64,000 nt of DNA from Paludisphaera borealis (GTDB lineage: Bacteria > Planctomycetota > Planctomycetia > Isosphaerales > Isosphaeraceae). This document shows positions 1-64,000 of the stretch, piece by piece. The notes under the pieces were generated by a model. It did not search any database and was not told the DNA's origin. It was given only the letters and a program-made list of their open reading frames with translations. Each line of letters begins with the position of its first letter. Within the stretch, counting starts at the first letter, position 1. The stretch spans positions 5,332,001-5,396,000 of the forward strand of contig NZ_CP019082.1 in the NCBI RefSeq assembly GCF_001956985.1, read 5' to 3'. The position numbers and the translations under genes were made by a program.

Positions 1-45
1 GAAAAGCTTGACGAGGTCGGCGGGAGCCGAGGCATCCGGTTCCAT
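1..45 (-). CDS. Possible 5' end of a gene leaving the window
   Basis: An ATG at 45-43 on the minus strand opens a frame reading MEPDASAPADLVKLF that stays open to the window edge. There is no clear ribosome binding site, only a purine-rich AAGGAT about 16 bases upstream, and 15 codons are too few to judge the family. It could equally be chance. Confidence 0.2.
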   Translation of the reverse strand, partial: MEPDASAPADLVKLF

Positions 46-187
46 AATAAGGCGGCTTTCGATCCTTGATTACCCATTCGAAAAGGGAGCCGGGTCTCTC
101 GGACGGTGAGAAACCCGCGCTCGACTCTCAATAATCGGGACAATCCCGGACGCCGTCAAGTCAAGCCGCACTGTGCCGTACCGGCGC

Positions 188-793
188 TCAGTACTTGCGG
201 ACGACGCCGACCAGGACGCCGAGGATGTCGACATGGTCGCGATAGATCGGCTTGAGCGCGCGATTGGCGGGTTCGAGCCGGACCCGGGTGCGGTCGCGGT
301 AGATCTTCTTGAGCGTGGCCTCGCCGTCCTCGTCGCGGACCGCCACGATCTGGCCGTCGCGGGCCTGGTCCTGCTTCTTGATGATGACGAAATCGCCGTC
401 GGCGATGTGCTCCTCGATCATCGAGTCGCCGGTGACGCGGAGGGCGAACTTGGCACCGTCCTCGACCCAGTCGGAGAACGTCAGCTCCTCGTTCTGCTCG
501 ATCGCCTCGATCGGCTGGCCGGCGGCGATGCGGCCCACCAGCTTCACGCCGGTCGGGTGGCCCGTGGCCGATTCTTCGAGGAGCTGGATCGCGCGCGACA
601 TGTTCGGCTCGCGATGGATCAGCCCCTTCTTCTGGAGCGCCTTGAGGTGGCACATCACGCCGTTAGGGCTCTTGATCTGGAAATGAACCCCGATCTCCCG
701 AACCGTCGGGCCGTATCCTCGTCCGTGAATCTTGCTGCGAATGAAGTTGTAGATCTCGCGCTGGCGAAGCGTGAGCGCGTCGAGGTCGGCCAT
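188..793 (-). CDS. lexA: LexA repressor, SOS master regulator
   Basis: LexA represses DNA-damage genes and is inactivated by RecA-stimulated self-cleavage. The 201-residue protein has the usual length. Residues 1-70 form the winged-helix DNA-binding domain; the recognition helix keeps the SPN (42-44) and HLKAL pattern of E. coli LexA. The C-terminal S24 peptidase part shows the Ala91-Gly92 cleavage site (AAGQP), catalytic Ser124 in GDSM and Lys162 in ATLKK. All catalytic parts are present, so it should be functional. The gene stands alone; a 16-bp palindrome resembling an E. coli SOS box lies about 100 bases upstream at 893-908, which suggests autoregulation. Confidence 0.96.
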   Translation of the reverse strand: MADLDALTLRQREIYNFIRSKIHGRGYGPTVREIGVHFQIKSPNGVMCHLKALQKKGLIHREPNMSRAIQLLEESATGHPTGVKLVGRIAAGQPIEAIEQNEELTFSDWVEDGAKFALRVTGDSMIEEHIADGDFVIIKKQDQARDGQIVAVRDEDGEATLKKIYRDRTRVRLEPANRALKPIYRDHVDILGVLVGVVRKY

Positions 794-892
794 GATTCAT
801 CTCCAGTAGTGTCGAACGCCGGGATCGGATCGCATCCGCGCGCCCGATGGAAATAAGCGCAGCACACGGACGATCACTTACTGACCCTTTGG

Positions 893-908
893 CTGCTAAT
901 GTACACAG
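893..908. promoter_or_regulatory. Candidate SOS box upstream of lexA
   Basis: CTGC-N8-ACAG at these positions matches the enterobacterial LexA operator CTGT-N8-ACAG except for one base. It lies in the 281-bp region between lexA and the divergent deacetylase gene, so it could control either. That the LexA recognition helix keeps the E. coli SPN motif makes this operator type plausible, but binding is inferred. Confidence 0.4.
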
Positions 909-1074
909 GTAATCTAGCGCACGCGAGAACATTTTTTTCGGGTCGTCTGAGACATTCTTCAAGATCACCTGGCCATGTTCCACAAGGTGAGTATCCCCCT
1001 TGTGTTAAGGAGGGGAGGCTGGTTACTCTCTGGGCGGTTTTTTCGCCACATGGAGCCTTTGGAAAGGACCGGTC

Positions 1075-1866
1075 ATGTCGACTCAGACGCGCGTGCTCGC
1101 GATTCACGCCCACCCCGACGACGTGGAATTTCAGTGCGCGGGGACGCTCGCGCTTTTGAAGCGGGCTGGCTTCGCGGTGACGATCGCGACGATGACGCCG
1201 GGCGATTGCGGCAGCGCCGAGCTGGATTGCGAGGCGATCGCCGAGGTCCGTCGCGGCGAGGCGAAGGCGGCCGCCGATCTGATCGGCGCCGATTACCTGT
1301 GCCTCGAATTCCGGGATCTGGTCATCTTCAACGACGACGATTCAAGACGGCGGGTGACCGAGGCGCTGCGGCGGGTGCGGCCGAACATCATCCTGACGGC
1401 GCCGCCGGTCGACTATCATTGCGACCACGAGGCCACGAGCATTCTGGTGCGCGACGCCTGTTTCTCGGCTTCGTGCCCGAACTACGCGACCCGCCAGTGG
1501 GAGCCCGCGCCGGCCATCGACTGGATTCCGCACCTGTATTTCGTCGACTCGCTCGAAGGGGCGGATCGCGACGGCAGGCCGGCCCCGGCCGATTTCCACG
1601 TCGACGTGACGGACGTCTTCGAGGTCAAGAAGGCGATGCTCGCCTGCCACGCCAGCCAGCGCGACTGGCTCTTGCGGCAGCACGGGATGGACGAATACCT
1701 GACGAGCCAGGAGCAATGGGGGGCGAAGCGGGGGGCGGAGATCGGCGTCGCCAAGGCCGAGGGGTTCCGCCAGTACAACGGCCATCCGTACCCGCACGAC
1801 AACCGCCTGCTCGCGTTGCTCGGGCAGGACGGCCGGGGCGGCCGGTCCGCCTCGAAGCCGTCGTGA
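1075..1866 (+). CDS. PIG-L/LmbE family zinc deacetylase
   Basis: A 263-residue protein of the PIG-L superfamily, which removes N-acetyl groups from amino sugars (GlcNAc-phosphatidylinositol, GlcNAc-malate in bacillithiol synthesis, mycothiol precursors). The family signature AHPDD is at residues 12-16, giving the zinc ligands His13 and Asp16; a later DYHCDHEAT stretch supplies the third ligand and active-site histidine. The N-terminus [12 protein letters not shown] starts the Rossmann-like fold at once, supporting this ATG. It is divergent from lexA and convergent with accD. The exact substrate cannot be told; a BshB-like role is possible, but no bshA or bshC is nearby. Confidence 0.88.
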
Positions 1867-1881
1867 GCCCGGACGGCGGCC

Positions 1882-2730
1882 TCAGGTGCTCGTATAGTCG
1901 ATCAACTGCGCGATCATGCTCTTCAGGTCGCGGCGATGGACGATGCGGTCGATGAAGCCGTGCTGGAGGTGGAATTCGCTGGTCTGAAACCCCTGGGGGA
2001 GCTGGACGCGGACGGTCTGCTCGATGACCCGGGGGCCGGCGAAACCAATGAGCGCCTTGGGCTCGGCGAGGATGATGTCGCCGAGCGAGGCGAAGCTGGC
2101 GGCGACGCCTCCCATGGTCGGGTGGGTCAGGACGCTGATGAACAGGCCGCCGGCCGAGCGGTAGCGGCCCAGTGCGGTGGAGACCTTGGCCATCTGCATC
2201 AGCGAGAAGATGCCTTCGTGCATCCGGGCGCCGCCGCCCGAGCCCGAGACGATCACCAAGGGGAGCTTCTGGCGAGTGGCCTCCTCGACGGCCCGCGTCA
2301 GCTTCTCGCCGACGACCGAACCCATGCTTCCCATGATGAAGTTGCTGTCGGTGATGCCGAAGACGATGCGCCGTCCTTTGATGAACCCCTGGCCGACGAG
2401 GGCGGCCTCGTTCAGGCCGGTTCGCGCCTGCTCGGCCTTCACGCGCTCGGGGTAGGGGCGGCGGTCGTCGAACTTGAGGGGGTCGGCGGGCAGGAGGTCA
2501 GGGAACCAGTTCTCGAAGGTGTCTTCGTCGAGGAGCTGGCGGATTCGCTCGACGGCCGTCACGGGCATGTGGTGGTTGCACTCGGGGCAGACGCTCAGGT
2601 TCTGCTCGACCTGCTTGCGGAAGAGCGTCGCGCCGCAGCCCTCGCACCGCATCCAGACCCCTTCGGGGACCCGCTTGGCTTCGAAATGGCCATGCCAGGC
2701 GTGCAGGGGACCTCCTCCTTTACCGGCCAT
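1882..2730 (-). CDS. accD: Acetyl-CoA carboxylase carboxyltransferase subunit beta
   Basis: AccD is the beta half of the carboxyltransferase that moves CO2 from biotin to acetyl-CoA, the first step of fatty acid synthesis, working with AccA, AccB and AccC in the cytoplasm. The 282-residue protein has the typical zinc ribbon, Cys29, Cys32, Cys48 and Cys51, followed by the crotonase-like core with [12 protein letters not shown] and a [11 protein letters not shown] stretch. The frame is open further upstream, but MAGKGGG at 2730 is chosen because the ribbon then begins about 28 residues in, as in other AccD proteins. No accA lies in the window. The upstream minus-strand gene is 99 bp away and may share its transcript. 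Confidence 0.96.
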
Positions 2731-2829
2731 GGGCGTTCTCCCGTCTTCTTTCCAATTCGGATCGCCGTCGCGTCGGCCCGACGCGCGGTGGTCGATGAAT
2801 CCACACAATTCCGTTGCGACGAACGTTTG

Positions 2830-3444
2830 TCAAGAGGAGCCGTTCCCGCCCAGCAGGTCGGCCCGGACCTCGATCCGCTCATAGCCGCAACATGGCAGGA
2901 ATTCGTCCAGGTGCAGTCGAGGCACGCGTTTAAGGTAGCAGGCGATCATCCGGGCGATGGGCTCGCCGACGATCAGGCCGAAGGCTTCGTCGGCATGGCG
3001 GCGAAAGAGCGGCTTGAAGGCGGCTCGGAGCCGTTCCATCGCGTCCTCGACGGTCTCGCCCTGGGGGGGGCAGATGGTCCGGGGGTCGTCGATCCACTGG
3101 CGGAACAGCCGGGTGTTGCGACGGCGGATCTCCTCGATTTGCAGCCCTTGCCAGAGCCCCTGGTCGAGGTTCCGGAACTCGTCGATCCGCCGGGGACGCA
3201 GCCCGAGCGCCTTGCCGATGATCTCGGCGGTCCGGACGACGCTTTCGCCCGGTCCGCAGTACAGCGCCGAAAGCGCGGTCTGATCGTCGCGCGTCGCCAG
3301 CCGCTCGGCCAGCCGGGCGACCTCGGTCTTCCCCTGTTCGCTGAGCGGGATGTCGAGGACGCCTTGGACCCGGTTCTGCTCGTCGTAGAGCGTCGCGCCG
3401 GGGCGAATCAGTAAGACCTGCGATGAAATCGACACGGCCGTCAT
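2830..3444 (-). CDS. Histidine phosphatase fold protein lacking catalytic histidines
   Basis: The 204-residue sequence aligns by eye along its length with the phosphoglycerate mutase-like histidine phosphatases: an LLIRxG start, a VQGVLDIPLSEQG stretch, TAEIIGKALGL, GLWQGL and PPQGETVED. The key residues are gone. The RHG signature reads Arg14-Pro15-Gly16, the SPLxRAxQTA segment reads GPGESVVRTA, and the second histidine motif SHGG is replaced by GEPIA. It should therefore bind no phosphohistidine intermediate and may be a binding or regulatory pseudoenzyme. The start MTAVSISSQ is chosen over an upstream ATG at 3486 because the beta strand begins a few residues later. It lies 99 bp upstream of accD on the same strand. 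Confidence 0.8.
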   Translation of the reverse strand: MTAVSISSQVLLIRPGATLYDEQNRVQGVLDIPLSEQGKTEVARLAERLATRDDQTALSALYCGPGESVVRTAEIIGKALGLRPRRIDEFRNLDQGLWQGLQIEEIRRRNTRLFRQWIDDPRTICPPQGETVEDAMERLRAAFKPLFRRHADEAFGLIVGEPIARMIACYLKRVPRLHLDEFLPCCGYERIEVRADLLGGNGSS

Positions 3445-3873
3445 ACCTGTCGGGGCCAACCTGCAACGTCGCGCGTTCTTCAGCACACGGAAAAACGGTG
3501 TGTCGCGGTCAGCCCGTATCCCTTTCGTTGAGCCAGACCACCCGCATCGATCGCCTGGCGACGCCTCGGCGACGACTGGGGCCCGGCGCCTCGCTTCCCC
3601 TCGACGCCGCGTTGAAGATTCGACGCGTACCGAGGGAGACCCGTCCAGCGTTCGGAATGAATGGAAGTCTTACATGGCAGGATGGGCGGACGTCGTGATC
3701 GATATCCGGTGGTCCAGTCGGAAGTTAAACCGCCGCGGGTCGGGGAGCGCATTGATTGACGACGGCGAGTATCGCACCGTATGGTCAATTTCTACCATCC
3801 TCGCTGGGCCTTGGCAAGACGACCGCCGTTCCAGGTTGCCGGCGGACCACACGATCCTCGAAAGCAGAACGCC
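3445..3873. other. Intergenic region, no gene recognised
   Basis: This region separates the minus-strand phosphatase-like gene from the divergent DUF885 gene and must hold both promoters. Short open frames exist on both strands but have arginine/serine-rich shadow composition and no ribosome binding sites. No repeat or RNA was recognised. Confidence 0.5.
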
Positions 3874-5658
3874 ATGACTCGACACCGATCGTCGTTTCTC
3901 GTGCTGGCGCTGGTCGCCGCGTCCGGCCTGTCGATCGCGGCCGACGATCCGGGGGGCTTGCCGGAAGACGCGCGGTTGAACGCCTTGTTCCGCGATTACC
4001 TGACCGAGACGTTCCACCGCGAGCCGCTGTCGGCGACGAGGCTCGGCGAGCACGGCTTCGACGACAAGCTAGACGACCTGTCGCCCGAGGCGCGCGAGGC
4101 CAATCTTCAGCTCCGCCGCGACACTCTGGCCCGGCTGCGGAAGGAGGTGGTCGTCGATCGCCTCTCGCGGCCTTCGAAGATCGACTACGACGTCTTCCTG
4201 CGGCATCTGGAAAGCACGATCTGGCTGGGCGAGACGTTCCACCCGTTCCGCGACGATCCCCGGGTCTACGGCGACTACGCCACCGAGAGCGTCTACCTGC
4301 TGCTGACCCAGTCGTCGCTGCCGCGCGAGGTCAACCGGCGGAACGCGCTCGAACGAATGCGGCAGGTCCCTCGCGTACTGGAGACCGCCCGCAAGACGAT
4401 CGGCCGGCCGCCGCGCGTGAAGGTTGAGACGGCGATCCGCCAGACCGAGGGGGCCGTCGGCTTCTACAAGACCGAGCTGTTCCGGCTCGCCGGCGACCCT
4501 CCCGGCGAGGGCCAGCTCGCGGCCGACGCCGCGAAGTTGGTCGGCCTGCTCTCGGACTACCTCGCGTTCTTGAAGACCGAAGTCTTGCCCAGGAGCACCG
4601 ACGACTGGCGGATCGGCCGCGAGCTGTTCGTCAAGAAGCTCGATTACGAGCTGGACGCCGGTCTGACGGCCGACGAGGTGCTCGCCGAGGCCGAGCGCGA
4701 GGCGGTCCGGGTCGAGACCGAGATGAGCGTCTTCGCCCGTCAGATCTGGTCGGAGTTCTTCCCCGGCGTCGCGGTCCCCCCCGACGACCCCGCGGGCCGC
4801 TCGGAGATGACCCGGCGCGTGCTCGAACGGATCGGCGACGACCACGGCACGGCCGACTCGCTGGTCGCCGACGCCCGGAGCACGGTCCACGCGATCAAGG
4901 ACTTCATCTCGGCCCGCAAGATCCTGGCTCTGCCCGAGCCCGACCAGTGCCGGATCATCGAGATGCCCGAGTTCATGCGGGGCAACTCGGTCGCCTATCT
5001 CAACCCCGCGCCTCCCCTCGATTCGCGAGGGTCGAGCGAGTACTCGATCAGCCCGCCCCCCGCCGACTGGAGCCGCGAGCGGGCCGACAGCCTGCTCCGC
5101 GAATACAACCGGTCGATGCTCAAGATCCTGACGATCCACGAGGCCTATCCCGGCCATTACGTCCAGCTCGAATACAGCAACAAATGCCCCAGCTTCATCC
5201 GCCTCGTCCTCTCTTCCGGGACGTTCGCCGAGGGGTGGGCTGTGTACACCGAGCAGATGATGCTCGATCAGGGGTTCGGCGGCGGGGATGTCAAGCTGCG
5301 GCTCCAGCAGCTCAAGTTCTATCTTCGCGCGGTGGTCAACGCGATCCTCGACAACAAGATGCACTGCGGCGCCATGACCGACGCCGAGGCGCGCGACCTG
5401 CTGATGAACCGAGCCTTCCAGACCGAAGGCGAGGCCGTGGGCAAGATCATCCGCTCCAAGCAGTCGTCCTGCCAGCTCTCCACGTATTTCGTGGGACGCA
5501 CGGCGTTTTATCGGCTCCGGCAGTCGGTTCAGCGCGAGCAGGGAGATCGGTTCGACCTCGCCAGGTTCCACGAGGCCGCGCTCTCGGAGGGGACGCTTCC
5601 CGTCAAGTTTCTGCCCGAACTGGTCCGCGCGAGGCTCGCCGTGACGAAGGAGAAATGA
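3874..5658 (+). CDS. Exported DUF885 family putative metallo-hydrolase
   Basis: A 594-residue DUF885 protein. The N-terminus MTRHRSSFLVLALVAASGL is a signal peptide ending near AIA-AD, which supports the ATG at 3874 rather than the in-frame one 31 codons upstream. The family hallmark HEAYPGH is at residues 422-428, an HExxH-like zinc site in an otherwise helical protein similar to M2/M3-like peptidases. EGWAVYTEQM follows about 35 residues on and supplies the downstream acid ligand. The family is widespread in bacteria and poorly characterised; peptidase activity is inferred. It is monocistronic, convergent with the next gene across a strong hairpin. Confidence 0.88.
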   Translation: MTRHRSSFLVLALVAASGLSIAADDPGGLPEDARLNALFRDYLTETFHREPLSATRLGEHGFDDKLDDLSPEAREANLQLRRDTLARLRKEVVVDRLSRPSKIDYDVFLRHLESTIWLGETFHPFRDDPRVYGDYATESVYLLLTQSSLPREVNRRNALERMRQVPRVLETARKTIGRPPRVKVETAIRQTEGAVGFYKTELFRLAGDPPGEGQLAADAAKLVGLLSDYLAFLKTEVLPRSTDDWRIGRELFVKKLDYELDAGLTADEVLAEAEREAVRVETEMSVFARQIWSEFFPGVAVPPDDPAGRSEMTRRVLERIGDDHGTADSLVADARSTVHAIKDFISARKILALPEPDQCRIIEMPEFMRGNSVAYLNPAPPLDSRGSSEYSISPPPADWSRERADSLLREYNRSMLKILTIHEAYPGHYVQLEYSNKCPSFIRLVLSSGTFAEGWAVYTEQMMLDQGFGGGDVKLRLQQLKFYLRAVVNAILDNKMHCGAMTDAEARDLLMNRAFQTEGEAVGKIIRSKQSSCQLSTYFVGRTAFYRLRQSVQREQGDRFDLARFHEAALSEGTLPVKFLPELVRARLAVTKEK

Positions 5659-5713
5659 GGCGAGTGCATCGTCGACTGCGAGCGACGACGGCGAACCGGG
5701 AGAGGGGGAAAAG

Positions 5714-5753
5714 CCCCGCCCGTCGGGGTTCTAGAACCGTCGACGGGCAGGGG
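5714..5753 (-). terminator. Intrinsic terminator between convergent genes
   Basis: Arms 5714-5725 and 5741-5753 pair over 12 bp with one bulged base; the loop itself contains the palindrome GGTTCTAGAACC. On the minus strand the hairpin is followed by CTTTTC, a short U-tract, so it best serves the minus-strand gene ending at 5768. No U-tract follows on the plus strand. Confidence 0.6.
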
Positions 5754-5767
5754 GGGATGCGAATCGG

Positions 5768-6901
5768 TCACGGCTGGGGGGCCGGCGGCGGGGTCGTCGC
5801 GGCCGGCTTCTTGCCTTCGACGTGATCCATCTCCATCGCCGAGAAGAAGTCGTGGAGCTTGGCGGTCTTGGCTTTCTCGGTCACCGTGTCGTCGAGCTTG
5901 GCCTCCGCGACAATCTTGTCGCGGACCTGGTCCATGGCCGAGAACAGCTCGTTATAAGCGTTCCGCTGGCCGGGCGTGGTCGCGGGCCCGAAGCGCAGGT
6001 TGAAGGTGCGCATGAAGCCGAGGAGGTTCCCCACGGTCGTCTTCTCGAATTTCCGAAGTTCCGAGAGGACCTGTTCGACCTTCGGCTTCGCGAGCATGCG
6101 CGTCATGGCGAACAGCGTCTTGACGAAGTTCTGGGCTTCTCTGGTCTCGGCCCGATCGTCGAGCGGCATCTGGCCGAGTTTCACCTTGATGTCCGTGGCG
6201 ACCTGGCGGACCTTGTCGAGCGTTTCGGGCGCGATCTCGCCCTCTTCGTCTTCCTTGCGCGCCTGGACGACGGCGTCTTCGAACGCTTTTTGATCAGGGG
6301 CGAACCGAGCATCGCGAAGGGCCCGGGGCCAGCGGGTGGCGTCCTTGAGCTGTTCGAGACTGATGGTGATCGCCTCGGAGGCGTTGGTGAACGGGATCTC
6401 GCGGATCAGCTTGGCATCGACGTTGACGTCGATCGAGCGGAGCGTCGAGGTGTGGATGCGCGGATCGTTGAGCTGGTCGAGGATCGCGTTCAACGCGTCG
6501 CCCCGTTCGATGTCGCTGCGGCTCGGATTCTCGTTGAGCCTGGTGAGGGCTGTGTTGTACGCCTCCCGATCCTTGGAGAACTCGGCGTTGCGGCGAGCGA
6601 AATAGCGCCGCGTGGCCTCCTTCTGTCCTTCGTAGACGAACTGGTTCCAGCGCATCATCGTATCGGCGTTGATCGAGTTGGCGATGGCCGTCTGCTTGTT
6701 GTAAGAGCCTTCGCCCATGTACATCATGCCGAGGCCCTGGGCGACGCTTCCCTGGAAGGTGCTGCCGGCACCTCCCCATCCGCCCCACCCATAGCCGCCG
6801 TAACCACCGTAGTTGCCGTAGCCCCACTGAGCCCGGGCTTCGGTCGAACAGGCCGTCAGAGCCATGGCCAACCCCAACATCGTGGGGAATATTCGTCTCA
6901 T
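5768..6901 (-). CDS. Exported protein of unknown function with Gly/Tyr-rich N-terminus
   Basis: I do not recognise a named family. The 377-residue product starts MRRIFPTMLGLAMALTACS, a signal sequence in which LTAC is a valid lipobox and ARA-Q further on is a signal peptidase I site, so it is either a lipoprotein or secreted. Residues about 25-45 are rich in Gly, Tyr and Trp; the remainder is charged, helical and probably periplasmic or surface-attached, with a Pro-rich tail. The start at 6901 is backed by a GAGGGAGGAACACC ribosome site; an open frame extends 42 codons further but lacks one. It is monocistronic and ends in the hairpin at 5714-5753. Confidence 0.75.
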   Translation of the reverse strand: MRRIFPTMLGLAMALTACSTEARAQWGYGNYGGYGGYGWGGWGGAGSTFQGSVAQGLGMMYMGEGSYNKQTAIANSINADTMMRWNQFVYEGQKEATRRYFARRNAEFSKDREAYNTALTRLNENPSRSDIERGDALNAILDQLNDPRIHTSTLRSIDVNVDAKLIREIPFTNASEAITISLEQLKDATRWPRALRDARFAPDQKAFEDAVVQARKEDEEGEIAPETLDKVRQVATDIKVKLGQMPLDDRAETREAQNFVKTLFAMTRMLAKPKVEQVLSELRKFEKTTVGNLLGFMRTFNLRFGPATTPGQRNAYNELFSAMDQVRDKIVAEAKLDDTVTEKAKTAKLHDFFSAMEMDHVEGKKPAATTPPPAPQP

Positions 6902-7141
6902 GGTGTTCCTCCCTCGCGGGTGCGCTTCAGCGGTTGGGAAACGGGAAAATCGATCGCCAGGAGGACGAGACCCGAGACCCGAGGTCAGCGAAGCAGGGCC
7001 CGGGGCCGCCGTCCAGGAGTCGTACAACCAAGTATTGTATCACCGGGAACGGCGACTTCTTAAGACGCCGCCGTCGCGGATTTCGCATGCGTCGGTGGAA
7101 CCATCGCTACGATCGACTCTCCTCCACCTCGACTCGCAGGG

Positions 7142-7531
7142 TCAGACGTCGTCCAGCGGGATGAGATCGACGTGCGACTCCGACTCTCCCGGCGCGGGAG
7201 CCGCCGCCGGGCGGGAATGCGGACCGCCCCCCGGGGACTCGCCCTCCTCGTCGTCGACGCGGTAGATCAAGGGGCCGATCGCAACCTCGTCGCCTCGAAA
7301 AAGCTGAGTTTCGTCGACGACCCGGCCGTTGACCCGGACGCCGTTGCGGCTGCCGAGGTCGCGGATCAAGACACGGTCGTAAGCCGAGGCTAGGCAGCAG
7401 TGCCGTCGAGAAATCTTGGGCAGGTCGAGCCGCAAGTCGCACTCGGGATGTCGGCCGATCAGCAGGATGGGCCGCTGCACCATGATGGGGGGGCCGCTTC
7501 GTTGAACGATGGGAGTCAGCTTGAAACTCAT
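7142..7531 (-). CDS. FHA domain protein (second of pair)
   Basis: A 129-residue protein that is almost entirely a forkhead-associated domain, which binds phosphothreonine peptides, usually the products of Ser/Thr kinases. The core motifs are intact: GRHPECDLRL, SRRHC and DLGSRNGVRVNG (Gly-Arg, Ser-x-x-His and Asn-Gly). The C-terminal 35 residues are low-complexity Pro/Ala and acidic. Its ATG overlaps the stop of the upstream FHA gene (ATGA at 7528-7531), so the two are translationally coupled and are likely paralogues. No kinase is adjacent in the window. Confidence 0.85.
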   Translation of the reverse strand: MSFKLTPIVQRSGPPIMVQRPILLIGRHPECDLRLDLPKISRRHCCLASAYDRVLIRDLGSRNGVRVNGRVVDETQLFRGDEVAIGPLIYRVDDEEGESPGGGPHSRPAAAPAPGESESHVDLIPLDDV

Positions 7532-8076
7532 TCCGAAGGCTTCTCCGCCACGTGGGAATCGACCGCATGGACGGGAGACGCGCCGTTGGCTTCCTTCTCC
7601 CCGGTCATCTGAACGATGACCTGAATCCGACACTTCTCGGCGACCGCCGAAGGAAGGATCTTCCGCACGGCGGCGGCCAGGGCGTTCTCGTCCGCCGGCA
7701 GCGGCAAGAGCGGGTTGACGACCTGGGAACCTTCGTCGCCCAGAAGCTTCGCCGAGACCGGGCTCTCCGGGTCGACCATCGTCTGTTCGTGCCCTTGCCC
7801 GTTGTCGAGGCGGTATCGAATGTGGGCGATCGACAGCTCGTCGCCCGCCTTCATCCGGCCCATCTCCACCCGCTGACCGTTGATCCGGATGCCGTTGGTG
7901 CTCCCGAGATCGCGAACGACGACTTCTCCGCTCTCGTGCACCATGCAGCAATGATGACGAGACACGCGCAAGGAATCGAGCCGCGCATCGCAGGCCGGAT
8001 GCCGCCCAACGACGACCATGGCGCGATCCAGCATGATGTCTGGACCTTCGTCGAGGGCCACAAGACGCGCGATCAT
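7528..8076 (-). CDS. FHA domain protein (first of pair)
   Basis: A 182-residue protein with an N-terminal FHA domain: VVGRHPACDARLDS, SRHHC and DLGSTNGIRING carry the conserved Gly-Arg, Ser-His and Asn-Gly residues for phosphothreonine recognition. The C-terminal about 90 residues have no domain I recognise. The start at 8076 (MIARLVALDEG) is preferred to an ATG at 8115 because a GAGGAAC ribosome site sits 7 bases upstream. It is coupled by a 4-base overlap to the second FHA gene; the pair probably forms a small phospho-signalling adaptor operon typical of planctomycetes, which encode many Ser/Thr kinases. Confidence 0.87.
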   Translation of the reverse strand: MIARLVALDEGPDIMLDRAMVVVGRHPACDARLDSLRVSRHHCCMVHESGEVVVRDLGSTNGIRINGQRVEMGRMKAGDELSIAHIRYRLDNGQGHEQTMVDPESPVSAKLLGDEGSQVVNPLLPLPADENALAAAVRKILPSAVAEKCRIQVIVQMTGEKEANGASPVHAVDSHVAEKPSE

Positions 8077-8641
8077 GGAGCAAGTTCCTCGGACGAAACC
8101 GACGGCAGGAACCATGCTGAGATCCTCTGCCCCGGAAGTGCCTTAGTTCATTATAGACTAAAAAACCCCCGGGGCACTATCGCAAATCCTGTATTGATCT
8201 TGACATCCGGTGTCGAAGCGAAATTCACGAGACCAAGCGGGCCAATCCATGCCTACACGATGAACCGCAAACCCGAGTGGATCACGACACGGTTTCTTCG
8301 CCCCAAGCAAATATAAACTAGGCGGACTGGGCGACCAACTTCGTGGTCGAGAAAATCGCTCGTGTTGTGCGATTCCCGGTCGGATTGGGGAAGGGAACGG
8401 AATAGCTCCGGCCCCGAAACCGAAAATCGACCCGGTTCTTCGCCTTCCTCGCTCAGGAGGCGTCCGCCGGCGAGACCGACTGAAAAAGCGACTGGCTGTC
8501 CTGATGAATTAGGGGTTCTAACAGGAATAGACCTCGAAATCAAACAGAAAAATCGCGATCCGATTAATACGCGGCGTTCAGGAATGTGAGAAAGGCGGAT
8601 TTGCAAGCGTCTCCAACGGCCGAGATCGTGCGTGGACGCCG
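8077..8641. other. Intergenic region, no gene recognised
   Basis: About 565 bp, more AT-rich than its flanks, between two minus-strand genes. It carries the promoter of the FHA pair and the 3' end of the epimerase transcript. Short frames on both strands lack ribosome sites and plausible protein composition. I saw no tRNA, repeat or clear terminator. Confidence 0.5.
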
Positions 8642-9670
8642 CTAAGATCGGTCCAGGCCGAGGTTTTGGGGGGCGATCGACGGCAATCGGCCGTCGGACC
8701 GCAACCCTTGGACCGCGTCGTCGAGCGATTCCCGGATCGGTCGCGGCGTTAGACCTAACTCGTTCAGACTCGTTCGCGCGTCGAAGTGCATGATTCGTCG
8801 AGCCAGTCGAAGCCCGGTGACCGAAGCCTTCGGCGACGTCCCCGTGACGAGGTCGGCCCAGCCCTCGCTCAGATAGGCAAACGCCAGGCCAAACGCATAC
8901 GGAACGCGCCGTCGCGGGACCGGAACGCCGGTCGATTCGGAGAGGATTTCGAGCAGGCCGACGAGGCTGAGATTGGTGCCCCCGAGCAGATAGCGGCGTC
9001 CCGGGCGGCCCACCGCCATGGCCCGGATCAGCCCCTCGGCGACGTCGCGGACGTCGATAAGGTTGAGCGTGCAGTCGATCACAGCCGGCAGCCTTCCCGA
9101 GCAGAAGTCGAGGATCAGGCGGGTCGGCGGCGACAACCCGCGATCGCCCGGCCCCACGGGCATGGTCGGGTTGACGACGATCACCGGCCTCCCTTGATTC
9201 GCGAGCCGCATGGCGGCCTTCTCCGCCCGGAGCTTGGAGAGGCAGTACGGGCCGACGGCGTCGCTCTCGTCGATCTCGACGTTCTCGTCGATGGGGCCGG
9301 TCGCGCGGGCTTTGGTCAGGATGCTCTCGGTGCTGGTGTGCACGACCCGCTCGGCGCCCGCCGCGAGCGCCGCTTCAAAAACGTGGACCGCCCCCAGGTG
9401 GTTGACCGCCTCGAACTCGCGGCGGTCGCGAACCCAGAGGTTGGGGTTCGCCGCCAGATGGTAGACGAACCGGCTCCCCGCGAGGGCCTCGTCGAGCCCT
9501 TGCCGCTGGCGGATGTCGGCGAAGACGACCTCGACGCCCGCCGGCAGGCGTCCCACGTCGACCCCCGGCCGCTCAATCACCCGCACCGGCCGGCCGAGTT
9601 CGACCAACCGCGCTACCAGATGCCCGCCGATGAACCCGGCCCCGCCCGTCACCGTCGACAATTCGTTCAT
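8642..9670 (-). CDS. NAD-dependent epimerase/dehydratase, HpnA-like
   Basis: A 342-residue extended short-chain dehydrogenase. It has the Rossmann motif TGGAGFIGG (residues 8-16), an NAD-ribose acidic region after beta-2, and the catalytic Ser113 (HTSTES), Tyr142 and Lys146 (YCLSK). The LWVRDRREFEAVNHLGAVHV region resembles hopanoid-associated sugar epimerase HpnA and dihydroflavonol-reductase-like enzymes. If HpnA-like, it would act in hopanoid side-chain or related sugar metabolism, but no hpn genes are nearby, so the substrate is open. The ATG at 9670 is close to the divergent ceramidase-like gene. Confidence 0.85.
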   Translation of the reverse strand: MNELSTVTGGAGFIGGHLVARLVELGRPVRVIERPGVDVGRLPAGVEVVFADIRQRQGLDEALAGSRFVYHLAANPNLWVRDRREFEAVNHLGAVHVFEAALAAGAERVVHTSTESILTKARATGPIDENVEIDESDAVGPYCLSKLRAEKAAMRLANQGRPVIVVNPTMPVGPGDRGLSPPTRLILDFCSGRLPAVIDCTLNLIDVRDVAEGLIRAMAVGRPGRRYLLGGTNLSLVGLLEILSESTGVPVPRRRVPYAFGLAFAYLSEGWADLVTGTSPKASVTGLRLARRIMHFDARTSLNELGLTPRPIRESLDDAVQGLRSDGRLPSIAPQNLGLDRS

Positions 9671-9762
9671 GATGCTCCTTGTTTCCTTGCGCGCCCGCGC
9701 CCTGTACCATGACGCCCGTCCGTGGACAGCACGACCAGCCCCGAACGATGAGGCGCCAACGT

Positions 9763-11076
9763 ATGAAGCGATTCTCGGTGTACCTGAGCCGGCCGCGTCG
9801 AGCCTTCGTCCTTTGCGCCCTGGCGGGCGCGGTCCTGGCCGGGGGGGAGGCGAAGGGGGAGATCCAGGCCGGCGCGTCGGTCAAGGTGATCACGCCCAAC
9901 CCGCTCTTGCCGGTCTCCGGAGGCATGGGGCCGACCCACCCGGCGCGCGAGAAGCGCGGCGAGCTCACGGCCCGCGCGTTGGTGTTTCGCAAGGGCGACG
10001 TGACCGTCGGCGTGGTCGCGCTCGACCTTCTGGGCTTCCCCTCGGCCCTCGGCGACCGCGTCCGCGCGAAGGTGACGCGCATCCCCGCGACGAACATCCT
10101 CATCGGCTCGACCCACACTCACAGCGCTCCCGACTGCTACGCCTTCCCGGACGGCAAGGGAGGCCACACGGGCGACCTCGCCTACATGAACATGGTCTGC
10201 GACAAGGCGGCCGAGGCGCTCAACGAGGCCGTCGACCGGCTTCAGCCCGCGACCCTCAAGATCGCCGTCGGCGAGGCCAAGGGCAAGATCGCTTACAACT
10301 ATTACGCTCCCGACCTTTACGACCGCCGCATGAACGTCATCCAGGCGAAGACCCTGGAAGGCAAGACGATCGCGACCCTGGTGAACTACGCGATCCACCC
10401 TGAAGTCCTTGGCAACGAGGTCGGCATCCTCAGCCCCGACCTCATCGGACCGCTCTGCGAGACGATCGAGTCGCAGGCCGGCGGCGTCGCCCTGTTCATG
10501 AACAGCGCCCAGGGGGGGATGGTCACGGCCGACAACCGCAACCTCGACCAGCCCAGCGACCAGGCCCGGGGATACTGGAAGGACGCGCGATCGTGGGACG
10601 AGTGCCTGCGGATTGGCCGCCTGATGGCCTCCGAGGCGATCCGGATCGTTCATGACGCCCCCGAACAGAAAGATCCCGCGCTCGCCTGCCAGGCCAAGAT
10701 GGTTCGGTTTCCGGTCGAGTCGCCCGCCATGTGGGCCGTGATCACGCATTCGCCCCTCAAGTACCCCCACAACGACGACCATTCGGTCAGCGCGCGGGTC
10801 AACCTCGTCACCCTCGGCGACGCCCAGATCCTGACGATCCCCGGCGAGGCCCTGCCCAACATCGGCTTCTACCTCAAACGGAAGATGGGGGGCAAGCACA
10901 ACTTCCTCTTCGGCCTGACCAACGAGGCGTTCGGCTACATCCTCACCAAGGTCGATTTCCAGAGCTTCCCCCGCTACGACTACGTCTCCCGGACCTCGCT
11001 CGGCGAGATGACCGGCGAGATCCTGATCGAGAACGCCCTGAAGCTCGTCGAGGAAGCGTCCCACGCCGAGCGCTAA
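9763..11076 (+). CDS. Exported neutral/alkaline ceramidase-like protein
   Basis: A 437-residue protein with a signal peptide (MKRFSVYLSRPRRAFVLCAL...LAGGEAKG) followed by a neutral/alkaline non-lysosomal ceramidase N-terminal-type domain. STHTHSAPDCY (His118 and His120) is the zinc-site signature of this fold, and AIHPEVLG, NSAQGGM and IPGEALPNIG are further family-like motifs. Many planctomycete members are annotated as ceramidase-like but probably act on other amide or ester substrates. The Met at 9763 is preferred to one at 9748 because GAGG lies 9 bases upstream and the signal peptide then has normal length. It is divergent from the epimerase. Confidence 0.85.
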   Translation: MKRFSVYLSRPRRAFVLCALAGAVLAGGEAKGEIQAGASVKVITPNPLLPVSGGMGPTHPAREKRGELTARALVFRKGDVTVGVVALDLLGFPSALGDRVRAKVTRIPATNILIGSTHTHSAPDCYAFPDGKGGHTGDLAYMNMVCDKAAEALNEAVDRLQPATLKIAVGEAKGKIAYNYYAPDLYDRRMNVIQAKTLEGKTIATLVNYAIHPEVLGNEVGILSPDLIGPLCETIESQAGGVALFMNSAQGGMVTADNRNLDQPSDQARGYWKDARSWDECLRIGRLMASEAIRIVHDAPEQKDPALACQAKMVRFPVESPAMWAVITHSPLKYPHNDDHSVSARVNLVTLGDAQILTIPGEALPNIGFYLKRKMGGKHNFLFGLTNEAFGYILTKVDFQSFPRYDYVSRTSLGEMTGEILIENALKLVEEASHAER

Positions 11077-11178
11077 GGCTGCCCGCTCGAACGCCAGCCC
11101 CGGAGACGCCCAGGGAAGGCCGGAACAGGGGCCGACACCGGGTTTCACCTGAACTGACACCGGGTTTCCCCTGGAGGC

Positions 11179-11772
11179 GTGTTGATTACTCCGGACCCAG
11201 TCAGGCTCCGTCGTCGGTCGATACGATGGAAGGGGTACGACTACGCGCAGGCGGGCGGATATTTCGTGACGATCTGCGTTCAGGATCGGGCGTGTCTGTT
11301 CGGTGAGGTGGTCGACGGGGCGATGCGGGCCAACGCCGCCGGATTGATGGTCGCGGAGGCGTGGGCCGCCTTGACGCAGCGGTTCCCACGAGTGGCGCCG
11401 GATGTGTTCGTCGTCATGCCGAACCATTTGCACGGGGTTTTGTTTTTGCGGGACGGAGACGCGCCGTCCGCCGTAGGGGCGCCCCTTGTGGGTGCCCGAG
11501 TTTCGGATGACCGCATCACGGTGGGCGACGTGGTCGGGGCGTTCAAATCGTTGACGACGTTGGAATACGGGCGCGGGGTTAAAACCTTGGGCTGGCCGCG
11601 ATTCGTCGGCGCGCTCTGGCAACGCAATTACCATGAGCACGTCATTCGTGATGAAGTTTCCCTCGAACGGATTCACGATTACATCCTCGACAACCCCCGC
11701 CGCTGGGCGTTCGATCGGGAGAACCCCAATGGGACCCCGAACAACGATCGGGAGACGCCATGGATTTCCTGA
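11179..11772 (+). CDS. REP-associated tyrosine transposase (RAYT, Y1/HUH)
   Basis: A 197-residue single-strand transposase of the IS200/IS605-like Y1 superfamily. It shows the RAYT pattern: RWKGYDY...GGYFVTICVQDR at the start, the metal-binding HUH motif in VMPNHLHGVL, and the catalytic tyrosine in LWQRNYHEHVIRDE, followed by IHDYILDNPRRW. It cleaves REP-type hairpins in single-stranded DNA. The start is a GTG at 11179 (TTG at 11182 also possible) with GGAGG very close. A REP-like palindrome at 11473-11498 is embedded in the coding sequence and three more lie just downstream. All catalytic residues are present, so it may be active. Confidence 0.88.
   Translation: MLITPDPVRLRRRSIRWKGYDYAQAGGYFVTICVQDRACLFGEVVDGAMRANAAGLMVAEAWAALTQRFPRVAPDVFVVMPNHLHGVLFLRDGDAPSAVGAPLVGARVSDDRITVGDVVGAFKSLTTLEYGRGVKTLGWPRFVGALWQRNYHEHVIRDEVSLERIHDYILDNPRRWAFDRENPNGTPNNDRETPWIS
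11473..11498 (+). repeat. REP-like palindrome inside the RAYT gene
   Basis: Contains GTAGGGGCGCCCCTTGTGGG, the same core as the palindromes at 11807-11943, in the orientation of the last copy. It encodes GAPLVGARV within the transposase. Its presence inside the gene suggests that a REP inserted into, or was adopted by, the coding sequence. Confidence 0.6.
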
Positions 11773-11780
11773 CGGAATCA

Positions 11781-11943
11781 CGCGTCCGCGACGCCAATGT
11801 TGAATCGGGCACTCACGAGGAGCGCCCCTACGAATCGCGCGCCCGCAACGCCAATGATGGATCGGGCACCCACAAGGGGCGCCCCTACGAATCGCCGTGC
11901 GACCGGGATTGGCACGGTAGGGGTGCCCCTTGTGGGGTGCCCG
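11781..11943. repeat. REP/BIME-like repeat cluster
   Basis: Two direct copies with a 57-bp period begin at 11781 and 11838 (both contain ACGCCAATG and end in CGCCCCTACGAATCG). Their palindromic cores are 11807-11831 and 11864-11889. A third core at 11917-11943 is inverted, so 11864-11889 and 11917-11943 can pair into a long near-perfect hairpin, the arrangement of a bacterial interspersed mosaic element. They lie directly 3' of the RAYT gene, its probable substrates. Confidence 0.65.
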
Positions 11944-12097
11944 TGTTTTACTGTCGACGCCCGAGCGGGGCGTTGGTTCAACGAACCTCATACCGGCGGG
12001 AAACCCGGTGTCAGTTCATGTCTTCGACCTTCTCTGGATTTCCGCCTCTGACGGATGCGGTGAAATCGCAGTCAAGCTACCGAATGTGAGGCAGGAC

Positions 12098-12319
12098 ATG
12101 AACTGGCGAGATCGGATCAGCGTGAGACCGGATGTTCGTCACGGCAAGAAATGCATCAAAGGTCGCGAGTGATGGTGAGCGTCATCCTCGCCAGCCTGGC
12201 GGAAGGGGACGATCATGGCCAATTACCGCGTCTCACCCGAAGATATTCAGGCCGCCATTCTGTTCGCGGCCGACATGGAGGAAGATCGTTTCCAGCCGCT
12301 TGAGCAAGAGGCGATCTGA
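12098..12319 (+). pseudogene. Frameshifted DUF433 antitoxin-like gene
   Basis: The start MNWRDRISVRPDVRHGKKC matches the N-terminus of DUF433 proteins (typically DWRDRI...P.VCHGKPCIKGTRV). Right after CIKG the frame breaks: VMVSVILASLAEGDD continues in another frame, and YRVSPEDIQAAILFAADMEE, the family's C-terminal helix, lies in a third, ending at the TGA 12317-12319. Two small indels are needed to restore one frame. DUF433 genes are commonly paired with DUF5615 PIN-like toxins; the following 70 bases encode FPNLANPRSHVILDLVEQQ, possibly a scrap of such a partner. It is a decayed toxin-antitoxin locus next to an intact one. Confidence 0.7.
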
Positions 12320-12388
12320 TGCGGTAATCTTCCCGAACTTGGCGAACCCGAGAAGCCATGTTATTCTAGACCTCGTGGAGCAACAAAC

Positions 12389-12679
12389 ATGAACATCCTA
12401 CTCTCCGAGAGCTGGCAACGCTTCGTGCGTGAGGAAGTCCAGACCGGTCGGTTCCCCTCGGAAACCGCAGTCTTGGAAGAAGCCCTGGGTTTGCTCAAGC
12501 AGCGTAAAGATTACCAGGCGAAGCCGAAGTCGGTGAACGGAATCGGTGGCAGAGCGATCGGCGAGATCATCGACGAACTGATGAGCGATTTGCCCGTCGA
12601 CGTGCTCGAACAGCTCCCCATCGACAGTGCGGCCCAACACGATCACTACATCTACGGCACGCCCAAACGCTCCTCATGA
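12389..12679 (+). CDS. ParD/CopG-like antitoxin
   Basis: A 96-residue protein whose first 40 residues (MNILLSESWQRFVREEV, TGRFPSETAVLEEALGLL) match the ribbon-helix-helix start of ParD-type antitoxins: a short beta strand and two helices that bind operator DNA as a dimer. The tail contains a QHDHYIYGTPKR stretch that probably wraps the toxin. The stop overlaps the start of the PIN gene by four bases (ATGA at 12676-12679), the usual order of antitoxin before toxin with translational coupling. The pair is probably autoregulated. Confidence 0.8.
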   Translation: MNILLSESWQRFVREEVQTGRFPSETAVLEEALGLLKQRKDYQAKPKSVNGIGGRAIGEIIDELMSDLPVDVLEQLPIDSAAQHDHYIYGTPKRSS

Positions 12680-13071
12680 GCCGAGCATTCGCCGACACAG
12701 TCTACTGGGTCGCCCGGATCAATCCACGGGACCAGTGGCATACGACCTACCGCGCCATCGGCGGCTTGCAACTCGTGACCAGCGACGAAGTGTTGGACGA
12801 AGTTCTGGCCCACTTCAGCGCGTTCGGCCCCGCGATGCGCTCGCGCGCGGCCGCCATCATCCGCCAGATCCTCGCCCATCCCGACATCGAAGTCGTGCCA
12901 CAGTCCCGGCGGTCTTTCCTGGACGCACTCGACCTTTATGAAGCCCGACTGGACAAGGACTACAGTCTCACGGACTGTTCTTCGATGGCCATGATGAAAG
13001 CTCAAGGAATCATCAAAGTCCTCACGCGCGACGCCCACTTTTCCCAGGAAGGTTTCACGCTGCTGCCTTGA
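12676..13071 (+). CDS. PIN domain toxin (VapC-like nuclease)
   Basis: A 131-residue PIN-fold protein, by family a Mg-dependent RNase inhibited by its cognate antitoxin. The acidic active-site residues fit the fold: Asp7 in FADTVYW, Glu in TSDEVLDEV, Asp in YSLTDCSSM and Asp in LTRDAHF. The C-terminal pattern TDCSSMAMMKAQGI followed by VLTRDAHFSQ is typical of this class. The RNA target cannot be inferred. It is coupled to the ParD-like antitoxin and sits in a small accessory zone with a transposase and a decayed toxin-antitoxin remnant. Confidence 0.82.
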   Translation: MSRAFADTVYWVARINPRDQWHTTYRAIGGLQLVTSDEVLDEVLAHFSAFGPAMRSRAAAIIRQILAHPDIEVVPQSRRSFLDALDLYEARLDKDYSLTDCSSMAMMKAQGIIKVLTRDAHFSQEGFTLLP

Positions 13072-13199
13072 TTTGTGTGCAAGGAATCAAAGGGCCGAGA
13101 GCCGCGAAACCCGGCGTCTGCGGAACTTTTCCTTCACCTGACCGGCGCGCTGGACTCCACCGGGCCGCGTAGGGCGACGGGGCTCTTGATTCGATTGGT

Positions 13200-15311
13200 T
13201 CACCGGACCTCGTAGAGGTCCTGTTCCATGCCCATCGCCGTCGGCGGGCCGAGGATTCCGGCGGCGATCCAGACGGCGAACCGCTGTGGGGAGACGTAAT
13301 CGGTGAACCCGTATCCGGACGGGTCGCGATGCCGCATGATCTCCTTCCAGTCCACGTAGACGTGCGTGACTCCGCGATCATGCAGGACGCGGCGGACCTC
13401 CTGGGGGGGGCGGTCGCCGGCAAGAACCTCGATCGTCTCGGGGTTGAAGACCGTGTTGTAGAGGATCGGATGGTTGAGGTGGTACACGGCCGCCTGGCCG
13501 ATCAGGAGGATCTTGGCGTCGGCCGGAAGCCGGGCGTCGGTTGTGGCCAGGGGCGCATTCAGACGGCGGGGCATGTCGCGGCGGAGGAATTCGATGTCCC
13601 CCGTCCATTCGTTGAGGCCCGCCAGCGCCGTCGACGAGTAGGCGAGGTTGGTCGCGATCGCCAGCCCGAAGACCCCCGCGCGGATGATCCGCCAGGCCAT
13701 CGTCTCCGACCAATCGGCCCCCAGGCCGGCCAACACCGCCGCCGCGGGGAGCATCGGCAGCCAGAACCGATCGAGCCGGTGCGTCAGCAGCCACCATGTC
13801 AAGAAGCTGTAAACGAGATAACCGCCCAACAATAAAGCCGGCTTGCGCGATCGCGGTTTCAGGAAGGCGAGGGGTGCGAATGCCAGGTAAAGCGGCGACT
13901 GCCAGTCGGAACGGCCGGCGACCTCGACCACCGAATGCCAGAAGTGAGCCGATGTGATCGGCCTCGGGCCGTGGGCGTGCGACCATTGCGCTTCACGCGC
14001 GGGGGTCCAGTCGCGACCGCCGAAGACCTTCCAGGCCAGCGGATAGACGGGATTGCCCGTGTCGATCACGTTCTTGATCATCCAGGGGGCCATGACGACC
14101 GACCATCCCAGGACGAAGGCCAGCACCGGCCGCGCCGACCGCCGCCGCGCGGAGTCGGCCACGCTGAAGACGCCCCAGGGGATGACCGCTGAGAGGACCG
14201 CCGTATATTTGCAGGCCATCGCCCCACCGGCCAGCAGGCCGAGAAGCCCCCAGAACCGCCCCCTCGGCGCGCGCTCGTCGTTCCATCCCCGGATCAGCGT
14301 CCAGAGCAGGGCCGCCTGGAAATAGCAAAGCGGCCCCTCGACGTAGGCGATCACGCCGAGTCGGTAGATCCACGGCGTGGTCAGATAGACGATGGCGGCG
14401 AACCGGCCCGCCCACCGTGAACCCAGCCGCGAGGCCGACCCGGCGATCAAGACCGCCGCCATCGGAGCGTAAAGCGCCACGAGGAGCTGACCCACCAGCC
14501 CTCCCCACCACCAGTCGCCCATCACCTCCATGCCGATCAGGTGGAGCATCTCGACGCCGAACGGCATGCTCGTGTAGACGTTGTGGGGAAGGAACGCGAT
14601 CCGGCCGTTCTGGAAATACTCCTTCGGCCCCTGGAGGTGGTATTCGAGGACGTCGAAGTCGACCGCCGGGAGCATCGCGCCGAGCAGCATCAACACCAAG
14701 AAGGGCGCGACGATCAAGACCGCGACCGCCGTTCCCGTCTCGAACCGCGGGCGTTCCCACTTCCAGAACCGAGAGCCCGCGACCCCCGCGACCGCAACGA
14801 CGCCCAGCCCGACTCGAAAGACCCAGGGATGCAGCAGGCCCAGGCGGCCCAGGAGCAGGGCGGCGAGGGCCAGGGCGACCGTCCCCAATCCGAAATCGAG
14901 CGCCAGCCGCTCGCCGATCCCGGCGTCGAGGTCCGCGCTCAGGCGGCGGCGAATCAGGTCGCCCAGGCCGAGGGCGGCGAGGACGATCAGGCCGGCGGCC
15001 GCGACGATCGGCAGCCGCTGGGGGAGGTTCTCGACGTGGCTCAACTCGTCCAACCCCTTGCCCAGCAGCGACTCGCGGAACGAGACGTCGGGCACGACGC
15101 CGGGGAACGTGTCGAGCAACAGAATGCCGCGCGTGATCGCGCCGCGCGGCGAGGGGGCGTTGGGCAGCGGTTCGCACAAGAACCAGCCCAGCCAGGCGAG
15201 TTCGAGCAAGCCGAGCACGATCAGCGGCCAACCGCTGCGCTGGAAGAAGCCCGGCGGCGTCCGCGACGCGACGCCGCTCTTGTGGGCCGGAAGTCGTTCG
15301 ATCGTACTCAT
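13200..15311 (-). CDS. Polytopic membrane glycosyltransferase-like protein (GT-C fold)
   Basis: A 703-residue integral membrane protein with about 11-12 hydrophobic segments and a soluble C-terminal tail, resembling family 39-type (ArnT/PMT-like) glycosyltransferases that use lipid-linked sugars on the outer face of the membrane. The first large loop carries an acidic patch (AVDFDVLEYHLQGPKEY), where GT-C enzymes place a catalytic Asp or Glu. The C-terminal HVYVDWKEI domain is common in planctomycete homologues. It begins 2 bp after the UxaA-like stop, so the two are likely cotranscribed, though a functional tie is not obvious. The acceptor is unknown. Confidence 0.75.
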   Translation of the reverse strand: MSTIERLPAHKSGVASRTPPGFFQRSGWPLIVLGLLELAWLGWFLCEPLPNAPSPRGAITRGILLLDTFPGVVPDVSFRESLLGKGLDELSHVENLPQRLPIVAAAGLIVLAALGLGDLIRRRLSADLDAGIGERLALDFGLGTVALALAALLLGRLGLLHPWVFRVGLGVVAVAGVAGSRFWKWERPRFETGTAVAVLIVAPFLVLMLLGAMLPAVDFDVLEYHLQGPKEYFQNGRIAFLPHNVYTSMPFGVEMLHLIGMEVMGDWWWGGLVGQLLVALYAPMAAVLIAGSASRLGSRWAGRFAAIVYLTTPWIYRLGVIAYVEGPLCYFQAALLWTLIRGWNDERAPRGRFWGLLGLLAGGAMACKYTAVLSAVIPWGVFSVADSARRRSARPVLAFVLGWSVVMAPWMIKNVIDTGNPVYPLAWKVFGGRDWTPAREAQWSHAHGPRPITSAHFWHSVVEVAGRSDWQSPLYLAFAPLAFLKPRSRKPALLLGGYLVYSFLTWWLLTHRLDRFWLPMLPAAAVLAGLGADWSETMAWRIIRAGVFGLAIATNLAYSSTALAGLNEWTGDIEFLRRDMPRRLNAPLATTDARLPADAKILLIGQAAVYHLNHPILYNTVFNPETIEVLAGDRPPQEVRRVLHDRGVTHVYVDWKEIMRHRDPSGYGFTDYVSPQRFAVWIAAGILGPPTAMGMEQDLYEVR

Positions 15312-15313
15312 AA

Positions 15314-16888
15314 TCAGAGGGTCGGCCCGATCGTCCAGGGGGCGAATTCCTCCTCGCCCACCCCGATCCGCTCGCTCTTGGTCAAGTCGCCGCTGGCGAC
15401 TTCGAGAATCCGCTCGAAGAGCCTGCGGCCGACGCTCTCGACCGACTCGCCTTCGAGGATCGGCCCGGCGTCGAGGTCCATGTCGTCCTTCATCTTATCG
15501 TACATCGGCGTGTTGGTGGCGAGCTTGACGCAAGGGGTCGGCTTCAGTCCCAGCACGCTCCCCCGCCCGGTGGTGAAGACCAGGACGTTGGCGCCGCCGG
15601 CCACCAGGCCCGTCGTGCAAGGCGGGTCGTAGCCGGGGGTGTCCATGAACACCAGACCGGGGCCGGGCACCGCCTGGGCGTAATCGACCACGTCCACCAG
15701 CGCGGTCGAGCCCGCCTTGGCGAGCGCTCCGAGCGACTTCTCGTAGATCGTCGAGAGCCCCCCCGCCTTGTTGCCGGGGGACGGGTTGTTGTTGATCTCG
15801 GCGCCGAAGACGCCAGTGTACCACTCCCACCACTTGATCCGATCGACGAGCTTGCGACCGACCTCGGCCGAGACCGCCCGCCGCGTCAGCAGATGCTCGG
15901 CGCCGTAGATCTCGGTGGTCTCTCCCAGGACGGCCGTCCCTCCTTGGGCGATGAGCAGATCGGCCGCGACGCCCAGGGCCGGGTTGGCCGTGACCCCGGA
16001 GTTGCCGTCAGAGCCGCCGCACTCCATCGCCAGGCAGATCTTCGACGCCGGCTGCTCCGACCGCCGCCAGGCGTTCGCCTCGGGCAAGAGCTGTTCCACC
16101 GCCGCGACCGCGGCCTCGACCGTCCGGGTGATCCCCCCCTCGTCCTGGATATTGAGAACCCGAGGTCTAGGAGGCGCTGTCGGCCGCCGGCCGTCGCCGT
16201 TGCGGACCAGAAGCGTCAACTGCTGGCTGTCGATCAGGTGCTCGGCGTAGGCTCCCTCGCACCCCAGGCCGACGATCACGTACGCCGCGACGTTCGGGTG
16301 GTTGGCGAAGCCCGCCAGCACGCGCTCGAGGTTCTTGTGGTCCTGGCCCTCGAACGGCAGCCCGCAGCCTCCCTTATGGGTGATCGCGAAGACGCCGTCC
16401 ACGTTCGGATAGTCGGCCCGGAAATCGCGATCGCGGAACCGGTCGGCGATGTACCGCGACGTGCTCGCCGAACAGTTCACCGTGCTGATGACGGCGACGT
16501 AGTTGCGCGTGCCCACCCGGCCGTCGGGACGGAGGAAGCCCTGGAACGTCCGCGGGGGCTCGCCCGTCCGGCCCGCCGGGCGCTCCGTCGCGTACGCGTA
16601 GTCGCGCTCGAATAGGTCGGCCTTCAAGTTGTGGACGTGGACGTGCGCCCCGGCGGGAATCGGCCTGGACGCGAAGCCGATCACCTGGCCGTATTTCCGC
16701 ACCGGTTCGCCCGGCGCGATCGCGGCCAGGGCGACCTTGTGGCCCAGCGCGATCGGCTCGCGGACCTCGACCGACTCCGGGCCGAAGCTCAACCGCGAGC
16801 CCGCCGGGATCGGCCGGGCCGCGACGGCCACGTTGTCGTCGTCTCGAAGCAGAACGGCCTGAGCCGCGCCGGCAGCATTCGCCATCAT
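15314..16888 (-). CDS. UxaA/GarD family sugar-acid dehydratase (altronate dehydratase-like)
   Basis: A 524-residue protein of the altronate/galactarate dehydratase family, Fe-dependent enzymes that dehydrate D-altronate or D-galactarate to 2-keto-3-deoxy acids in hexuronate catabolism. The N-terminal about 95 residues form the SAF domain; the core shows FLRPDGRVGTRNYV, the HKGGCG motif, GLGCEG, AMECGGSDGNSGVTANPA and a C-terminal DTPGYDPPCTTGLVAGGA with the conserved Cys residues. Length and domain order fit UxaA. Other uronate genes are absent, so the substrate (altronate, galactarate or another aldarate) is open. MMANA gives two adjacent start codons. Confidence 0.88.
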   Translation of the reverse strand: MMANAAGAAQAVLLRDDDNVAVAARPIPAGSRLSFGPESVEVREPIALGHKVALAAIAPGEPVRKYGQVIGFASRPIPAGAHVHVHNLKADLFERDYAYATERPAGRTGEPPRTFQGFLRPDGRVGTRNYVAVISTVNCSASTSRYIADRFRDRDFRADYPNVDGVFAITHKGGCGLPFEGQDHKNLERVLAGFANHPNVAAYVIVGLGCEGAYAEHLIDSQQLTLLVRNGDGRRPTAPPRPRVLNIQDEGGITRTVEAAVAAVEQLLPEANAWRRSEQPASKICLAMECGGSDGNSGVTANPALGVAADLLIAQGGTAVLGETTEIYGAEHLLTRRAVSAEVGRKLVDRIKWWEWYTGVFGAEINNNPSPGNKAGGLSTIYEKSLGALAKAGSTALVDVVDYAQAVPGPGLVFMDTPGYDPPCTTGLVAGGANVLVFTTGRGSVLGLKPTPCVKLATNTPMYDKMKDDMDLDAGPILEGESVESVGRRLFERILEVASGDLTKSERIGVGEEEFAPWTIGPTL

Positions 16889-17388
16889 TCGACCTCGTAA
16901 GGCGGTTTTCCCTGCACGCTCGATCTCCTCATCGTCAGTCTAGTGGGCCGGCGCGGCTTTGGGAAGTCGGCCGAAACCCGCCGGTCGCGGTTCCCGAACG
17001 CCACGTCCGCGTCGATTTCCGCCCCCCGTCCGACTCGGCCCAATACAAAGCGTCATAATGGCTTGCATGTGCGGCGCGGGGCCTCGGGGAATGATCGAAT
17101 TCTATCGGATTTCCTTGCCGAAGCCTTCCGGGTCTGGTACGTTGACGATGGCATCATCGGATTCGTACATTCCTTTCGATAAGCCACGGGACGAGGCGAA
17201 CGGGGCCGTTCGTTTCTGTCACACGGTGGATTCTATACTCGTATCGCACGTTACGTCATCGTATCGCGTCTTCGTCGCTCGGGCCGGTTCACCGACCGGG
17301 CCAAGCCGCCGTCCACGCCGCACCTTCGGCCGTGACCGGTCGCGCGTTCCGGGCCGCATTGGGAAATCACCACGGGAGTTGTGACGTC
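16889..17388. other. Divergent promoter region, no gene recognised
   Basis: 500 bp between the minus-strand UxaA-like operon and the plus-strand pilus/secretion locus. A TATACT at about 17233 could be a -10 element for the locus, but no convincing -35 is spaced from it. Small frames here look like shadows. It must hold both promoters. Confidence 0.5.
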
Positions 17389-19134
17389 ATGGCCAAAAGT
17401 CGGGATTGGACGGAAATCCTCATTCGACGCGGCGTGATCGGGCCCGATCAGCTCAAGGAAGCGGAGCGTTCCGGCGGCGCCGTCGAGGACGCGCTGGTGA
17501 AGCTCGGTTATGCGGACGCCGACGATATCGTGAAGGCCAAGGCCGAGCAGCACGGCCTCGCGTTCATCGAGCTCCGCGAAGTCGAGATCCCGGCGTCGGT
17601 GGTCAACCTCGTGCCGGAATCGCTCGCGCGCGAGAACATCGTGATGCCGATGTCCGAAGGCAATGGCACGATTCGCGTCATCATGCATGACCCCATGGGG
17701 TTCGAGACGATCGAGAAGCTGCGGTTCGTCCTGAATCGGGAGATCGAGGTCGCCCTGGCCCCGCGCGAGGCGATCATCGAGGCGATCAACAAGTATTACG
17801 GTGGTTCGGCGTCCGAGACCGAGTCGGTCGACTCGATGCTCACGGAATTCACGGATACGCAGATCGACTTCGCCGAAGACGGGACGCCGAACACCCTCTC
17901 TCGGACCAATACGCTGGAAGAAGGGGATGCCCCGGTCATCCGGTTGGTGCACCTGATCATCCAGGAAGCCGTGACGATGCGGGCGTCGGACATTCACGTC
18001 GAGCCGTTCGCCGAGCGGGTGCGGATCCGGTACCGGATCGACGGGGTGCTGATGGAGCGCGACAGCGCGCCTCGGCGGCTCCTGGGCGCCATGGTCAGTC
18101 GTCTCAAGATCATGGGCTCCATCGACATCGCCGAGAAGCGACGGCCCCAGGACGGCCGGATCAAGATCAACGTCGCCGGCAAGGACATCGACCTCCGCGT
18201 CAGCATCCTCCCCACCACCCACGGTCAGTCGGTCGTCATGCGCATCCTCGACCGCGAGAACATCAAGGTCGGGCTCCAGGACCTGGGGTTCTCGGACGAC
18301 GACTTCGCCCGCTTCAAGCAACTGATCAAACGTCCCAACGGCATCTTGCTGGTCACCGGGCCGACCGGGTCGGGCAAGACCACCACCCTGTACGCCGCAC
18401 TCAACGAGCTGAACCGGCCGGACGTCAAGATCATCACGGCCGAGGACCCCGTCGAATACTACCTCCCGGGCGTGAACCAATGTGAGGTGAAAGCCAAGAT
18501 CGGAATGACCTTCGCGCGGATCATTCGAGCCATGCTGCGGCAGAATCCCAACATCCTGCTCGTCGGCGAAATCCGCGATTTGGAGACCGCCGAGACCGCG
18601 ATCCAGGCCTCACTGACGGGACACTTGGTTTTCAGTACATTGCACACGAACGATGCGCCCAGCGCCATTACACGTCTGGTGGATATCGGCATCCAGCCGT
18701 TCCTTGTCGCTAGTTCCGTGCTTGCGATCATGGCTCAACGCTTGGTGCGGAAGGTGTGTCCCAAGTGCAAGGTTCGGTATGAGCCGCCGCCGCACGTCCT
18801 GGCGGGTATCGGCCTTCGTCCGGAGATCGCCAAGAAAGCCAACTTCATGAAGGGGAAGGGCTGTAGTCATTGCAGCAAGAAGGGCTACCGAGGCCGTCTC
18901 GGGATCTACGAGCTGATGATCTTGACCAACCAGGTCCGCGAGATGGCGTTCAAGGGCGAATCCACCATGGCGATTCGTAAAGTGGCTCGCAAGCAGGGGA
19001 TGCGTACCCTGTTCGAGGACGGCGTGATCAAGGCGATCAAGGGGATCACCACCCTGGACGAGGTCCTCCGGATCACCCAGCACGACATCGCCTCCGAGCC
19101 GACTCCGGCGGCCCCGACGGCCGCGAAGAAATAG
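17389..19134 (+). CDS. GspE/PilB-family assembly ATPase (first copy)
   Basis: A 581-residue hexameric ATPase that powers pseudopilus or pilus assembly at the inner membrane. Residues about 10-150 are a T2SSE N-terminal domain. The ATPase core has Walker A GPTGSGKTTT (324-333), an Asp box (TAEDPVEY), Walker B (ILLVGEIRD) and the His box (STLHTNDA). The zinc tetracysteine is Cys457, Cys460, Cys492 and Cys495, as in GspE. The start at 17389 (MAKSRDW) is backed by GGGAG and by domain alignment. It opens the locus; two further ATPases follow, so it may be specialised. The c-di-GMP-type motif is weak in its N-terminus compared with the second copy. Confidence 0.93.
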   Translation: MAKSRDWTEILIRRGVIGPDQLKEAERSGGAVEDALVKLGYADADDIVKAKAEQHGLAFIELREVEIPASVVNLVPESLARENIVMPMSEGNGTIRVIMHDPMGFETIEKLRFVLNREIEVALAPREAIIEAINKYYGGSASETESVDSMLTEFTDTQIDFAEDGTPNTLSRTNTLEEGDAPVIRLVHLIIQEAVTMRASDIHVEPFAERVRIRYRIDGVLMERDSAPRRLLGAMVSRLKIMGSIDIAEKRRPQDGRIKINVAGKDIDLRVSILPTTHGQSVVMRILDRENIKVGLQDLGFSDDDFARFKQLIKRPNGILLVTGPTGSGKTTTLYAALNELNRPDVKIITAEDPVEYYLPGVNQCEVKAKIGMTFARIIRAMLRQNPNILLVGEIRDLETAETAIQASLTGHLVFSTLHTNDAPSAITRLVDIGIQPFLVASSVLAIMAQRLVRKVCPKCKVRYEPPPHVLAGIGLRPEIAKKANFMKGKGCSHCSKKGYRGRLGIYELMILTNQVREMAFKGESTMAIRKVARKQGMRTLFEDGVIKAIKGITTLDEVLRITQHDIASEPTPAAPTAAKK

Positions 19135-19453
19135 CCGAATTTGGCGAAAGTCGGCGCGGCGGGTCGAGCCGGCCGATGATGAAACCGCGATCATGACGCG
19201 CGTCGTCCGCCGCGCCGCGGCGGGCGACCCCGAATTCTTGCGATCAAAGCAGAGGCACCGCGCTTGATCCAGCCGCACCGGGTCGAAATAATGGGTTAGG
19301 TCGAGGGGAAGACGGCTCATCGCCTAACTCCAAGACGGGGCTCAGTAATTCGATGGACACCTGGTCTCCAGGACAAAGTCAACCCGAGAGGATTGGTATC
19401 GAGATGACCAATCGACGTTCCATCGAATTCCCCGTTGGAGGCGAGTGACGACA
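19135..19453. other. Intergenic region within the secretion locus
   Basis: About 319 bp before pilT with no gene recognised. ACCTGGTCTCCAGG near 19360 is a short palindrome of unknown meaning. A separate promoter for pilT is possible given the length. Confidence 0.4.
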
Positions 19454-20566
19454 ATGGGCACGCTGCTCATCGATAAGCTGCTCCAGACCGTGTGCACGCA
19501 GAAGGCCAGCGACCTTCACCTGACCGTCGGCACTCAGCCGATGTTGCGACTTCACGGTCACTTGCGCCCGCTCGCCACCAAGGTGCTTGAAGCGCCCGAC
19601 ACGATGGCCCTGATGAAGAGCATCACGCCGGAGCGGTGCCAGCAAGAGTTGCAGGAAGTGGGGGGGACCGACTTCGGGTTCGCGTTCGGCGAGATGGCCC
19701 GCTTCCGCGTGGCCATCTTCAAGCAGCGCGGCAACATCGGTCTTGTGTTGCGGCGGATTCCCAACGAGTTCCTCACGTTCGAGCAGCTTGGGCTGCCCAA
19801 GGTGATGGAAGATTTGATCCAGCGGCCGCGCGGTTTGATCCTGGTCACCGGGCCGACGGGCTCGGGCAAGACCACGAGCTTGGCCTCGATGATCAACTGG
19901 ATCAACCACAACATGGACCGCCACATCATCACGATCGAGGACCCGATCGAGTATTTCCACAAGCACAACAAATCGCTTGTGAACCAGCGCGAGATCGGCA
20001 TCGACGTCCCCGACTTCCCCGAGGCGATCCGCCGGGCCCTGCGAATGGACCCGGACATCATCCTGGTGGGCGAAATGCGCGACCTGGCGACGATCCAGGC
20101 GGCGATCACGGCGGCCGAGACCGGCCACATCGTGTTCGGCACGTTGCACACGAACTCGGCCGAAGGGACGGTCAACCGGATCATCGACGTCTTCCCCAAG
20201 GAGCAGCAGGACCAGATCCGCACCCAGCTCTCGGTGGCGATCATCGGCGTGCTGGCCCAGGCGCTCCTGCCGCGCAAGCCCAAGGGGCTGGTGGCGGCCT
20301 ACGAGATGCTGGTGGTGACGCCGGCGATCTCGAACCTGATCCGCGAGAACAAGACGTACCGCATCGACTCCTCGATCCAGACCGGCCGCAAGCACGGGAT
20401 GATTCTGCTCGACGACAGCCTGTTCAACCTTTGGAAGCAGGGGCTCGTCGAGGAGACCGAAGTTCTCTACAAGGCGCGCAAGATCAACGACCTCCGCGAC
20501 CGCATCGAGAACGCCAAGAAGGGGATTTTCGAGGACGAGGACGCCGAGGAGGAGGCCGCCGACTGA
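19454..20566 (+). CDS. pilT: Type IV pilus retraction ATPase
   Basis: A 370-residue PilT, which disassembles pilin fibres and drives twitching, DNA uptake or phage sensitivity. It has the short N-terminal PAS-like domain (ASDLHLTVG) and core motifs Walker A GPTGSGKTTS (133-142), TIEDPIEY, Walker B ILVGEMRD and the AETGH/GTLHTN His box typical of PilT. No zinc tetracysteine is present, as expected. The tail is acidic (EDEDAEEEAAD). An in-frame GTG at 19445 is an alternative start; GGAGG lies 12 bases from the ATG and only 3 from the GTG. True type II secretion systems lack a retraction ATPase, so its place here is informative. Confidence 0.93.
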   Translation: MGTLLIDKLLQTVCTQKASDLHLTVGTQPMLRLHGHLRPLATKVLEAPDTMALMKSITPERCQQELQEVGGTDFGFAFGEMARFRVAIFKQRGNIGLVLRRIPNEFLTFEQLGLPKVMEDLIQRPRGLILVTGPTGSGKTTSLASMINWINHNMDRHIITIEDPIEYFHKHNKSLVNQREIGIDVPDFPEAIRRALRMDPDIILVGEMRDLATIQAAITAAETGHIVFGTLHTNSAEGTVNRIIDVFPKEQQDQIRTQLSVAIIGVLAQALLPRKPKGLVAAYEMLVVTPAISNLIRENKTYRIDSSIQTGRKHGMILLDDSLFNLWKQGLVEETEVLYKARKINDLRDRIENAKKGIFEDEDAEEEAAD

Positions 20567-20888
20567 GCGCCCGCATACACGATTCGACCGCCTCGGGAAA
20601 ACCGGGGCCGGGGGGTCACGCGGCGGCGACGGCGACGTATCGAAGTGTAAGTGATTCTCTAAGTTGCGACGGTTCAGAATTTGTTCATGCCGGGAGGGTC
20701 GGGCGGCGGCGAGGGTTTCCTCGCCGGCTCGCGCGGCCGGCTCCTCCCGCGGCCTCCCGCCGGTTCTCGGCGGGCGGTTCTTCTCGACGACTCGACTTCC
20801 ACCCGCACGAACACGGTTCGACTAGGCGAAACGGTCCCGGCGGGCCTCCACGGAGGCCGCCCGCGCCCGGACCGGGGGGCGACCAGGC
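20567..20888. other. Intergenic region between pilT and second PilB
   Basis: 322 bp, very GC-rich in its second half. No gene, tRNA or clear terminator was recognised. An internal promoter is possible. Confidence 0.4.
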
Positions 20889-22604
20889 ATGGCACGACGG
20901 CTCGGCACGATCATGGTCGACATGGGCTACCTGGACGAGGACGGCCTCATGAGGGTCCTTGAGGACCAGAAGCGCTCGGGCTCCGAGCTCATGGGCAAGG
21001 TCGCGGTGCGCCTCGGGTTGGTGAAGGAGGACCAGGTCCTCAAGGCGCTCGGCGAGCAGCTCGGGATGAAGGTGATGCGGCTGGCCGACACCACGATCCC
21101 CGCCGAGATGACGGAGCTAGTCACCGAGAACATGGCCACGACCTTCAAGGTGGTGCCGATCTCGCAGCACAAGAAGGACAAGAGCGTCACGGTGGCGATG
21201 GCCGAGCCCCAGAACCCTTCCACCTTGGGCGATCTGCGGACGTTCCTGGGGGTGGAGGTGAAGGGGGCGATCGCGTCCGAGTCGGACGTGGCGGCGGCGA
21301 TCGAGCGGCTGTACGCCGGCCATCACGAGTCGATCTCGGACGTGGTCCGGCAGATCGAGCAGGACAAGGGCCTGCAGAAGATGGCCGGCCGCAACGAGAG
21401 CACGATCGACCTCGAGGCCATCGAGGAGATGGCCGAGGCCGCGCCGGTGCGCAAGCTCTTGAACATGGTCTTGCTGCTGGCGATCAAGGACAAGGCCTCG
21501 GACATCCACTTCGAGCCGTTCGAGGAAGAGTACAAGATGCGGTACCGGGTCGACGGCATCCTGTACGAGCTGGTGCCGCCGCCGCGGCACCTGGCGCCGG
21601 CGATCTCCAGCCGCATCAAGGTGATGTCGAACCTCGACATCGCCGAGCGTCGGCTGCCGCAGGACGGCAAGATCCAGCTCGCCCTGGGGGGCAACAACGT
21701 CGACATCCGGGTCTCGACCCTGCCGACGATGTTCGGCGAGAGCGTCGTCCTGCGGATTCTCGACCGCTCGGTCGTCCAGCTCGACCTCAAGAAGCTGGGC
21801 ATGCCCGAAGACACCCTGGCGCGGTGGCTCGACGTGATCCACAAGCCCAACGGCATCATCCTGGTGACCGGGCCGACCTCGTCGGGCAAGACCACCACGC
21901 TCTACGCCACGCTCAACGACCTGAACAAGATCGAAGACAAGATCATCACTACTGAGGAGCCGGTCGAGTACGAGATCGAGGGGCTGATCCAGGTGCCGAT
22001 CAACCCCGAGATCGGCGTGACCTTCGGCGCCTGCCTGCGGGCGATCCTCCGGCAGGACCCCGACAAGATCCTGGTGGGGGAGACCCGCGACCTGGAGACC
22101 GCCGAGATCTCGATCCAGGCGTCGCTCACCGGCCACGTCGTCTTCACCACGCTGCACACAAACGACGCCCCCTCGGCCGTGACCCGGCTCCGCGACATGG
22201 GGCTGCCGACGTTCTTGATCACCGCCACCATCGAGGCCGTGCTTGCGCAGCGGCTGGTGCGGAAGCTCTGCGTGAACTGCAAGACCGAGTTCATGCCCGG
22301 CCCCGAGGTGATCATGGAGCTGGGGCTGACCCAGGAGCAGGCCGCGTCGCAGAAGTGGTTCTACGGCAAGGGCTGCGAGCGCTGCAACAACACCGGCTAC
22401 AAGGGCCGCATGGGGATTTACGAGCTGATCGTCATGAACGACGTGCTCCGCGACATGATCGTCGCCGAGGTCTCGCTCGACGAGTTCCGCGAGGCGTGCC
22501 GCAAGTACGGCATGCGGACCCTCCGCGAGTCGGGCCTGCAGGCGATCGGCGACGGCCGGACCAGCGTCGAGGAGATCCTCCGCGAGACGATGACCGAGGT
22601 TTGA
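20889..22604 (+). CDS. GspE/PilB-family assembly ATPase (second copy, MshEN-like)
   Basis: A 571-residue assembly ATPase with Walker A GPTSSGKTTT from residue 328, TTEEPVEYE, Walker B ILVGETRD, His box TTLHTNDA and a CVNC/CERC zinc site. The N-terminus begins RRLGTIMVDMGYLDEDGL followed by LEDQK, then LMGKVAVRLGLVKEDQVLKA and GEQLGM. These are two tandem copies of the MshEN pattern (RLGxxLVxxGxxxxxxLxxxLxxQ) that binds c-di-GMP in MshE and related ATPases, so activity may be set by that messenger. It probably pairs with the downstream pilC. The ATG at 20889 starts directly before the motif. Confidence 0.93.
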   Translation: MARRLGTIMVDMGYLDEDGLMRVLEDQKRSGSELMGKVAVRLGLVKEDQVLKALGEQLGMKVMRLADTTIPAEMTELVTENMATTFKVVPISQHKKDKSVTVAMAEPQNPSTLGDLRTFLGVEVKGAIASESDVAAAIERLYAGHHESISDVVRQIEQDKGLQKMAGRNESTIDLEAIEEMAEAAPVRKLLNMVLLLAIKDKASDIHFEPFEEEYKMRYRVDGILYELVPPPRHLAPAISSRIKVMSNLDIAERRLPQDGKIQLALGGNNVDIRVSTLPTMFGESVVLRILDRSVVQLDLKKLGMPEDTLARWLDVIHKPNGIILVTGPTSSGKTTTLYATLNDLNKIEDKIITTEEPVEYEIEGLIQVPINPEIGVTFGACLRAILRQDPDKILVGETRDLETAEISIQASLTGHVVFTTLHTNDAPSAVTRLRDMGLPTFLITATIEAVLAQRLVRKLCVNCKTEFMPGPEVIMELGLTQEQAASQKWFYGKGCERCNNTGYKGRMGIYELIVMNDVLRDMIVAEVSLDEFREACRKYGMRTLRESGLQAIGDGRTSVEEILRETMTEV

Positions 22605-22723
22605 CGTCCGGATCGAGATCCTCGCCCTCGAACATCCGACCCAACGACACGAAACGACGCGACGCCACACGAATCCCCAAAAACAGCAGACCCCGGACCC
22701 CCGCCCGCGGCAGGAGAGCGCCG

Positions 22724-23968
22724 ATGCCGACCTATCAATACGAAGCCATGGACCACACCGGGCGCGAGGTGAAGGACGCCATCGACGCCGCGACCCAGGA
22801 AGAGGCCCAGCAGCTCATCCGCCAGAAGGGCTTCTTCGTCACCAAGATCTCGGAGAAGGCCAAGAAGACCCGCAAGACGGGGGCGGCCAAGAAGGGGGGG
22901 CGGCGGAAGAAGAAGTCGTTCACCATCGGCCGGATCTCGACCAAGCAGCTTTGCACCTTCACGCGCCAGCTTTCGACCCTTCAGGACGCCGGCCTGCCGA
23001 TCCTCCGCAGCTTGAAGATCCTCGAGGGCCAGTGCAAGCCGGGCGTGCTCAAGAACTCGCTCGCCGACGTGATCGAGGACATCGAGAGCGGCCAGACCCT
23101 CTCCGAGGCGTTCGCCAAGCACCCCAAGGCCTTCGACCGGCTCTACTGCAACATGATCAAGGCCGGCGAGGCCGGCGGCGCCCTGGAAGCCATTCTCCAG
23201 CGCCTGGCGGACTTCAAGGAGAAGTCGCAATCGCTGAAGCGAAAGATCAAGGGGGCCATGGTCTACCCGGTCGTGGTCATCTTCGTCGCCTGCGTGATCG
23301 TCGGTTTCATCCTCTATTTCATCATCCCCAAGTTCGAGTCGATCTTCAAAGACTTCGGCGTGCCGCTGCCCAAGATGACGATCTTCTTGATCACGGCCAG
23401 CCACTTCCTGATCAAGTACTTCTACCTCGTCTTCTTGTCGCCGCTGTTCCTGTGGATCTTCATCAAGCTCTTGTACCGTAACAAGACGGGGGCCTACGTC
23501 TGCGACCGAGTCCTCCTCATGATCCCGGTCATGGGGACGATCGCCGAGAAGTCGACCGTGGCGCGGACCATGCGCACGTTGGGGACGCTCGTCCAGTCGG
23601 GCGTGCCGATCCTCGAGTCGCTGAACATCGTCAAGGAGACGGCGGGCAACGCGGTCTTCGAGCGGGCGTTCACCCGGATCTACGACAGCATCCGCGAGGG
23701 CGAGACGATCGCCCAGCCGCTTCGCGAGGCGCGGATCGTCGACGACATCGTGGTCAACATGATCGACGTCGGCGAGGAGACGGGCGACCTCGACACCATG
23801 CTCAACAAGATCGCCGACAACTACGACGAAGAGGTCGAGGTGGCCGTCGAGTCGCTCGTCAGCCTGCTCGAGCCGATCATGATCGTGGTTCTGGGCGGCA
23901 TCGTCGGCTTCATCGTCATCGCCCTGTTCCTCCCCCTGATCACGCTGATCGAGAAGCTCTCGGGATGA
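22724..23968 (+). CDS. PilC/GspF inner membrane platform protein
   Basis: A 414-residue PilC/GspF. It begins MPTYQYEAMDHTGREVKDAI, the standard start, with a CAGGAG ribosome site upstream. Two GspF domains (about residues 80-200 and 280-405) each carry the conserved GExxG/GE pattern (AGEAGGALE and VGEETGDLD) and there are three transmembrane segments. It links the cytoplasmic ATPase to the growing pseudopilus. Only one such gene serves three ATPases here. A basic, Lys-rich linker (residues 45-70) precedes the first domain. Confidence 0.93.
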   Translation: MPTYQYEAMDHTGREVKDAIDAATQEEAQQLIRQKGFFVTKISEKAKKTRKTGAAKKGGRRKKKSFTIGRISTKQLCTFTRQLSTLQDAGLPILRSLKILEGQCKPGVLKNSLADVIEDIESGQTLSEAFAKHPKAFDRLYCNMIKAGEAGGALEAILQRLADFKEKSQSLKRKIKGAMVYPVVVIFVACVIVGFILYFIIPKFESIFKDFGVPLPKMTIFLITASHFLIKYFYLVFLSPLFLWIFIKLLYRNKTGAYVCDRVLLMIPVMGTIAEKSTVARTMRTLGTLVQSGVPILESLNIVKETAGNAVFERAFTRIYDSIREGETIAQPLREARIVDDIVVNMIDVGEETGDLDTMLNKIADNYDEEVEVAVESLVSLLEPIMIVVLGGIVGFIVIALFLPLITLIEKLSG

Positions 23969-24179
23969 GGGACGAAGACTCCGGCCGCGGGCCCTTCCCC
24001 GAGGAGGGAGGGGCCGGGGCCGTCGCGGGTTCTCGCGGTCGCTCGGCAAGAATGTTCGTCTCGGCACTTGAAAATATTCCGAATCGTCGTACCTCACATG
24101 AGAACGGATCAGCCTCGGCCGCCCGTCGCGCTCGGCGCCGCCGCCCTCTGACCGCCGCCCCACAGGGAGTCCCGGACCG

Positions 24180-25349
24180 ATGAACAGCCCCTCGACCCGA
24201 GCCCGCAGCCCCCTCGCCCCCCGCCGGCGCGGCTTCACGCTGGTGGAGCTGCTGGTGGTCATCGTGATCATCGCCATCCTGATCGCCCTGCTGCTGCCGG
24301 CGATCAACGGCGCCGTCCGCACCGCCAAGGTCGCCGCGGCGTCGGCCGAGATCAACCAGATCGCGCAGGCCCTGGCCCAGTTCAAGGCGCAGTACGGCGT
24401 GGACCCGCCGTCGCGGATCGTCCTCAGCGAGACGGGCAACTACTCGCCGGCCTATCTCGGCAACACTCTGGCTCCGCTCGGACCGCGGTCGGTCTCGTAC
24501 CTGCGGCGGATCTGGCCCAAGATGACGCTCAGCACGACGGGCCCCCTCAGCGCGAGCCAGATCCCCGGAGGCTGGTACGACTTCAACGGCGACAACAAAG
24601 CGCCCACGATCGCCAACGGCCTTCTGACCAGCGGTCAGATCCACGTCCTCGACGGCGCCGAGTGCCTGGTCTTCTTCCTGGGCGGCCTGCCGGGGATCGT
24701 CGACGGGGCGTACACCACGACCGGGTTCTCCAAGAACCCCTCGAACCCGGCGATCAACTCTAACATCACCCCGCTGGGCGCCAACCGGTCGTCGCCGACG
24801 TTCGAGTTCCGCCCTGGTCGGCTCAACGACAACTACCCGGTGTTCGCCAACGGGACGACGGGCAACGGCTTCCCCGAATACTCCGACAACCTGAGCGCCT
24901 CGGGCACGCCGCAGCCGTTCGTCTACTTCTCTTCCTACGAGGGGGCCGGCTACGACCCCGACGACGTGAATTACGCCGAGGAGGGGGCGCTCAAGGACGG
25001 CACCGTCGTGAACGCGACGTGGGCGGCCACCGGCCAGCCCAGTTCGGGGATCGGCTCCATCTTTTTCAACGAGGTCAACGGCAGCTTCGCCCCCAACCCC
25101 TACACCAACGGGGCGCCCATCGTATCGACGGGCAACACCGTGAATCCGGAATACATCAACAAGAACTCGTTCCAGATCATCTCGGCGGGGATCGACGGGC
25201 AATTCGGACCCGGCGGCGGGTACAAGGCCAACGCGACCGATCCGCTCGTGTTCAACGCCGCCGCGGCGATGCCCGTCAACCTGGCGCCCAGCATGCGGCA
25301 GCGGGAACAAGACAACGTGACGAACTTCAAGGGGGGCCGGCTCGACTGA
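24180..25349 (+). CDS. Major-type pseudopilin, GspG-like
   Basis: A 389-residue prepilin-like protein. The leader ends in RRRG18 with cleavage before Phe19-TLVE, giving the +5 Glu needed for methylation and assembly, and a hydrophobic helix follows (LLVVIVIIAILIALLLPAI). The AEINQIAQALAQFKAQYGVDPP pattern after the helix matches GspG-type pseudopilins, but the protein is over twice their usual about 140 residues. The extra part is a low-charge Gly/Asn/Thr-rich beta-like domain ending in AGIDGQFGPGG, a region in which GspG binds calcium. It is first of six pseudopilin genes. Confidence 0.85.
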   Translation: MNSPSTRARSPLAPRRRGFTLVELLVVIVIIAILIALLLPAINGAVRTAKVAAASAEINQIAQALAQFKAQYGVDPPSRIVLSETGNYSPAYLGNTLAPLGPRSVSYLRRIWPKMTLSTTGPLSASQIPGGWYDFNGDNKAPTIANGLLTSGQIHVLDGAECLVFFLGGLPGIVDGAYTTTGFSKNPSNPAINSNITPLGANRSSPTFEFRPGRLNDNYPVFANGTTGNGFPEYSDNLSASGTPQPFVYFSSYEGAGYDPDDVNYAEEGALKDGTVVNATWAATGQPSSGIGSIFFNEVNGSFAPNPYTNGAPIVSTGNTVNPEYINKNSFQIISAGIDGQFGPGGGYKANATDPLVFNAAAAMPVNLAPSMRQREQDNVTNFKGGRLD

Positions 25350-25467
25350 CGCCGACGCTCCGCCGGGGCGCGAGGCCCCGGCCGGTCATCGCCGGGGACG
25401 GCCCGGCGCAGGCTCTTGCGGCCCTTTCGGACTTCGCCCCGGTCATCGGTCTTCGAGGTTGTCCATC

Positions 25468-27111
25468 GTGCTCGATACATTGCGGAACAACGACGGCGGG
25501 CGGTCCAGACCCTCGTCGGCGACGCGCCGACCGGGAGGGTTCACGCTGGTCGAGCTGATCGTCGTCATGGTCATCATCAGCATCATCCTCGTGTTCATGC
25601 TGAACGCGTCGATGAGCGCCCTGCGGTCGGCCCAGGAGAAGGCGACCCAGGGCCTGATCGCCAAGATCGACTCGGCCCTCAGCGACCGCGTCGACGCCAT
25701 CCTCCAGGCCCGCGTCGCCTCGCCGACGGCGGTGCAGACCATCGTCTCGCAGATCTACGACGGTGTCACGCCCATGAACGCCTCGACCTCCGAGCGGGCC
25801 TTCGTGCTGGCCCAGATCGAGCTGTTCCAGCGCGAGATGCCCGACGTCTTCTACGTTCAAGACCCCGCGACGTACGGCTACCCGCTCAACTTCGCGGCCA
25901 ACCCGTACCCGATCGTCGACGGTTCTCCAAACACCGTCGCCACCGCGCCCGACGCCGACGCCCCGTACGTCCTGCCGCTCGGCACGGGGTGGCCGTACAG
26001 TGCAGTGACCGGGGCGAACTACTTCAACCCCGGCCTGGGGATCTACGGCGCGTCGTACAACGTGGCCGCGGGCGTGTACAAGAATCTCGGCTATTTGCCC
26101 ACGGGGTTCGACGGCGTCGACAACAACGGCGACGGCCGCGTCGACGAGTGGGCCGAGGGGGTGGGCGGCAACGCCGCCGTCCTGGCGCTCGTTCAGACGA
26201 ACCTCGCGGCCCACACGCACAAGACCGCGCGGGCGGAGATGTTGTACGCCCTGCTGGTCGAAGCGCAAGGGCCGTTCGGCTCGATCCTCAACCGCGACGA
26301 CTTCACCGACAAGGAAGTTCAGGACACTGACGGCGACGGCCTCCCCGAGTTCGTCGACGCCTGGGGCGAGCCGCTCCAGTTCTTCCGCTGGCCGTTGCTC
26401 TTCCATTCCGACTTTCAGCAGGGTCAGAGGTTCCTCACCAACACGACCACCGGCAATCCCGTCTATTCGTCGCCCTACGACGACATGATCCAGCAGCGCG
26501 AGCTCGACGCGCTCGACCCCAACCAGCAGCTCATGTCGGCGGCCTGGTGGTCGAGCGGGTACAACGACGCCACCCAGAACAGCGCCGTGCCGCCGTTCCC
26601 CGCGGGCTTCACGTCCAACGGGACGGGCAAATGGAGCCCCGGCGTGGCCTTCTTCGAGAACTACTTCCACCTGCTGCACGAGCCCCTGTTTCAGTCGGCG
26701 ACGGCCCCCGTTCCCGGCCAGTTCTGGGATCGCGGCGCGCCGGGCGGCGACTTTGCCGCGCGGCGGTCGTTCTCCAGCAAGTTCCTGGTCGTCTCGGCGG
26801 GCCCCGACAAGCAGCTCGGCGTGTTTCTGTACGGCGACGCCGCTTTGCAGTCCGACCTTGCGACCGCAGCGAGTGGCAGCATTTACTCGGCGGCGTTTCC
26901 GTTGCTCGGCATGGAGAGCCTTGCGGCTCCGTTGAATTATCAGGATCTCACCAATCTGGTGACGGGCAAAGTGAGCCTGGGCGACACGGTTACCAGTGTG
27001 TCTTCGTCTCCGAACTACCCTCCGACGACCCTAGACATTCAGGCCCAGGGTCAGGACGACATCAACAACCACAACATCCCGGCAGGTGGGATCGGAGGGT
27101 CCGCGCCATGA
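25468..27111 (+). CDS. Large pseudopilin, GspH-like position, with Ca-binding-type loops
   Basis: A 547-residue prepilin-like protein. The GTG at 25468 is preferred to a TTG at 25459 because GAGG then sits 9 bases upstream. The leader cleaves after Gly24 (PGG-FTLVELIVV), keeping +5 Glu. The body holds two DxDxDG-type loops, DGVDNNGDGRVDE from residue 215 and DTDGDGLPEFVD from residue 286, typical of calcium-binding sites, and a pseudopilin-like SAGPDKQLGV near the C-terminus. Its size is far above GspH norms. Its stop overlaps the next start (ATGA at 27108-27111). Confidence 0.82.
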   Translation: MLDTLRNNDGGRSRPSSATRRPGGFTLVELIVVMVIISIILVFMLNASMSALRSAQEKATQGLIAKIDSALSDRVDAILQARVASPTAVQTIVSQIYDGVTPMNASTSERAFVLAQIELFQREMPDVFYVQDPATYGYPLNFAANPYPIVDGSPNTVATAPDADAPYVLPLGTGWPYSAVTGANYFNPGLGIYGASYNVAAGVYKNLGYLPTGFDGVDNNGDGRVDEWAEGVGGNAAVLALVQTNLAAHTHKTARAEMLYALLVEAQGPFGSILNRDDFTDKEVQDTDGDGLPEFVDAWGEPLQFFRWPLLFHSDFQQGQRFLTNTTTGNPVYSSPYDDMIQQRELDALDPNQQLMSAAWWSSGYNDATQNSAVPPFPAGFTSNGTGKWSPGVAFFENYFHLLHEPLFQSATAPVPGQFWDRGAPGGDFAARRSFSSKFLVVSAGPDKQLGVFLYGDAALQSDLATAASGSIYSAAFPLLGMESLAAPLNYQDLTNLVTGKVSLGDTVTSVSSSPNYPPTTLDIQAQGQDDINNHNIPAGGIGGSAP

Positions 27112-28682
27112 GGCCCGCAGCAACGACACGGCCGCGCCCCTCGACGGGCGGTCGCCACGGACGAACCGGGTTTACGCTGATCGAGCTGCTGGTGGTGATG
27201 CTCATCATCCTCCTCGTCAGCGCGGTGGCCCTGCCGGTGATCATCCCCGCGCTCAGCCATCGCGAGGTCAGCGAGGCCGCGCGGATTCTCCAGGGCGCCC
27301 TCGTCGGGGCCCGCGACGCCGCCGTCCACGCCAACGCGCCGCGGGGCATCCGCCTGCTCCCCGACCCGAACTTCGTCACCTTCGTCACCGACTCGACTTT
27401 GCCCAACTACGGACAACTGGACCCCGCGAGGATCCTCGCCGCCAACCGGATCGTGGCGATCGAGCCGGCGCCCGATTACACGGAGGGGAGGGTCAACGTC
27501 CGGCCTACGTCCAATTTCCTAAATGTGCCATTGGCCAACGGCCCGCCGCTCAGCCTCCTTTACCCGGGCGAGGGCGGGGGGAGCTGGCCCTTTTTTCCCG
27601 CCCAGACCACTCTGCCCCCTGCGGTTCCCGTGCTCGTCGTCGAAGAAGCCCTCTCCGATCACGATTTCGGCTATCTCGGCAATCCCAGCTTGATTCCGCG
27701 CAACAATCCGACGTCCTGGTTCTGGAACGTGCGAGTCGGCGACAAGATCCAGATCGGCAACTCCGGGACGCGTTACACCGTCGTGGGGCCCATGAGCGTC
27801 GGGCCTGCCGGCGGCAACGCTGAACTATTCGTCAACATCGGGTTGCCGGGACAGGCACCGCTTGCGGGACAGTCGGGAGTGCCGCTGCTGTATCCCAACC
27901 AGCCCAACACCATCCCCCACGAGTTCCTCTTCGTCGTCAACGGCTATGACGACAACGGTAACGGGGCCATTGACGAGGGCTGGGACGGGCTCGACAACAA
28001 CCTCGACGGGTTCGTCGACAACATCGCCGCGTCGACGCCTCCGCCGTACAGCGAATGGGAGACGGAGCGCTGGCTTGGCAGCCTGGGCAACGTGAACGGC
28101 GGCGGCGCGAGCTTGAATCTCCCTTACACCATCAGCCGGCGTCCCACGCCGTCGGCGAATGCTCGCGAGACGTCGCTGCCGGCGAGCGTCGTCGTCGACC
28201 TGACGACCTGGGCGGACGCCAGCCCGGAGCGGTCGCGGCTGCCGGTGAATCGGTTCACCGGCGCCATCGACATCATGGTCTCGCCCCAGGGCGAGGTCCT
28301 GCCGAACAGCATCTTTTCGGCGCCGTCGAGCTTCTCGCTGGCCGACTCCTACTTCCACTTCTGGCTGGCCGAGCGCACGGATCTCTACGCGACTTCGGAT
28401 TTCAAGATCACCGGCTCCGCATCCGCGAACGCCGACGGCACGCCTCAGCTCCCCCCGTTCCTGCCGGTGCCTGCGGGGTTCAATCCGAACTCGACCATGT
28501 ACTTGAAGGGGGAGAACCGCCTGCTCACCCTTTTCACCCGCAACGGTCAGATCGCCGTCAACGAGATCAGCGACTTTGATACGGTCCCGGGCGACTACAA
28601 CACCGCCAACAGCGGCGTCCCCAATTACAACCCGAGCTTTCCGCTCATCAAGGCGCAGCAAGGCGTGCGAGGTGGTCAATGA
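27108..28682 (+). CDS. Large pseudopilin, GspH/FimT-like, with Ca-binding-type loops
   Basis: A 524-residue prepilin-like protein. The leader cleaves after Gly21 before [20 protein letters not shown]; the following EAARILQGALVGARDAAV segment is the GspH/FimT pattern. From residue 281 lies an acidic Ca-type repeat (YDDNGNGAIDEG, then DGLDNNLDGFVDN). The remainder is a large, low-charge region absent from classical GspH (about 170 residues). It is coupled by 4-base overlaps to both neighbours, so the three products are probably made in fixed ratio. The surface role is unknown; its position suggests a minor pilin of the tip complex. Confidence 0.82.
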   Translation: MRPAATTRPRPSTGGRHGRTGFTLIELLVVMLIILLVSAVALPVIIPALSHREVSEAARILQGALVGARDAAVHANAPRGIRLLPDPNFVTFVTDSTLPNYGQLDPARILAANRIVAIEPAPDYTEGRVNVRPTSNFLNVPLANGPPLSLLYPGEGGGSWPFFPAQTTLPPAVPVLVVEEALSDHDFGYLGNPSLIPRNNPTSWFWNVRVGDKIQIGNSGTRYTVVGPMSVGPAGGNAELFVNIGLPGQAPLAGQSGVPLLYPNQPNTIPHEFLFVVNGYDDNGNGAIDEGWDGLDNNLDGFVDNIAASTPPPYSEWETERWLGSLGNVNGGGASLNLPYTISRRPTPSANARETSLPASVVVDLTTWADASPERSRLPVNRFTGAIDIMVSPQGEVLPNSIFSAPSSFSLADSYFHFWLAERTDLYATSDFKITGSASANADGTPQLPPFLPVPAGFNPNSTMYLKGENRLLTLFTRNGQIAVNEISDFDTVPGDYNTANSGVPNYNPSFPLIKAQQGVRGGQ

Positions 28683-30217
28683 CGATGCGGCGCGCGGTTG
28701 AAGTCCGATCGACGCGGCGGGGCATCACCCTGACCGAGATCCTGATCGCCATCATGATCCTCGGGATCGGCCTGGTCTCGCTGGCGACGCTGTTCCCGAT
28801 CGGCCTGCTCCGGCTTCGCGAAGCGCAGCGGTACAGCCGGACCGCGTTCCTCTCCCAGTCGGTCGGCGCCGACCTGACGTCGCGCGGGCTTTTGAGCAAG
28901 ACGCGGTTCCTCAACCCCAACCTTTGCCCCTGGTATTCGGCGTTCTACTACCCCACGTACGGCGGCTTCGACCCCTGGATCCAGGACACGCCGACCCCGT
29001 TGTCGACTGTCTCCGACTGGTCGGGCAACGCCACGCCCGCCAACGCGGGGGCCTACCGGGGAACCGGGGGCATGGGGGCCAAATACGCCAACAACCAGGT
29101 CACGGTCAACGGCCTGAGCGCCATCCCGGGGCCGGGCCTTCCGGTCGCCTACGACCCGCTCTGGTGGTATCAGCAGGGAATCGTGCCCGACCCGAGCAAC
29201 GGCGTCGAGTTCCGGTTCGGCGACGGCACCTCGCTGGGCCTGTCCGACAGTAGCGGCGGGGACAGCGCCAGCCTGCCCAGCGTGTGCGGCTTGCAACGGC
29301 TGACGGACCTCACCCAGACGACCTATGACCCCATCCTGAAGACCTACCTGTACTCCGACTACAATGCCAACATGATCCTGTCGACGTTCGTCTCGCCGGA
29401 GGACGTGCTGTGGCAGGAGACCGAGGGGGTCTACCAGGACTACCAGAACCCCACGGCGCCCGTCTCCCCCCTGTCGACGCCGAGCCCGGTGATCCCCGAC
29501 CTCGTGAACAACAACCCCGCCTTCGTCGACAAGGACGGGAACCACGATCTCGCGATGGCGAACGGCGTCGCCGTCACCAACGACTGGCGCTATACCTGCA
29601 TGTTCGTCGGCCAGCAGTCGGACAGCTACAACGGCCGGATCTTCGACGGCGACGTGGTGGTCTTCGAGAACCGTCCGTTCGGCCTCGAAACATTGAACAA
29701 CACGCTGACGGGCACGAGCACCACCCACGTCGCTGGCGAGCGAGTAGTCCAGGCGGTTTTCGGCTACGGGACGAACCTGGTCCAGGTGGGGACGATGAAC
29801 GACGGCAACAACACGGTCGTCGGCGTGCCCTTGGGCTCGAACAACGCGATTCTGCTGCTCTGGCCTTCGGGCACGCCCGACCTCGAGATCAAGACGGGCT
29901 CGTGGGTCGCCGACGTCACGTACGAGCGGCGGCAACTCGTCGCTCAGTCCCGGTTTCAATACGCCGGCAGCCCGCCGCCGCCGCCGGCCCAGCGCTGCTT
30001 CTGGTATCAGATCCAGCGGGTGACGGCCCCCGCCGACACCGCCGGCACGCCGTACGCGACGTTCGGCAATGGCCGGTACGCCCTGGTTTACACGAACACG
30101 AATCTTCGCGCCAAGACGCTCTGGGACGTTACCAACATGGTGCCCTACCACGTCAACGCGGCGCTGGTCTCGCCGTTCGTGATCGGCGTCGCGCCTCGTA
30201 CCATCGTGGTGCCTTGA
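28679..30217 (+). CDS. Large pseudopilin, GspI/PilV-like
   Basis: A 512-residue prepilin-like protein. The leader cleaves after Gly15 before ITLTEILIAIMILGIGLVSLA, with +5 Glu and the GIGLVSL pattern of GspI/PilV minor pilins. Classical GspI is about 120 residues; here some 400 further residues form an Asn/Gly/Tyr-rich extracellular-type domain with KDGNHDL as a possible metal loop. ATGA overlap with the preceding gene (28679-28682). In T2SS GspI nucleates the tip with J and K; the same order here suggests the same role. Confidence 0.82.
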   Translation: MTMRRAVEVRSTRRGITLTEILIAIMILGIGLVSLATLFPIGLLRLREAQRYSRTAFLSQSVGADLTSRGLLSKTRFLNPNLCPWYSAFYYPTYGGFDPWIQDTPTPLSTVSDWSGNATPANAGAYRGTGGMGAKYANNQVTVNGLSAIPGPGLPVAYDPLWWYQQGIVPDPSNGVEFRFGDGTSLGLSDSSGGDSASLPSVCGLQRLTDLTQTTYDPILKTYLYSDYNANMILSTFVSPEDVLWQETEGVYQDYQNPTAPVSPLSTPSPVIPDLVNNNPAFVDKDGNHDLAMANGVAVTNDWRYTCMFVGQQSDSYNGRIFDGDVVVFENRPFGLETLNNTLTGTSTTHVAGERVVQAVFGYGTNLVQVGTMNDGNNTVVGVPLGSNNAILLLWPSGTPDLEIKTGSWVADVTYERRQLVAQSRFQYAGSPPPPPAQRCFWYQIQRVTAPADTAGTPYATFGNGRYALVYTNTNLRAKTLWDVTNMVPYHVNAALVSPFVIGVAPRTIVVP

Positions 30218-30313
30218 TCCGTCTCGAATCCTTCGTCTCGACCTCGAATCATCGACTTGCGTCTGAACCGCCTCGGCCCGCCGCGGCGCTCCTCCGACAT
30301 CAAGGGTAAAGCC

Positions 30314-32542
30314 GTGAAACCGACCGCCGTCGACCCTCGCAGACTTCGCCCGAGCCGGCGCGGCATCACGCTCGTCGAGATGCTCGTGACGGTCGCGGTG
30401 CTGGTCCTACTGATGACGATCCTCGTGCAGATCTTCCAGGCCGCGACCGGCTCGCTCTCGTCCGCCCAGAGCTATCAGGAGCTGGACAACTCGCTGCGGC
30501 GGCTCGACGCGATGGTCCGGTCCGACCTCAACGGGGTGACCGCCCGGCTCACCCCCCCGTTGAATCCCAAGGACGGCTTGGGCTATCTCGAGTACGGCGA
30601 GAATGCGTTCGCCGACATCCAGGGCGAAGACTCGGACGACTACATCCGGTTCACGGCCAAGGCGCCTGCCGGCCGGCCGTTCCGCGGGCGGGTGCTTCTG
30701 AAGCCTCCCGTCAACTCTAGCACCGCTCCCGTCGACGACCCCTCGAATTTGACGAGCGCTCAGTTGAGCCTGTACACCAACAACCAGCCGATCCTGATCA
30801 CCAGCGATTTCGCGGAGATCATCTACTTCCTCCGCAACGGCAACCTCTACCGCCGGGTCCTGCTGATCGCGCCGGAGCGGCAGAGCTCGATCGTCCAGAT
30901 GACTGGCAACACGATGTTGAAGGCTCAGACCGGCTGGGCCAAGAACGTCGTGTTCACACCCGGCGCCTTCGGCGGTAATGCGCAGGTGAGCTGGCAGGGC
31001 GTGAACGACCTCTCGGCCCGGCCGGGGTCGTCGGGTCCCATCGGCGGTGCGTTCTCGCACATCGTGCTTAACTCCTTGGGCGACCTGACCAACCGGGAGA
31101 ACCGGGCCTTCTCCCCACGGTTCAGCGACGACTACATCAACAACGCCACGCTCGCGGCGGGCCCTGACGGGATCGCCGACGACTCCAATGAAGACGGCGT
31201 GCCCGACTTCTATCCGACCCTCTACACCGACTCGACCGGGGCTTTCACGACCGCTCTCGCCCCTCTCAAGCTGATTTTCGCCCCCAATTACGCCATGCCG
31301 ACAGGAGGCCACTTCTCCTCGATGGCCTTCCCGTACATCTTCCCGGGCGCCTACACGCAGCCCGAGACCGACAGCTCCTTCCCGAAGGTCGGCTGGATCC
31401 ACTCGCCGACGCCCGACCAGAACATCAACAGGTTCAGCAATGGCTCGGCCAGCGCGCTGCTCTACCTCCAGCGGCTCAACCACAACCCGCTGGACCTCGG
31501 CGACAACCTCTATCGACCGGTCGCCGCCGAAGGCACGTTCCAGACCTGGTGGGGCTTCCCGACCTCGCGCGAGACCCTCTCGTTCGGCTGGCTCGACCCG
31601 ACGTGGCAGCTCAACCTGAACAGCGGCGCGCAGGCGCCGGGGCTCAATCCGAGAGCCCCCACCAACCTCAACGGGGGCATGCTCAAGGTCGTCGACGACG
31701 TCGAGCTGCTGCCGCCGATGACGGGAATGATGGCTGCTCTGCCCACTCCCGTGCCCGTGCGGCTCAACCCGCAGTTGTACTCCGACGACTTCGGCACCGC
31801 CAGCGTGATCACCACCAACTACGGCACGGTGGATGCGGCCGGCACAATCTCGCTCTGGCCCTACGTCGGCGAGGACGACCTGATCATGACCGGCGTGCGG
31901 AGCTTCGACATCAAGGCGTACGACGACCTTTATGCCGGCTACGTCGACCTGGGATGGAAGAACGACGTCCGCATGGACGGCAACATCCCCGAGTTCAATC
32001 GCAGTACCGACAACACACAGAACTACAATTTCCTCTCGGGTACCCCGAGCAAAGCCTACTCACCGTTCGCCGGCGCGACGGGCGCCGACGGGCCGGCGAC
32101 GGGTCTGAACGGCCGGCCGTTCGACGGGGCCCGGTCGATGCCGACGTTGGCGACGTTCGGCCATGAGGGGCGGATGCCGCCGCTTCTCGGCGACTTCCGG
32201 TCCGACGCCCAGTTTCCCACGGGGTTCTACCCGGCCTTCACGAATTATCCGATCGACGGCAACGGCGTCACCAACCTCGGCGACGACGCCCCGAACATCA
32301 ACCGGCTTCGCCGCGTCTTCGACACCTGGTCGACCGACTACTCCGTGGCACCCGCGCACGCGGTCGACCCGACGACCGGCACGGTCTACGGACCGCCGTT
32401 CACGCCGCCGGTTTATCCGTCGTATCCGCCGCCGTATCCCGCGCCGTTGAAGGGGATTCAGATCCAGGTCCGGGTCGTCGACCCGACGAATCAGCGCATC
32501 AAACAGGTAACCATCCGGCACGATTTCACCGACCGTCTCTGA
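30314..32542 (+). CDS. Large pseudopilin, GspJ/PilW-like
   Basis: A 742-residue prepilin-like protein. A GTG at 30314 with AAGGG upstream is preferred over a TTG at 30257. The leader cleaves after Gly17 (RRG-ITLVEMLVTVAVLVLL), and the ELDNSLRRLDAMVRSDLNG stretch after the helix is the GspJ/PilW pattern. DDSNEDGVPD from residue 289 is a DxDxDG-type loop. The protein is about four times longer than GspJ. It is fifth of six pseudopilins, directly before the GspK-like gene, as in T2SS operons. Confidence 0.82.
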   Translation: MKPTAVDPRRLRPSRRGITLVEMLVTVAVLVLLMTILVQIFQAATGSLSSAQSYQELDNSLRRLDAMVRSDLNGVTARLTPPLNPKDGLGYLEYGENAFADIQGEDSDDYIRFTAKAPAGRPFRGRVLLKPPVNSSTAPVDDPSNLTSAQLSLYTNNQPILITSDFAEIIYFLRNGNLYRRVLLIAPERQSSIVQMTGNTMLKAQTGWAKNVVFTPGAFGGNAQVSWQGVNDLSARPGSSGPIGGAFSHIVLNSLGDLTNRENRAFSPRFSDDYINNATLAAGPDGIADDSNEDGVPDFYPTLYTDSTGAFTTALAPLKLIFAPNYAMPTGGHFSSMAFPYIFPGAYTQPETDSSFPKVGWIHSPTPDQNINRFSNGSASALLYLQRLNHNPLDLGDNLYRPVAAEGTFQTWWGFPTSRETLSFGWLDPTWQLNLNSGAQAPGLNPRAPTNLNGGMLKVVDDVELLPPMTGMMAALPTPVPVRLNPQLYSDDFGTASVITTNYGTVDAAGTISLWPYVGEDDLIMTGVRSFDIKAYDDLYAGYVDLGWKNDVRMDGNIPEFNRSTDNTQNYNFLSGTPSKAYSPFAGATGADGPATGLNGRPFDGARSMPTLATFGHEGRMPPLLGDFRSDAQFPTGFYPAFTNYPIDGNGVTNLGDDAPNINRLRRVFDTWSTDYSVAPAHAVDPTTGTVYGPPFTPPVYPSYPPPYPAPLKGIQIQVRVVDPTNQRIKQVTIRHDFTDRL

Positions 32543-32639
32543 CGCGGGCCGCACGGCCCCGTAGAAGCGGACGAGCTTACGACGATCGACTCATGGGGCC
32601 GTCCGGGCCCGTCGCGGCGATTCGAGAGGGAGAGCCCGT

Positions 32640-35600
32640 ATGTTGACGACGAACCGAGCCAGACTGCGAAAGCGCCGGGGAATCGCGCTGATCCTGATTC
32701 TGGGCATGCTGGGCTTGCTGGCGTTCATCGGAGTGACGTTCGCCACGATCTCGGGGCAGGCCCGCGTCGGCGCGCGAAACTACGCCCAGTCGGTCATGCG
32801 GCCCCAACCGGCGGAGCTGATGGAGTTCGCCCTCTCTCAGCTTGTCGGTGACACCGATGACGTCCGCTCGGCGATTCGCGGCCACAGCCTGGCCCGTGAC
32901 GCGTACGGCAACGACGCCCAGAACAACGGCTACCTCGCGCAGGTCGCCAGCTTCTCCGCCGCTACGCTGATCACCTCGGGAGTTCGCTCGGGCACGATCC
33001 AGTGCATCACGAACATCCCGGCCGCCACCGACATCTACCAACCGTACTACGGTTACGACTTCACGCGATGGGTGGTCCAGTTCAACCACCAGTACGGCAG
33101 CGTCAACGCTGCGAATCAAGAAACGCGGCTGATGGGCCAGACGTTCGAGATCGTTCAGGATGATACGACGGGGCTTTTGGAAGGTGGCGCCGGCAAGTTC
33201 CGGACCTTCTTCCTCGCGCCGCCCCCCTCCGCGCAAATCGGCCGCCGAGGACAGCCCGGCACTGACTACATCTACCGCAGCCCCGACTTTACAAAGCGGC
33301 CGTCCAATCAGGCCGTCGAGGTCATTCGGAGCGTCTTGATCGGTGAGAACGCCGCCACTCCGTACGTGCCGATCGGCTATACATTCACGCTCGACGGCCG
33401 GTTCCTCCGCGCCTTCAACGGTCCGGGGATGGGGCCGCTGGCGCAGTACGCCAACATGCGATACAACCGCGGGCTCCTCAACGGCGACACCTCGATCGCG
33501 TCGATCGCGCCCGGCCGCCCCAACGTCGTCGGCATGGACGAGGACTACGACGCCTGCGACCTCGAAAACTGGTTCCTGGCGATCCAGAGCGCCGACGGCA
33601 AGGCGATCGTCCCCTCGTTCCACCGCCCGGGCATGCTCCAGGCGGCCGACTGGACGGGCCTGAGCGCCGCGTCGCGGTCGCGCATCCTTCGCCCTCGGAC
33701 GATCGACGGCCACGATTCGGTCTCGTTCCGCAATCTTACCCCGGACCCAACCACCGGGAGGATCGAGTACGACGTCGACAACGACGCCGACGGGATCACC
33801 GACTCGGTGTGGGTCGACCTCGGCTACCCTCCGGTCCGCGACAGCCGCGGCCTCTGGTACAAGCCCCTGTTTTCGTTCATGGTCATCGGCCTCAACGGCC
33901 GGATCCCCTTGAACACGGCCGGCAACCTCCAGATGCGCGACGCGAACGGCGTGCCGCTCCATATGCACACGTCGCACCTGGGCAACTCGCCCAGCGAGGT
34001 CGATCCGAGCTTCGGCTTGCAGAACGCCGGGGGCAATCAGCTCGACAACGCGACCAGCTACGACACCGATGGCGTGACGGTCAAACCCACGCCCATCTCG
34101 GTGAACGTGACGCAGCTCCGCAACATCCTGGCGGGGACGCGACCGTACGCCGGCGATAACTACGCCGACCAGAACATGGTGGGCGGCTACTTCCTGCCCA
34201 ACAACGTCGCGGACTTGTCGGACACGCTCAGCATGGGGATCGGCGCGCTTCCTCCCCGGACGGTGGCGGGCCGGTGGGGCGAGGAGAGCTACATCCCGAG
34301 CCTCTTCAACACCGGCGGCGTTACGCCGCTCATGGCGTTCCCCAACCTGGTGCGCGCCGGCCTGTCGCTGACGGGGACCGGATCGCCCGCAGTACTGGGA
34401 GGGGACGGCCGCGACGACAACTATACGGCCCTGGACTTCTGGCCACAGGGAGCCGCGGGTGAGTCGATGGGCCCTTCGAACCTGGCCCCTAGTTCCGGTC
34501 TTACTTCCTACGGTCTCTGGTCGACCAACTGGCCGGCCGATTACTACGATGCGGCGGGCGACACCGCCGTGTTCTCCGAGCGAGCGCGTCGCTTCGTCAC
34601 CCCGATCGACCTCGCGGGCGACGGCCGAGTGGGAATATACACGGCGCCGGGAAGCGTGGGCAACGACAATCGCGGGCGCGTCGCCTACAACAAGTATTTC
34701 CGACCGCCGGGCATCCCGGTCGCGACGGTCACAATCCCCAGCCCCATGCCACAGTACCCGGCCACCACGGCAGGCAAGCCCGCGCCGTATGACGTCACCA
34801 ACAACCTTTTGCACGGCTACGAATCGCAACGCAACCCCTCGTTGGCTGTCGTCTCGGCCGCGACGCATCCCGCGGAGACAGCTTTGCTCTACGCCGCGAC
34901 GCCGACGCACCTCGACGCCAGCGGCAACCCCAGCACCGTACTCGACCCCTACAACAACCAGCCGGTCCCCACGAGCGGCGGGTCGGCGCTGCCGACCTAC
35001 GACGTGAACATCAACTCCCAGCAGCACAGCGCCGGGCTGAACGAGGCCAACGAGACGGCGCTCTATTACCCCGGCGCGTCGGACGCGATCTTCGGCGTCG
35101 AGGATCTGGAGTGGCTCTACCGGGCCCACGACCAGGACGGCTCGTCGCTTTACAGCCGGCTCTCGGAGCTGGCGCCCCTGAGCTTCCGCGACGCCTCCGA
35201 CGCGCTGCGGCGGCGGCGGCTGTACTCGATCGACGTCTGGGAGACCAACGCCTTCACCTGGACCAACGACAACCCGGGCAACAACTTCAGCGACAACAGC
35301 CGCTTCAAGTGGCCGTTCCAGCAGCCCGGAGCCAGCCCCTCCGCCGCAGATCCCTATCAGGTCGTCACGACGTCCGGCGCGACGGCCAACGCCAGCCTGT
35401 ACGCGGTGAACCAGACGGGGGTCGCCTTCGTCAACCCGCCGTCCGCCAGCGCGATCCAGTCGAGCGCTCCGAGCCTGGTTCACCGCGACCGTAAGATCAA
35501 CCTCAACTTCCCCCTGCCGGTCTCGAACGAGTCGACCGAGCCCACGCGGGTGAAGTGGATCACCGAGAGCTACCAGTTCCTCAAGACCATATTGCCGCCG

Positions 35601-38378
35601 ATGAGCATCAACCAGCCCGAGGAACTCGCGCTTCTGAGCCAGTATCTGATCAACATCATCGATTTCCGCGACCCCGACGCCACCATGACGCAGTTCGTCA
35701 ACCCCGACGTTTGCGTCCGTCCCGGCACCGCGACCGCGGCCCCCAGCTTGATCCTCCGCAGCGATCCGCTGTTTTCCGCGACGACCGACCTGGCGCTGAC
35801 CCAGTACGGCATGGAGTACAACCCGGTCGCGATCAACGAGGTGCTGGCCTACTCGTTCCTGACGAAGGTGACGGGGAGCCAGGTGGCCGTTGGGCGGTTC
35901 TTCATCGAACTCGTCAACACGCTTACGGACGCCCAGACGGGTTACCCGCCGCTGGCGCCCCCCAACGCGAGCTATCTGAATCTCGGTGGGTTCACCTTCA
36001 CGGCCTCCAATCCTTACAGCGGCGGCTGCTGGGACCTGATCTTCACTGACGATTTTCCCAACACCCGCCCCGACCCCTACACCGGCCAACTCCTGCCGCT
36101 TCCGACCGGCGCAACGGGCTACTACAGCCCCACGCCCCTGAACCGCGAATCGTTCGCGGGGGGGCAGGACGTGGTGCTCACGCCCCTGGCCCAGACCGAC
36201 GGTGCGTTCCCCACGGGCTGGCTCTACACGCTCGGCAACTCCCTGCCCGTCGCCAGCAGCGAGTCGGCTCCCCTCACCACCCTGTCGCAGACGTTCGGGA
36301 CGAGCTTCGACCCCCTCACGCAGGCCACGGCCGCGCCTAATCCGACTTTCACGATCCCCCCGGGCGCGCTGTACCAGGAGGTCGTGGCGGGGTCTGGCAC
36401 CCCCAGTTGGAGGACCACCTACCCGCCGACGCCGCGGCTGCCGATCCAGTCCTCCCCCCTGGCCAATAAGTACAAGTGGGTCTGCCTGCGCCGCCCCGCC
36501 AACCCGTTCAAGGCGGTCTCCGCGACCAATCCAATGGTCGTCGTCGATTCGATGCGGTTCCCGCTCATCGAAGGGACCGGCCCGCTGGACGGCACGAAAA
36601 CGGATGAGACCGGGAACGTCATCCCGAACACCACGGCGGCCAACCAGATTTATTCCGTTCAGCGGTTTCAGCCCTATCGCGGCGGGCATCTCGTCCCCCA
36701 GGTCCCCAACATCATCAACACCAAAAACTTGGACGTGACCCGATACGGATTCACCGAACAAGTCACCGCCGCGATCTCGGGCGCCCCGACCAACTACGGG
36801 ATCTACACGAAGACGGCGCAGACCAACCCCGCCACCGAGCCGAACATCTTCCACTCGCTCGGCATCGATGTCGGTGCGGGCCAGAAGGACACCCGGTGGA
36901 ACCGCTTCGTCTTCAACGACCGAGACTTCACCAGCCCGGCTGAACTGATGCTGGTGCCCGGCTGCCCTCCAGGGCTTTTCACCAAGCTGTTCGTCGAGGC
37001 TGAGCCCACGGCGAGCAATACCGGCGTCTATTTCAACAGGGCGGCTAGCCCCGGTGATCCGCCCCCCTCGACCACCTCCCCCGTCACCCTGGGGCTCGCG
37101 CTCCCAGCCGAACCCCAGACCTACCCCTACCTGGTCGATCAACTCTTCTACTCGTCCGCCTCGCTGGCCAAGAACGGCAATCCGACCACCTGGGACCCCG
37201 TGGCCGGGCCGAGCAGCGGCGGCTGGTACAAGATGTTCGAAGCCTTTGAGGTGCCGAGCCCCGTGATAGGCGCGATCGGCACCGCCGCGCAGGGCGTGAA
37301 TTTCGACTGGCTTCGTCAGGACGTCCGGCCGGGCCAGATCAACCTCAATCTGATCATGGACGAGGAAGTGTTCCTGGGCCTGGTCGGCAACGCGGGAGAC
37401 CGCACGGACAACCCGGGAGGATCTCAGCAGGTCGTCACCGTCCCGTCGAAGCTCAACGGCGCCGTGACGAGCACGACTCCCCCCCAGATCGTGACCCAGG
37501 TCAGCGCCACGGGCGCGCCCACGGCTTCCTACTCCATATCGAACACGGGATTCAATCTTGGGGTGCCTGTCTCCCCGCTCAAGGCGGCCTTCACCGACTT
37601 CCTTAAGGTCCGCCACGGCTCGTCGGGCTATATGTACTTCGGATCGCAACATGCAACCTCGAACCCCCAGTACGATAACCTGCCCCCCGCCCAACAGGTA
37701 CCCCTGTCGGCGGAGACCCCGTTCCGGTCGCTGACGTATCCCGACATCAATTTCACGATCATGCGTCCGGCGTTCGCGACGGTTAATCAGAAGCAGATCG
37801 ACCACGGGATTACGGCCCAGGACTCGGGCGTCAAGAACCAGAACATCCTCAATCGAACCGCCCCGCCGTCCGTCACGAACCAGTATTACCCTCCGGCGAT
37901 CCCGCCGCGCCGGTTCTTCTCGTTGCCGGACACGAAAAACACGAGCAACGCCTATGTCGTCCCTACGGATACGCAGGAGCTCGGATACACGCCGCCGGCC
38001 GTCCTGGCTCTGGACGATCAAACGGTCAACCTGACCCAGAACCCATCCGCATTTCTCGCCGACTCGGCCCAGCATCCGTACTACCGGTCGGAATGGATGC
38101 AGAAGATGATGAATCTAAGCACGGTGCGGACGCATCAGTACGCGGTGTGGGTGACCGTCGGGTTCTTTGAGGTGACGACGTTGGGAGACCCGGCGATGGC
38201 CGCGATCAGCCCGAATATGGCCTACGACGTCCTCGGCCGCGAGGTCGGCATGCTCAACGGCAAAAACGTCCGCCATCGCGCGTTCTTCATCGTCGACCGT
38301 CTCAAGCTCAGCGGCTTCGACCCCCGCAGCCCGGGCCAGTACCGCGAAGCCGTCCTCTACCGGAAGATCATCCAATGA
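32640..38378 (+). CDS. Giant GspK-like minor pseudopilin
   Basis: A 1912-residue protein. The leader ends at Gly14 (RKRRG-IALILILGML), followed by a single hydrophobic helix with no Glu at +5, exactly the GspK exception. Position after I and J also fits GspK, whose usual length is about 320 residues. DVDNDADGITDSVWVDLG from residue 375 is a Ca-type loop. The rest is a low-charge, Asn/Pro/Thr/Tyr-rich exterior without obvious internal repeats; I recognise no enzymatic motif. The ATG has GAGAGGGAG upstream. An antisense frame of about 1800 codons opposite it is a GC-bias shadow. It is probably the tip protein, perhaps an adhesin or cargo receptor. Confidence 0.85.
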   Translation: MLTTNRARLRKRRGIALILILGMLGLLAFIGVTFATISGQARVGARNYAQSVMRPQPAELMEFALSQLVGDTDDVRSAIRGHSLARDAYGNDAQNNGYLAQVASFSAATLITSGVRSGTIQCITNIPAATDIYQPYYGYDFTRWVVQFNHQYGSVNAANQETRLMGQTFEIVQDDTTGLLEGGAGKFRTFFLAPPPSAQIGRRGQPGTDYIYRSPDFTKRPSNQAVEVIRSVLIGENAATPYVPIGYTFTLDGRFLRAFNGPGMGPLAQYANMRYNRGLLNGDTSIASIAPGRPNVVGMDEDYDACDLENWFLAIQSADGKAIVPSFHRPGMLQAADWTGLSAASRSRILRPRTIDGHDSVSFRNLTPDPTTGRIEYDVDNDADGITDSVWVDLGYPPVRDSRGLWYKPLFSFMVIGLNGRIPLNTAGNLQMRDANGVPLHMHTSHLGNSPSEVDPSFGLQNAGGNQLDNATSYDTDGVTVKPTPISVNVTQLRNILAGTRPYAGDNYADQNMVGGYFLPNNVADLSDTLSMGIGALPPRTVAGRWGEESYIPSLFNTGGVTPLMAFPNLVRAGLSLTGTGSPAVLGGDGRDDNYTALDFWPQGAAGESMGPSNLAPSSGLTSYGLWSTNWPADYYDAAGDTAVFSERARRFVTPIDLAGDGRVGIYTAPGSVGNDNRGRVAYNKYFRPPGIPVATVTIPSPMPQYPATTAGKPAPYDVTNNLLHGYESQRNPSLAVVSAATHPAETALLYAATPTHLDASGNPSTVLDPYNNQPVPTSGGSALPTYDVNINSQQHSAGLNEANETALYYPGASDAIFGVEDLEWLYRAHDQDGSSLYSRLSELAPLSFRDASDALRRRRLYSIDVWETNAFTWTNDNPGNNFSDNSRFKWPFQQPGASPSAADPYQVVTTSGATANASLYAVNQTGVAFVNPPSASAIQSSAPSLVHRDRKINLNFPLPVSNESTEPTRVKWITESYQFLKTILPPMSINQPEELALLSQYLINIIDFRDPDATMTQFVNPDVCVRPGTATAAPSLILRSDPLFSATTDLALTQYGMEYNPVAINEVLAYSFLTKVTGSQVAVGRFFIELVNTLTDAQTGYPPLAPPNASYLNLGGFTFTASNPYSGGCWDLIFTDDFPNTRPDPYTGQLLPLPTGATGYYSPTPLNRESFAGGQDVVLTPLAQTDGAFPTGWLYTLGNSLPVASSESAPLTTLSQTFGTSFDPLTQATAAPNPTFTIPPGALYQEVVAGSGTPSWRTTYPPTPRLPIQSSPLANKYKWVCLRRPANPFKAVSATNPMVVVDSMRFPLIEGTGPLDGTKTDETGNVIPNTTAANQIYSVQRFQPYRGGHLVPQVPNIINTKNLDVTRYGFTEQVTAAISGAPTNYGIYTKTAQTNPATEPNIFHSLGIDVGAGQKDTRWNRFVFNDRDFTSPAELMLVPGCPPGLFTKLFVEAEPTASNTGVYFNRAASPGDPPPSTTSPVTLGLALPAEPQTYPYLVDQLFYSSASLAKNGNPTTWDPVAGPSSGGWYKMFEAFEVPSPVIGAIGTAAQGVNFDWLRQDVRPGQINLNLIMDEEVFLGLVGNAGDRTDNPGGSQQVVTVPSKLNGAVTSTTPPQIVTQVSATGAPTASYSISNTGFNLGVPVSPLKAAFTDFLKVRHGSSGYMYFGSQHATSNPQYDNLPPAQQVPLSAETPFRSLTYPDINFTIMRPAFATVNQKQIDHGITAQDSGVKNQNILNRTAPPSVTNQYYPPAIPPRRFFSLPDTKNTSNAYVVPTDTQELGYTPPAVLALDDQTVNLTQNPSAFLADSAQHPYYRSEWMQKMMNLSTVRTHQYAVWVTVGFFEVTTLGDPAMAAISPNMAYDVLGREVGMLNGKNVRHRAFFIVDRLKLSGFDPRSPGQYREAVLYRKIIQ

Positions 38379-38606
38379 TCGTCGTGTGTATCGACTCGAG
38401 CGAGCCGACGGGCGGTTCGCCCGGAGCCCGGCCGCCCTGACCGTTGCCGTTGGTTGAAGGACGCGCGTCGCGGGCTTCCCGCGTGGAAACCGGGGCGCGG
38501 AGCCGCCGTCACGTCACAACATCACACGTCGAACGTATTGTCTAAGGGGGCAATACATCGATAAAATTCACCGAGTCTCGTTCTTCTGTCCATGAAAGGG
38601 TCGCTC

Positions 38607-39905
38607 ATGAATCCCCGTCGTCGTAGTGGTTTCACGCTGATCGAGCTGCTGGTCGTCATCAGCATCATCGGCGTCCTGGTCGGCATGCTCTTGCCGGCGA
38701 TCAACTCCGCCCGCGAGGCCGGCCGCCGCGCCGCCTGTCAGAACAACATGCGTCAGCTCGCCTTGGCCCTCAACGGGTTCGCCACCCGCAAGAACGCCTA
38801 TCCGGCCGCCGGCACGTTCTTCGAAGACCCCGTCAACGCGGTCAGCCCCGCGACGTCGATTCTGACCGCGGCCATCGGATCGGGCGCGACGGGAGTCGCC
38901 GCAACGACGACGGGTGCCGCCGGGTGGAGCTGGGTCGTCGACCTCCTCGGAGATCTTGACCAGGCCGACATGGCGAACAACTGGTCCACCCACTTCCCCT
39001 ACTGGTCGACAGTCGCTCCGGACACCGCGACGACCCCCAACGATCTGATCGGCCGGGCGTCCCTCGGCATTCTCCGATGCCCCGACGATACCAACACCAC
39101 TCCGAACGAAGGCAACCTCAGCTACGTCGTCAACGGCGGATTCACGCGGTTCGCGGCCAATCCCCTGGCGTTCGTCGGCCTTCAGACCGATGGCGACGCC
39201 AAGGGCGGCACTTCGGGGGCTCAGCTCCAGTGGTTCGGCGCGGCCGATCCCACCGGCTTGCTCGCCCAGGGCGTCCACCAGAAGCTCGGCGTGATGTTCT
39301 TGAACTCGGTTTACGACTCTCAGGCCCCCTCTCCCTACACCGCCCCCGCGAACCTCAACGGCCGCAACCCCGCCTGGGGCGGTCTGAAGACCACGGTCGC
39401 CGGCATCACTGACGGCGCGGGCTCGACGATCCTGCTGGGTGAGAACACGATGGCCGGATACTCCTCCGGCGGCGCCTACACGGGCGGCATCGCGTCCAAC
39501 TGGTCGTCCCCCTGGCCGGGCGTCATCATGTTCAACGCCTCCGACGACGTCTGCGAGACGGCCTTCCATGCGGCGACGGGCGCCTGTGTCACGGCGTTCG
39601 GAAGCACGTACAGCAACCAGAACGACAATGCCGCGTGGTCGAACGCCAACAAGCTCGGCTCTTATGAGAACATCGGATACGGAGCGATCCTGTCGTCCGT
39701 GAGCAAGGGGGCCTCGCCGTTCATCAACAGCGGCCATCCCAACGGTGCCAACTACGCCTTCTGCGACGGTGCCGTGCGGTTCATTAACAACACGATCGAC
39801 GGCACCGTCTTCGCCAAGATCGTCTCCCCCGCCGGCAGCAAGCTGCCGGTCGCGCCCGGTGCCTACAAGCAACTGCCGGTCAGCCAGGACGCCTTCGTGC
39901 AATAA
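38607..39905 (+). CDS. DUF1559 protein with type IV prepilin leader
   Basis: A 432-residue DUF1559 protein, a large planctomycete family of pseudopilin-like proteins. It has RRRSG8[24 protein letters not shown], then [20 protein letters not shown], the family signature, and the C-terminal [17 protein letters not shown] motif. The ATG at 38607 follows AAAGGG and gives a minimal leader; an ATG at 38592 has no ribosome site. It lies 228 bp after the GspK-like gene and before a strong terminator, so it may close the locus or be its own unit. Individual function is unknown. Confidence 0.9.
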
Positions 39906-39948
39906 GCTGGTGGACGCCCTCATCTGAACGAGACGACGGGGATTTCCA

Positions 39949-39995
39949 AACCCATCCGGCGGATCTGTATGATCCGCCGGATGGGTTGTTTCGTT
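39949..39995. terminator. Strong bidirectional intrinsic terminator
   Basis: A perfect 17-bp stem, 39949-39965 with 39971-39987, and a 5-base loop TGTAT. GTTTCGTT follows on the plus strand and TTGGAAAT on the minus strand. It separates the convergent DUF1559 and selD genes. Confidence 0.88.
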
Positions 39996-40031
39996 AGTCG
40001 ATCCCGTGATTTCGAGCCGGTTCAAGTTCGG

Positions 40032-41087
40032 TCAATGGATGGCCACGGCGATCGCGCCTCGCCGGGCGACTACGCGACCGACGACCGCCGCGGCGGGAGT
40101 GCCGCGCACGGTCAGCTCATCCACGAGGGCGGCGCAGCGGTCGGGATCAACGGCGATCAGCAGCCCGCCCGACGTCTGGGCGTCGAAGGCGAACGCGACG
40201 AGCGTCGGGTCGGCGTCGGAGTCGACCCGGAGCCGGCCTTCCAGGTGCTCGCGGTTCGTCGTGCTGGCCCGAGTGTGATAACGCTCGACGGCCAGGGGCA
40301 AGGCTCCCGCAATGATCGGCAAGGCCCGGGAGTCGATCTCCAGAGTCAGCCCGGCGCCCTGAGCCATCTCGAAGGCATGACCCGCGAGGCCGTAGCCGGT
40401 GACGTCGGTGAGGCCGTGCGCGCCTCCCGCTGCGCGGAGGGCATCGCGCGCGTCGGCGTTGAGTTCCACCATCTGAGCGATGGCGCGGGCCAGAACCTCT
40501 TCCGGGCACTCCTGGCGCTTGGCCGCCGTGGTGACGAACCCGGTTCCCAGCGGCTTGGTCAGGACGAGCCGGTCTCCCACGCGCGCTCCGGCGTTCGTCA
40601 AGAGTTCGGCCGGATCGACCAGCCCCGTGACGCTCAGCCCAAACTTGATCTCCTTGTCGCGGATCGTGTGGCCGCCGAGCGTGACCGCCCCCGCTTTGCC
40701 CACGCGGTCGGCCGCGCCTCGAAGGATCTCGGAGAGGATCTCCAGCGATGCGTCGTCGACCGGGAAGGCCGCGATGTTCAGGACCGTGATCGGCGTTCCG
40801 TTCATCGCGTAGACGTCGGAAAGTGCGTTCGCCGCGGCGATCTGGCCGAACGCGAACGGGTCGTCCACCAGCGGTGGGAAGAAGTCGAGCGTCTGCACCA
40901 GGGCCAGATTCGAGGCGATCCGGTACACCCCCGCATCGTCCATGGTCTCGGTGCCGACCAGCACGTTGGGATGGTTTGGGGCCTTGGCCCAGTCGCGGAG
41001 CACCTGGGAAATCCCTGCCGGCGAGATCTTTCCCGCGCACCCCGCGCAGTTGGCGTAGTCGGTGAGTCGTTTCGGGGTCGTCGTCAT
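40032..41087 (-). CDS. selD: Selenide, water dikinase (selenophosphate synthase)
   Basis: SelD makes selenophosphate from selenide and ATP, the selenium donor for selenocysteine-tRNA and selenouridine. The 351-residue protein has the catalytic Cys17 and Lys20 in NCAGCAGK, at the same numbering as E. coli SelD, which supports the ATG at 41087 (GAGG lies 5 bases upstream). Asp-rich ATP-Mg sites (METMDDAG-like region, LGGHTIRDKEIKFG) and the C-terminal HGLTDVTGYGLAGHA and DAQTSGGLL motifs follow. It starts 25 bp after the SelW-like selenoprotein gene, forming an operon of selenium maker and selenium user. selA, selB and selC are not in the window. Confidence 0.95.
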   Translation of the reverse strand: MTTTPKRLTDYANCAGCAGKISPAGISQVLRDWAKAPNHPNVLVGTETMDDAGVYRIASNLALVQTLDFFPPLVDDPFAFGQIAAANALSDVYAMNGTPITVLNIAAFPVDDASLEILSEILRGAADRVGKAGAVTLGGHTIRDKEIKFGLSVTGLVDPAELLTNAGARVGDRLVLTKPLGTGFVTTAAKRQECPEEVLARAIAQMVELNADARDALRAAGGAHGLTDVTGYGLAGHAFEMAQGAGLTLEIDSRALPIIAGALPLAVERYHTRASTTNREHLEGRLRVDSDADPTLVAFAFDAQTSGGLLIAVDPDRCAALVDELTVRGTPAAAVVGRVVARRGAIAVAIH

Positions 41088-41112
41088 GAGCACCTCGATG
41101 TGAGGCCGACGA

Positions 41113-41352
41113 TCAGGCCCCCAGCGCCTTGCCGACGGCGTCGACCAGTTGGTTCTCGTCCGGGAACTCGCCGGTTTGAAGTTTCGAGTAGAGGCGTTTT
41201 CCGCCGACGGTCAGCTCGAAACACCCCTTCGACGAGGGAATCATCACGTATCGGCTGATCGCCCGCTTGTAGCGGGTCAGAAGCTTCGCCGTCAAACTGA
41301 CGGCCTGCGGCTCGTAGCCTCAGAGGGCGCAGTATTCGAGCGTGATTTCCAT
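41113..41352 (-). CDS. SelW-like (Rdx family) selenoprotein with in-frame UGA
   Basis: A 79-residue thioredoxin-fold protein that ordinary ORF calling truncates. The ATG at 41352 has AAGGAGT 7 bases upstream. The reading is MEITLEYCALUGYEPQ, where codon 11 is TGA (41322-41320), giving a Cys8-x-x-Sec11 redox motif just where SelW/SelT/Rdx proteins carry CxxU or CxxC. The frame then continues with KLLTRYKRAI, PSSKGCFELTVGG and TGEFPDENQLVDAV, all Rdx-family features. A hairpin with a GUU loop starts 15 nt after the UGA, fitting a bacterial SECIS. The adjacent selD supplies the selenium. It is probably a cytoplasmic redox protein; its partner is unknown. Confidence 0.88.
41288..41304 (-). promoter_or_regulatory. 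Bacterial SECIS element
   Basis: On the minus-strand mRNA GCCGUCA-GUU-UGACGGC forms a perfect 7-bp stem with a GU-containing apical loop, starting 15 nt (loop 22 nt) after the UGA at 41322-41320. Bacterial SECIS hairpins lie in the coding sequence about 16-37 nt after UGA and present a conserved G/U to SelB. Position and shape fit. Confidence 0.8.
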
Positions 41353-41424
41353 GTCAGGACTCCTTTTCGAGAATGTGAGGGCGGGGTTGTTCGAATTCGT
41401 TCCACGATCATCGTAGGAGGAACG

Positions 41425-42663
41425 TCAACCGACCGCCGAGGGCTCGCTCGTTTTGGAGGCGGGAGCAGGCTCGGCCGAGGCGTTCGAGAAGTCGGCGTCG
41501 GCCGCCGCCGGTTTTCGGGTGTCAGCCGGCGAAGGCGACTGCCAGTCGACACTCATCAGCTCGGCCCAGCGGTTCAGCTCGGGGACGGTCTGGCAGACGA
41601 GCTTGAGGCTGGCCGTGATGGGCATCGCCAGGATCAGGCCCGAGAGCCCCCAGATGTACCCCCAGAACAAGCAGGCGATCAACACCGTCGTGCCGTTGAG
41701 GTCGAGCGACTTGCCCATGACCATGGGAGTCACCACGTAGCCCTCGATCCCTACCACGGCGAGGTACATGGCCGCGACGATCAGGCCGTCGCCCAGCGAT
41801 CCCGACTGCCCCAGCGCGATCAACGTCGGCAGGGCGCCTCCCGCGAGCTGGCCGATATAGGGGATGAAATTCGTCACGGCCGCGAACAGCCCCAGCGGCA
41901 AGGCGAAGTTCACGCCCAGGACCCAGAGGCCGAGCGCCACGACCAGGCCCAGGCCGAGGTTGATGATCGTCCGCGCGATCAGGTACGCCCGGATCTTTCG
42001 CGTCACCTGATCCAGAATCAGATGAGCGCTACGGGCCGACTCCGGCGTCCGGGCGAAGAACCGCAAGACCTTGCTCGAAAGCATGTCGCTTTCGATCAGC
42101 AGGAAGATCACAAGGACCAGGACGATGAACCCCTGGACCACCCAGGCGGTGAAGTCGGTCAGCCCCAGGCTCAGCTTCTCGATCAGCAGGGCGCGGTTGG
42201 TGTCGCCGAGTCGGTCGATGGTGCCGGGTTCGGGGAGGATCACGCGGAGATACGGCTGGTCGCGAATCAGGTCGGTGATCCGGGCGCTGACCTGGCCGGC
42301 GAGCCGCTCGATGTCCGAAGGCAGCGTGTTGGCGGCGTGGACCAGGCTCTCGGCCGTCAGGCTGGCCAGATAGATCGCCCCCAAGACCAGCATTAGGAAG
42401 AACCCCAACGCCCCCATCGGCCCGAACGGGAACCATCGCCGGAAGAAGTTGGCGACCGGCGACAAGATGCACGCCAGCATCAGGGCGAACGCGATCGGCG
42501 CCAGGATCGTCTTCAGCAGGTAGAGCGCACCGACGACGCCCAGAACCGCCAGGATCACCTGAGAGGAGGCCGCATACTTCGCCGCTCGATCCAAAGCGAC
42601 TCTCCCACGACGGAAACCAGGAACGCATAGAGAACGAGGGCGAAGTGCCGATCCTTCCATCAT
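41425..42663 (-). CDS. AI-2E family (PerM/YdiK-like) transporter
   Basis: A 412-residue polytopic membrane protein of the AI-2E family, with seven to eight helices. It shows the family's early AFALMLACILSPVANFFRR helix-turn, the SDIERLAGQVSARITDLI periplasmic region and the conserved C-terminal NFIPYIGQLAGGALPTLIA, GYVVTPMVMGKSLDLNG and WGYIWGLSGLILAMPI motifs. Substrates in the family include autoinducer-2 and Na+(Li+)/H+ exchange; none can be assigned here. The ATG pair at 42663/42660 is chosen; an open frame extends to 42783 but overlaps a PP2C remnant. The last about 45 residues are a Pro/Ala-rich cytoplasmic tail. Confidence 0.85.
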   Translation of the reverse strand: MMEGSALRPRSLCVPGFRRGRVALDRAAKYAASSQVILAVLGVVGALYLLKTILAPIAFALMLACILSPVANFFRRWFPFGPMGALGFFLMLVLGAIYLASLTAESLVHAANTLPSDIERLAGQVSARITDLIRDQPYLRVILPEPGTIDRLGDTNRALLIEKLSLGLTDFTAWVVQGFIVLVLVIFLLIESDMLSSKVLRFFARTPESARSAHLILDQVTRKIRAYLIARTIINLGLGLVVALGLWVLGVNFALPLGLFAAVTNFIPYIGQLAGGALPTLIALGQSGSLGDGLIVAAMYLAVVGIEGYVVTPMVMGKSLDLNGTTVLIACLFWGYIWGLSGLILAMPITASLKLVCQTVPELNRWAELMSVDWQSPSPADTRKPAAADADFSNASAEPAPASKTSEPSAVG

Positions 42664-42725
42664 CGGGCCGTCGACCGTTCGCCGCAAGATCCCACGACGC
42701 GTCAGCCCGTTCGGGAGTCGGCGGA

Positions 42726-42851
42726 TTACGAGATCCGCTTGAGGACGACCAGAGTCAGATCGTCGGTTTGCGACGCGCCGCAACGGAAGTCGAGGACTTC
42801 GCGAATTACGCGTTCGAGGATCAGGGAATGGGTGGGAGTCAGAACGTTGAG
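42726..42851 (-). pseudogene. C-terminal fragment of a SpoIIE/PP2C-type phosphatase
   Basis: Just upstream of the transporter one minus-strand frame reads LILERVIREVLDFRCGAS followed by QTDDLTLVVLKRIS and a TAA. The QTDD(L/I/M)TLVVL motif is the conserved C-terminus of PP2C-like SpoIIE/RsbU serine phosphatases, where the Asp residues bind metal. No upstream part of the domain is present: the small lipoprotein gene ends 31 bp before it. It is a stranded gene tail, left by deletion or replacement. Confidence 0.55.
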
Positions 42852-42882
42852 GGTTTCTCGGTCGTGCCTCGGACGGCCTTGA

Positions 42883-43077
42883 TCATCTGGTCTTCTTGCT
42901 CGGCCTCTTGTCGAAGCTCTTTTGAATGCGTTCTTGCAAGTAAGACTGCTCGTCCTTGTCCTCGGCCTGAACGCTGTCGGAGGCGGAGCGGTTCGAACAT
43001 CCGCCGATGAGAACCGGCGCTGCGAGCGCCAGCACGAGACCGAAGACCAGAGGGAACAAGACGCGGGGGATGTTCAT
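42883..43077 (-). CDS. Small lipoprotein
   Basis: A 64-residue protein starting MNIPRVLFPLVFGLVLALA with a lipobox IGGC, so the mature peptide begins at Cys (CSNRSASD) and has about 38 residues, highly charged (EDKDEQSYLQERIQKSF), probably helical. The start at 43077 has GGAGAC upstream. It sits 188 bp after a DUF1559 gene on the same strand; small lipoproteins commonly follow DUF1559 genes in planctomycetes. Function is unknown. Confidence 0.7.
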   Translation of the reverse strand: MNIPRVLFPLVFGLVLALAAPVLIGGCSNRSASDSVQAEDKDEQSYLQERIQKSFDKRPSKKTR

Positions 43078-43265
43078 GAATTGTCTCCGATGCGAAGTCG
43101 CGACGGCCGATTGCTCGATCGGCGCCGGGTCGGGTCTATGTGAGTTGGTGGAGATCGCCTCAAGGTTGTGAAGCGGCCCCCACCCGATCTTGACGATGGG
43201 TTCAGCATGGCTGATCGTCGCCATCCGAACAGATTCCGGGGCGCGGAAGCCAAACGAAGCCCGCG

Positions 43266-44303
43266 TTACAGCGCGTCCGACGAGACGACTTCACCCCCGG
43301 CTCGTGATCCCAGGGCCCGCCATGCCTGAACCGCAACGGAATCCTTGACGAATCGCACCGAGCCGTCTCCCGCCAGGACGTTCACGCCTCCCGGATGGCC
43401 GCTGGAAGGCGTGACCTGCATGTACCATGGGAGGTTCATGGAATCGCCCGACCAGGAGCCCATCATTTGGGCGCTGTTCATGATCGCGCAGGAGCGGCCG
43501 TTCGGGGGCGCGACGTGGTTGTAGGCCGTGCTCGCCATCTCTCCCGAAGCCCAAGCCGAGCCTGTATGCTTGAACCAGACGCTTTTGTTCCCCCCGACCG
43601 CCTGGCAGTTCGCGTAGGTCTCGTCCGCCGACTTCGGCATGGGTCCTGTCATGGACATGTACCATCCCGAAAGATCCTTCGTCTTGATCCCGCCGCCAAG
43701 CAGCCTCTCACTCGCGAACGCGGTCTGGCTCATGCCGTCGGTCACCGAGGCCGGCCGCGCGGCGCTGCGGTCGGAGAAGGCGCCGACCGTCTCGGAGTTC
43801 TTGGTCGAATCGTACATCCAACCGCCCTGGTTGATGACGTAGCTGTTCCTGCCCTGCCAGTTGCTCTCGGTGTAGTCGGAAGGGCAAGTGAAAGTCGCGA
43901 TCGCCGCCTGGGAGGCCGTCGAGTTCTCCGGCACGGGGAGCGCCGGCAAGATCACGCCGCCCATCGCGTTGGCCCCCAGGTCCGGCGTCGTCGGCGACAG
44001 CGAGAAATTGATCGCGTTGAAAATGGTCGCCTGTTCAAGTTGCGGCAAGACCATGGCGTGGGCCGACCATCGACCATACCAGGGGGCGGTCGCGTAATAG
44101 CCGCCTCGTGCGAAGGGGAAGACGCCGTAGGCGCTCTCGTAAGTGTTCAGGGCGATGCCGAATTGTTTCAGGTTGTTCGTGCATTGCGCTCTCCGCGCCG
44201 CTTCCCTGGCGCTTTGAACGGCGGGCAGCAACATCGCGATAAGCACGGCGATGATCGCGATCACCACCAACAGTTCGATCAACGTGAACGCTCGACGACG
44301 CAT
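43266..44303 (-). CDS. DUF1559 protein with type IV prepilin leader (second copy)
   Basis: A 345-residue DUF1559 protein. The short leader [30 protein letters not shown] has Ala rather than Gly at -1, a common variant in this family, then [22 protein letters not shown], the signature, and a C-terminal [17 protein letters not shown] motif equivalent to [17 protein letters not shown] of the copy at 38607. The ATG at 44303 lies right before the leader. It may form a unit with the lipoprotein downstream. Role is unknown; such proteins are thought to be cell-surface pseudopilin-like. Confidence 0.9.
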
Positions 44304-44566
44304 GGCGAGAAGGCTCCAACGGGATATTTTGGGAGGGATGAATATCGCAATGACGCGAGGCCGCGAACCTTCGCTTGGCCGGCGCAACCCAGATGAGGAC
44401 AAGGTTTGATCAGGTGGAATCCGCGGCGATCGTCGTCGCCTGCGTCCCGAACCGCGCCTGGCGTATTTCACGGGGTTCCACGGAAACCCGACTCGTCAGG
44501 GACGACGGTGCAAACCAACGCCCAAGAGGGATCGGGCGAGAACCGCGGCGACGCCGATGAACAGGA

Positions 44567-45007
44567 TCAGAAGCCGAGAAGGCCGGGGAATCGCGGGGGG
44601 CGTTCGATGGACGTGGGTACGCGCCGAGGGCGGCAAGGCGTCTCGCTGGCGAGGACTCCAGTCGGATTCGGCGCAGCCAGGGGGGGGAAAGCCATCGTCC
44701 AGCACGAGGGGTCGGGGCGCGCCAAGGGGGCCGGGGGCGGGCTGAGGGGGACGCTCGACCTTTCCGAGCACGAGGGACCGGAGCACGGTACGTCGTGGCC
44801 GGGCGTCGGTCCTTCCCGATCGACGTCGGAGTGCCTGGGTGTTCCAGAATCGGAGAACAAAGCCAGGGACGATCGCCAGGAGTGGGAGGCGCTGTAGTCT
44901 CCGCAAGCCGCTCCAGCCGGGTTGGACGCATAAGCGATCAGTCCCAGGAGCAGGACCACCGCTCCGTACATCGGATGACTCGATCGTCTTGCGGGCGAAA
45001 AACCCAT
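44567..45007 (-). CDS. Small exported protein with CGDY and CSGPSCS motifs
   Basis: A 146-residue protein with a hydrophobic export segment (MYGAVVLLLGLIAYASNPAGA) followed directly by ACGDY, then PCSGPSCSERSS, a Pro-rich stretch and a C-terminal TSIERPPRF. I recognise this as the pattern of a planctomycete-only family of unknown function: signal peptide, CGDY, CxGPxCS, PPxP, then a terminal RPPR-like motif. The start could be the Met at 45007 or the one at 44971; neither has a clear ribosome site. Opposite-strand frames here look like shadows. Confidence 0.55.
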   Translation of the reverse strand: MGFSPARRSSHPMYGAVVLLLGLIAYASNPAGAACGDYSASHSWRSSLALFSDSGTPRHSDVDREGPTPGHDVPCSGPSCSERSSVPLSPPPAPLARPDPSCWTMAFPPLAAPNPTGVLASETPCRPRRVPTSIERPPRFPGLLGF

Positions 45008-45220
45008 TTTAAACTGTTTTTGAATCCGGCTCGTCACGAGATCATGTGGGGACGACCTTTCAATAATTAAACATCATCGGGGCGCATTGCAAGCACTCTT
45101 TCAGGCGAGGTCGCTGATTCTGCCGGGGCGACCACTGAAAGCCGTATCGCCCAGACGACGCGGCTCGACGATGTAGTGGACCTGCCAGGCGGGCTGGCGG
45201 CAGGTTTGGCTCAGCATGCT

Positions 45221-46609
45221 TCATCGTTCCGCGGCGACGGTTTCAAGATTTGAGCGGGGCGAGGGGACGGGGAGTTGCATGTCCTTGGATCTCACGTCCG
45301 CTTCGGCCAGCTTTTCGCGGAGTGCCTTGTACCTGCCCCAGTCGAAGCCCATACGCTTCTTCGAACTTGCGCCGTTCTCCGATTTCGGCCCCGCGAGAAA
45401 GTCGATCGCCGCTTCCGCCCCGCGTGCGAAAAGTTGGAGTTTCTCCTCGGGGCCGAGGTTGAAGTTCAGCCAGTTGAATCCCTCGGTCTCGATCGTACCG
45501 ATCAGGTGTTGATAATCCGGGTTGTTGTAGAGAAAGTCGAAATCCAGCGCCTGCCTGGCCGAGCCGATCCACGCAGCCGAGAATCCCCCGAGCGACGACA
45601 GATCCGGAGCGCGTCGCTCCATTCCCAGGCGGACGCCCAGAGTCGGCGCGAACGGCACGACGTCCGTCGCATGGAAGATGTTGATCGGAAAGTTCGACAC
45701 GACCCCTCCGTCGACGAACAGGTGATGCTCGGGAAGCTCCGCCTCGTAGCCGTATTCTTTCCACCGCGGCGCCTTGGTCGCTCGATGGTCGCATTCCACG
45801 CGACTCGGTTCAAAAAAATAGGGTATGGACATTGAAGCCCGTACGAACCTCGACGGCGAGATCGCCCCCACGTCGTCCCAGATCAGATCAGCCATCTCCG
45901 GAAAGACGAACTTCGTCTTGGTGGAAGCATCGACCGCGACGATCGCCAGGCGGCCTGGGAGGCGGCTCTTGAATCGTTTCCGGGCCTCTTCGTCGTCTCG
46001 ATTCGATCTCAGTCGCAAGCCTTTCGGCAGGACGCTCATCCTGGCTTCCAGCTTCTCGCAGGTTTCAACTCCCTCGCTGTCGAGGATGTCGTCCAACCAG
46101 CTCAGGAACTTTCGCCCGGGATGAAGGCCGAAAGACTTGACCAAGCCCGGGAAAACGAAGGCGGCCTGGGACAGAATCGAGAGTTTGCCCGCCCCGCGCG
46201 AGACTGCGGCGGACAGGTTCCTCGCGAAAAAACCACCGTCGAGGAACTGGCTCGCGTCCAGAAGGGCGAGGTGTTTCAGCAGCTTCTCGCTCTTGGCTTC
46301 CGAAGGCGGCCCCAGGGCGGCGATGAGCAACGCGTTGATCGCCCCGGCGGACGACCCCGCAATCCCGAGAAAGCGAATACCGGCCTTCTCCAGCACGTAG
46401 ACGTAGCCCACCAGCGCGATGCCCAGGAGCCCGCCTCCTTGCAGGACCAGATCGACGTACTGATGCCCCTCGTCATCGATGATGTCGCTGAACTCCTTGC
46501 CCTCGACCCGTTTCCGCAGGTCGTCGACCGCCGTCTCGACGCTCGGTCCCCCAGCCTTCAGCGGATGCTCCAAGAGCTGGTGGACGCACAAACCATTCGC
46601 CTGGGACAT
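45221..46609 (-). CDS. Patatin-like phospholipase
   Basis: A 462-residue patatin-fold lipid acyl hydrolase with a Ser-Asp dyad: oxyanion loop QGGGLLGIALVG (57-68), nucleophile Ser87 in GSSAG (85-89) and Asp300 in the DGGVVSNFPI box. All catalytic parts are intact. The N-terminal 50 residues and the C-terminal 100 are extra to the core. The start at 46609 has GGAGG 5 bases upstream. No signal peptide is seen, so it is cytoplasmic. It begins 41 bp after the stop of a 1230-residue membrane protein, almost surely in the same transcript. By analogy such pairs could act in membrane remodelling, signalling or defence; none is shown. Confidence 0.88.
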   Translation of the reverse strand: MSQANGLCVHQLLEHPLKAGGPSVETAVDDLRKRVEGKEFSDIIDDEGHQYVDLVLQGGGLLGIALVGYVYVLEKAGIRFLGIAGSSAGAINALLIAALGPPSEAKSEKLLKHLALLDASQFLDGGFFARNLSAAVSRGAGKLSILSQAAFVFPGLVKSFGLHPGRKFLSWLDDILDSEGVETCEKLEARMSVLPKGLRLRSNRDDEEARKRFKSRLPGRLAIVAVDASTKTKFVFPEMADLIWDDVGAISPSRFVRASMSIPYFFEPSRVECDHRATKAPRWKEYGYEAELPEHHLFVDGGVVSNFPINIFHATDVVPFAPTLGVRLGMERRAPDLSSLGGFSAAWIGSARQALDFDFLYNNPDYQHLIGTIETEGFNWLNFNLGPEEKLQLFARGAEAAIDFLAGPKSENGASSKKRMGFDWGRYKALREKLAEADVRSKDMQLPVPSPRSNLETVAAER

Positions 46610-46650
46610 GGAGACCTCCAGGGAGCGCATTCCAACAGAAGCCTTTGCAT

Positions 46651-49600
46651 TCAACGCACCAGCGGACCGAGCACAAGGCGGATCAGGTCGGAAATGCTCA
46701 CCGACAGCGCGGCGAACACCGCGACGACGGGGCCGACGTAGGCGATGAGCTTGCCGACGAAGTCGAGGTTCCACAGAGACCGGTCGGTCGGAAGCTTGTT
46801 CACGCGCGAGATCAATGCGTTGCGGTGAAACCCCACGAGCACGCGAGTGAGCACCATCACCATCAGGACGACGATGAACATCGTCCACTGGAAGAGCGTC
46901 CCCGCGGGCTGGAACGGATAGCTGTTGACCGTGGCCACGAGCATGAGCGTCAACACGGTGAGCGCCGTGACGCGCACCCAGAGGATTTCGAGATGCCGGT
47001 TGAGGTAGCGAACCACTTCGATCGCGAGGTAGGTTTCCACGCCCTCGACGGCGCTCGCCTGCAGCGAGTCGAACTGGGACTGGTCGTCGCTCGATGATGG
47101 GGTCGCTGCTGGTTCAGCCTTGTCGGCTTTCGGCTCATCTTTTTCGGGCGGCTTCACACCCTGATCGGAGAACGCCTTGACCGGGCTGCGATCCAGCCAG
47201 ACGTGAGTCAAAAGTCTGGTGATCGCTCGCGTTGCGCAGGAAGCCCCTTCCGCCCGAGGCTTGTTCTCCAACTCGGCGCGAACCGCTCGCAAATCCTCGC
47301 TTCGAACGCGGACGCCGTGAGCGGCGCCGGACTTGAGGTTCCTACCCAGATTCGCGCGGATCAGGTGGAGCCGCTCGTCTAACTCCTTGTCGGCGCCGCC
47401 GGTCCAGACGTCGGCGAAATTCCCCAGACGCGAGGTCAGCCGGAGCGGCAGCCGGTCGAACGCGTCCCCCATGGGCAGGCTGAGGAGCGATTCCGTCCAG
47501 GCGTCGAGTCTCGTCCAATATTCGCGGAGATAGATCGCGATGTGAATCACGGCGCCGAAGAGGGCGGCGAGCAGGAGCCTCATCGCCAACGACAAAAGGG
47601 CGGACGGCTCCAACGTGCTGGCGCTGAACGTCAAGAAACCAAGGAGCATGCTCCAGATGAGTACGCCGAGAGTCACCGATGTCGGAACGATCCGCTCATC
47701 GTCGGGGCTGTTGTCTTGAGACTTCTCCCCGCCGTGAGCCCGCGATCGTCGCCGCCTGACAAGAAGCGTGAAGGTGGAAACGCAGACCAACGCGCACGCC
47801 GTAAAAAAATTCGAGCGGACAGCGAGCGACGTCTGAGCGATTCGCGGAAAGACCGCCGCCACGATGACGCAGCCGGAAAGGGCGGCGATGAACAGGGGCC
47901 GTGTCAGCGGAATCGAGGGCGCGCTCGCGGCGGAGTAGTGGAGCAGTCTCCACCTCAGAATCGTCCAGATGACGACGGCCACGGCGAGCGGGACGAGCCA
48001 ATTCCTGTTCTGAAGGTGCCGGCCGCCGAACGAGGCGTAGAAATACATGAACCAGAACATCACAAGGCCGAGCAGGCCGAGACCCTCGTGCCGATACACA
48101 TGGCCCATACTCGCTTCGGCGAACAGGCTCAGGTCCTTGGCCTTCGCCGCGCCCTGGTTCAGAAGGCTGTTGAACGGGAGACGGACGCCGACCGCTTCGG
48201 AGGGAAGGGGGTAGTGTGCGTCGACGACGAGACGATCTTCACGAATCCGGCGGTTTTTCGCGTGGCAGTGAGACAGCAACGCCGCCGCAGCGACGCCGAA
48301 GACGAATGGCAGCAGCCACGAGACGCCGCTGGTGATCGGAACGCGCGACAAAAACAGCTCGCGAGACGTCTCGGAAGCCCCGGCCTTCCGCAGTGGGGGA
48401 TCTCCCCCGGACGGTCGCCAGATGCTGGCGGCGTATCGACCAGGACCCGTTGGATGCTTAGGCTCCTGGGGCACGTCGACGGCCAGCGGGAGATGGCCTT
48501 TCTGGCTGGAGACGGTCATCCATACTGCGGGGCTCCTGCGCCCGGATCGATCATCATTCCACGCGTAGTCGGCCAATTGTCGCTGGCAACGGTCGAACTC
48601 CTCTCCAGGCGTGGCGAGTTCGCAAAGCTGCGCGATGGCGGCGTTGTATACGCCATAGGCGGAGTGCTCGGGCAGCGTCAAGATCGGCTCTCGTCGATTG
48701 GCGTGATTGGTCCACATTGGATAAGTCGATGCGAATAAGATGCCGCGCAACTGGCCGATCGTCTCCTTGTGCGTGAAGGCGGGTTCCGCTTGCGGAAGGA
48801 CGACCATGGCGTCGGGGCAATTGGCCTTGATGAACTCGGCGACGAAGAGGCGGTCCCGGACGTCGGTCGCCGAGAGATAGACGAAACGAATGTCGAGGCT
48901 GTTGATCTGCTCGGCGACGCGAAGCAGGCGGAGCTCGTCGCTGGCCGAGGTGAAGGCGGGCGACTCGGGACGGATGAACTCGGACTTCTCCGACTCTTCC
49001 TCTTCAAAGCGCAGCCGTTCGGCGGTGCGGAGCAAGTGCGACGACGCGCTCCCCTGGTCCTGGCGGGCGTACCGCCGGCGCATCTCGGCGATCTGCGCGG
49101 GGAATGTAAACCGAAACTCATCAAATCCGGCCTCGGCGGGAATTCTCGACCGTCGCAGCGACGCTCCGTAGCCTGTCGTCTCCTCGGTCAGGAAAGCGAT
49201 ACGGTTGTTGGGGACCAATGGGCTGGCGTACTCTCTCAGGAATTTCAGAGCGAACGTCAGCAGGTCGACATAGCCGTAAATGACGTTCTCGAGTCGGACG
49301 ACCTGTTCGTTCCTCGAAGATGAGGAGGAGAAGGCGGCCTGGATTGCATCAACGTCGAGCGAGAGAGCCGTGCCGTTGATCCAGTGGACGCGAAGCGGAC
49401 TTCCCGGCTTGGCTGGAGCGGGCGGCTTCGTGGAGTCGAGCCACGCCTTCAAGGCTCGCATGACCGACGAGACCGATCCGGAGAAGCTCGGACCGATGAT
49501 TCGAACCGGGCCGGGAGGATGCCGCCCATCGAATTCGGCGGCGATGTCGAGGCTCGTCTGGAAGATCCCCGTATCGACTCCCACGATCGGCGTCTCGGGC

Positions 49601-50343
49601 ACCAGGAGCAGCATGACCAACTCGTGCTGGATCTTCTCTTCGCCGGTTTTCCCATCGCTGAGCTTCATTCTGCGAACCAGCATGACGCCCGGCCGCCGGA
49701 TCCGCGCGTCGGCGCCCGGCGCGGAGAGGCTCAGGCGCAAAGTTCCTGACGCCGGCGTCGAGGTGGGTACTTCGACCCTTCGGCCGGCCGGCCCTTTCCA
49801 GTCGATCTGATAACCGTCGAGCACGTATCCGGTGTTGCGCAGGGCCAGCAGCAAGGCGGTGATCGTACTGTCGAAACTGTAGGCGGAACCCGACAGACTC
49901 GGGTCGGGGACCATGCAGACGAGGACCTTGAGATCGTCGTGGGTCTTTTCGGGATCGATCATCCAGCCGACGACCTTGGAGGGGTCCAGAGGGCTTTTCG
50001 CGTACTTTGGATCCTTGGCGAGAAGGGATCGATCGGCCGGATCCAACCGAGCCAGCCGGGACGCGTAAAACCGGAGCAGGGGGTCGAGGATCGTGATCTT
50101 CTCTCGAAGTTCCTCCTCGGTGTTGCGGCCGTCGCCGAATAGGTGCGCATCCAGAAGCGTGTCGATCGGCGTATCGTCGGCCGGCGAGGCCGCCCCCGGA
50201 GCCGCGTTGCGGGCGGGCGTTGAACCGGATTGCTGTGTTCCGGGAAGATTGGAGAAGCCCAGAAACGTCAACATGGCGATGACCGCGGCCGGCAACGGCC
50301 ACGCCGAGGTTACGCCTCTGGATTTGGAGGTGTCGTCGCCCAT
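46651..50343 (-). CDS. Large multi-pass membrane protein, unknown function
   Basis: A 1230-residue protein I cannot assign. A signal anchor at about residues 15-35 (LPAAVIAMLTFLGFSNL) is followed by some 650 residues that should be extracytoplasmic. The segments RIIGPSFSGSVSSVMRAL, FLTEETTGYGAS and DAMVVLPQAEPAF then ILFASTYPMW recall a type 1 periplasmic-binding fold. A helix near residue 690 (SWLLPFVFGVAAAALL) leads to about nine more transmembrane helices, with two cytosolic loops; the second (about 1040-1120) is acidic and low complexity. The C-terminal three helices end PLVR. The ATG at 50343 is chosen for the signal anchor. It is cotranscribed with the patatin. Confidence 0.75.
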   Translation of the reverse strand: MGDDTSKSRGVTSAWPLPAAVIAMLTFLGFSNLPGTQQSGSTPARNAAPGAASPADDTPIDTLLDAHLFGDGRNTEEELREKITILDPLLRFYASRLARLDPADRSLLAKDPKYAKSPLDPSKVVGWMIDPEKTHDDLKVLVCMVPDPSLSGSAYSFDSTITALLLALRNTGYVLDGYQIDWKGPAGRRVEVPTSTPASGTLRLSLSAPGADARIRRPGVMLVRRMKLSDGKTGEEKIQHELVMLLLVPETPIVGVDTGIFQTSLDIAAEFDGRHPPGPVRIIGPSFSGSVSSVMRALKAWLDSTKPPAPAKPGSPLRVHWINGTALSLDVDAIQAAFSSSSSRNEQVVRLENVIYGYVDLLTFALKFLREYASPLVPNNRIAFLTEETTGYGASLRRSRIPAEAGFDEFRFTFPAQIAEMRRRYARQDQGSASSHLLRTAERLRFEEEESEKSEFIRPESPAFTSASDELRLLRVAEQINSLDIRFVYLSATDVRDRLFVAEFIKANCPDAMVVLPQAEPAFTHKETIGQLRGILFASTYPMWTNHANRREPILTLPEHSAYGVYNAAIAQLCELATPGEEFDRCQRQLADYAWNDDRSGRRSPAVWMTVSSQKGHLPLAVDVPQEPKHPTGPGRYAASIWRPSGGDPPLRKAGASETSRELFLSRVPITSGVSWLLPFVFGVAAAALLSHCHAKNRRIREDRLVVDAHYPLPSEAVGVRLPFNSLLNQGAAKAKDLSLFAEASMGHVYRHEGLGLLGLVMFWFMYFYASFGGRHLQNRNWLVPLAVAVVIWTILRWRLLHYSAASAPSIPLTRPLFIAALSGCVIVAAVFPRIAQTSLAVRSNFFTACALVCVSTFTLLVRRRRSRAHGGEKSQDNSPDDERIVPTSVTLGVLIWSMLLGFLTFSASTLEPSALLSLAMRLLLAALFGAVIHIAIYLREYWTRLDAWTESLLSLPMGDAFDRLPLRLTSRLGNFADVWTGGADKELDERLHLIRANLGRNLKSGAAHGVRVRSEDLRAVRAELENKPRAEGASCATRAITRLLTHVWLDRSPVKAFSDQGVKPPEKDEPKADKAEPAATPSSSDDQSQFDSLQASAVEGVETYLAIEVVRYLNRHLEILWVRVTALTVLTLMLVATVNSYPFQPAGTLFQWTMFIVVLMVMVLTRVLVGFHRNALISRVNKLPTDRSLWNLDFVGKLIAYVGPVVAVFAALSVSISDLIRLVLGPLVR

Positions 50344-50805
50344 GGGTGGTTGCCAAAAAGCGAGTTCGACGCAGATCGGAACGGCAAAATCGCCTGGAAA
50401 GCGAAGATGAGACCGATTTGAAGACAAGTCTACGACGAATCAGGGGAAATTCAATAGAATTAATCGTGCCGGAAGCAACCTTAATGAAAATCGACCGTGG
50501 TCGTCGAACGACGCTTATTCGGCGGCGCGGCGTGCCTGGAGGGTCGTGGATCGAATCGAAGTGAGCGGAACACGATGGGGAGTGGGGCGAGAGCGAGGGC
50601 GATCGGAGGAGTCGCGCCGCGCGGATCGAAATTCCTGGCGCGTCCGCGATGGCTTCCGATTCGGATCGAGACCGCCGATCAGCCCATTTGACCCGGCTCA
50701 ATGGGGGGAGTACGATCCAGGATGAAGATCCTGACGACGTCGACGACGACCCAATCGCGGGTTGTTTTCCCTTGAACAGGTCCTCTTGCAGAAGGGGAGT
50801 CGATC
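50344..50805. other. Divergent intergenic region, no gene recognised
   Basis: About 460 bp between the minus-strand membrane protein and a plus-strand small gene. An AT-richer part around 50440-50490 (ATTCAATAGAATTAATCG) may hold promoters. No RNA gene or repeat was seen. Confidence 0.45.
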
Positions 50806-51129
50806 ATGCCTCTCTTTGAGGTCGAGACTACGTCGCATATCATGATTGCGTCCGCCGAGGACGAAGACTCCGCCCGGTCGTTCGCCAGCACGAACTACCC
50901 GGGTGAGGAGATTCTTCGGGTGGCGCATCGTCCGCGAGACGCCTGGGTGATCTCCAAAAACCTGCTGGGCGTCCAGGCCGATTCCGACCCGTGTTCGACG
51001 GCTCGGGAGTGCCTGGCCAAGGCGCAGGGCGACAAGATCCACGCCGTCCGGCTGTACATGCAGTCGACGGGCACGGATCTTGAAAAGGCCCGCAAGGCCG
51101 TCGAATCGAACATGTCGCGCGGTTGGTGA
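50806..51129 (+). CDS. Small conserved-looking protein of unknown function
   Basis: A 107-residue soluble protein with normal codon and residue composition and a GGGGAG ribosome site 9 bases before the ATG. It starts MPLFEVETTSHIMIASAEDE and looks like an alpha/beta fold of the kind that senses or binds small partners: FEVETTSHIMIASAEDEDSA then IISK-like strands and a C-terminal helix (DLEKARKAVESNMSRGW). No signal or membrane segment. I do not recognise the family. It lies 291 bp upstream of glgC; that gap holds no gene. Confidence 0.65.
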   Translation: MPLFEVETTSHIMIASAEDEDSARSFASTNYPGEEILRVAHRPRDAWVISKNLLGVQADSDPCSTARECLAKAQGDKIHAVRLYMQSTGTDLEKARKAVESNMSRGW

Positions 51130-51420
51130 GGTCGCCGACGACCGTCGCGCGCCGGGCCTGTCGGCCGTTCGATCTTGAGCCTCGTCTTGTCGGGGCCGAG
51201 GTTTTTCGGCCGGCGGGCCGACTGGGATGGTCGTGGGGTTTTCGACGCTCGTTCCAGCGACTTTTTCGACCGCTCGCGGCGTTGCTCCGGGTCGTGTACG
51301 ATAAGCTTGTCGACGACAAGGCGAGGTCGTGAGGTCGTGAGCGGGAACACGGCCGTCGTGGTCGTGGAATCGGCCGACGGTCTGCGCTGTTGATGTAGCA
51401 AAATATGAAGGAGGGGTCTC

Positions 51421-52707
51421 ATGCCTCGGGTCATCTCGTTGATCTTGGGAGGCGGTCGAGGCACGCGTCTCTATCCTCTGACGAAATCGCGGAGCAAGCC
51501 CGCGGTGCCCATCGCGGGGAAGTATCGTCTCATCGACATCCCCGTGTCGAACTGCATTCACTCCGGGCTGCACCGCATTTTCGTCGTCACCCAGTTTAAT
51601 TCCGTCAGCCTGCACCGGCACATTTACAACACGTACAAGTTCGACCCGTTCAACGGGGGCTTCGTCGAGATCCTGGCCGCCCAGCAGACGATGCAAAACG
51701 AAACATGGTATCAAGGGACCGCCGACGCCGTCCGCCGCAACATCCCGTATTTCACGGAGAAGTCGTACGACCTGGTGTTGATCCTCTCGGGCGACCAGCT
51801 CTACCGGATGGATTTCAGGGAGATGATCCGCACTCATCTCGAGAACAAGGCGGTGGTCACGATCGCCGCCCTGCCGGTCGCCGAGTCCGAGGCGCGCTCC
51901 TGCGGCGTCATGCGCATCCAGGCCGACGGCCGGGTGATCGACTTCGAGGAGAAGCCCAAGACCCAAGAGAAGCTCAACCGGGTCCGCACCGACCCGAACT
52001 GGCTGGGGAAGATGGGCGTGAGCGCGCAAGGGCGGCCGTATCTCGCCAGCATGGGAATCTACGTCTTCAACACCAAGACGCTGGTCGAACTGCTCGGCAA
52101 CAGCTCGGCCACCGATTTCGGCCACGAGCTTCTGCCCCAGACGATCGCCCAGCAGCGCGTGCAGGCGCACCTGTTCGACGGCTACTGGGAAGACATCGGC
52201 ACCGTCGGCGCCTTCCACCAGGCCAACATCGACCTCACGCTCGACCACCCGCCGTTCGACTTCACGCACGGCGAGCAGCCGATTTTCACGAGGCCCCGCT
52301 ACCTGCCCAGCTCGCGCGTGGTCGGAGCGACGATCAAGAACAGCCTGATCTGCGACGGCTGCGTCATCGGCCGAGGGGCGGTCATTGAGAACTCGGTGAT
52401 CGGCGTCCGTTCCTTCATCGGCGAGAACGTGACCATTCGCGATTCGTACCTGATGGGCGGCGACTTTTACGAGCAGACCAAGGACGTCGAGGAAAACCAG
52501 CGCGAGGGCCGTCCCAACCTCGGCGTCGGCGCCGGCGCGGTCATTGAGCGAGCGATCATCGACAAGAACGTGCGCGTCGGCCGCAACGTCAAGATCGTCA
52601 ACGAGACCGGGATCGTCGATTCCGAGGAGACGCCGACCCACGTGATCCGGGACGGCGTCGTCGTCGTTCCCAAGACGACGATTCTTCGAGAAGGGCTCGT
52701 GATCTGA
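51421..52707 (+). CDS. glgC: Glucose-1-phosphate adenylyltransferase (ADP-glucose pyrophosphorylase)
   Basis: GlgC makes ADP-glucose from ATP and glucose 1-phosphate, the committed step of glycogen synthesis. The 428-residue protein has the nucleotidyl signature GGGRGTRLYPLTKSRSKPAV (10-29), YRLIDIPVSNC, WYQGTADAV, SGDQLYRMD, the FEEKPK loop and WEDIGT, then a C-terminal left-handed beta-helix (GRGAVIENSVIG). The sequence resembles cyanobacterial and plant-type enzymes, which are regulated by 3-phosphoglycerate and Pi. GAAGGAGG lies upstream of the ATG. No other glg gene is in the window. Confidence 0.95.
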   Translation: MPRVISLILGGGRGTRLYPLTKSRSKPAVPIAGKYRLIDIPVSNCIHSGLHRIFVVTQFNSVSLHRHIYNTYKFDPFNGGFVEILAAQQTMQNETWYQGTADAVRRNIPYFTEKSYDLVLILSGDQLYRMDFREMIRTHLENKAVVTIAALPVAESEARSCGVMRIQADGRVIDFEEKPKTQEKLNRVRTDPNWLGKMGVSAQGRPYLASMGIYVFNTKTLVELLGNSSATDFGHELLPQTIAQQRVQAHLFDGYWEDIGTVGAFHQANIDLTLDHPPFDFTHGEQPIFTRPRYLPSSRVVGATIKNSLICDGCVIGRGAVIENSVIGVRSFIGENVTIRDSYLMGGDFYEQTKDVEENQREGRPNLGVGAGAVIERAIIDKNVRVGRNVKIVNETGIVDSEETPTHVIRDGVVVVPKTTILREGLVI

Positions 52708-52769
52708 ATGCGACGAGATCGACGCCTATCACGAACCTGGCGATGCGACGGCCTTGCGGAGAGACGAGC

Positions 52770-53774
52770 GTGACGACGGAGCTGGCGATACGCGTCAAGG
52801 ATTTGCACAAGCAATACCCCGGCCGCGACGGCCCGGTCCACGCCGTCGCCGGGATCGACCTGGAGATCCGTCGAGGCGAGTGCTTCGGCCTGCTCGGCCC
52901 CAACGGCGCGGGGAAGACCACGACGGTCGAGATCATGGAAGGGCTCACCCGGCCGACCTCCGGCGAGGTCGAAATCCTCGGCCTCCGCTGGGAGGACGGC
53001 GACGCGGCCATCCGCGAGCGGATCGGGGTTACGTTGCAAGAGACCCGGTTCCCCGATAAGGAGACCGTCCGAGAGTTGCTGACCGTCTTCCGCAGCTTCT
53101 ACCGCCAGGGGTTGACGGCCGACGAGGCGATCGCGCGCGTGTCGCTCGAAACCAAGGCCAACGCCCTCATCGAGCAGCTTTCCGGCGGCCAGCAGCAGCG
53201 GCTGGCCGTGGCCGTCAGCCTGGTGGGGGACCCTGACGTCCTGTTCCTCGACGAGCCGACGACCGGCCTTGATCCGCAGTCGCGGCGGCAGCTCTGGGAC
53301 GTCATCCACGGACTCGGCGAGAGCGGCCGGACCGTGCTGTTAACGACCCACTACATGGACGAGGCCGAGCGGCTCTGCGATCGTGTTGCGGTCATCGACC
53401 ACGGCAAGATCATCGCGCTGGGGTCGCCGGCCGAGCTGATCGCGCGGCTGGGAGGCGACCACATCATCGAGTTCGCGCTCGGCGGTGAAGGGCCGCCGCT
53501 CGACACGGATGCGCTCGGCGGTCTCGACTCGGTGCTCTCCGCGCGGATCGACGCCGACGGCTATTCCCTGACGGCCGGCGAGCCGCACCGGGCCATTCCC
53601 GCCTTGCTCGATGCGCTCGGGGCTCAGGAACGCCCACTGGCCCGGCTGACCACCCGGCACGTGAGCCTGGAAGACGTCTTCGTCTCCCTGACCGGCCGCC
53701 ACCTCCGCGACGACGTCGCCGAGGAACCCTCCCCAGCCAGGCGCGGTGGACGCCGGCGGAGAAGCCGCGCCTGA
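52770..53774 (+). CDS. ABC transporter ATP-binding protein (ABC-2 type)
   Basis: A 334-residue ATPase of the DrrA/CcmA-like export group. It has Walker A GPNGAGKTTT, Q-loop (VTLQETRFPD), signature LSGGQQQRL, Walker B VLFLDEPTTGLD and switch His in LLTTHYMDEAE. A C-terminal 100-residue extension, as in multidrug ABC-2 systems, ends in SLEDVFVSLTGRHLRDD. A GTG at 52770 with GGAGAG upstream is preferred to an ATG at 52743, because the latter overlaps no ribosome site. It pairs with the permease 74 bp downstream. Substrate is unknown. Confidence 0.92.
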   Translation: MTTELAIRVKDLHKQYPGRDGPVHAVAGIDLEIRRGECFGLLGPNGAGKTTTVEIMEGLTRPTSGEVEILGLRWEDGDAAIRERIGVTLQETRFPDKETVRELLTVFRSFYRQGLTADEAIARVSLETKANALIEQLSGGQQQRLAVAVSLVGDPDVLFLDEPTTGLDPQSRRQLWDVIHGLGESGRTVLLTTHYMDEAERLCDRVAVIDHGKIIALGSPAELIARLGGDHIIEFALGGEGPPLDTDALGGLDSVLSARIDADGYSLTAGEPHRAIPALLDALGAQERPLARLTTRHVSLEDVFVSLTGRHLRDDVAEEPSPARRGGRRRRSRA

Positions 53775-53848
53775 CTGGCGACGGACCGGTTTCTTGGACG
53801 AGAACAGGAACATGCGGCGAGGTTTCCCCGCCGCTTCGAGGATCGCGA

Positions 53849-54940
53849 ATGCTCCGCAACTCTCCGTTCTTCCAGCTCTACCTCGCGCGACTTCGCGAGT
53901 TCGTCCGCCAGCCCGCGCGGATCTTCTGGGTCTACGGATTCCCGATGCTCCTGGCCGTTGTCCTGGGCTTCGCGTTCCAGAACCGTCCCCCCGCGCCCGT
54001 CCAGGCCGACCTGGTCGCCGGACCGGCCGCCACCGCGATCGAGAAGGCCGTCGCTGATCACAACGCCCGCGCCGCCGCCGCGAGCGCATCGGCCCGCGGG
54101 ATCGCGCCGATCGTCGAGCTTTCGGTGCATCCGGAAGCCCAGGCGCTGCATCGGCTCAAGACCGGGAAGACGCCGATCGTGATCAACCCCGACGGCGAGA
54201 CCTCGTGGACCTATCAGTACGACCCGACCCGTCCCGAGGCGGCTTCCGCCCGGCTGGCGATCGACGACGTGCTTCAGCAGGCGGCCGGTAGGACGAACCC
54301 GAGGGCCACCACGGACGTCCTGGTGACCGAGCCCGGATCACGCTACATCGACTTCCTGATCCCGGGGTTGATCGGGATCAACGCGATGGGGGGCGGGTTG
54401 TGGGGCGTCGGGTTTTTTCTCGTCAACATGCGGATCGGCAAGCTGTTGAAGTGCTTCGTCGCCACCCCCATGCCCCGGCGCGATTTCCTCGGCGCCATTC
54501 TGGCCTCGCGGCTGACGTTCTTGATCCCTGACCTCGCGGTGCTCTTGCTGCTCGGCGTGTTCGCCTACCGGATGCCGATCCACGGCAGCCTGCTGCTCGT
54601 GATCGTCCTCGACGTGATCGGCGCTTTGGCGTTCGCGGGTATCGGCCTCCTGGTCGCCAGCCGGGCCTCCAGCACTGAGACGGTCAGCGGCCTGATGAAT
54701 CTCGTCATGCTGCCGATGTGGCTCTTCTCCGGCGTCTTCTTCGCTTCGGAGCGGTTCCCCAGCTTCTTCCAGCCGTTCATCCAGGCCCTGCCGCTGACCC
54801 AGCTCGTCAACGCCCTGCGGCTGGTCATTCTCGAAGGGGCGGGGCTCGACAGCTTCGACGTCCTCAAGGCGATCGCCATCCTCGCCGCCTGGGCGATCGG
54901 CACGTTCTGGCTGGCTCTCCGCCTCTTCAAGTGGACTTGA
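53849..54940 (+). CDS. ABC-2 type transporter permease
   Basis: A 363-residue membrane protein with one N-terminal helix (FWVYGFPMLLAVVLGFAF), a soluble extracytoplasmic loop of about 130 residues, and five C-terminal helices, the ABC-2 (DrrB/YhhJ-like) layout. The SRYIDFLIPGLIGINAMGGG entry to the core and SGVFFASERFPSFFQPFIQALPLTQL are family patterns. It is cotranscribed with the ATPase gene. Its last 600 bp lie opposite the overrun of the GT2-like gene. Confidence 0.9.
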   Translation: MLRNSPFFQLYLARLREFVRQPARIFWVYGFPMLLAVVLGFAFQNRPPAPVQADLVAGPAATAIEKAVADHNARAAAASASARGIAPIVELSVHPEAQALHRLKTGKTPIVINPDGETSWTYQYDPTRPEAASARLAIDDVLQQAAGRTNPRATTDVLVTEPGSRYIDFLIPGLIGINAMGGGLWGVGFFLVNMRIGKLLKCFVATPMPRRDFLGAILASRLTFLIPDLAVLLLLGVFAYRMPIHGSLLLVIVLDVIGALAFAGIGLLVASRASSTETVSGLMNLVMLPMWLFSGVFFASERFPSFFQPFIQALPLTQLVNALRLVILEGAGLDSFDVLKAIAILAAWAIGTFWLALRLFKWT

Positions 54941-55615
54941 TTCCCACTCCGGAGCGGAGCGGAAGGTTGGTCGCTTGAGGACCTGTCGGAGATCCTTGAA
55001 CCGGCCGCGCCGCCAGACCTTCCCGGCGAGCGCCGGAATCTCGACCTCGTCGAGTAGGTGGCCGAGAAACGTAGCCTTGGCGAGGATCTCGACGTTCACG
55101 AACGACGAACCCGACTGGAGCGGGATCGCGCGGAGCTTCTCGGTCCGATGGAGCTGGCAAGGGGAGTTCACGTCGAGGATTGGGACGGCGAACACGAGGC
55201 GTCGAACCAGGCTCGCCAGCCGGCGGACGATCTCCGTCGGAGGTTCCACCGGCCGCTTTCCGATGACGTGGTCGGCCTGGTCGATCGACTTCAGCAGCCC
55301 CTTAAGATGCGCCGGGGCGAGCGGCTCGACGGCCGTGCAGAGCAGGACGATCGGCTGGGAGACGGATTCGAGGGCGTCGTGGATCAGGTCCTTGAGCCGG
55401 GAGTTTGCTCGATCGACTGGGACGATCAAGGTCTCCACCGCTCGATGATCGCCTCGCAGCCATTCGGCGCAGGGAGCGAGGACGGCGGCCGACGCCTCAG
55501 AGTCGGCGTCCGCGTCGGCGAGCAGGACCAGGCTCACGCCGGCCCCTTGGAGCGGCTCACGGTGGAAGTGCGCCTCGAACGGGTCGAGCGGGTCGGAAGG
55601 CTCGGGCGACGTCAT
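54338..55615 (-). CDS. GT2-like glycosyltransferase with antisense C-terminal overrun
   Basis: The first about 235 codons (55615 down to about 54915) read as a family 2-type glycosyltransferase fold without a signal: SLVLLADADADSEASAAVL, IVPVDRANSR, QPIVLLCTAVEPLAPAHLKG, ADHVIGKRPVEPP and LRAIPLQSGSSFVNVEILAKA. It looks DPM1/polyprenol-type but lacks a clear DxD. No stop occurs at the expected end near RFKDLRQVLKRPTF: the frame runs another about 190 codons opposite the ABC permease, with the Gln/Glu/Arg-rich make-up of a shadow. Either the gene lost its stop or the end is frameshifted. The start overlaps the dat stop (ATGA). Confidence 0.6.
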   Translation of the reverse strand: MTSPEPSDPLDPFEAHFHREPLQGAGVSLVLLADADADSEASAAVLAPCAEWLRGDHRAVETLIVPVDRANSRLKDLIHDALESVSQPIVLLCTAVEPLAPAHLKGLLKSIDQADHVIGKRPVEPPTEIVRRLASLVRRLVFAVPILDVNSPCQLHRTEKLRAIPLQSGSSFVNVEILAKATFLGHLLDEVEIPALAGKVWRRGRFKDLRQVLKRPTFRSAPEWESSPLEEAESQPERADRPGGEDGDRLEDVEAVEPRPFENDQPQGVDELGQRQGLDERLEEAGEPLRSEEDAGEEPHRQHDEIHQAADRLSAGGPAGDQEADTRERQSADHVEDDHEQQAAVDRHPVGEHAEQQEHREVRDQERQPRGQNGAEEIAPGHGGGDEALQQLADPHVDEKKPDAPQPAPHRVDPDQPRDQEVDVA

Positions 55616-56514
55616 TGAGCCCCCGTCGCGGGCTTTCGCGGGGTCGCAGAGTTTCCGTCGGCGAGCCAGGCGTCGAGTGCCGCCGTGTAGGCGGTCTGGA
55701 GTCTCCGGGCGATCGGCCCCGGTTTGCCCGTGCCGATCTTCTGGCCGTCGACCGTCGAGACGGGGAGGATCTCAGTCGAGGTTCCGACCAGGATCACTTC
55801 GTCGACGGCCTGAAGAGCGGCGAGCGTGATCCGGCCTTCGACGAACGGGACGTCGATCTCGGCGGCCAGCCGCTGGGCCAGGTGGCGGGTCATGCCGATC
55901 AGGATCTCGGGGCCTTCCGGCGTTCCTTCAAGACGGCCCTCGCGGACCCAGAGCAGCGACGTGTGCGTCGCCTCGGTCACGTAGCCGTCGGCGTCGATCA
56001 GCACGGCCTCGAACGCGCCGGCGCGACGGGCGCTCTCGATCGCCAGGACGTTCGCCAGCAGGTTCGTCGACTTGATGTCGCAGCGCTTCCAGCGGAGGTC
56101 GGGATAGCTGACGACCGGGACGCCGGTCGCGCGGCGGGCGGCCGTCGGGGCGTCGTCGTACGGGCGGACGATGATCACCTCGGTAGGGTCGACCGGCGGG
56201 TCGGGAAACGTGTGCGTCCGTGGCGCGACGCCTCGCGTGATCTGCACGTAGACCAGCCCCTCCTTGACGAAGCTGGCCCGGATCGTCCGGTAGATCCGCT
56301 CGAACAGGCGGTCGTCGTCGTATGGGGGGAAATCCAGCTCTTTGAGGCTTCGCTTCAACCGGGCGCGGTGCTGAGTTTCCAGCCAGCACCGGCCGTCATA
56401 AATCCGGCAAACCTCGTAGACGGAATCGCCGAACAGGAAGCCTCGATCCAAGACCGAGACCTTCGCCTGTTCGACCGCCGTCAACTCGCCGTTGATACAA
56501 GCCAGATCGCCCAT
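55612..56514 (-). CDS. dat: D-amino acid aminotransferase
   Basis: A 300-residue fold-type IV PLP enzyme that interconverts D-alanine and D-glutamate with their 2-oxo acids, supplying D-amino acids for peptidoglycan. The order of motifs fits D-alanine aminotransferase rather than branched-chain IlvE: LDRGFLFGDSVYEV, YVQITRGVAPRTHTFP, then DLRWKRCDIKSTNLL with PLP-binding Lys148, EATHTSLLWV and GMTRHLAQRLA. The 4-base stop/start overlap couples it to the GT2-like gene downstream. IlvE or ADCL activity is a less likely alternative. Confidence 0.88.
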   Translation of the reverse strand: MGDLACINGELTAVEQAKVSVLDRGFLFGDSVYEVCRIYDGRCWLETQHRARLKRSLKELDFPPYDDDRLFERIYRTIRASFVKEGLVYVQITRGVAPRTHTFPDPPVDPTEVIIVRPYDDAPTAARRATGVPVVSYPDLRWKRCDIKSTNLLANVLAIESARRAGAFEAVLIDADGYVTEATHTSLLWVREGRLEGTPEGPEILIGMTRHLAQRLAAEIDVPFVEGRITLAALQAVDEVILVGTSTEILPVSTVDGQKIGTGKPGPIARRLQTAYTAALDAWLADGNSATPRKPATGAQ

Positions 56515-56619
56515 CCACCAATCCTTTCGCGTCTCGTGGCCGCTTATTGATAGCGACAGGATAATCGTCGGGTCGGGGCGCGGGCAATGGCGTGGCCGTG
56601 ATCGACCGGAGGCTTTCGA

Positions 56620-57237
56620 TCATTCTCGGCGAGCGGTCCGAGGCTCCGCGGCCTTTGAGTCTTTTCGCACGCGGATGTAATGGTCGGTGAACTCCGCGTT
56701 TGGGACGGCCTTGGGGACCTTGGGCATGTGGCAGCTCAAGCACCCTTCGGTCTGGTTCACGGGGCAGGTCGCGCCGGCTTTGGCTTCCCCCGCCGCCTGG
56801 CGCGGGGTTGGAGCGGGAGGCTTCGTCGTGGAGTGGCACTGGAGGCAGACGGCCTCGTAGACGGCCGGCGAGGACGCGACGTTCTCGTGGGGGTTGTGGC
56901 AGCTCACGCAACTGAACGTGCCGCTCTCGATGTAGCAACGGCTCTTGACGAAATTCGGGGCCTGGAACCGGATGAAGCTGGCGGATCCGGAAGCCATCCC
57001 CGGCGCGGCCTCGCGATGGCATTCGGCGCAGAGGTTCGTCACTTCGGCCGCAGTGGCCGTCGAGGGCCTTGCAATCGCCAGGTCGGAGAACCCAAGCTCA
57101 ACCGCCTTGAGGTGGTTGCCGCCGGGGCCGTGACAGCGTTCGCAGCCGATCCCTCGATCGTGGGGGCGATTCGGCGCAGGGCTCAAGACCGCCGACGCGG
57201 TGGTCGTGTGGCAGTGAACGCATTTCCGAGCGGCGTC
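56620..57237 (-). pseudogene. C-terminal hexaheme part of a split multiheme cytochrome c
   Basis: This is the continuation, in the same reading frame, of the gene that stops at the TAG 57240-57238. It carries six CxxCH heme sites: CVHCH, CERCH, CAECH, CVSCH, CLQCH and CLSCH, and a charged tail ending TARRE. There is no credible start codon after the TAG: the first in-frame option is a TTG at 57186, which would drop the first heme site and any signal for export, without which no heme could be attached. On its own it cannot be functional; read together with the upstream part it is a normal TPR/multiheme protein. Confidence 0.75.
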
Positions 57238-58512
57238 CTACGAGACGGGTCGTCCGAGATAGCCGAGCGCGTCAGGGGGCGAATCGGGGTGGTCGATGGT
57301 CTTGGTCCACGCGCCTCGCTTCGGCTCGTAGGAGACGCGGCTTTCGCGGAACTCGCCGTGCTCGTCCTTGACCACGAGGGTCTGACCATGGTTTCCCGAG
57401 CCGACGATGTACTGGACGATCGCCCGGAAGGTCTGGTCGACGACCGTCGTCTCCAGGGAAGTCGTCCCGTCGTCGGTCGTCAAGCGATGGTGGACGCGGC
57501 GCCAGGCTGGGTCGGCGATCTCTCCCTCGCGTCCCGAGGCGGTTGGGCCGTCCCAGCGGTCGTGGAAGGTCTGGGAGTGCCGGCTGGACTGCTGCGACTC
57601 GTAATTCGAGGAGTGGCACGGCCGGCAGCTTGCGGCCCCTGTGTACGGGGAGGGCTCGCGCCTCAGCGGCGATTCGGAGGGGACGACGGCGGCGAGGGCC
57701 GATTCGGCTTCGCGCGCCTTGCCCTGCTGGAGCAGGGCGCGGCTGGCGAGCCATCGCGATTCGCGTATCGGTTCGGCCCCCGGGGCGACGTCGAGAATCT
57801 CCAGGGCGCGCTTTGGGCGGCCCAGCTTTAAATTGACGCGTGCGGCGAGCGAGACGACCTCGGCGCGATCGATCCCGATCGTCTGGAGGCTCGGGCCGTC
57901 GGCTTTCAAGACCCGTTCGAGCGGCTCGGCCGCCGCCTCGGGCTGGTCGAGGTCGCTGGAGATCCGCGCCTCGATCCAGGCGCCGCGGAGGCCGAGCTTG
58001 GGATCGCTCGCGAGTTTCCGGGCTCTCGGGAGCGCCTCAAGTGGTTTCCCGGCGTCGTGGTAGTAGCGCGCGAGCCGGCCGAGAGCGTCGGGACTGTCGG
58101 GATCGAGCCGCTCGGCGTTGAGCCAGGCCGAGAGCGCCAGCGTCTCCTGACCCGACTTCGAGGAGCCGTCGCCGATGAGGAGATAGTCCTGAGGTTCGAG
58201 AGCGCTGGGCCCCACCCGGCGGTAGACGTCCATCGCCGAATCGAAATGCCCGGAGCTGGCGATGGATCGAGCGAGGAGGAGGAGCGCGCCTCGATTCTCA
58301 GGGTCATTCTTGAGCAGGTCCCGAGCCTCTCTGGCGGATTCCGCCCATTCGCCTCGGGTGTACGCCGCCTTGCCGCGAACCAGCCGCCAAGTCGAGCCGA
58401 TGCGATTCGACGCGAGGAATGCGGCGATTCCAACAGCCACGGCCGCCGTCGCGGCGAGAAAGCAAACTACCGCGACGCGCTTCCCGAGCCGTCCACGCGT
58501 TCTCCTGGCCAT
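57238..58512 (-). CDS. TPR protein with one heme site, N-terminal part of a TAG-split multiheme cytochrome
   Basis: 424 codons. An N-terminal membrane anchor/signal (KRVAVVCFLAATAAVAVGIAAFLA) is followed by tetratricopeptide-like helical repeats to about residue 310 and then a cytochrome-type domain with CRPCH and the distal-type SRHSQTFHDRW. The frame ends at a TAG in GRPVS-stop; just past it the same frame continues DAARKCVHCH with six more heme sites. The full protein of about 630 residues with seven hemes would be a periplasmic electron-transfer or redox-enzyme component. The ATG at 58512 opens directly before the anchor. Confidence 0.75.
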   Translation of the reverse strand: MARRTRGRLGKRVAVVCFLAATAAVAVGIAAFLASNRIGSTWRLVRGKAAYTRGEWAESAREARDLLKNDPENRGALLLLARSIASSGHFDSAMDVYRRVGPSALEPQDYLLIGDGSSKSGQETLALSAWLNAERLDPDSPDALGRLARYYHDAGKPLEALPRARKLASDPKLGLRGAWIEARISSDLDQPEAAAEPLERVLKADGPSLQTIGIDRAEVVSLAARVNLKLGRPKRALEILDVAPGAEPIRESRWLASRALLQQGKAREAESALAAVVPSESPLRREPSPYTGAASCRPCHSSNYESQQSSRHSQTFHDRWDGPTASGREGEIADPAWRRVHHRLTTDDGTTSLETTVVDQTFRAIVQYIVGSGNHGQTLVVKDEHGEFRESRVSYEPKRGAWTKTIDHPDSPPDALGYLGRPVS

Positions 58513-58674
58513 CCGGGGGCTCCGATGCTGGGGGCGACTCAAACACCCGACGACGGACTCCGACGCCTGCCCGCGATGGTCCTCTTCGGGTGATGGCGCC
58601 CGACCTGATGCTTGAGCTGGCCGCGCCCGCATTGACCGCACCGCGCCCGCCGATTTTCCGCCGCCGTCCGCGGC

Positions 58675-59847
58675 TCAGCTCTCGATGATCTCGCTGCGGG
58701 GGTAAGAGCCGAGGACGTCGAGGCGTTCACACCGCTTGCGGACGGCCTCGATGGCCTTCTGGACCTGGGGGTCGGTGACGTGGCCCTCGATGTCGAGGAA
58801 GAAGAGGTAGGCGGGGTCCTTGTCGCCCGACCCGGTGGGCATCGGGAACGACTCGATCCACGTCATGTTGACGCCGAGCTTTTCGAGCGGGGCAATGCTT
58901 TTGGCCAGCGAGCCGACCTCGTTGGGGAGTCGAGCCATCAGGGTCGTTTTGTCGCGGCCGGTGCGAGCCTCGGGGGTCTCGGCGATGACGGCGAAGCGGG
59001 TCAGGTTGTTGGCCTGGTCTTCGATGTTCTCGGCCAGGACGTTGAGCCGGTACGCCTGGGCGGCGGGCTTGCTGGCGACGGCGCCGGCGTACTCCTCGCG
59101 CTGGGCGAGCTCGGCCGCGGCGGCCGTGGAGACGACCTCGACTTTGGCCGCCTGGGGGAGGTTCTTGCCCAGCCAGTTGCGGCATTGCGAGAGCGCCTGC
59201 GACTTCGAGTACACCCGCCGCATCTGGCTCCACTCGCAACGGCCGAGCAGGCAGTGGTGGATTCGCAGCCGGACCTCGGCGCGGATCTTGACGTTCGGCA
59301 GCTTGGTGAACATGTCGAGCGTGTCGGCGATTCGCCCGTCGGTCGAGTTTTCAAGAGGCACGATGCCGAACTGGACGTGGCGGCGGTTGACCTCCTCGAA
59401 CACCGCCGCGATCGAGCCGACCGTGACGTGCTCGACCGCCTCGCCGAACTTGGCGACCGCCGCGAGATAACTGTAGCTGTATTTGGGACCCAGGCAAGCC
59501 ACGCGGAGGGTCCGTTGCAGCGCGCGGGTGCCGCTCATCAACTCGCGGAAGATCAGCCGCAGGGTGTCCTGGGGCAGGGGGCCCTGGCTGGCCCCGAGGA
59601 CCTTGGCGAGCACTTCTTCCTCACGCGCGGCCGACCAGATTTCCAGGCCGTTGGTGTTCTTGACCTGGCCGATCTGCGTCGCGATCGACGCCCGGCGGTT
59701 GAGGATCGTCACCAACTCCTTGTCGATGCGGTCGATCTCTCCGCGCAGGCTCGCCAGAGTGGGTGCCTTCTTGGCGTCGGCGGGCTCGGCCGCCGATCCC
59801 TTCGCCGGTGGAACGGTACGACCTGGGGGACTGGACTTGCGGGCCAT
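58675..59847 (-). CDS. pheA: Bifunctional chorismate mutase / prephenate dehydratase
   Basis: PheA turns chorismate to prephenate and then phenylpyruvate for phenylalanine synthesis. The 390 residues comprise an AroQ chorismate mutase (about 28-110, LRGEIDRIDKELVTILNRRA), a prephenate dehydratase (about 115-295, with ENSTDGRIADTLD and the catalytic NLTRF) and an ACT domain (about 300-380, GSLAKSIAPLEKLGVNMTWIES) for Phe feedback. The Gly-rich tip ENSxEG has Asp instead of Glu (ENSTDG), a mild change. A Lys/Pro-rich N-terminal 25 residues is extra. The ATG at 59847 faces dnaK across a 693-bp gap. Confidence 0.95.
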   Translation of the reverse strand: MARKSSPPGRTVPPAKGSAAEPADAKKAPTLASLRGEIDRIDKELVTILNRRASIATQIGQVKNTNGLEIWSAAREEEVLAKVLGASQGPLPQDTLRLIFRELMSGTRALQRTLRVACLGPKYSYSYLAAVAKFGEAVEHVTVGSIAAVFEEVNRRHVQFGIVPLENSTDGRIADTLDMFTKLPNVKIRAEVRLRIHHCLLGRCEWSQMRRVYSKSQALSQCRNWLGKNLPQAAKVEVVSTAAAAELAQREEYAGAVASKPAAQAYRLNVLAENIEDQANNLTRFAVIAETPEARTGRDKTTLMARLPNEVGSLAKSIAPLEKLGVNMTWIESFPMPTGSGDKDPAYLFFLDIEGHVTDPQVQKAIEAVRKRCERLDVLGSYPRSEIIES

Positions 59848-60540
59848 CGGTGCACTCGGGAGATACGACCAGAAGGTAAGTGCGAACGTCCTCGATCAGG
59901 CAAGATGCGGAGAAATCTCTCGGAGGATGAGGGTTCCAGGCGAAAGTTCCCGTGAAGCCGAGCCTTACGCTCGACCGTCACGGCTTTCCAAAACGCCCCC
60001 ATGAGATACGCACCAACGCTTTGCACGTCCGGAACCTCGGACGCAAGGTTCACAGGCATAAGTAATTAAAAGAAAAGTGGGTTGCTGTCAAGCAATTTTT
60101 GACTTCCGCCTCTACCCAATTCTCCCGGCCCTTTCAGCCGCCTATGATTAAGGGTTTGGGGAAGTCGGTGATCCAAGTCGTCCGAAGACGGTCCCGAACA
60201 GGACTGCCAAAAAGACGGTCGCCGTGGAGGCGGTGATCGTCGGCTGTCAAATCGGCAGCGATACGTGAAAGCAGCGCGATTCCGTCGGGTAGGCGGACGA
60301 GCTTCTAAATAGCGGCGTCAATTTGTCTTACGGTGTCCCAGGAAGAAACGCGGCAGTCTGGCACGACGCTTGCTTTTCGGAGGAAGCATCGGTTGAGCGA
60401 CGGTGAAATTGGAGCCGAGCGGCCAAGCGCCAGCGAGTCCAATTTCGGAAACCATGGGTCGTTAGGGCTGGTCGCTTCGCGAGGCGGCGTGCCGCGCGTG
60501 CATCCTCGACATCGCTCAGCGTTGGGAAAGGAGACTGGTT
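59848..60540. other. Divergent promoter region of pheA and dnaK
   Basis: 693 bp. A 9-bp perfect inverted repeat GAAATTGGA (60405-60413) and TCCAATTTC (60438-60446) lies about 95-135 bp before the dnaK start and could be an operator or a 5'-leader hairpin. A TTGCT-GTCA-AGCAA hairpin followed by TTTTT is at about 60092-60110. No CIRCE element (TTAGCACTC-N9-GAGTGCTAA) and no convincing heat-shock sigma promoter was seen. No gene or tRNA was recognised. Confidence 0.5.
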
Positions 60541-62475
<1,935 letters not shown>

Positions 62476-62524
62476 CCGCCGGGTCTCGACCCTGATCGAT
62501 CGCTCTTTCTCAGCCGACCGCTCC

Positions 62525-62565
62525 ACGGGACGGAGGATTCGACGCCGTCGACGCCTCCGTCCCGT
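62525..62565 (+). terminator. Hairpin between dnaK and clpB
   Basis: A perfect 12-bp stem, 62525-62536 with 62554-62565 (ACGGGACGGAGG and its complement), and a 17-base loop that itself contains the palindrome CGACGCCGTCG. No U-tract follows, so it may be a partial terminator, a processing site or an RNA stabiliser that sets the dnaK:clpB ratio. Confidence 0.45.
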
Positions 62566-62722
62566 TCGCGCGCCCGGACGACGCGCCGCCGCCGCTTCGT
62601 TCGCAAGAGCATGTGAACTTCTCGGGGGATGAACACGTAAGATCCATTGTACGCCGACGAACGACGGCGGGCGCCGTGATCGAGCCCGTCGCGGCGTGAT
62701 TCCCGAAAGGCGACGACCCATC

Positions 62723-64000
<1,278 letters not shown>

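Follow-up and report, generated by a model that had tools for sequence, protein, structure and literature searches.

The window, that is the whole stretch of 64,000 nucleotides analysed here, carries on its minus strand at 41352-41113 a gene that almost certainly encodes a true SelW-like (Rdx) selenoprotein, in which selenocysteine (Sec) is read from an in-frame UGA. An earlier note on this DNA had proposed the same, and the proposal is supported by the membership of the product in the Rdx family, by Cys or Sec at the corresponding position of the relatives, by the presence of selA, selB and tRNA-Sec in the genome and by the conserved adjacency of selD; the description in that note was confirmed in every detail checked. 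The gene, referred to here as selW, adds a well-supported member to a known gene type and is not a new phenomenon.

Reading frame and protein family

The frame reads MEITLEYCAL-TGA-GYEPQAVSLTAKLL...GKALGA-TGA. It opens with the ATG at 41352, and the Shine-Dalgarno that had been noted for it is the purine-rich, Shine-Dalgarno-like AAAGGAG at 41366-41360 on the minus strand, 7 nt ahead of the start codon; a similar sequence is found upstream of many selW relatives too. The TGA at 41322-41320 is codon 11 and lies, as described earlier, within the motif C8-A-L-U11, followed by 68 open codons up to the TGA stop at 41115-41113. With U for the TGA at codon 11, the product has 79 residues, MEITLEYCALUGYEPQAVSLTAKLLTRYKRAISRYVMIPSSKGCFELTVGGKRLYSKLQTGEFPDENQLVDAVGKALGA.

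The suggested Rdx membership was borne out by two profiles, PF10262 (E-value 2.9e-17, 63.1 bits against a cut-off of 22.6) and TIGR02174 (2.3e-17, 63.0 bits against a cut-off of 34.2), both of which match over nearly the full length and across the UGA. The best NCBIfam match by E-value (7.3e-19) is SelTWH_Campy (NF041051), a SelT/SelW/SelH family (seleno)protein; since its score of 67.8 bits is below the curated cut-off of 88, the product is not regarded as an equivalog of that family. A targeted family search found no second Rdx gene in the genome. The AlphaFold model, computed with 30 relatives, has a pLDDT of 94.7 and a predicted thioredoxin-like Rdx fold, in which the C8-A-L-U11 motif sits after beta strand 2-8, and both Cys8 and Sec11 are invariant in the alignment of 30 sequences (with U shown as C). 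The nearest structures in the PDB are the SelW-related proteins 2fa8 (Atu0228), 2obk and 2p0g at 1.2-1.3 Å, or 1.2-1.5 Å if 2oka and 3dex are included, followed by MIEN1 and mouse SelW. The five bacterial Cys-type structures (2fa8, 2obk, 2p0g, 2oka and 3dex) share the fold and the position of the CxxC/CxxU pair at 23-27% sequence identity, but have Cys where selW has UGA. Mammalian selenoprotein W (2npb) likewise has both the CxxU motif and the Rdx fold, whereas its eukaryotic SECIS element lies in the 3' UTR and that of selW is a bacterial SECIS inside the coding region.

Genomic neighbourhood

The next gene in the same direction is selD, encoding the selenide water dikinase (selenophosphate synthetase) in its Cys form (40032-41087, minus strand; TIGR00476, 4.5e-106; TGC at the aligned codon). 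Its ATG at 41087 follows the selW stop by 25 nt, the spacing given in the earlier note. On the other side, at 41425-42783 on the minus strand, lies a long ORF with an approximate start, which we take to be an AI-2E family transporter-like gene, a name recognised from the sequence and not from a profile scan. This left neighbour is conserved beside selW in several genera and has orthologues in five sister species; several other genera show the order AI-2E, selW, selD and a gene with a Tat-type signal sequence.

It could be argued that selW and selD lie side by side by coincidence, without forming a functional unit. Four family genomes have selW with no selD within 1.5 kb, and many other planctomycete loci are not adjacent either, so adjacency is common, not universal. 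Against this, 15 of the 19 family genomes have selD 3' of selW and in the same orientation, with a gap of 16-310 bp, and the adjacency recurs at certain loci of more distant planctomycetes and of Verrucomicrobia. Moreover, in all five other species of the window's genus (L153-L157, G028-G032) the AI-2E gene is followed directly by the Tat gene, selW and selD being cleanly missing together. A chance arrangement is therefore considered unlikely. selW and selD are probably co-transcribed, and the 25-nt gap, the shared strand, the conserved adjacency and the joint loss are consistent with this. The simplest history is an ancestral order AI-2E-selW-selD-Tat from which the selW-selD pair was removed in the sister species; the window species has kept the pair, and its Tat gene does not adjoin. 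Of the five sister species, four are without selA as well. One (G030) carries selB, selA and selD in a compact cluster (L158, G030:C68:157000-168000), and its selD is only 48% identical to that of the window, which suggests that its Sec trait may be of separate origin.

The selenium locus is flanked in the window by genes with a prepilin-like N-terminus, at 38592-39905 on the plus strand and at 43266-44471 on the minus strand. Large planctomycete families of the DUF1559 type typically have such an N-terminus.

Conservation of the in-frame UGA

Within the Isosphaeraceae, selW was found in 19 of 45 genomes, and the in-frame TGA is kept in all 19. The same holds for the relatives on GTDB contigs, mostly from Planctomycetota with a few from Verrucomicrobia, Acidobacteria, Firmicutes and others, all of which have TGA at codon 11 (66/66), while a scan of 392 Planctomycetota genomes gave a match in 133, with TGA in all but 10 of the matches listed. 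The 85 collected SelW loci of the same type, representing 74 distinct sequences, keep the UGA without exception and without drift to TAA or TAG. In the Cys homologues 2ljk, 2fa8, 2obk, 2p0g and 2oka and in L037, a Cys stands opposite the UGA, in line with the expectation of Cys or Sec at codon 11. Of the 85 loci examined closely, 82 keep the Cys of the CxxU motif. Two of the remaining three have a second TGA at this position, and the third is a degenerate-looking copy. This copy (L036, G042:C39:93483-93704, minus strand) has Arg for Cys8 and changes at other conserved residues with the UGA retained, and appears to be either a gene in decay or the result of poor assembly.

The SECIS hairpin

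Downstream of the UGA, the apical stem-loop of a bacterial SECIS element, GCCGTCA-GTT-TGACGGC, is located at 41304-41288 on the minus strand. It is the perfect 7-bp stem with a GUU loop that had been described, its 5' arm beginning 15 nt and its 3-nt loop 22 nt after the UGA. The published bSECIS model comprises a loop of 3-9 nt, an upper stem of 4-16 bp, a G in the first two loop positions and a distance of 16-37 nt from the UGA (PMC13188914), and the selW hairpin falls within all of these ranges. Rfam gave only sub-threshold chance matches over the region. The minimum fold of 65 nt is the described hairpin. With the fold restricted to the first 45 nt, a register overlapping this one is preferred; the described register is nevertheless favoured because it is the one supported by covariation.

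A read-through frame with a hairpin is not rare in a window of 65% GC. Under a simple rule requiring the frame to be open on both sides, 149 read-through TGA frames were counted, three of them with a comparable hairpin, and the case for Sec therefore rests on conservation. The other two frames (TGA at 19194 and 25347) were rejected, as they end in ordinary stops followed by non-coding-like sequence. For the selW hairpin, stem pairing in the 74 distinct sequences was set against 2000 resamplings in which synonymous codons were drawn from those genes: on average 6.14 of the 7 stem pairs are formed, as opposed to 4.50 ± 0.10 expected and a maximum of 4.84 in the shuffled sets. The codon of Ser19, which covers the stem end and the loop start, is AGT in 67 of 74 sequences, although AGT accounts for 7% of the serine codons elsewhere in those genes. 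Compensatory changes are found at the third stem pair, where C-G is replaced by U-A in nine sequences, and at three further pairs in single or few sequences (C-G to U-A, C-G to G-C, U-A to C-G and G-C to A-U). The selW hairpin is thus under selection at the RNA level. A minority of SelW genes show a shifted register at nearly the same place, for example CAGGC-CGUGA-GCCUG; in L072, L080, L084, L089 and L098, GTG AGC replaces GTC AGT.

If the UGA were a real stop, the locus would encode only a 10-residue leader or a 60-residue protein starting from the TTG at 41295. Mechanical ORF calling does place the start at this TTG, which gene callers would annotate, in agreement with the earlier prediction that standard gene callers would truncate the gene to start after the UGA. 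However, no Shine-Dalgarno sequence precedes the TTG, which begins on the final base of the hairpin loop, and the conserved part of the protein begins at M1 and takes in the first strand and the Cys of the CxxU motif. In addition, the UGA never appears as TAA or TAG in the 85 loci. A real stop is very improbable. For a Cys-type SelW gene altered by a nonsense mutation or a sequencing error, the change of a single base would be enough, TGC and TGT being one base from TGA, but this explanation, which has next to no probability left, is already refuted by the conservation of the UGA, identical in 19 family genomes and in over 100 independent genomes across the phylum, and is opposed by the RNA-level selection downstream of it. 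Reassignment of UGA to Trp, Gly or Cys in the organism is just as extremely improbable and already refuted, since TGA serves as a normal stop codon in this gene cluster, terminating selW, selD and the upstream gene alike, and furthermore the genome holds a complete Sec machinery and the homologues have Cys at the site, not Trp or Gly.

Selenocysteine machinery and proposed mechanism

The genome (7.65 Mb, 99.9% complete) contains the genes whose presence had been proposed as a check on the selenoprotein: a tRNA-Sec gene (selC) with the anticodon UCA (78.8 bits), and selB (348 bits) and selA (476 bits) adjacent to each other at C1:4.04 Mb. With selD in the window, the machinery is complete. Across the family, selA scored above its cut-off in 30 of 45 genomes, and selW occurs in 19 of these 30 as opposed to none of the other 15 (hypergeometric p = 2e-5, with genomes counted without correction for kinship). 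The 15 genomes counted as selA-negative include a few incomplete assemblies and one genome (G022) in which selA is split on two contigs.

In the true selenoprotein reading, a ribosome reaching UGA codon 11 would meet SelB carrying Sec-tRNA(Sec) and bound to the hairpin just downstream, and Sec would be inserted. The selenophosphate required for Sec-tRNA would be made by SelD, encoded next to selW in the same direction. The resulting thioredoxin-like protein of 79 residues would carry Cys8-x-x-Sec11 as a redox pair; given the family membership, the selenol would be expected to attack an oxidised substrate, with Cys8 as the resolving residue.

A protein that may keep Sec decoding

Of the 15 selD genes that lie beside selW in the family (the window and relatives L019-L036), 13 encode Sec (TGA), and those of the window species and of the Aquisphaera insulae relative encode Cys (TGC). 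Sec and Cys are exchanged in SelD while SelW stays with Sec. The search for further selenoproteins was made by targeted families, namely FdhA, AhpC/TSA and Rdx. In both full-length Fdh-alpha-type proteins the Sec site is occupied by Cys (SRYCQAP and GRYCMAS), the site having been located by visual comparison with the known sequence context of FdhF. A weak Fdh-alpha match with two TGA codons (C1:1544498-1545022) corresponds to positions 372-551 of the model, whereas the Sec site is N-terminal.

The SelW-like protein, and not FdhA or SelD, may therefore be the selenoprotein, perhaps the only one, that keeps the Sec machinery in this species. We put this forward tentatively, as a possibility with somewhat less than even support, because FdhA and SelD use Cys here, none of the 36 AhpC/TSA-type matches has an in-frame UGA, and the four sister species mentioned above lack selA together with selW-selD. 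A survey from 2006 found no bacterial selenoproteome without FdhA or SelD (PMC1794560); if the suggestion is true, the species is an exception to this generalisation. The selW-selD pair, jointly absent from the sister species, offers a natural comparison for the role of SelW, and the same comparison of carriers and sisters could indicate which client sustains Sec decoding when both FdhA and SelD use Cys.

Relation to known SelW-like proteins

Catalogues of bacterial selenoproteins have included SelW-like members with the CxxU motif since 2005 (PMC1088965, PMC2398784, PMC13188914). These outnumber every other family in the Sargasso Sea set, with 48 genes, and in the GOS set, with 427 (PMC1088965, PMC2398784). 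Current reviews describe them as predicted with high confidence (PMC9312934, PMC13188914). The gene analysed here agrees with the members known from the Sargasso Sea, GOS, Geobacter sulfurreducens and Desulfotalea in its family (PF10262/TIGR02174), its CxxU motif, its SECIS after the UGA and its predicted redox role (PMC1088965, PMC1794560, PMC2398784, PMC13188914). It differs from them in its origin from an Isosphaeraceae-type planctomycete, in the Cys-form selD beside it and in the conserved AI-2E-selW-selD-Tat neighbourhood. Sec machinery was reported in 2016 for Isosphaera pallida and Gemmata obscuriglobus (PMC4807772); a planctomycete SelW is not named in the main text of PMC1088965, PMC1794560, PMC2398784 or PMC13188914. 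The value of the present case is that it provides a securely supported selenoprotein, which standard gene callers would truncate, in a family whose bacterial members the reviews give as predicted selenoproteins.

SelW relatives with two in-frame UGA codons

Among the relatives, SelW genes with TGA at both codon 8 and codon 11, reading YU(A/S)MUGYEP, were observed in three species of two genera. They are L159 (from 1483), which is the same locus as L069 (from 5000); L160 (1544-1323, minus strand), the same as L081 (from 5000); and L161 (1544-1314, minus strand). In the reviews, SelW-like proteins are described as CxxU proteins with one Sec only, and UxxU is given for other families (PMC9312934, PMC13188914); a double-Sec SelW of the UxxU type is thus apparently unreported. 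Two further sequences with two TGA codons each (G240 and G411) were considered as UxxU proteins and rejected, since they have CxxU at the motif and their second TGA is not codon 8. The UxxU relatives raise the question of whether two UGA codons spaced by nine bases can share a single bacterial SECIS. Counted from the UGA of codon 11 their hairpin is 22 nt away, and from that of codon 8 it is 31 nt away. Both distances fall within the published range, and in all three of them Gly replaces the usual Asn after Sec11.
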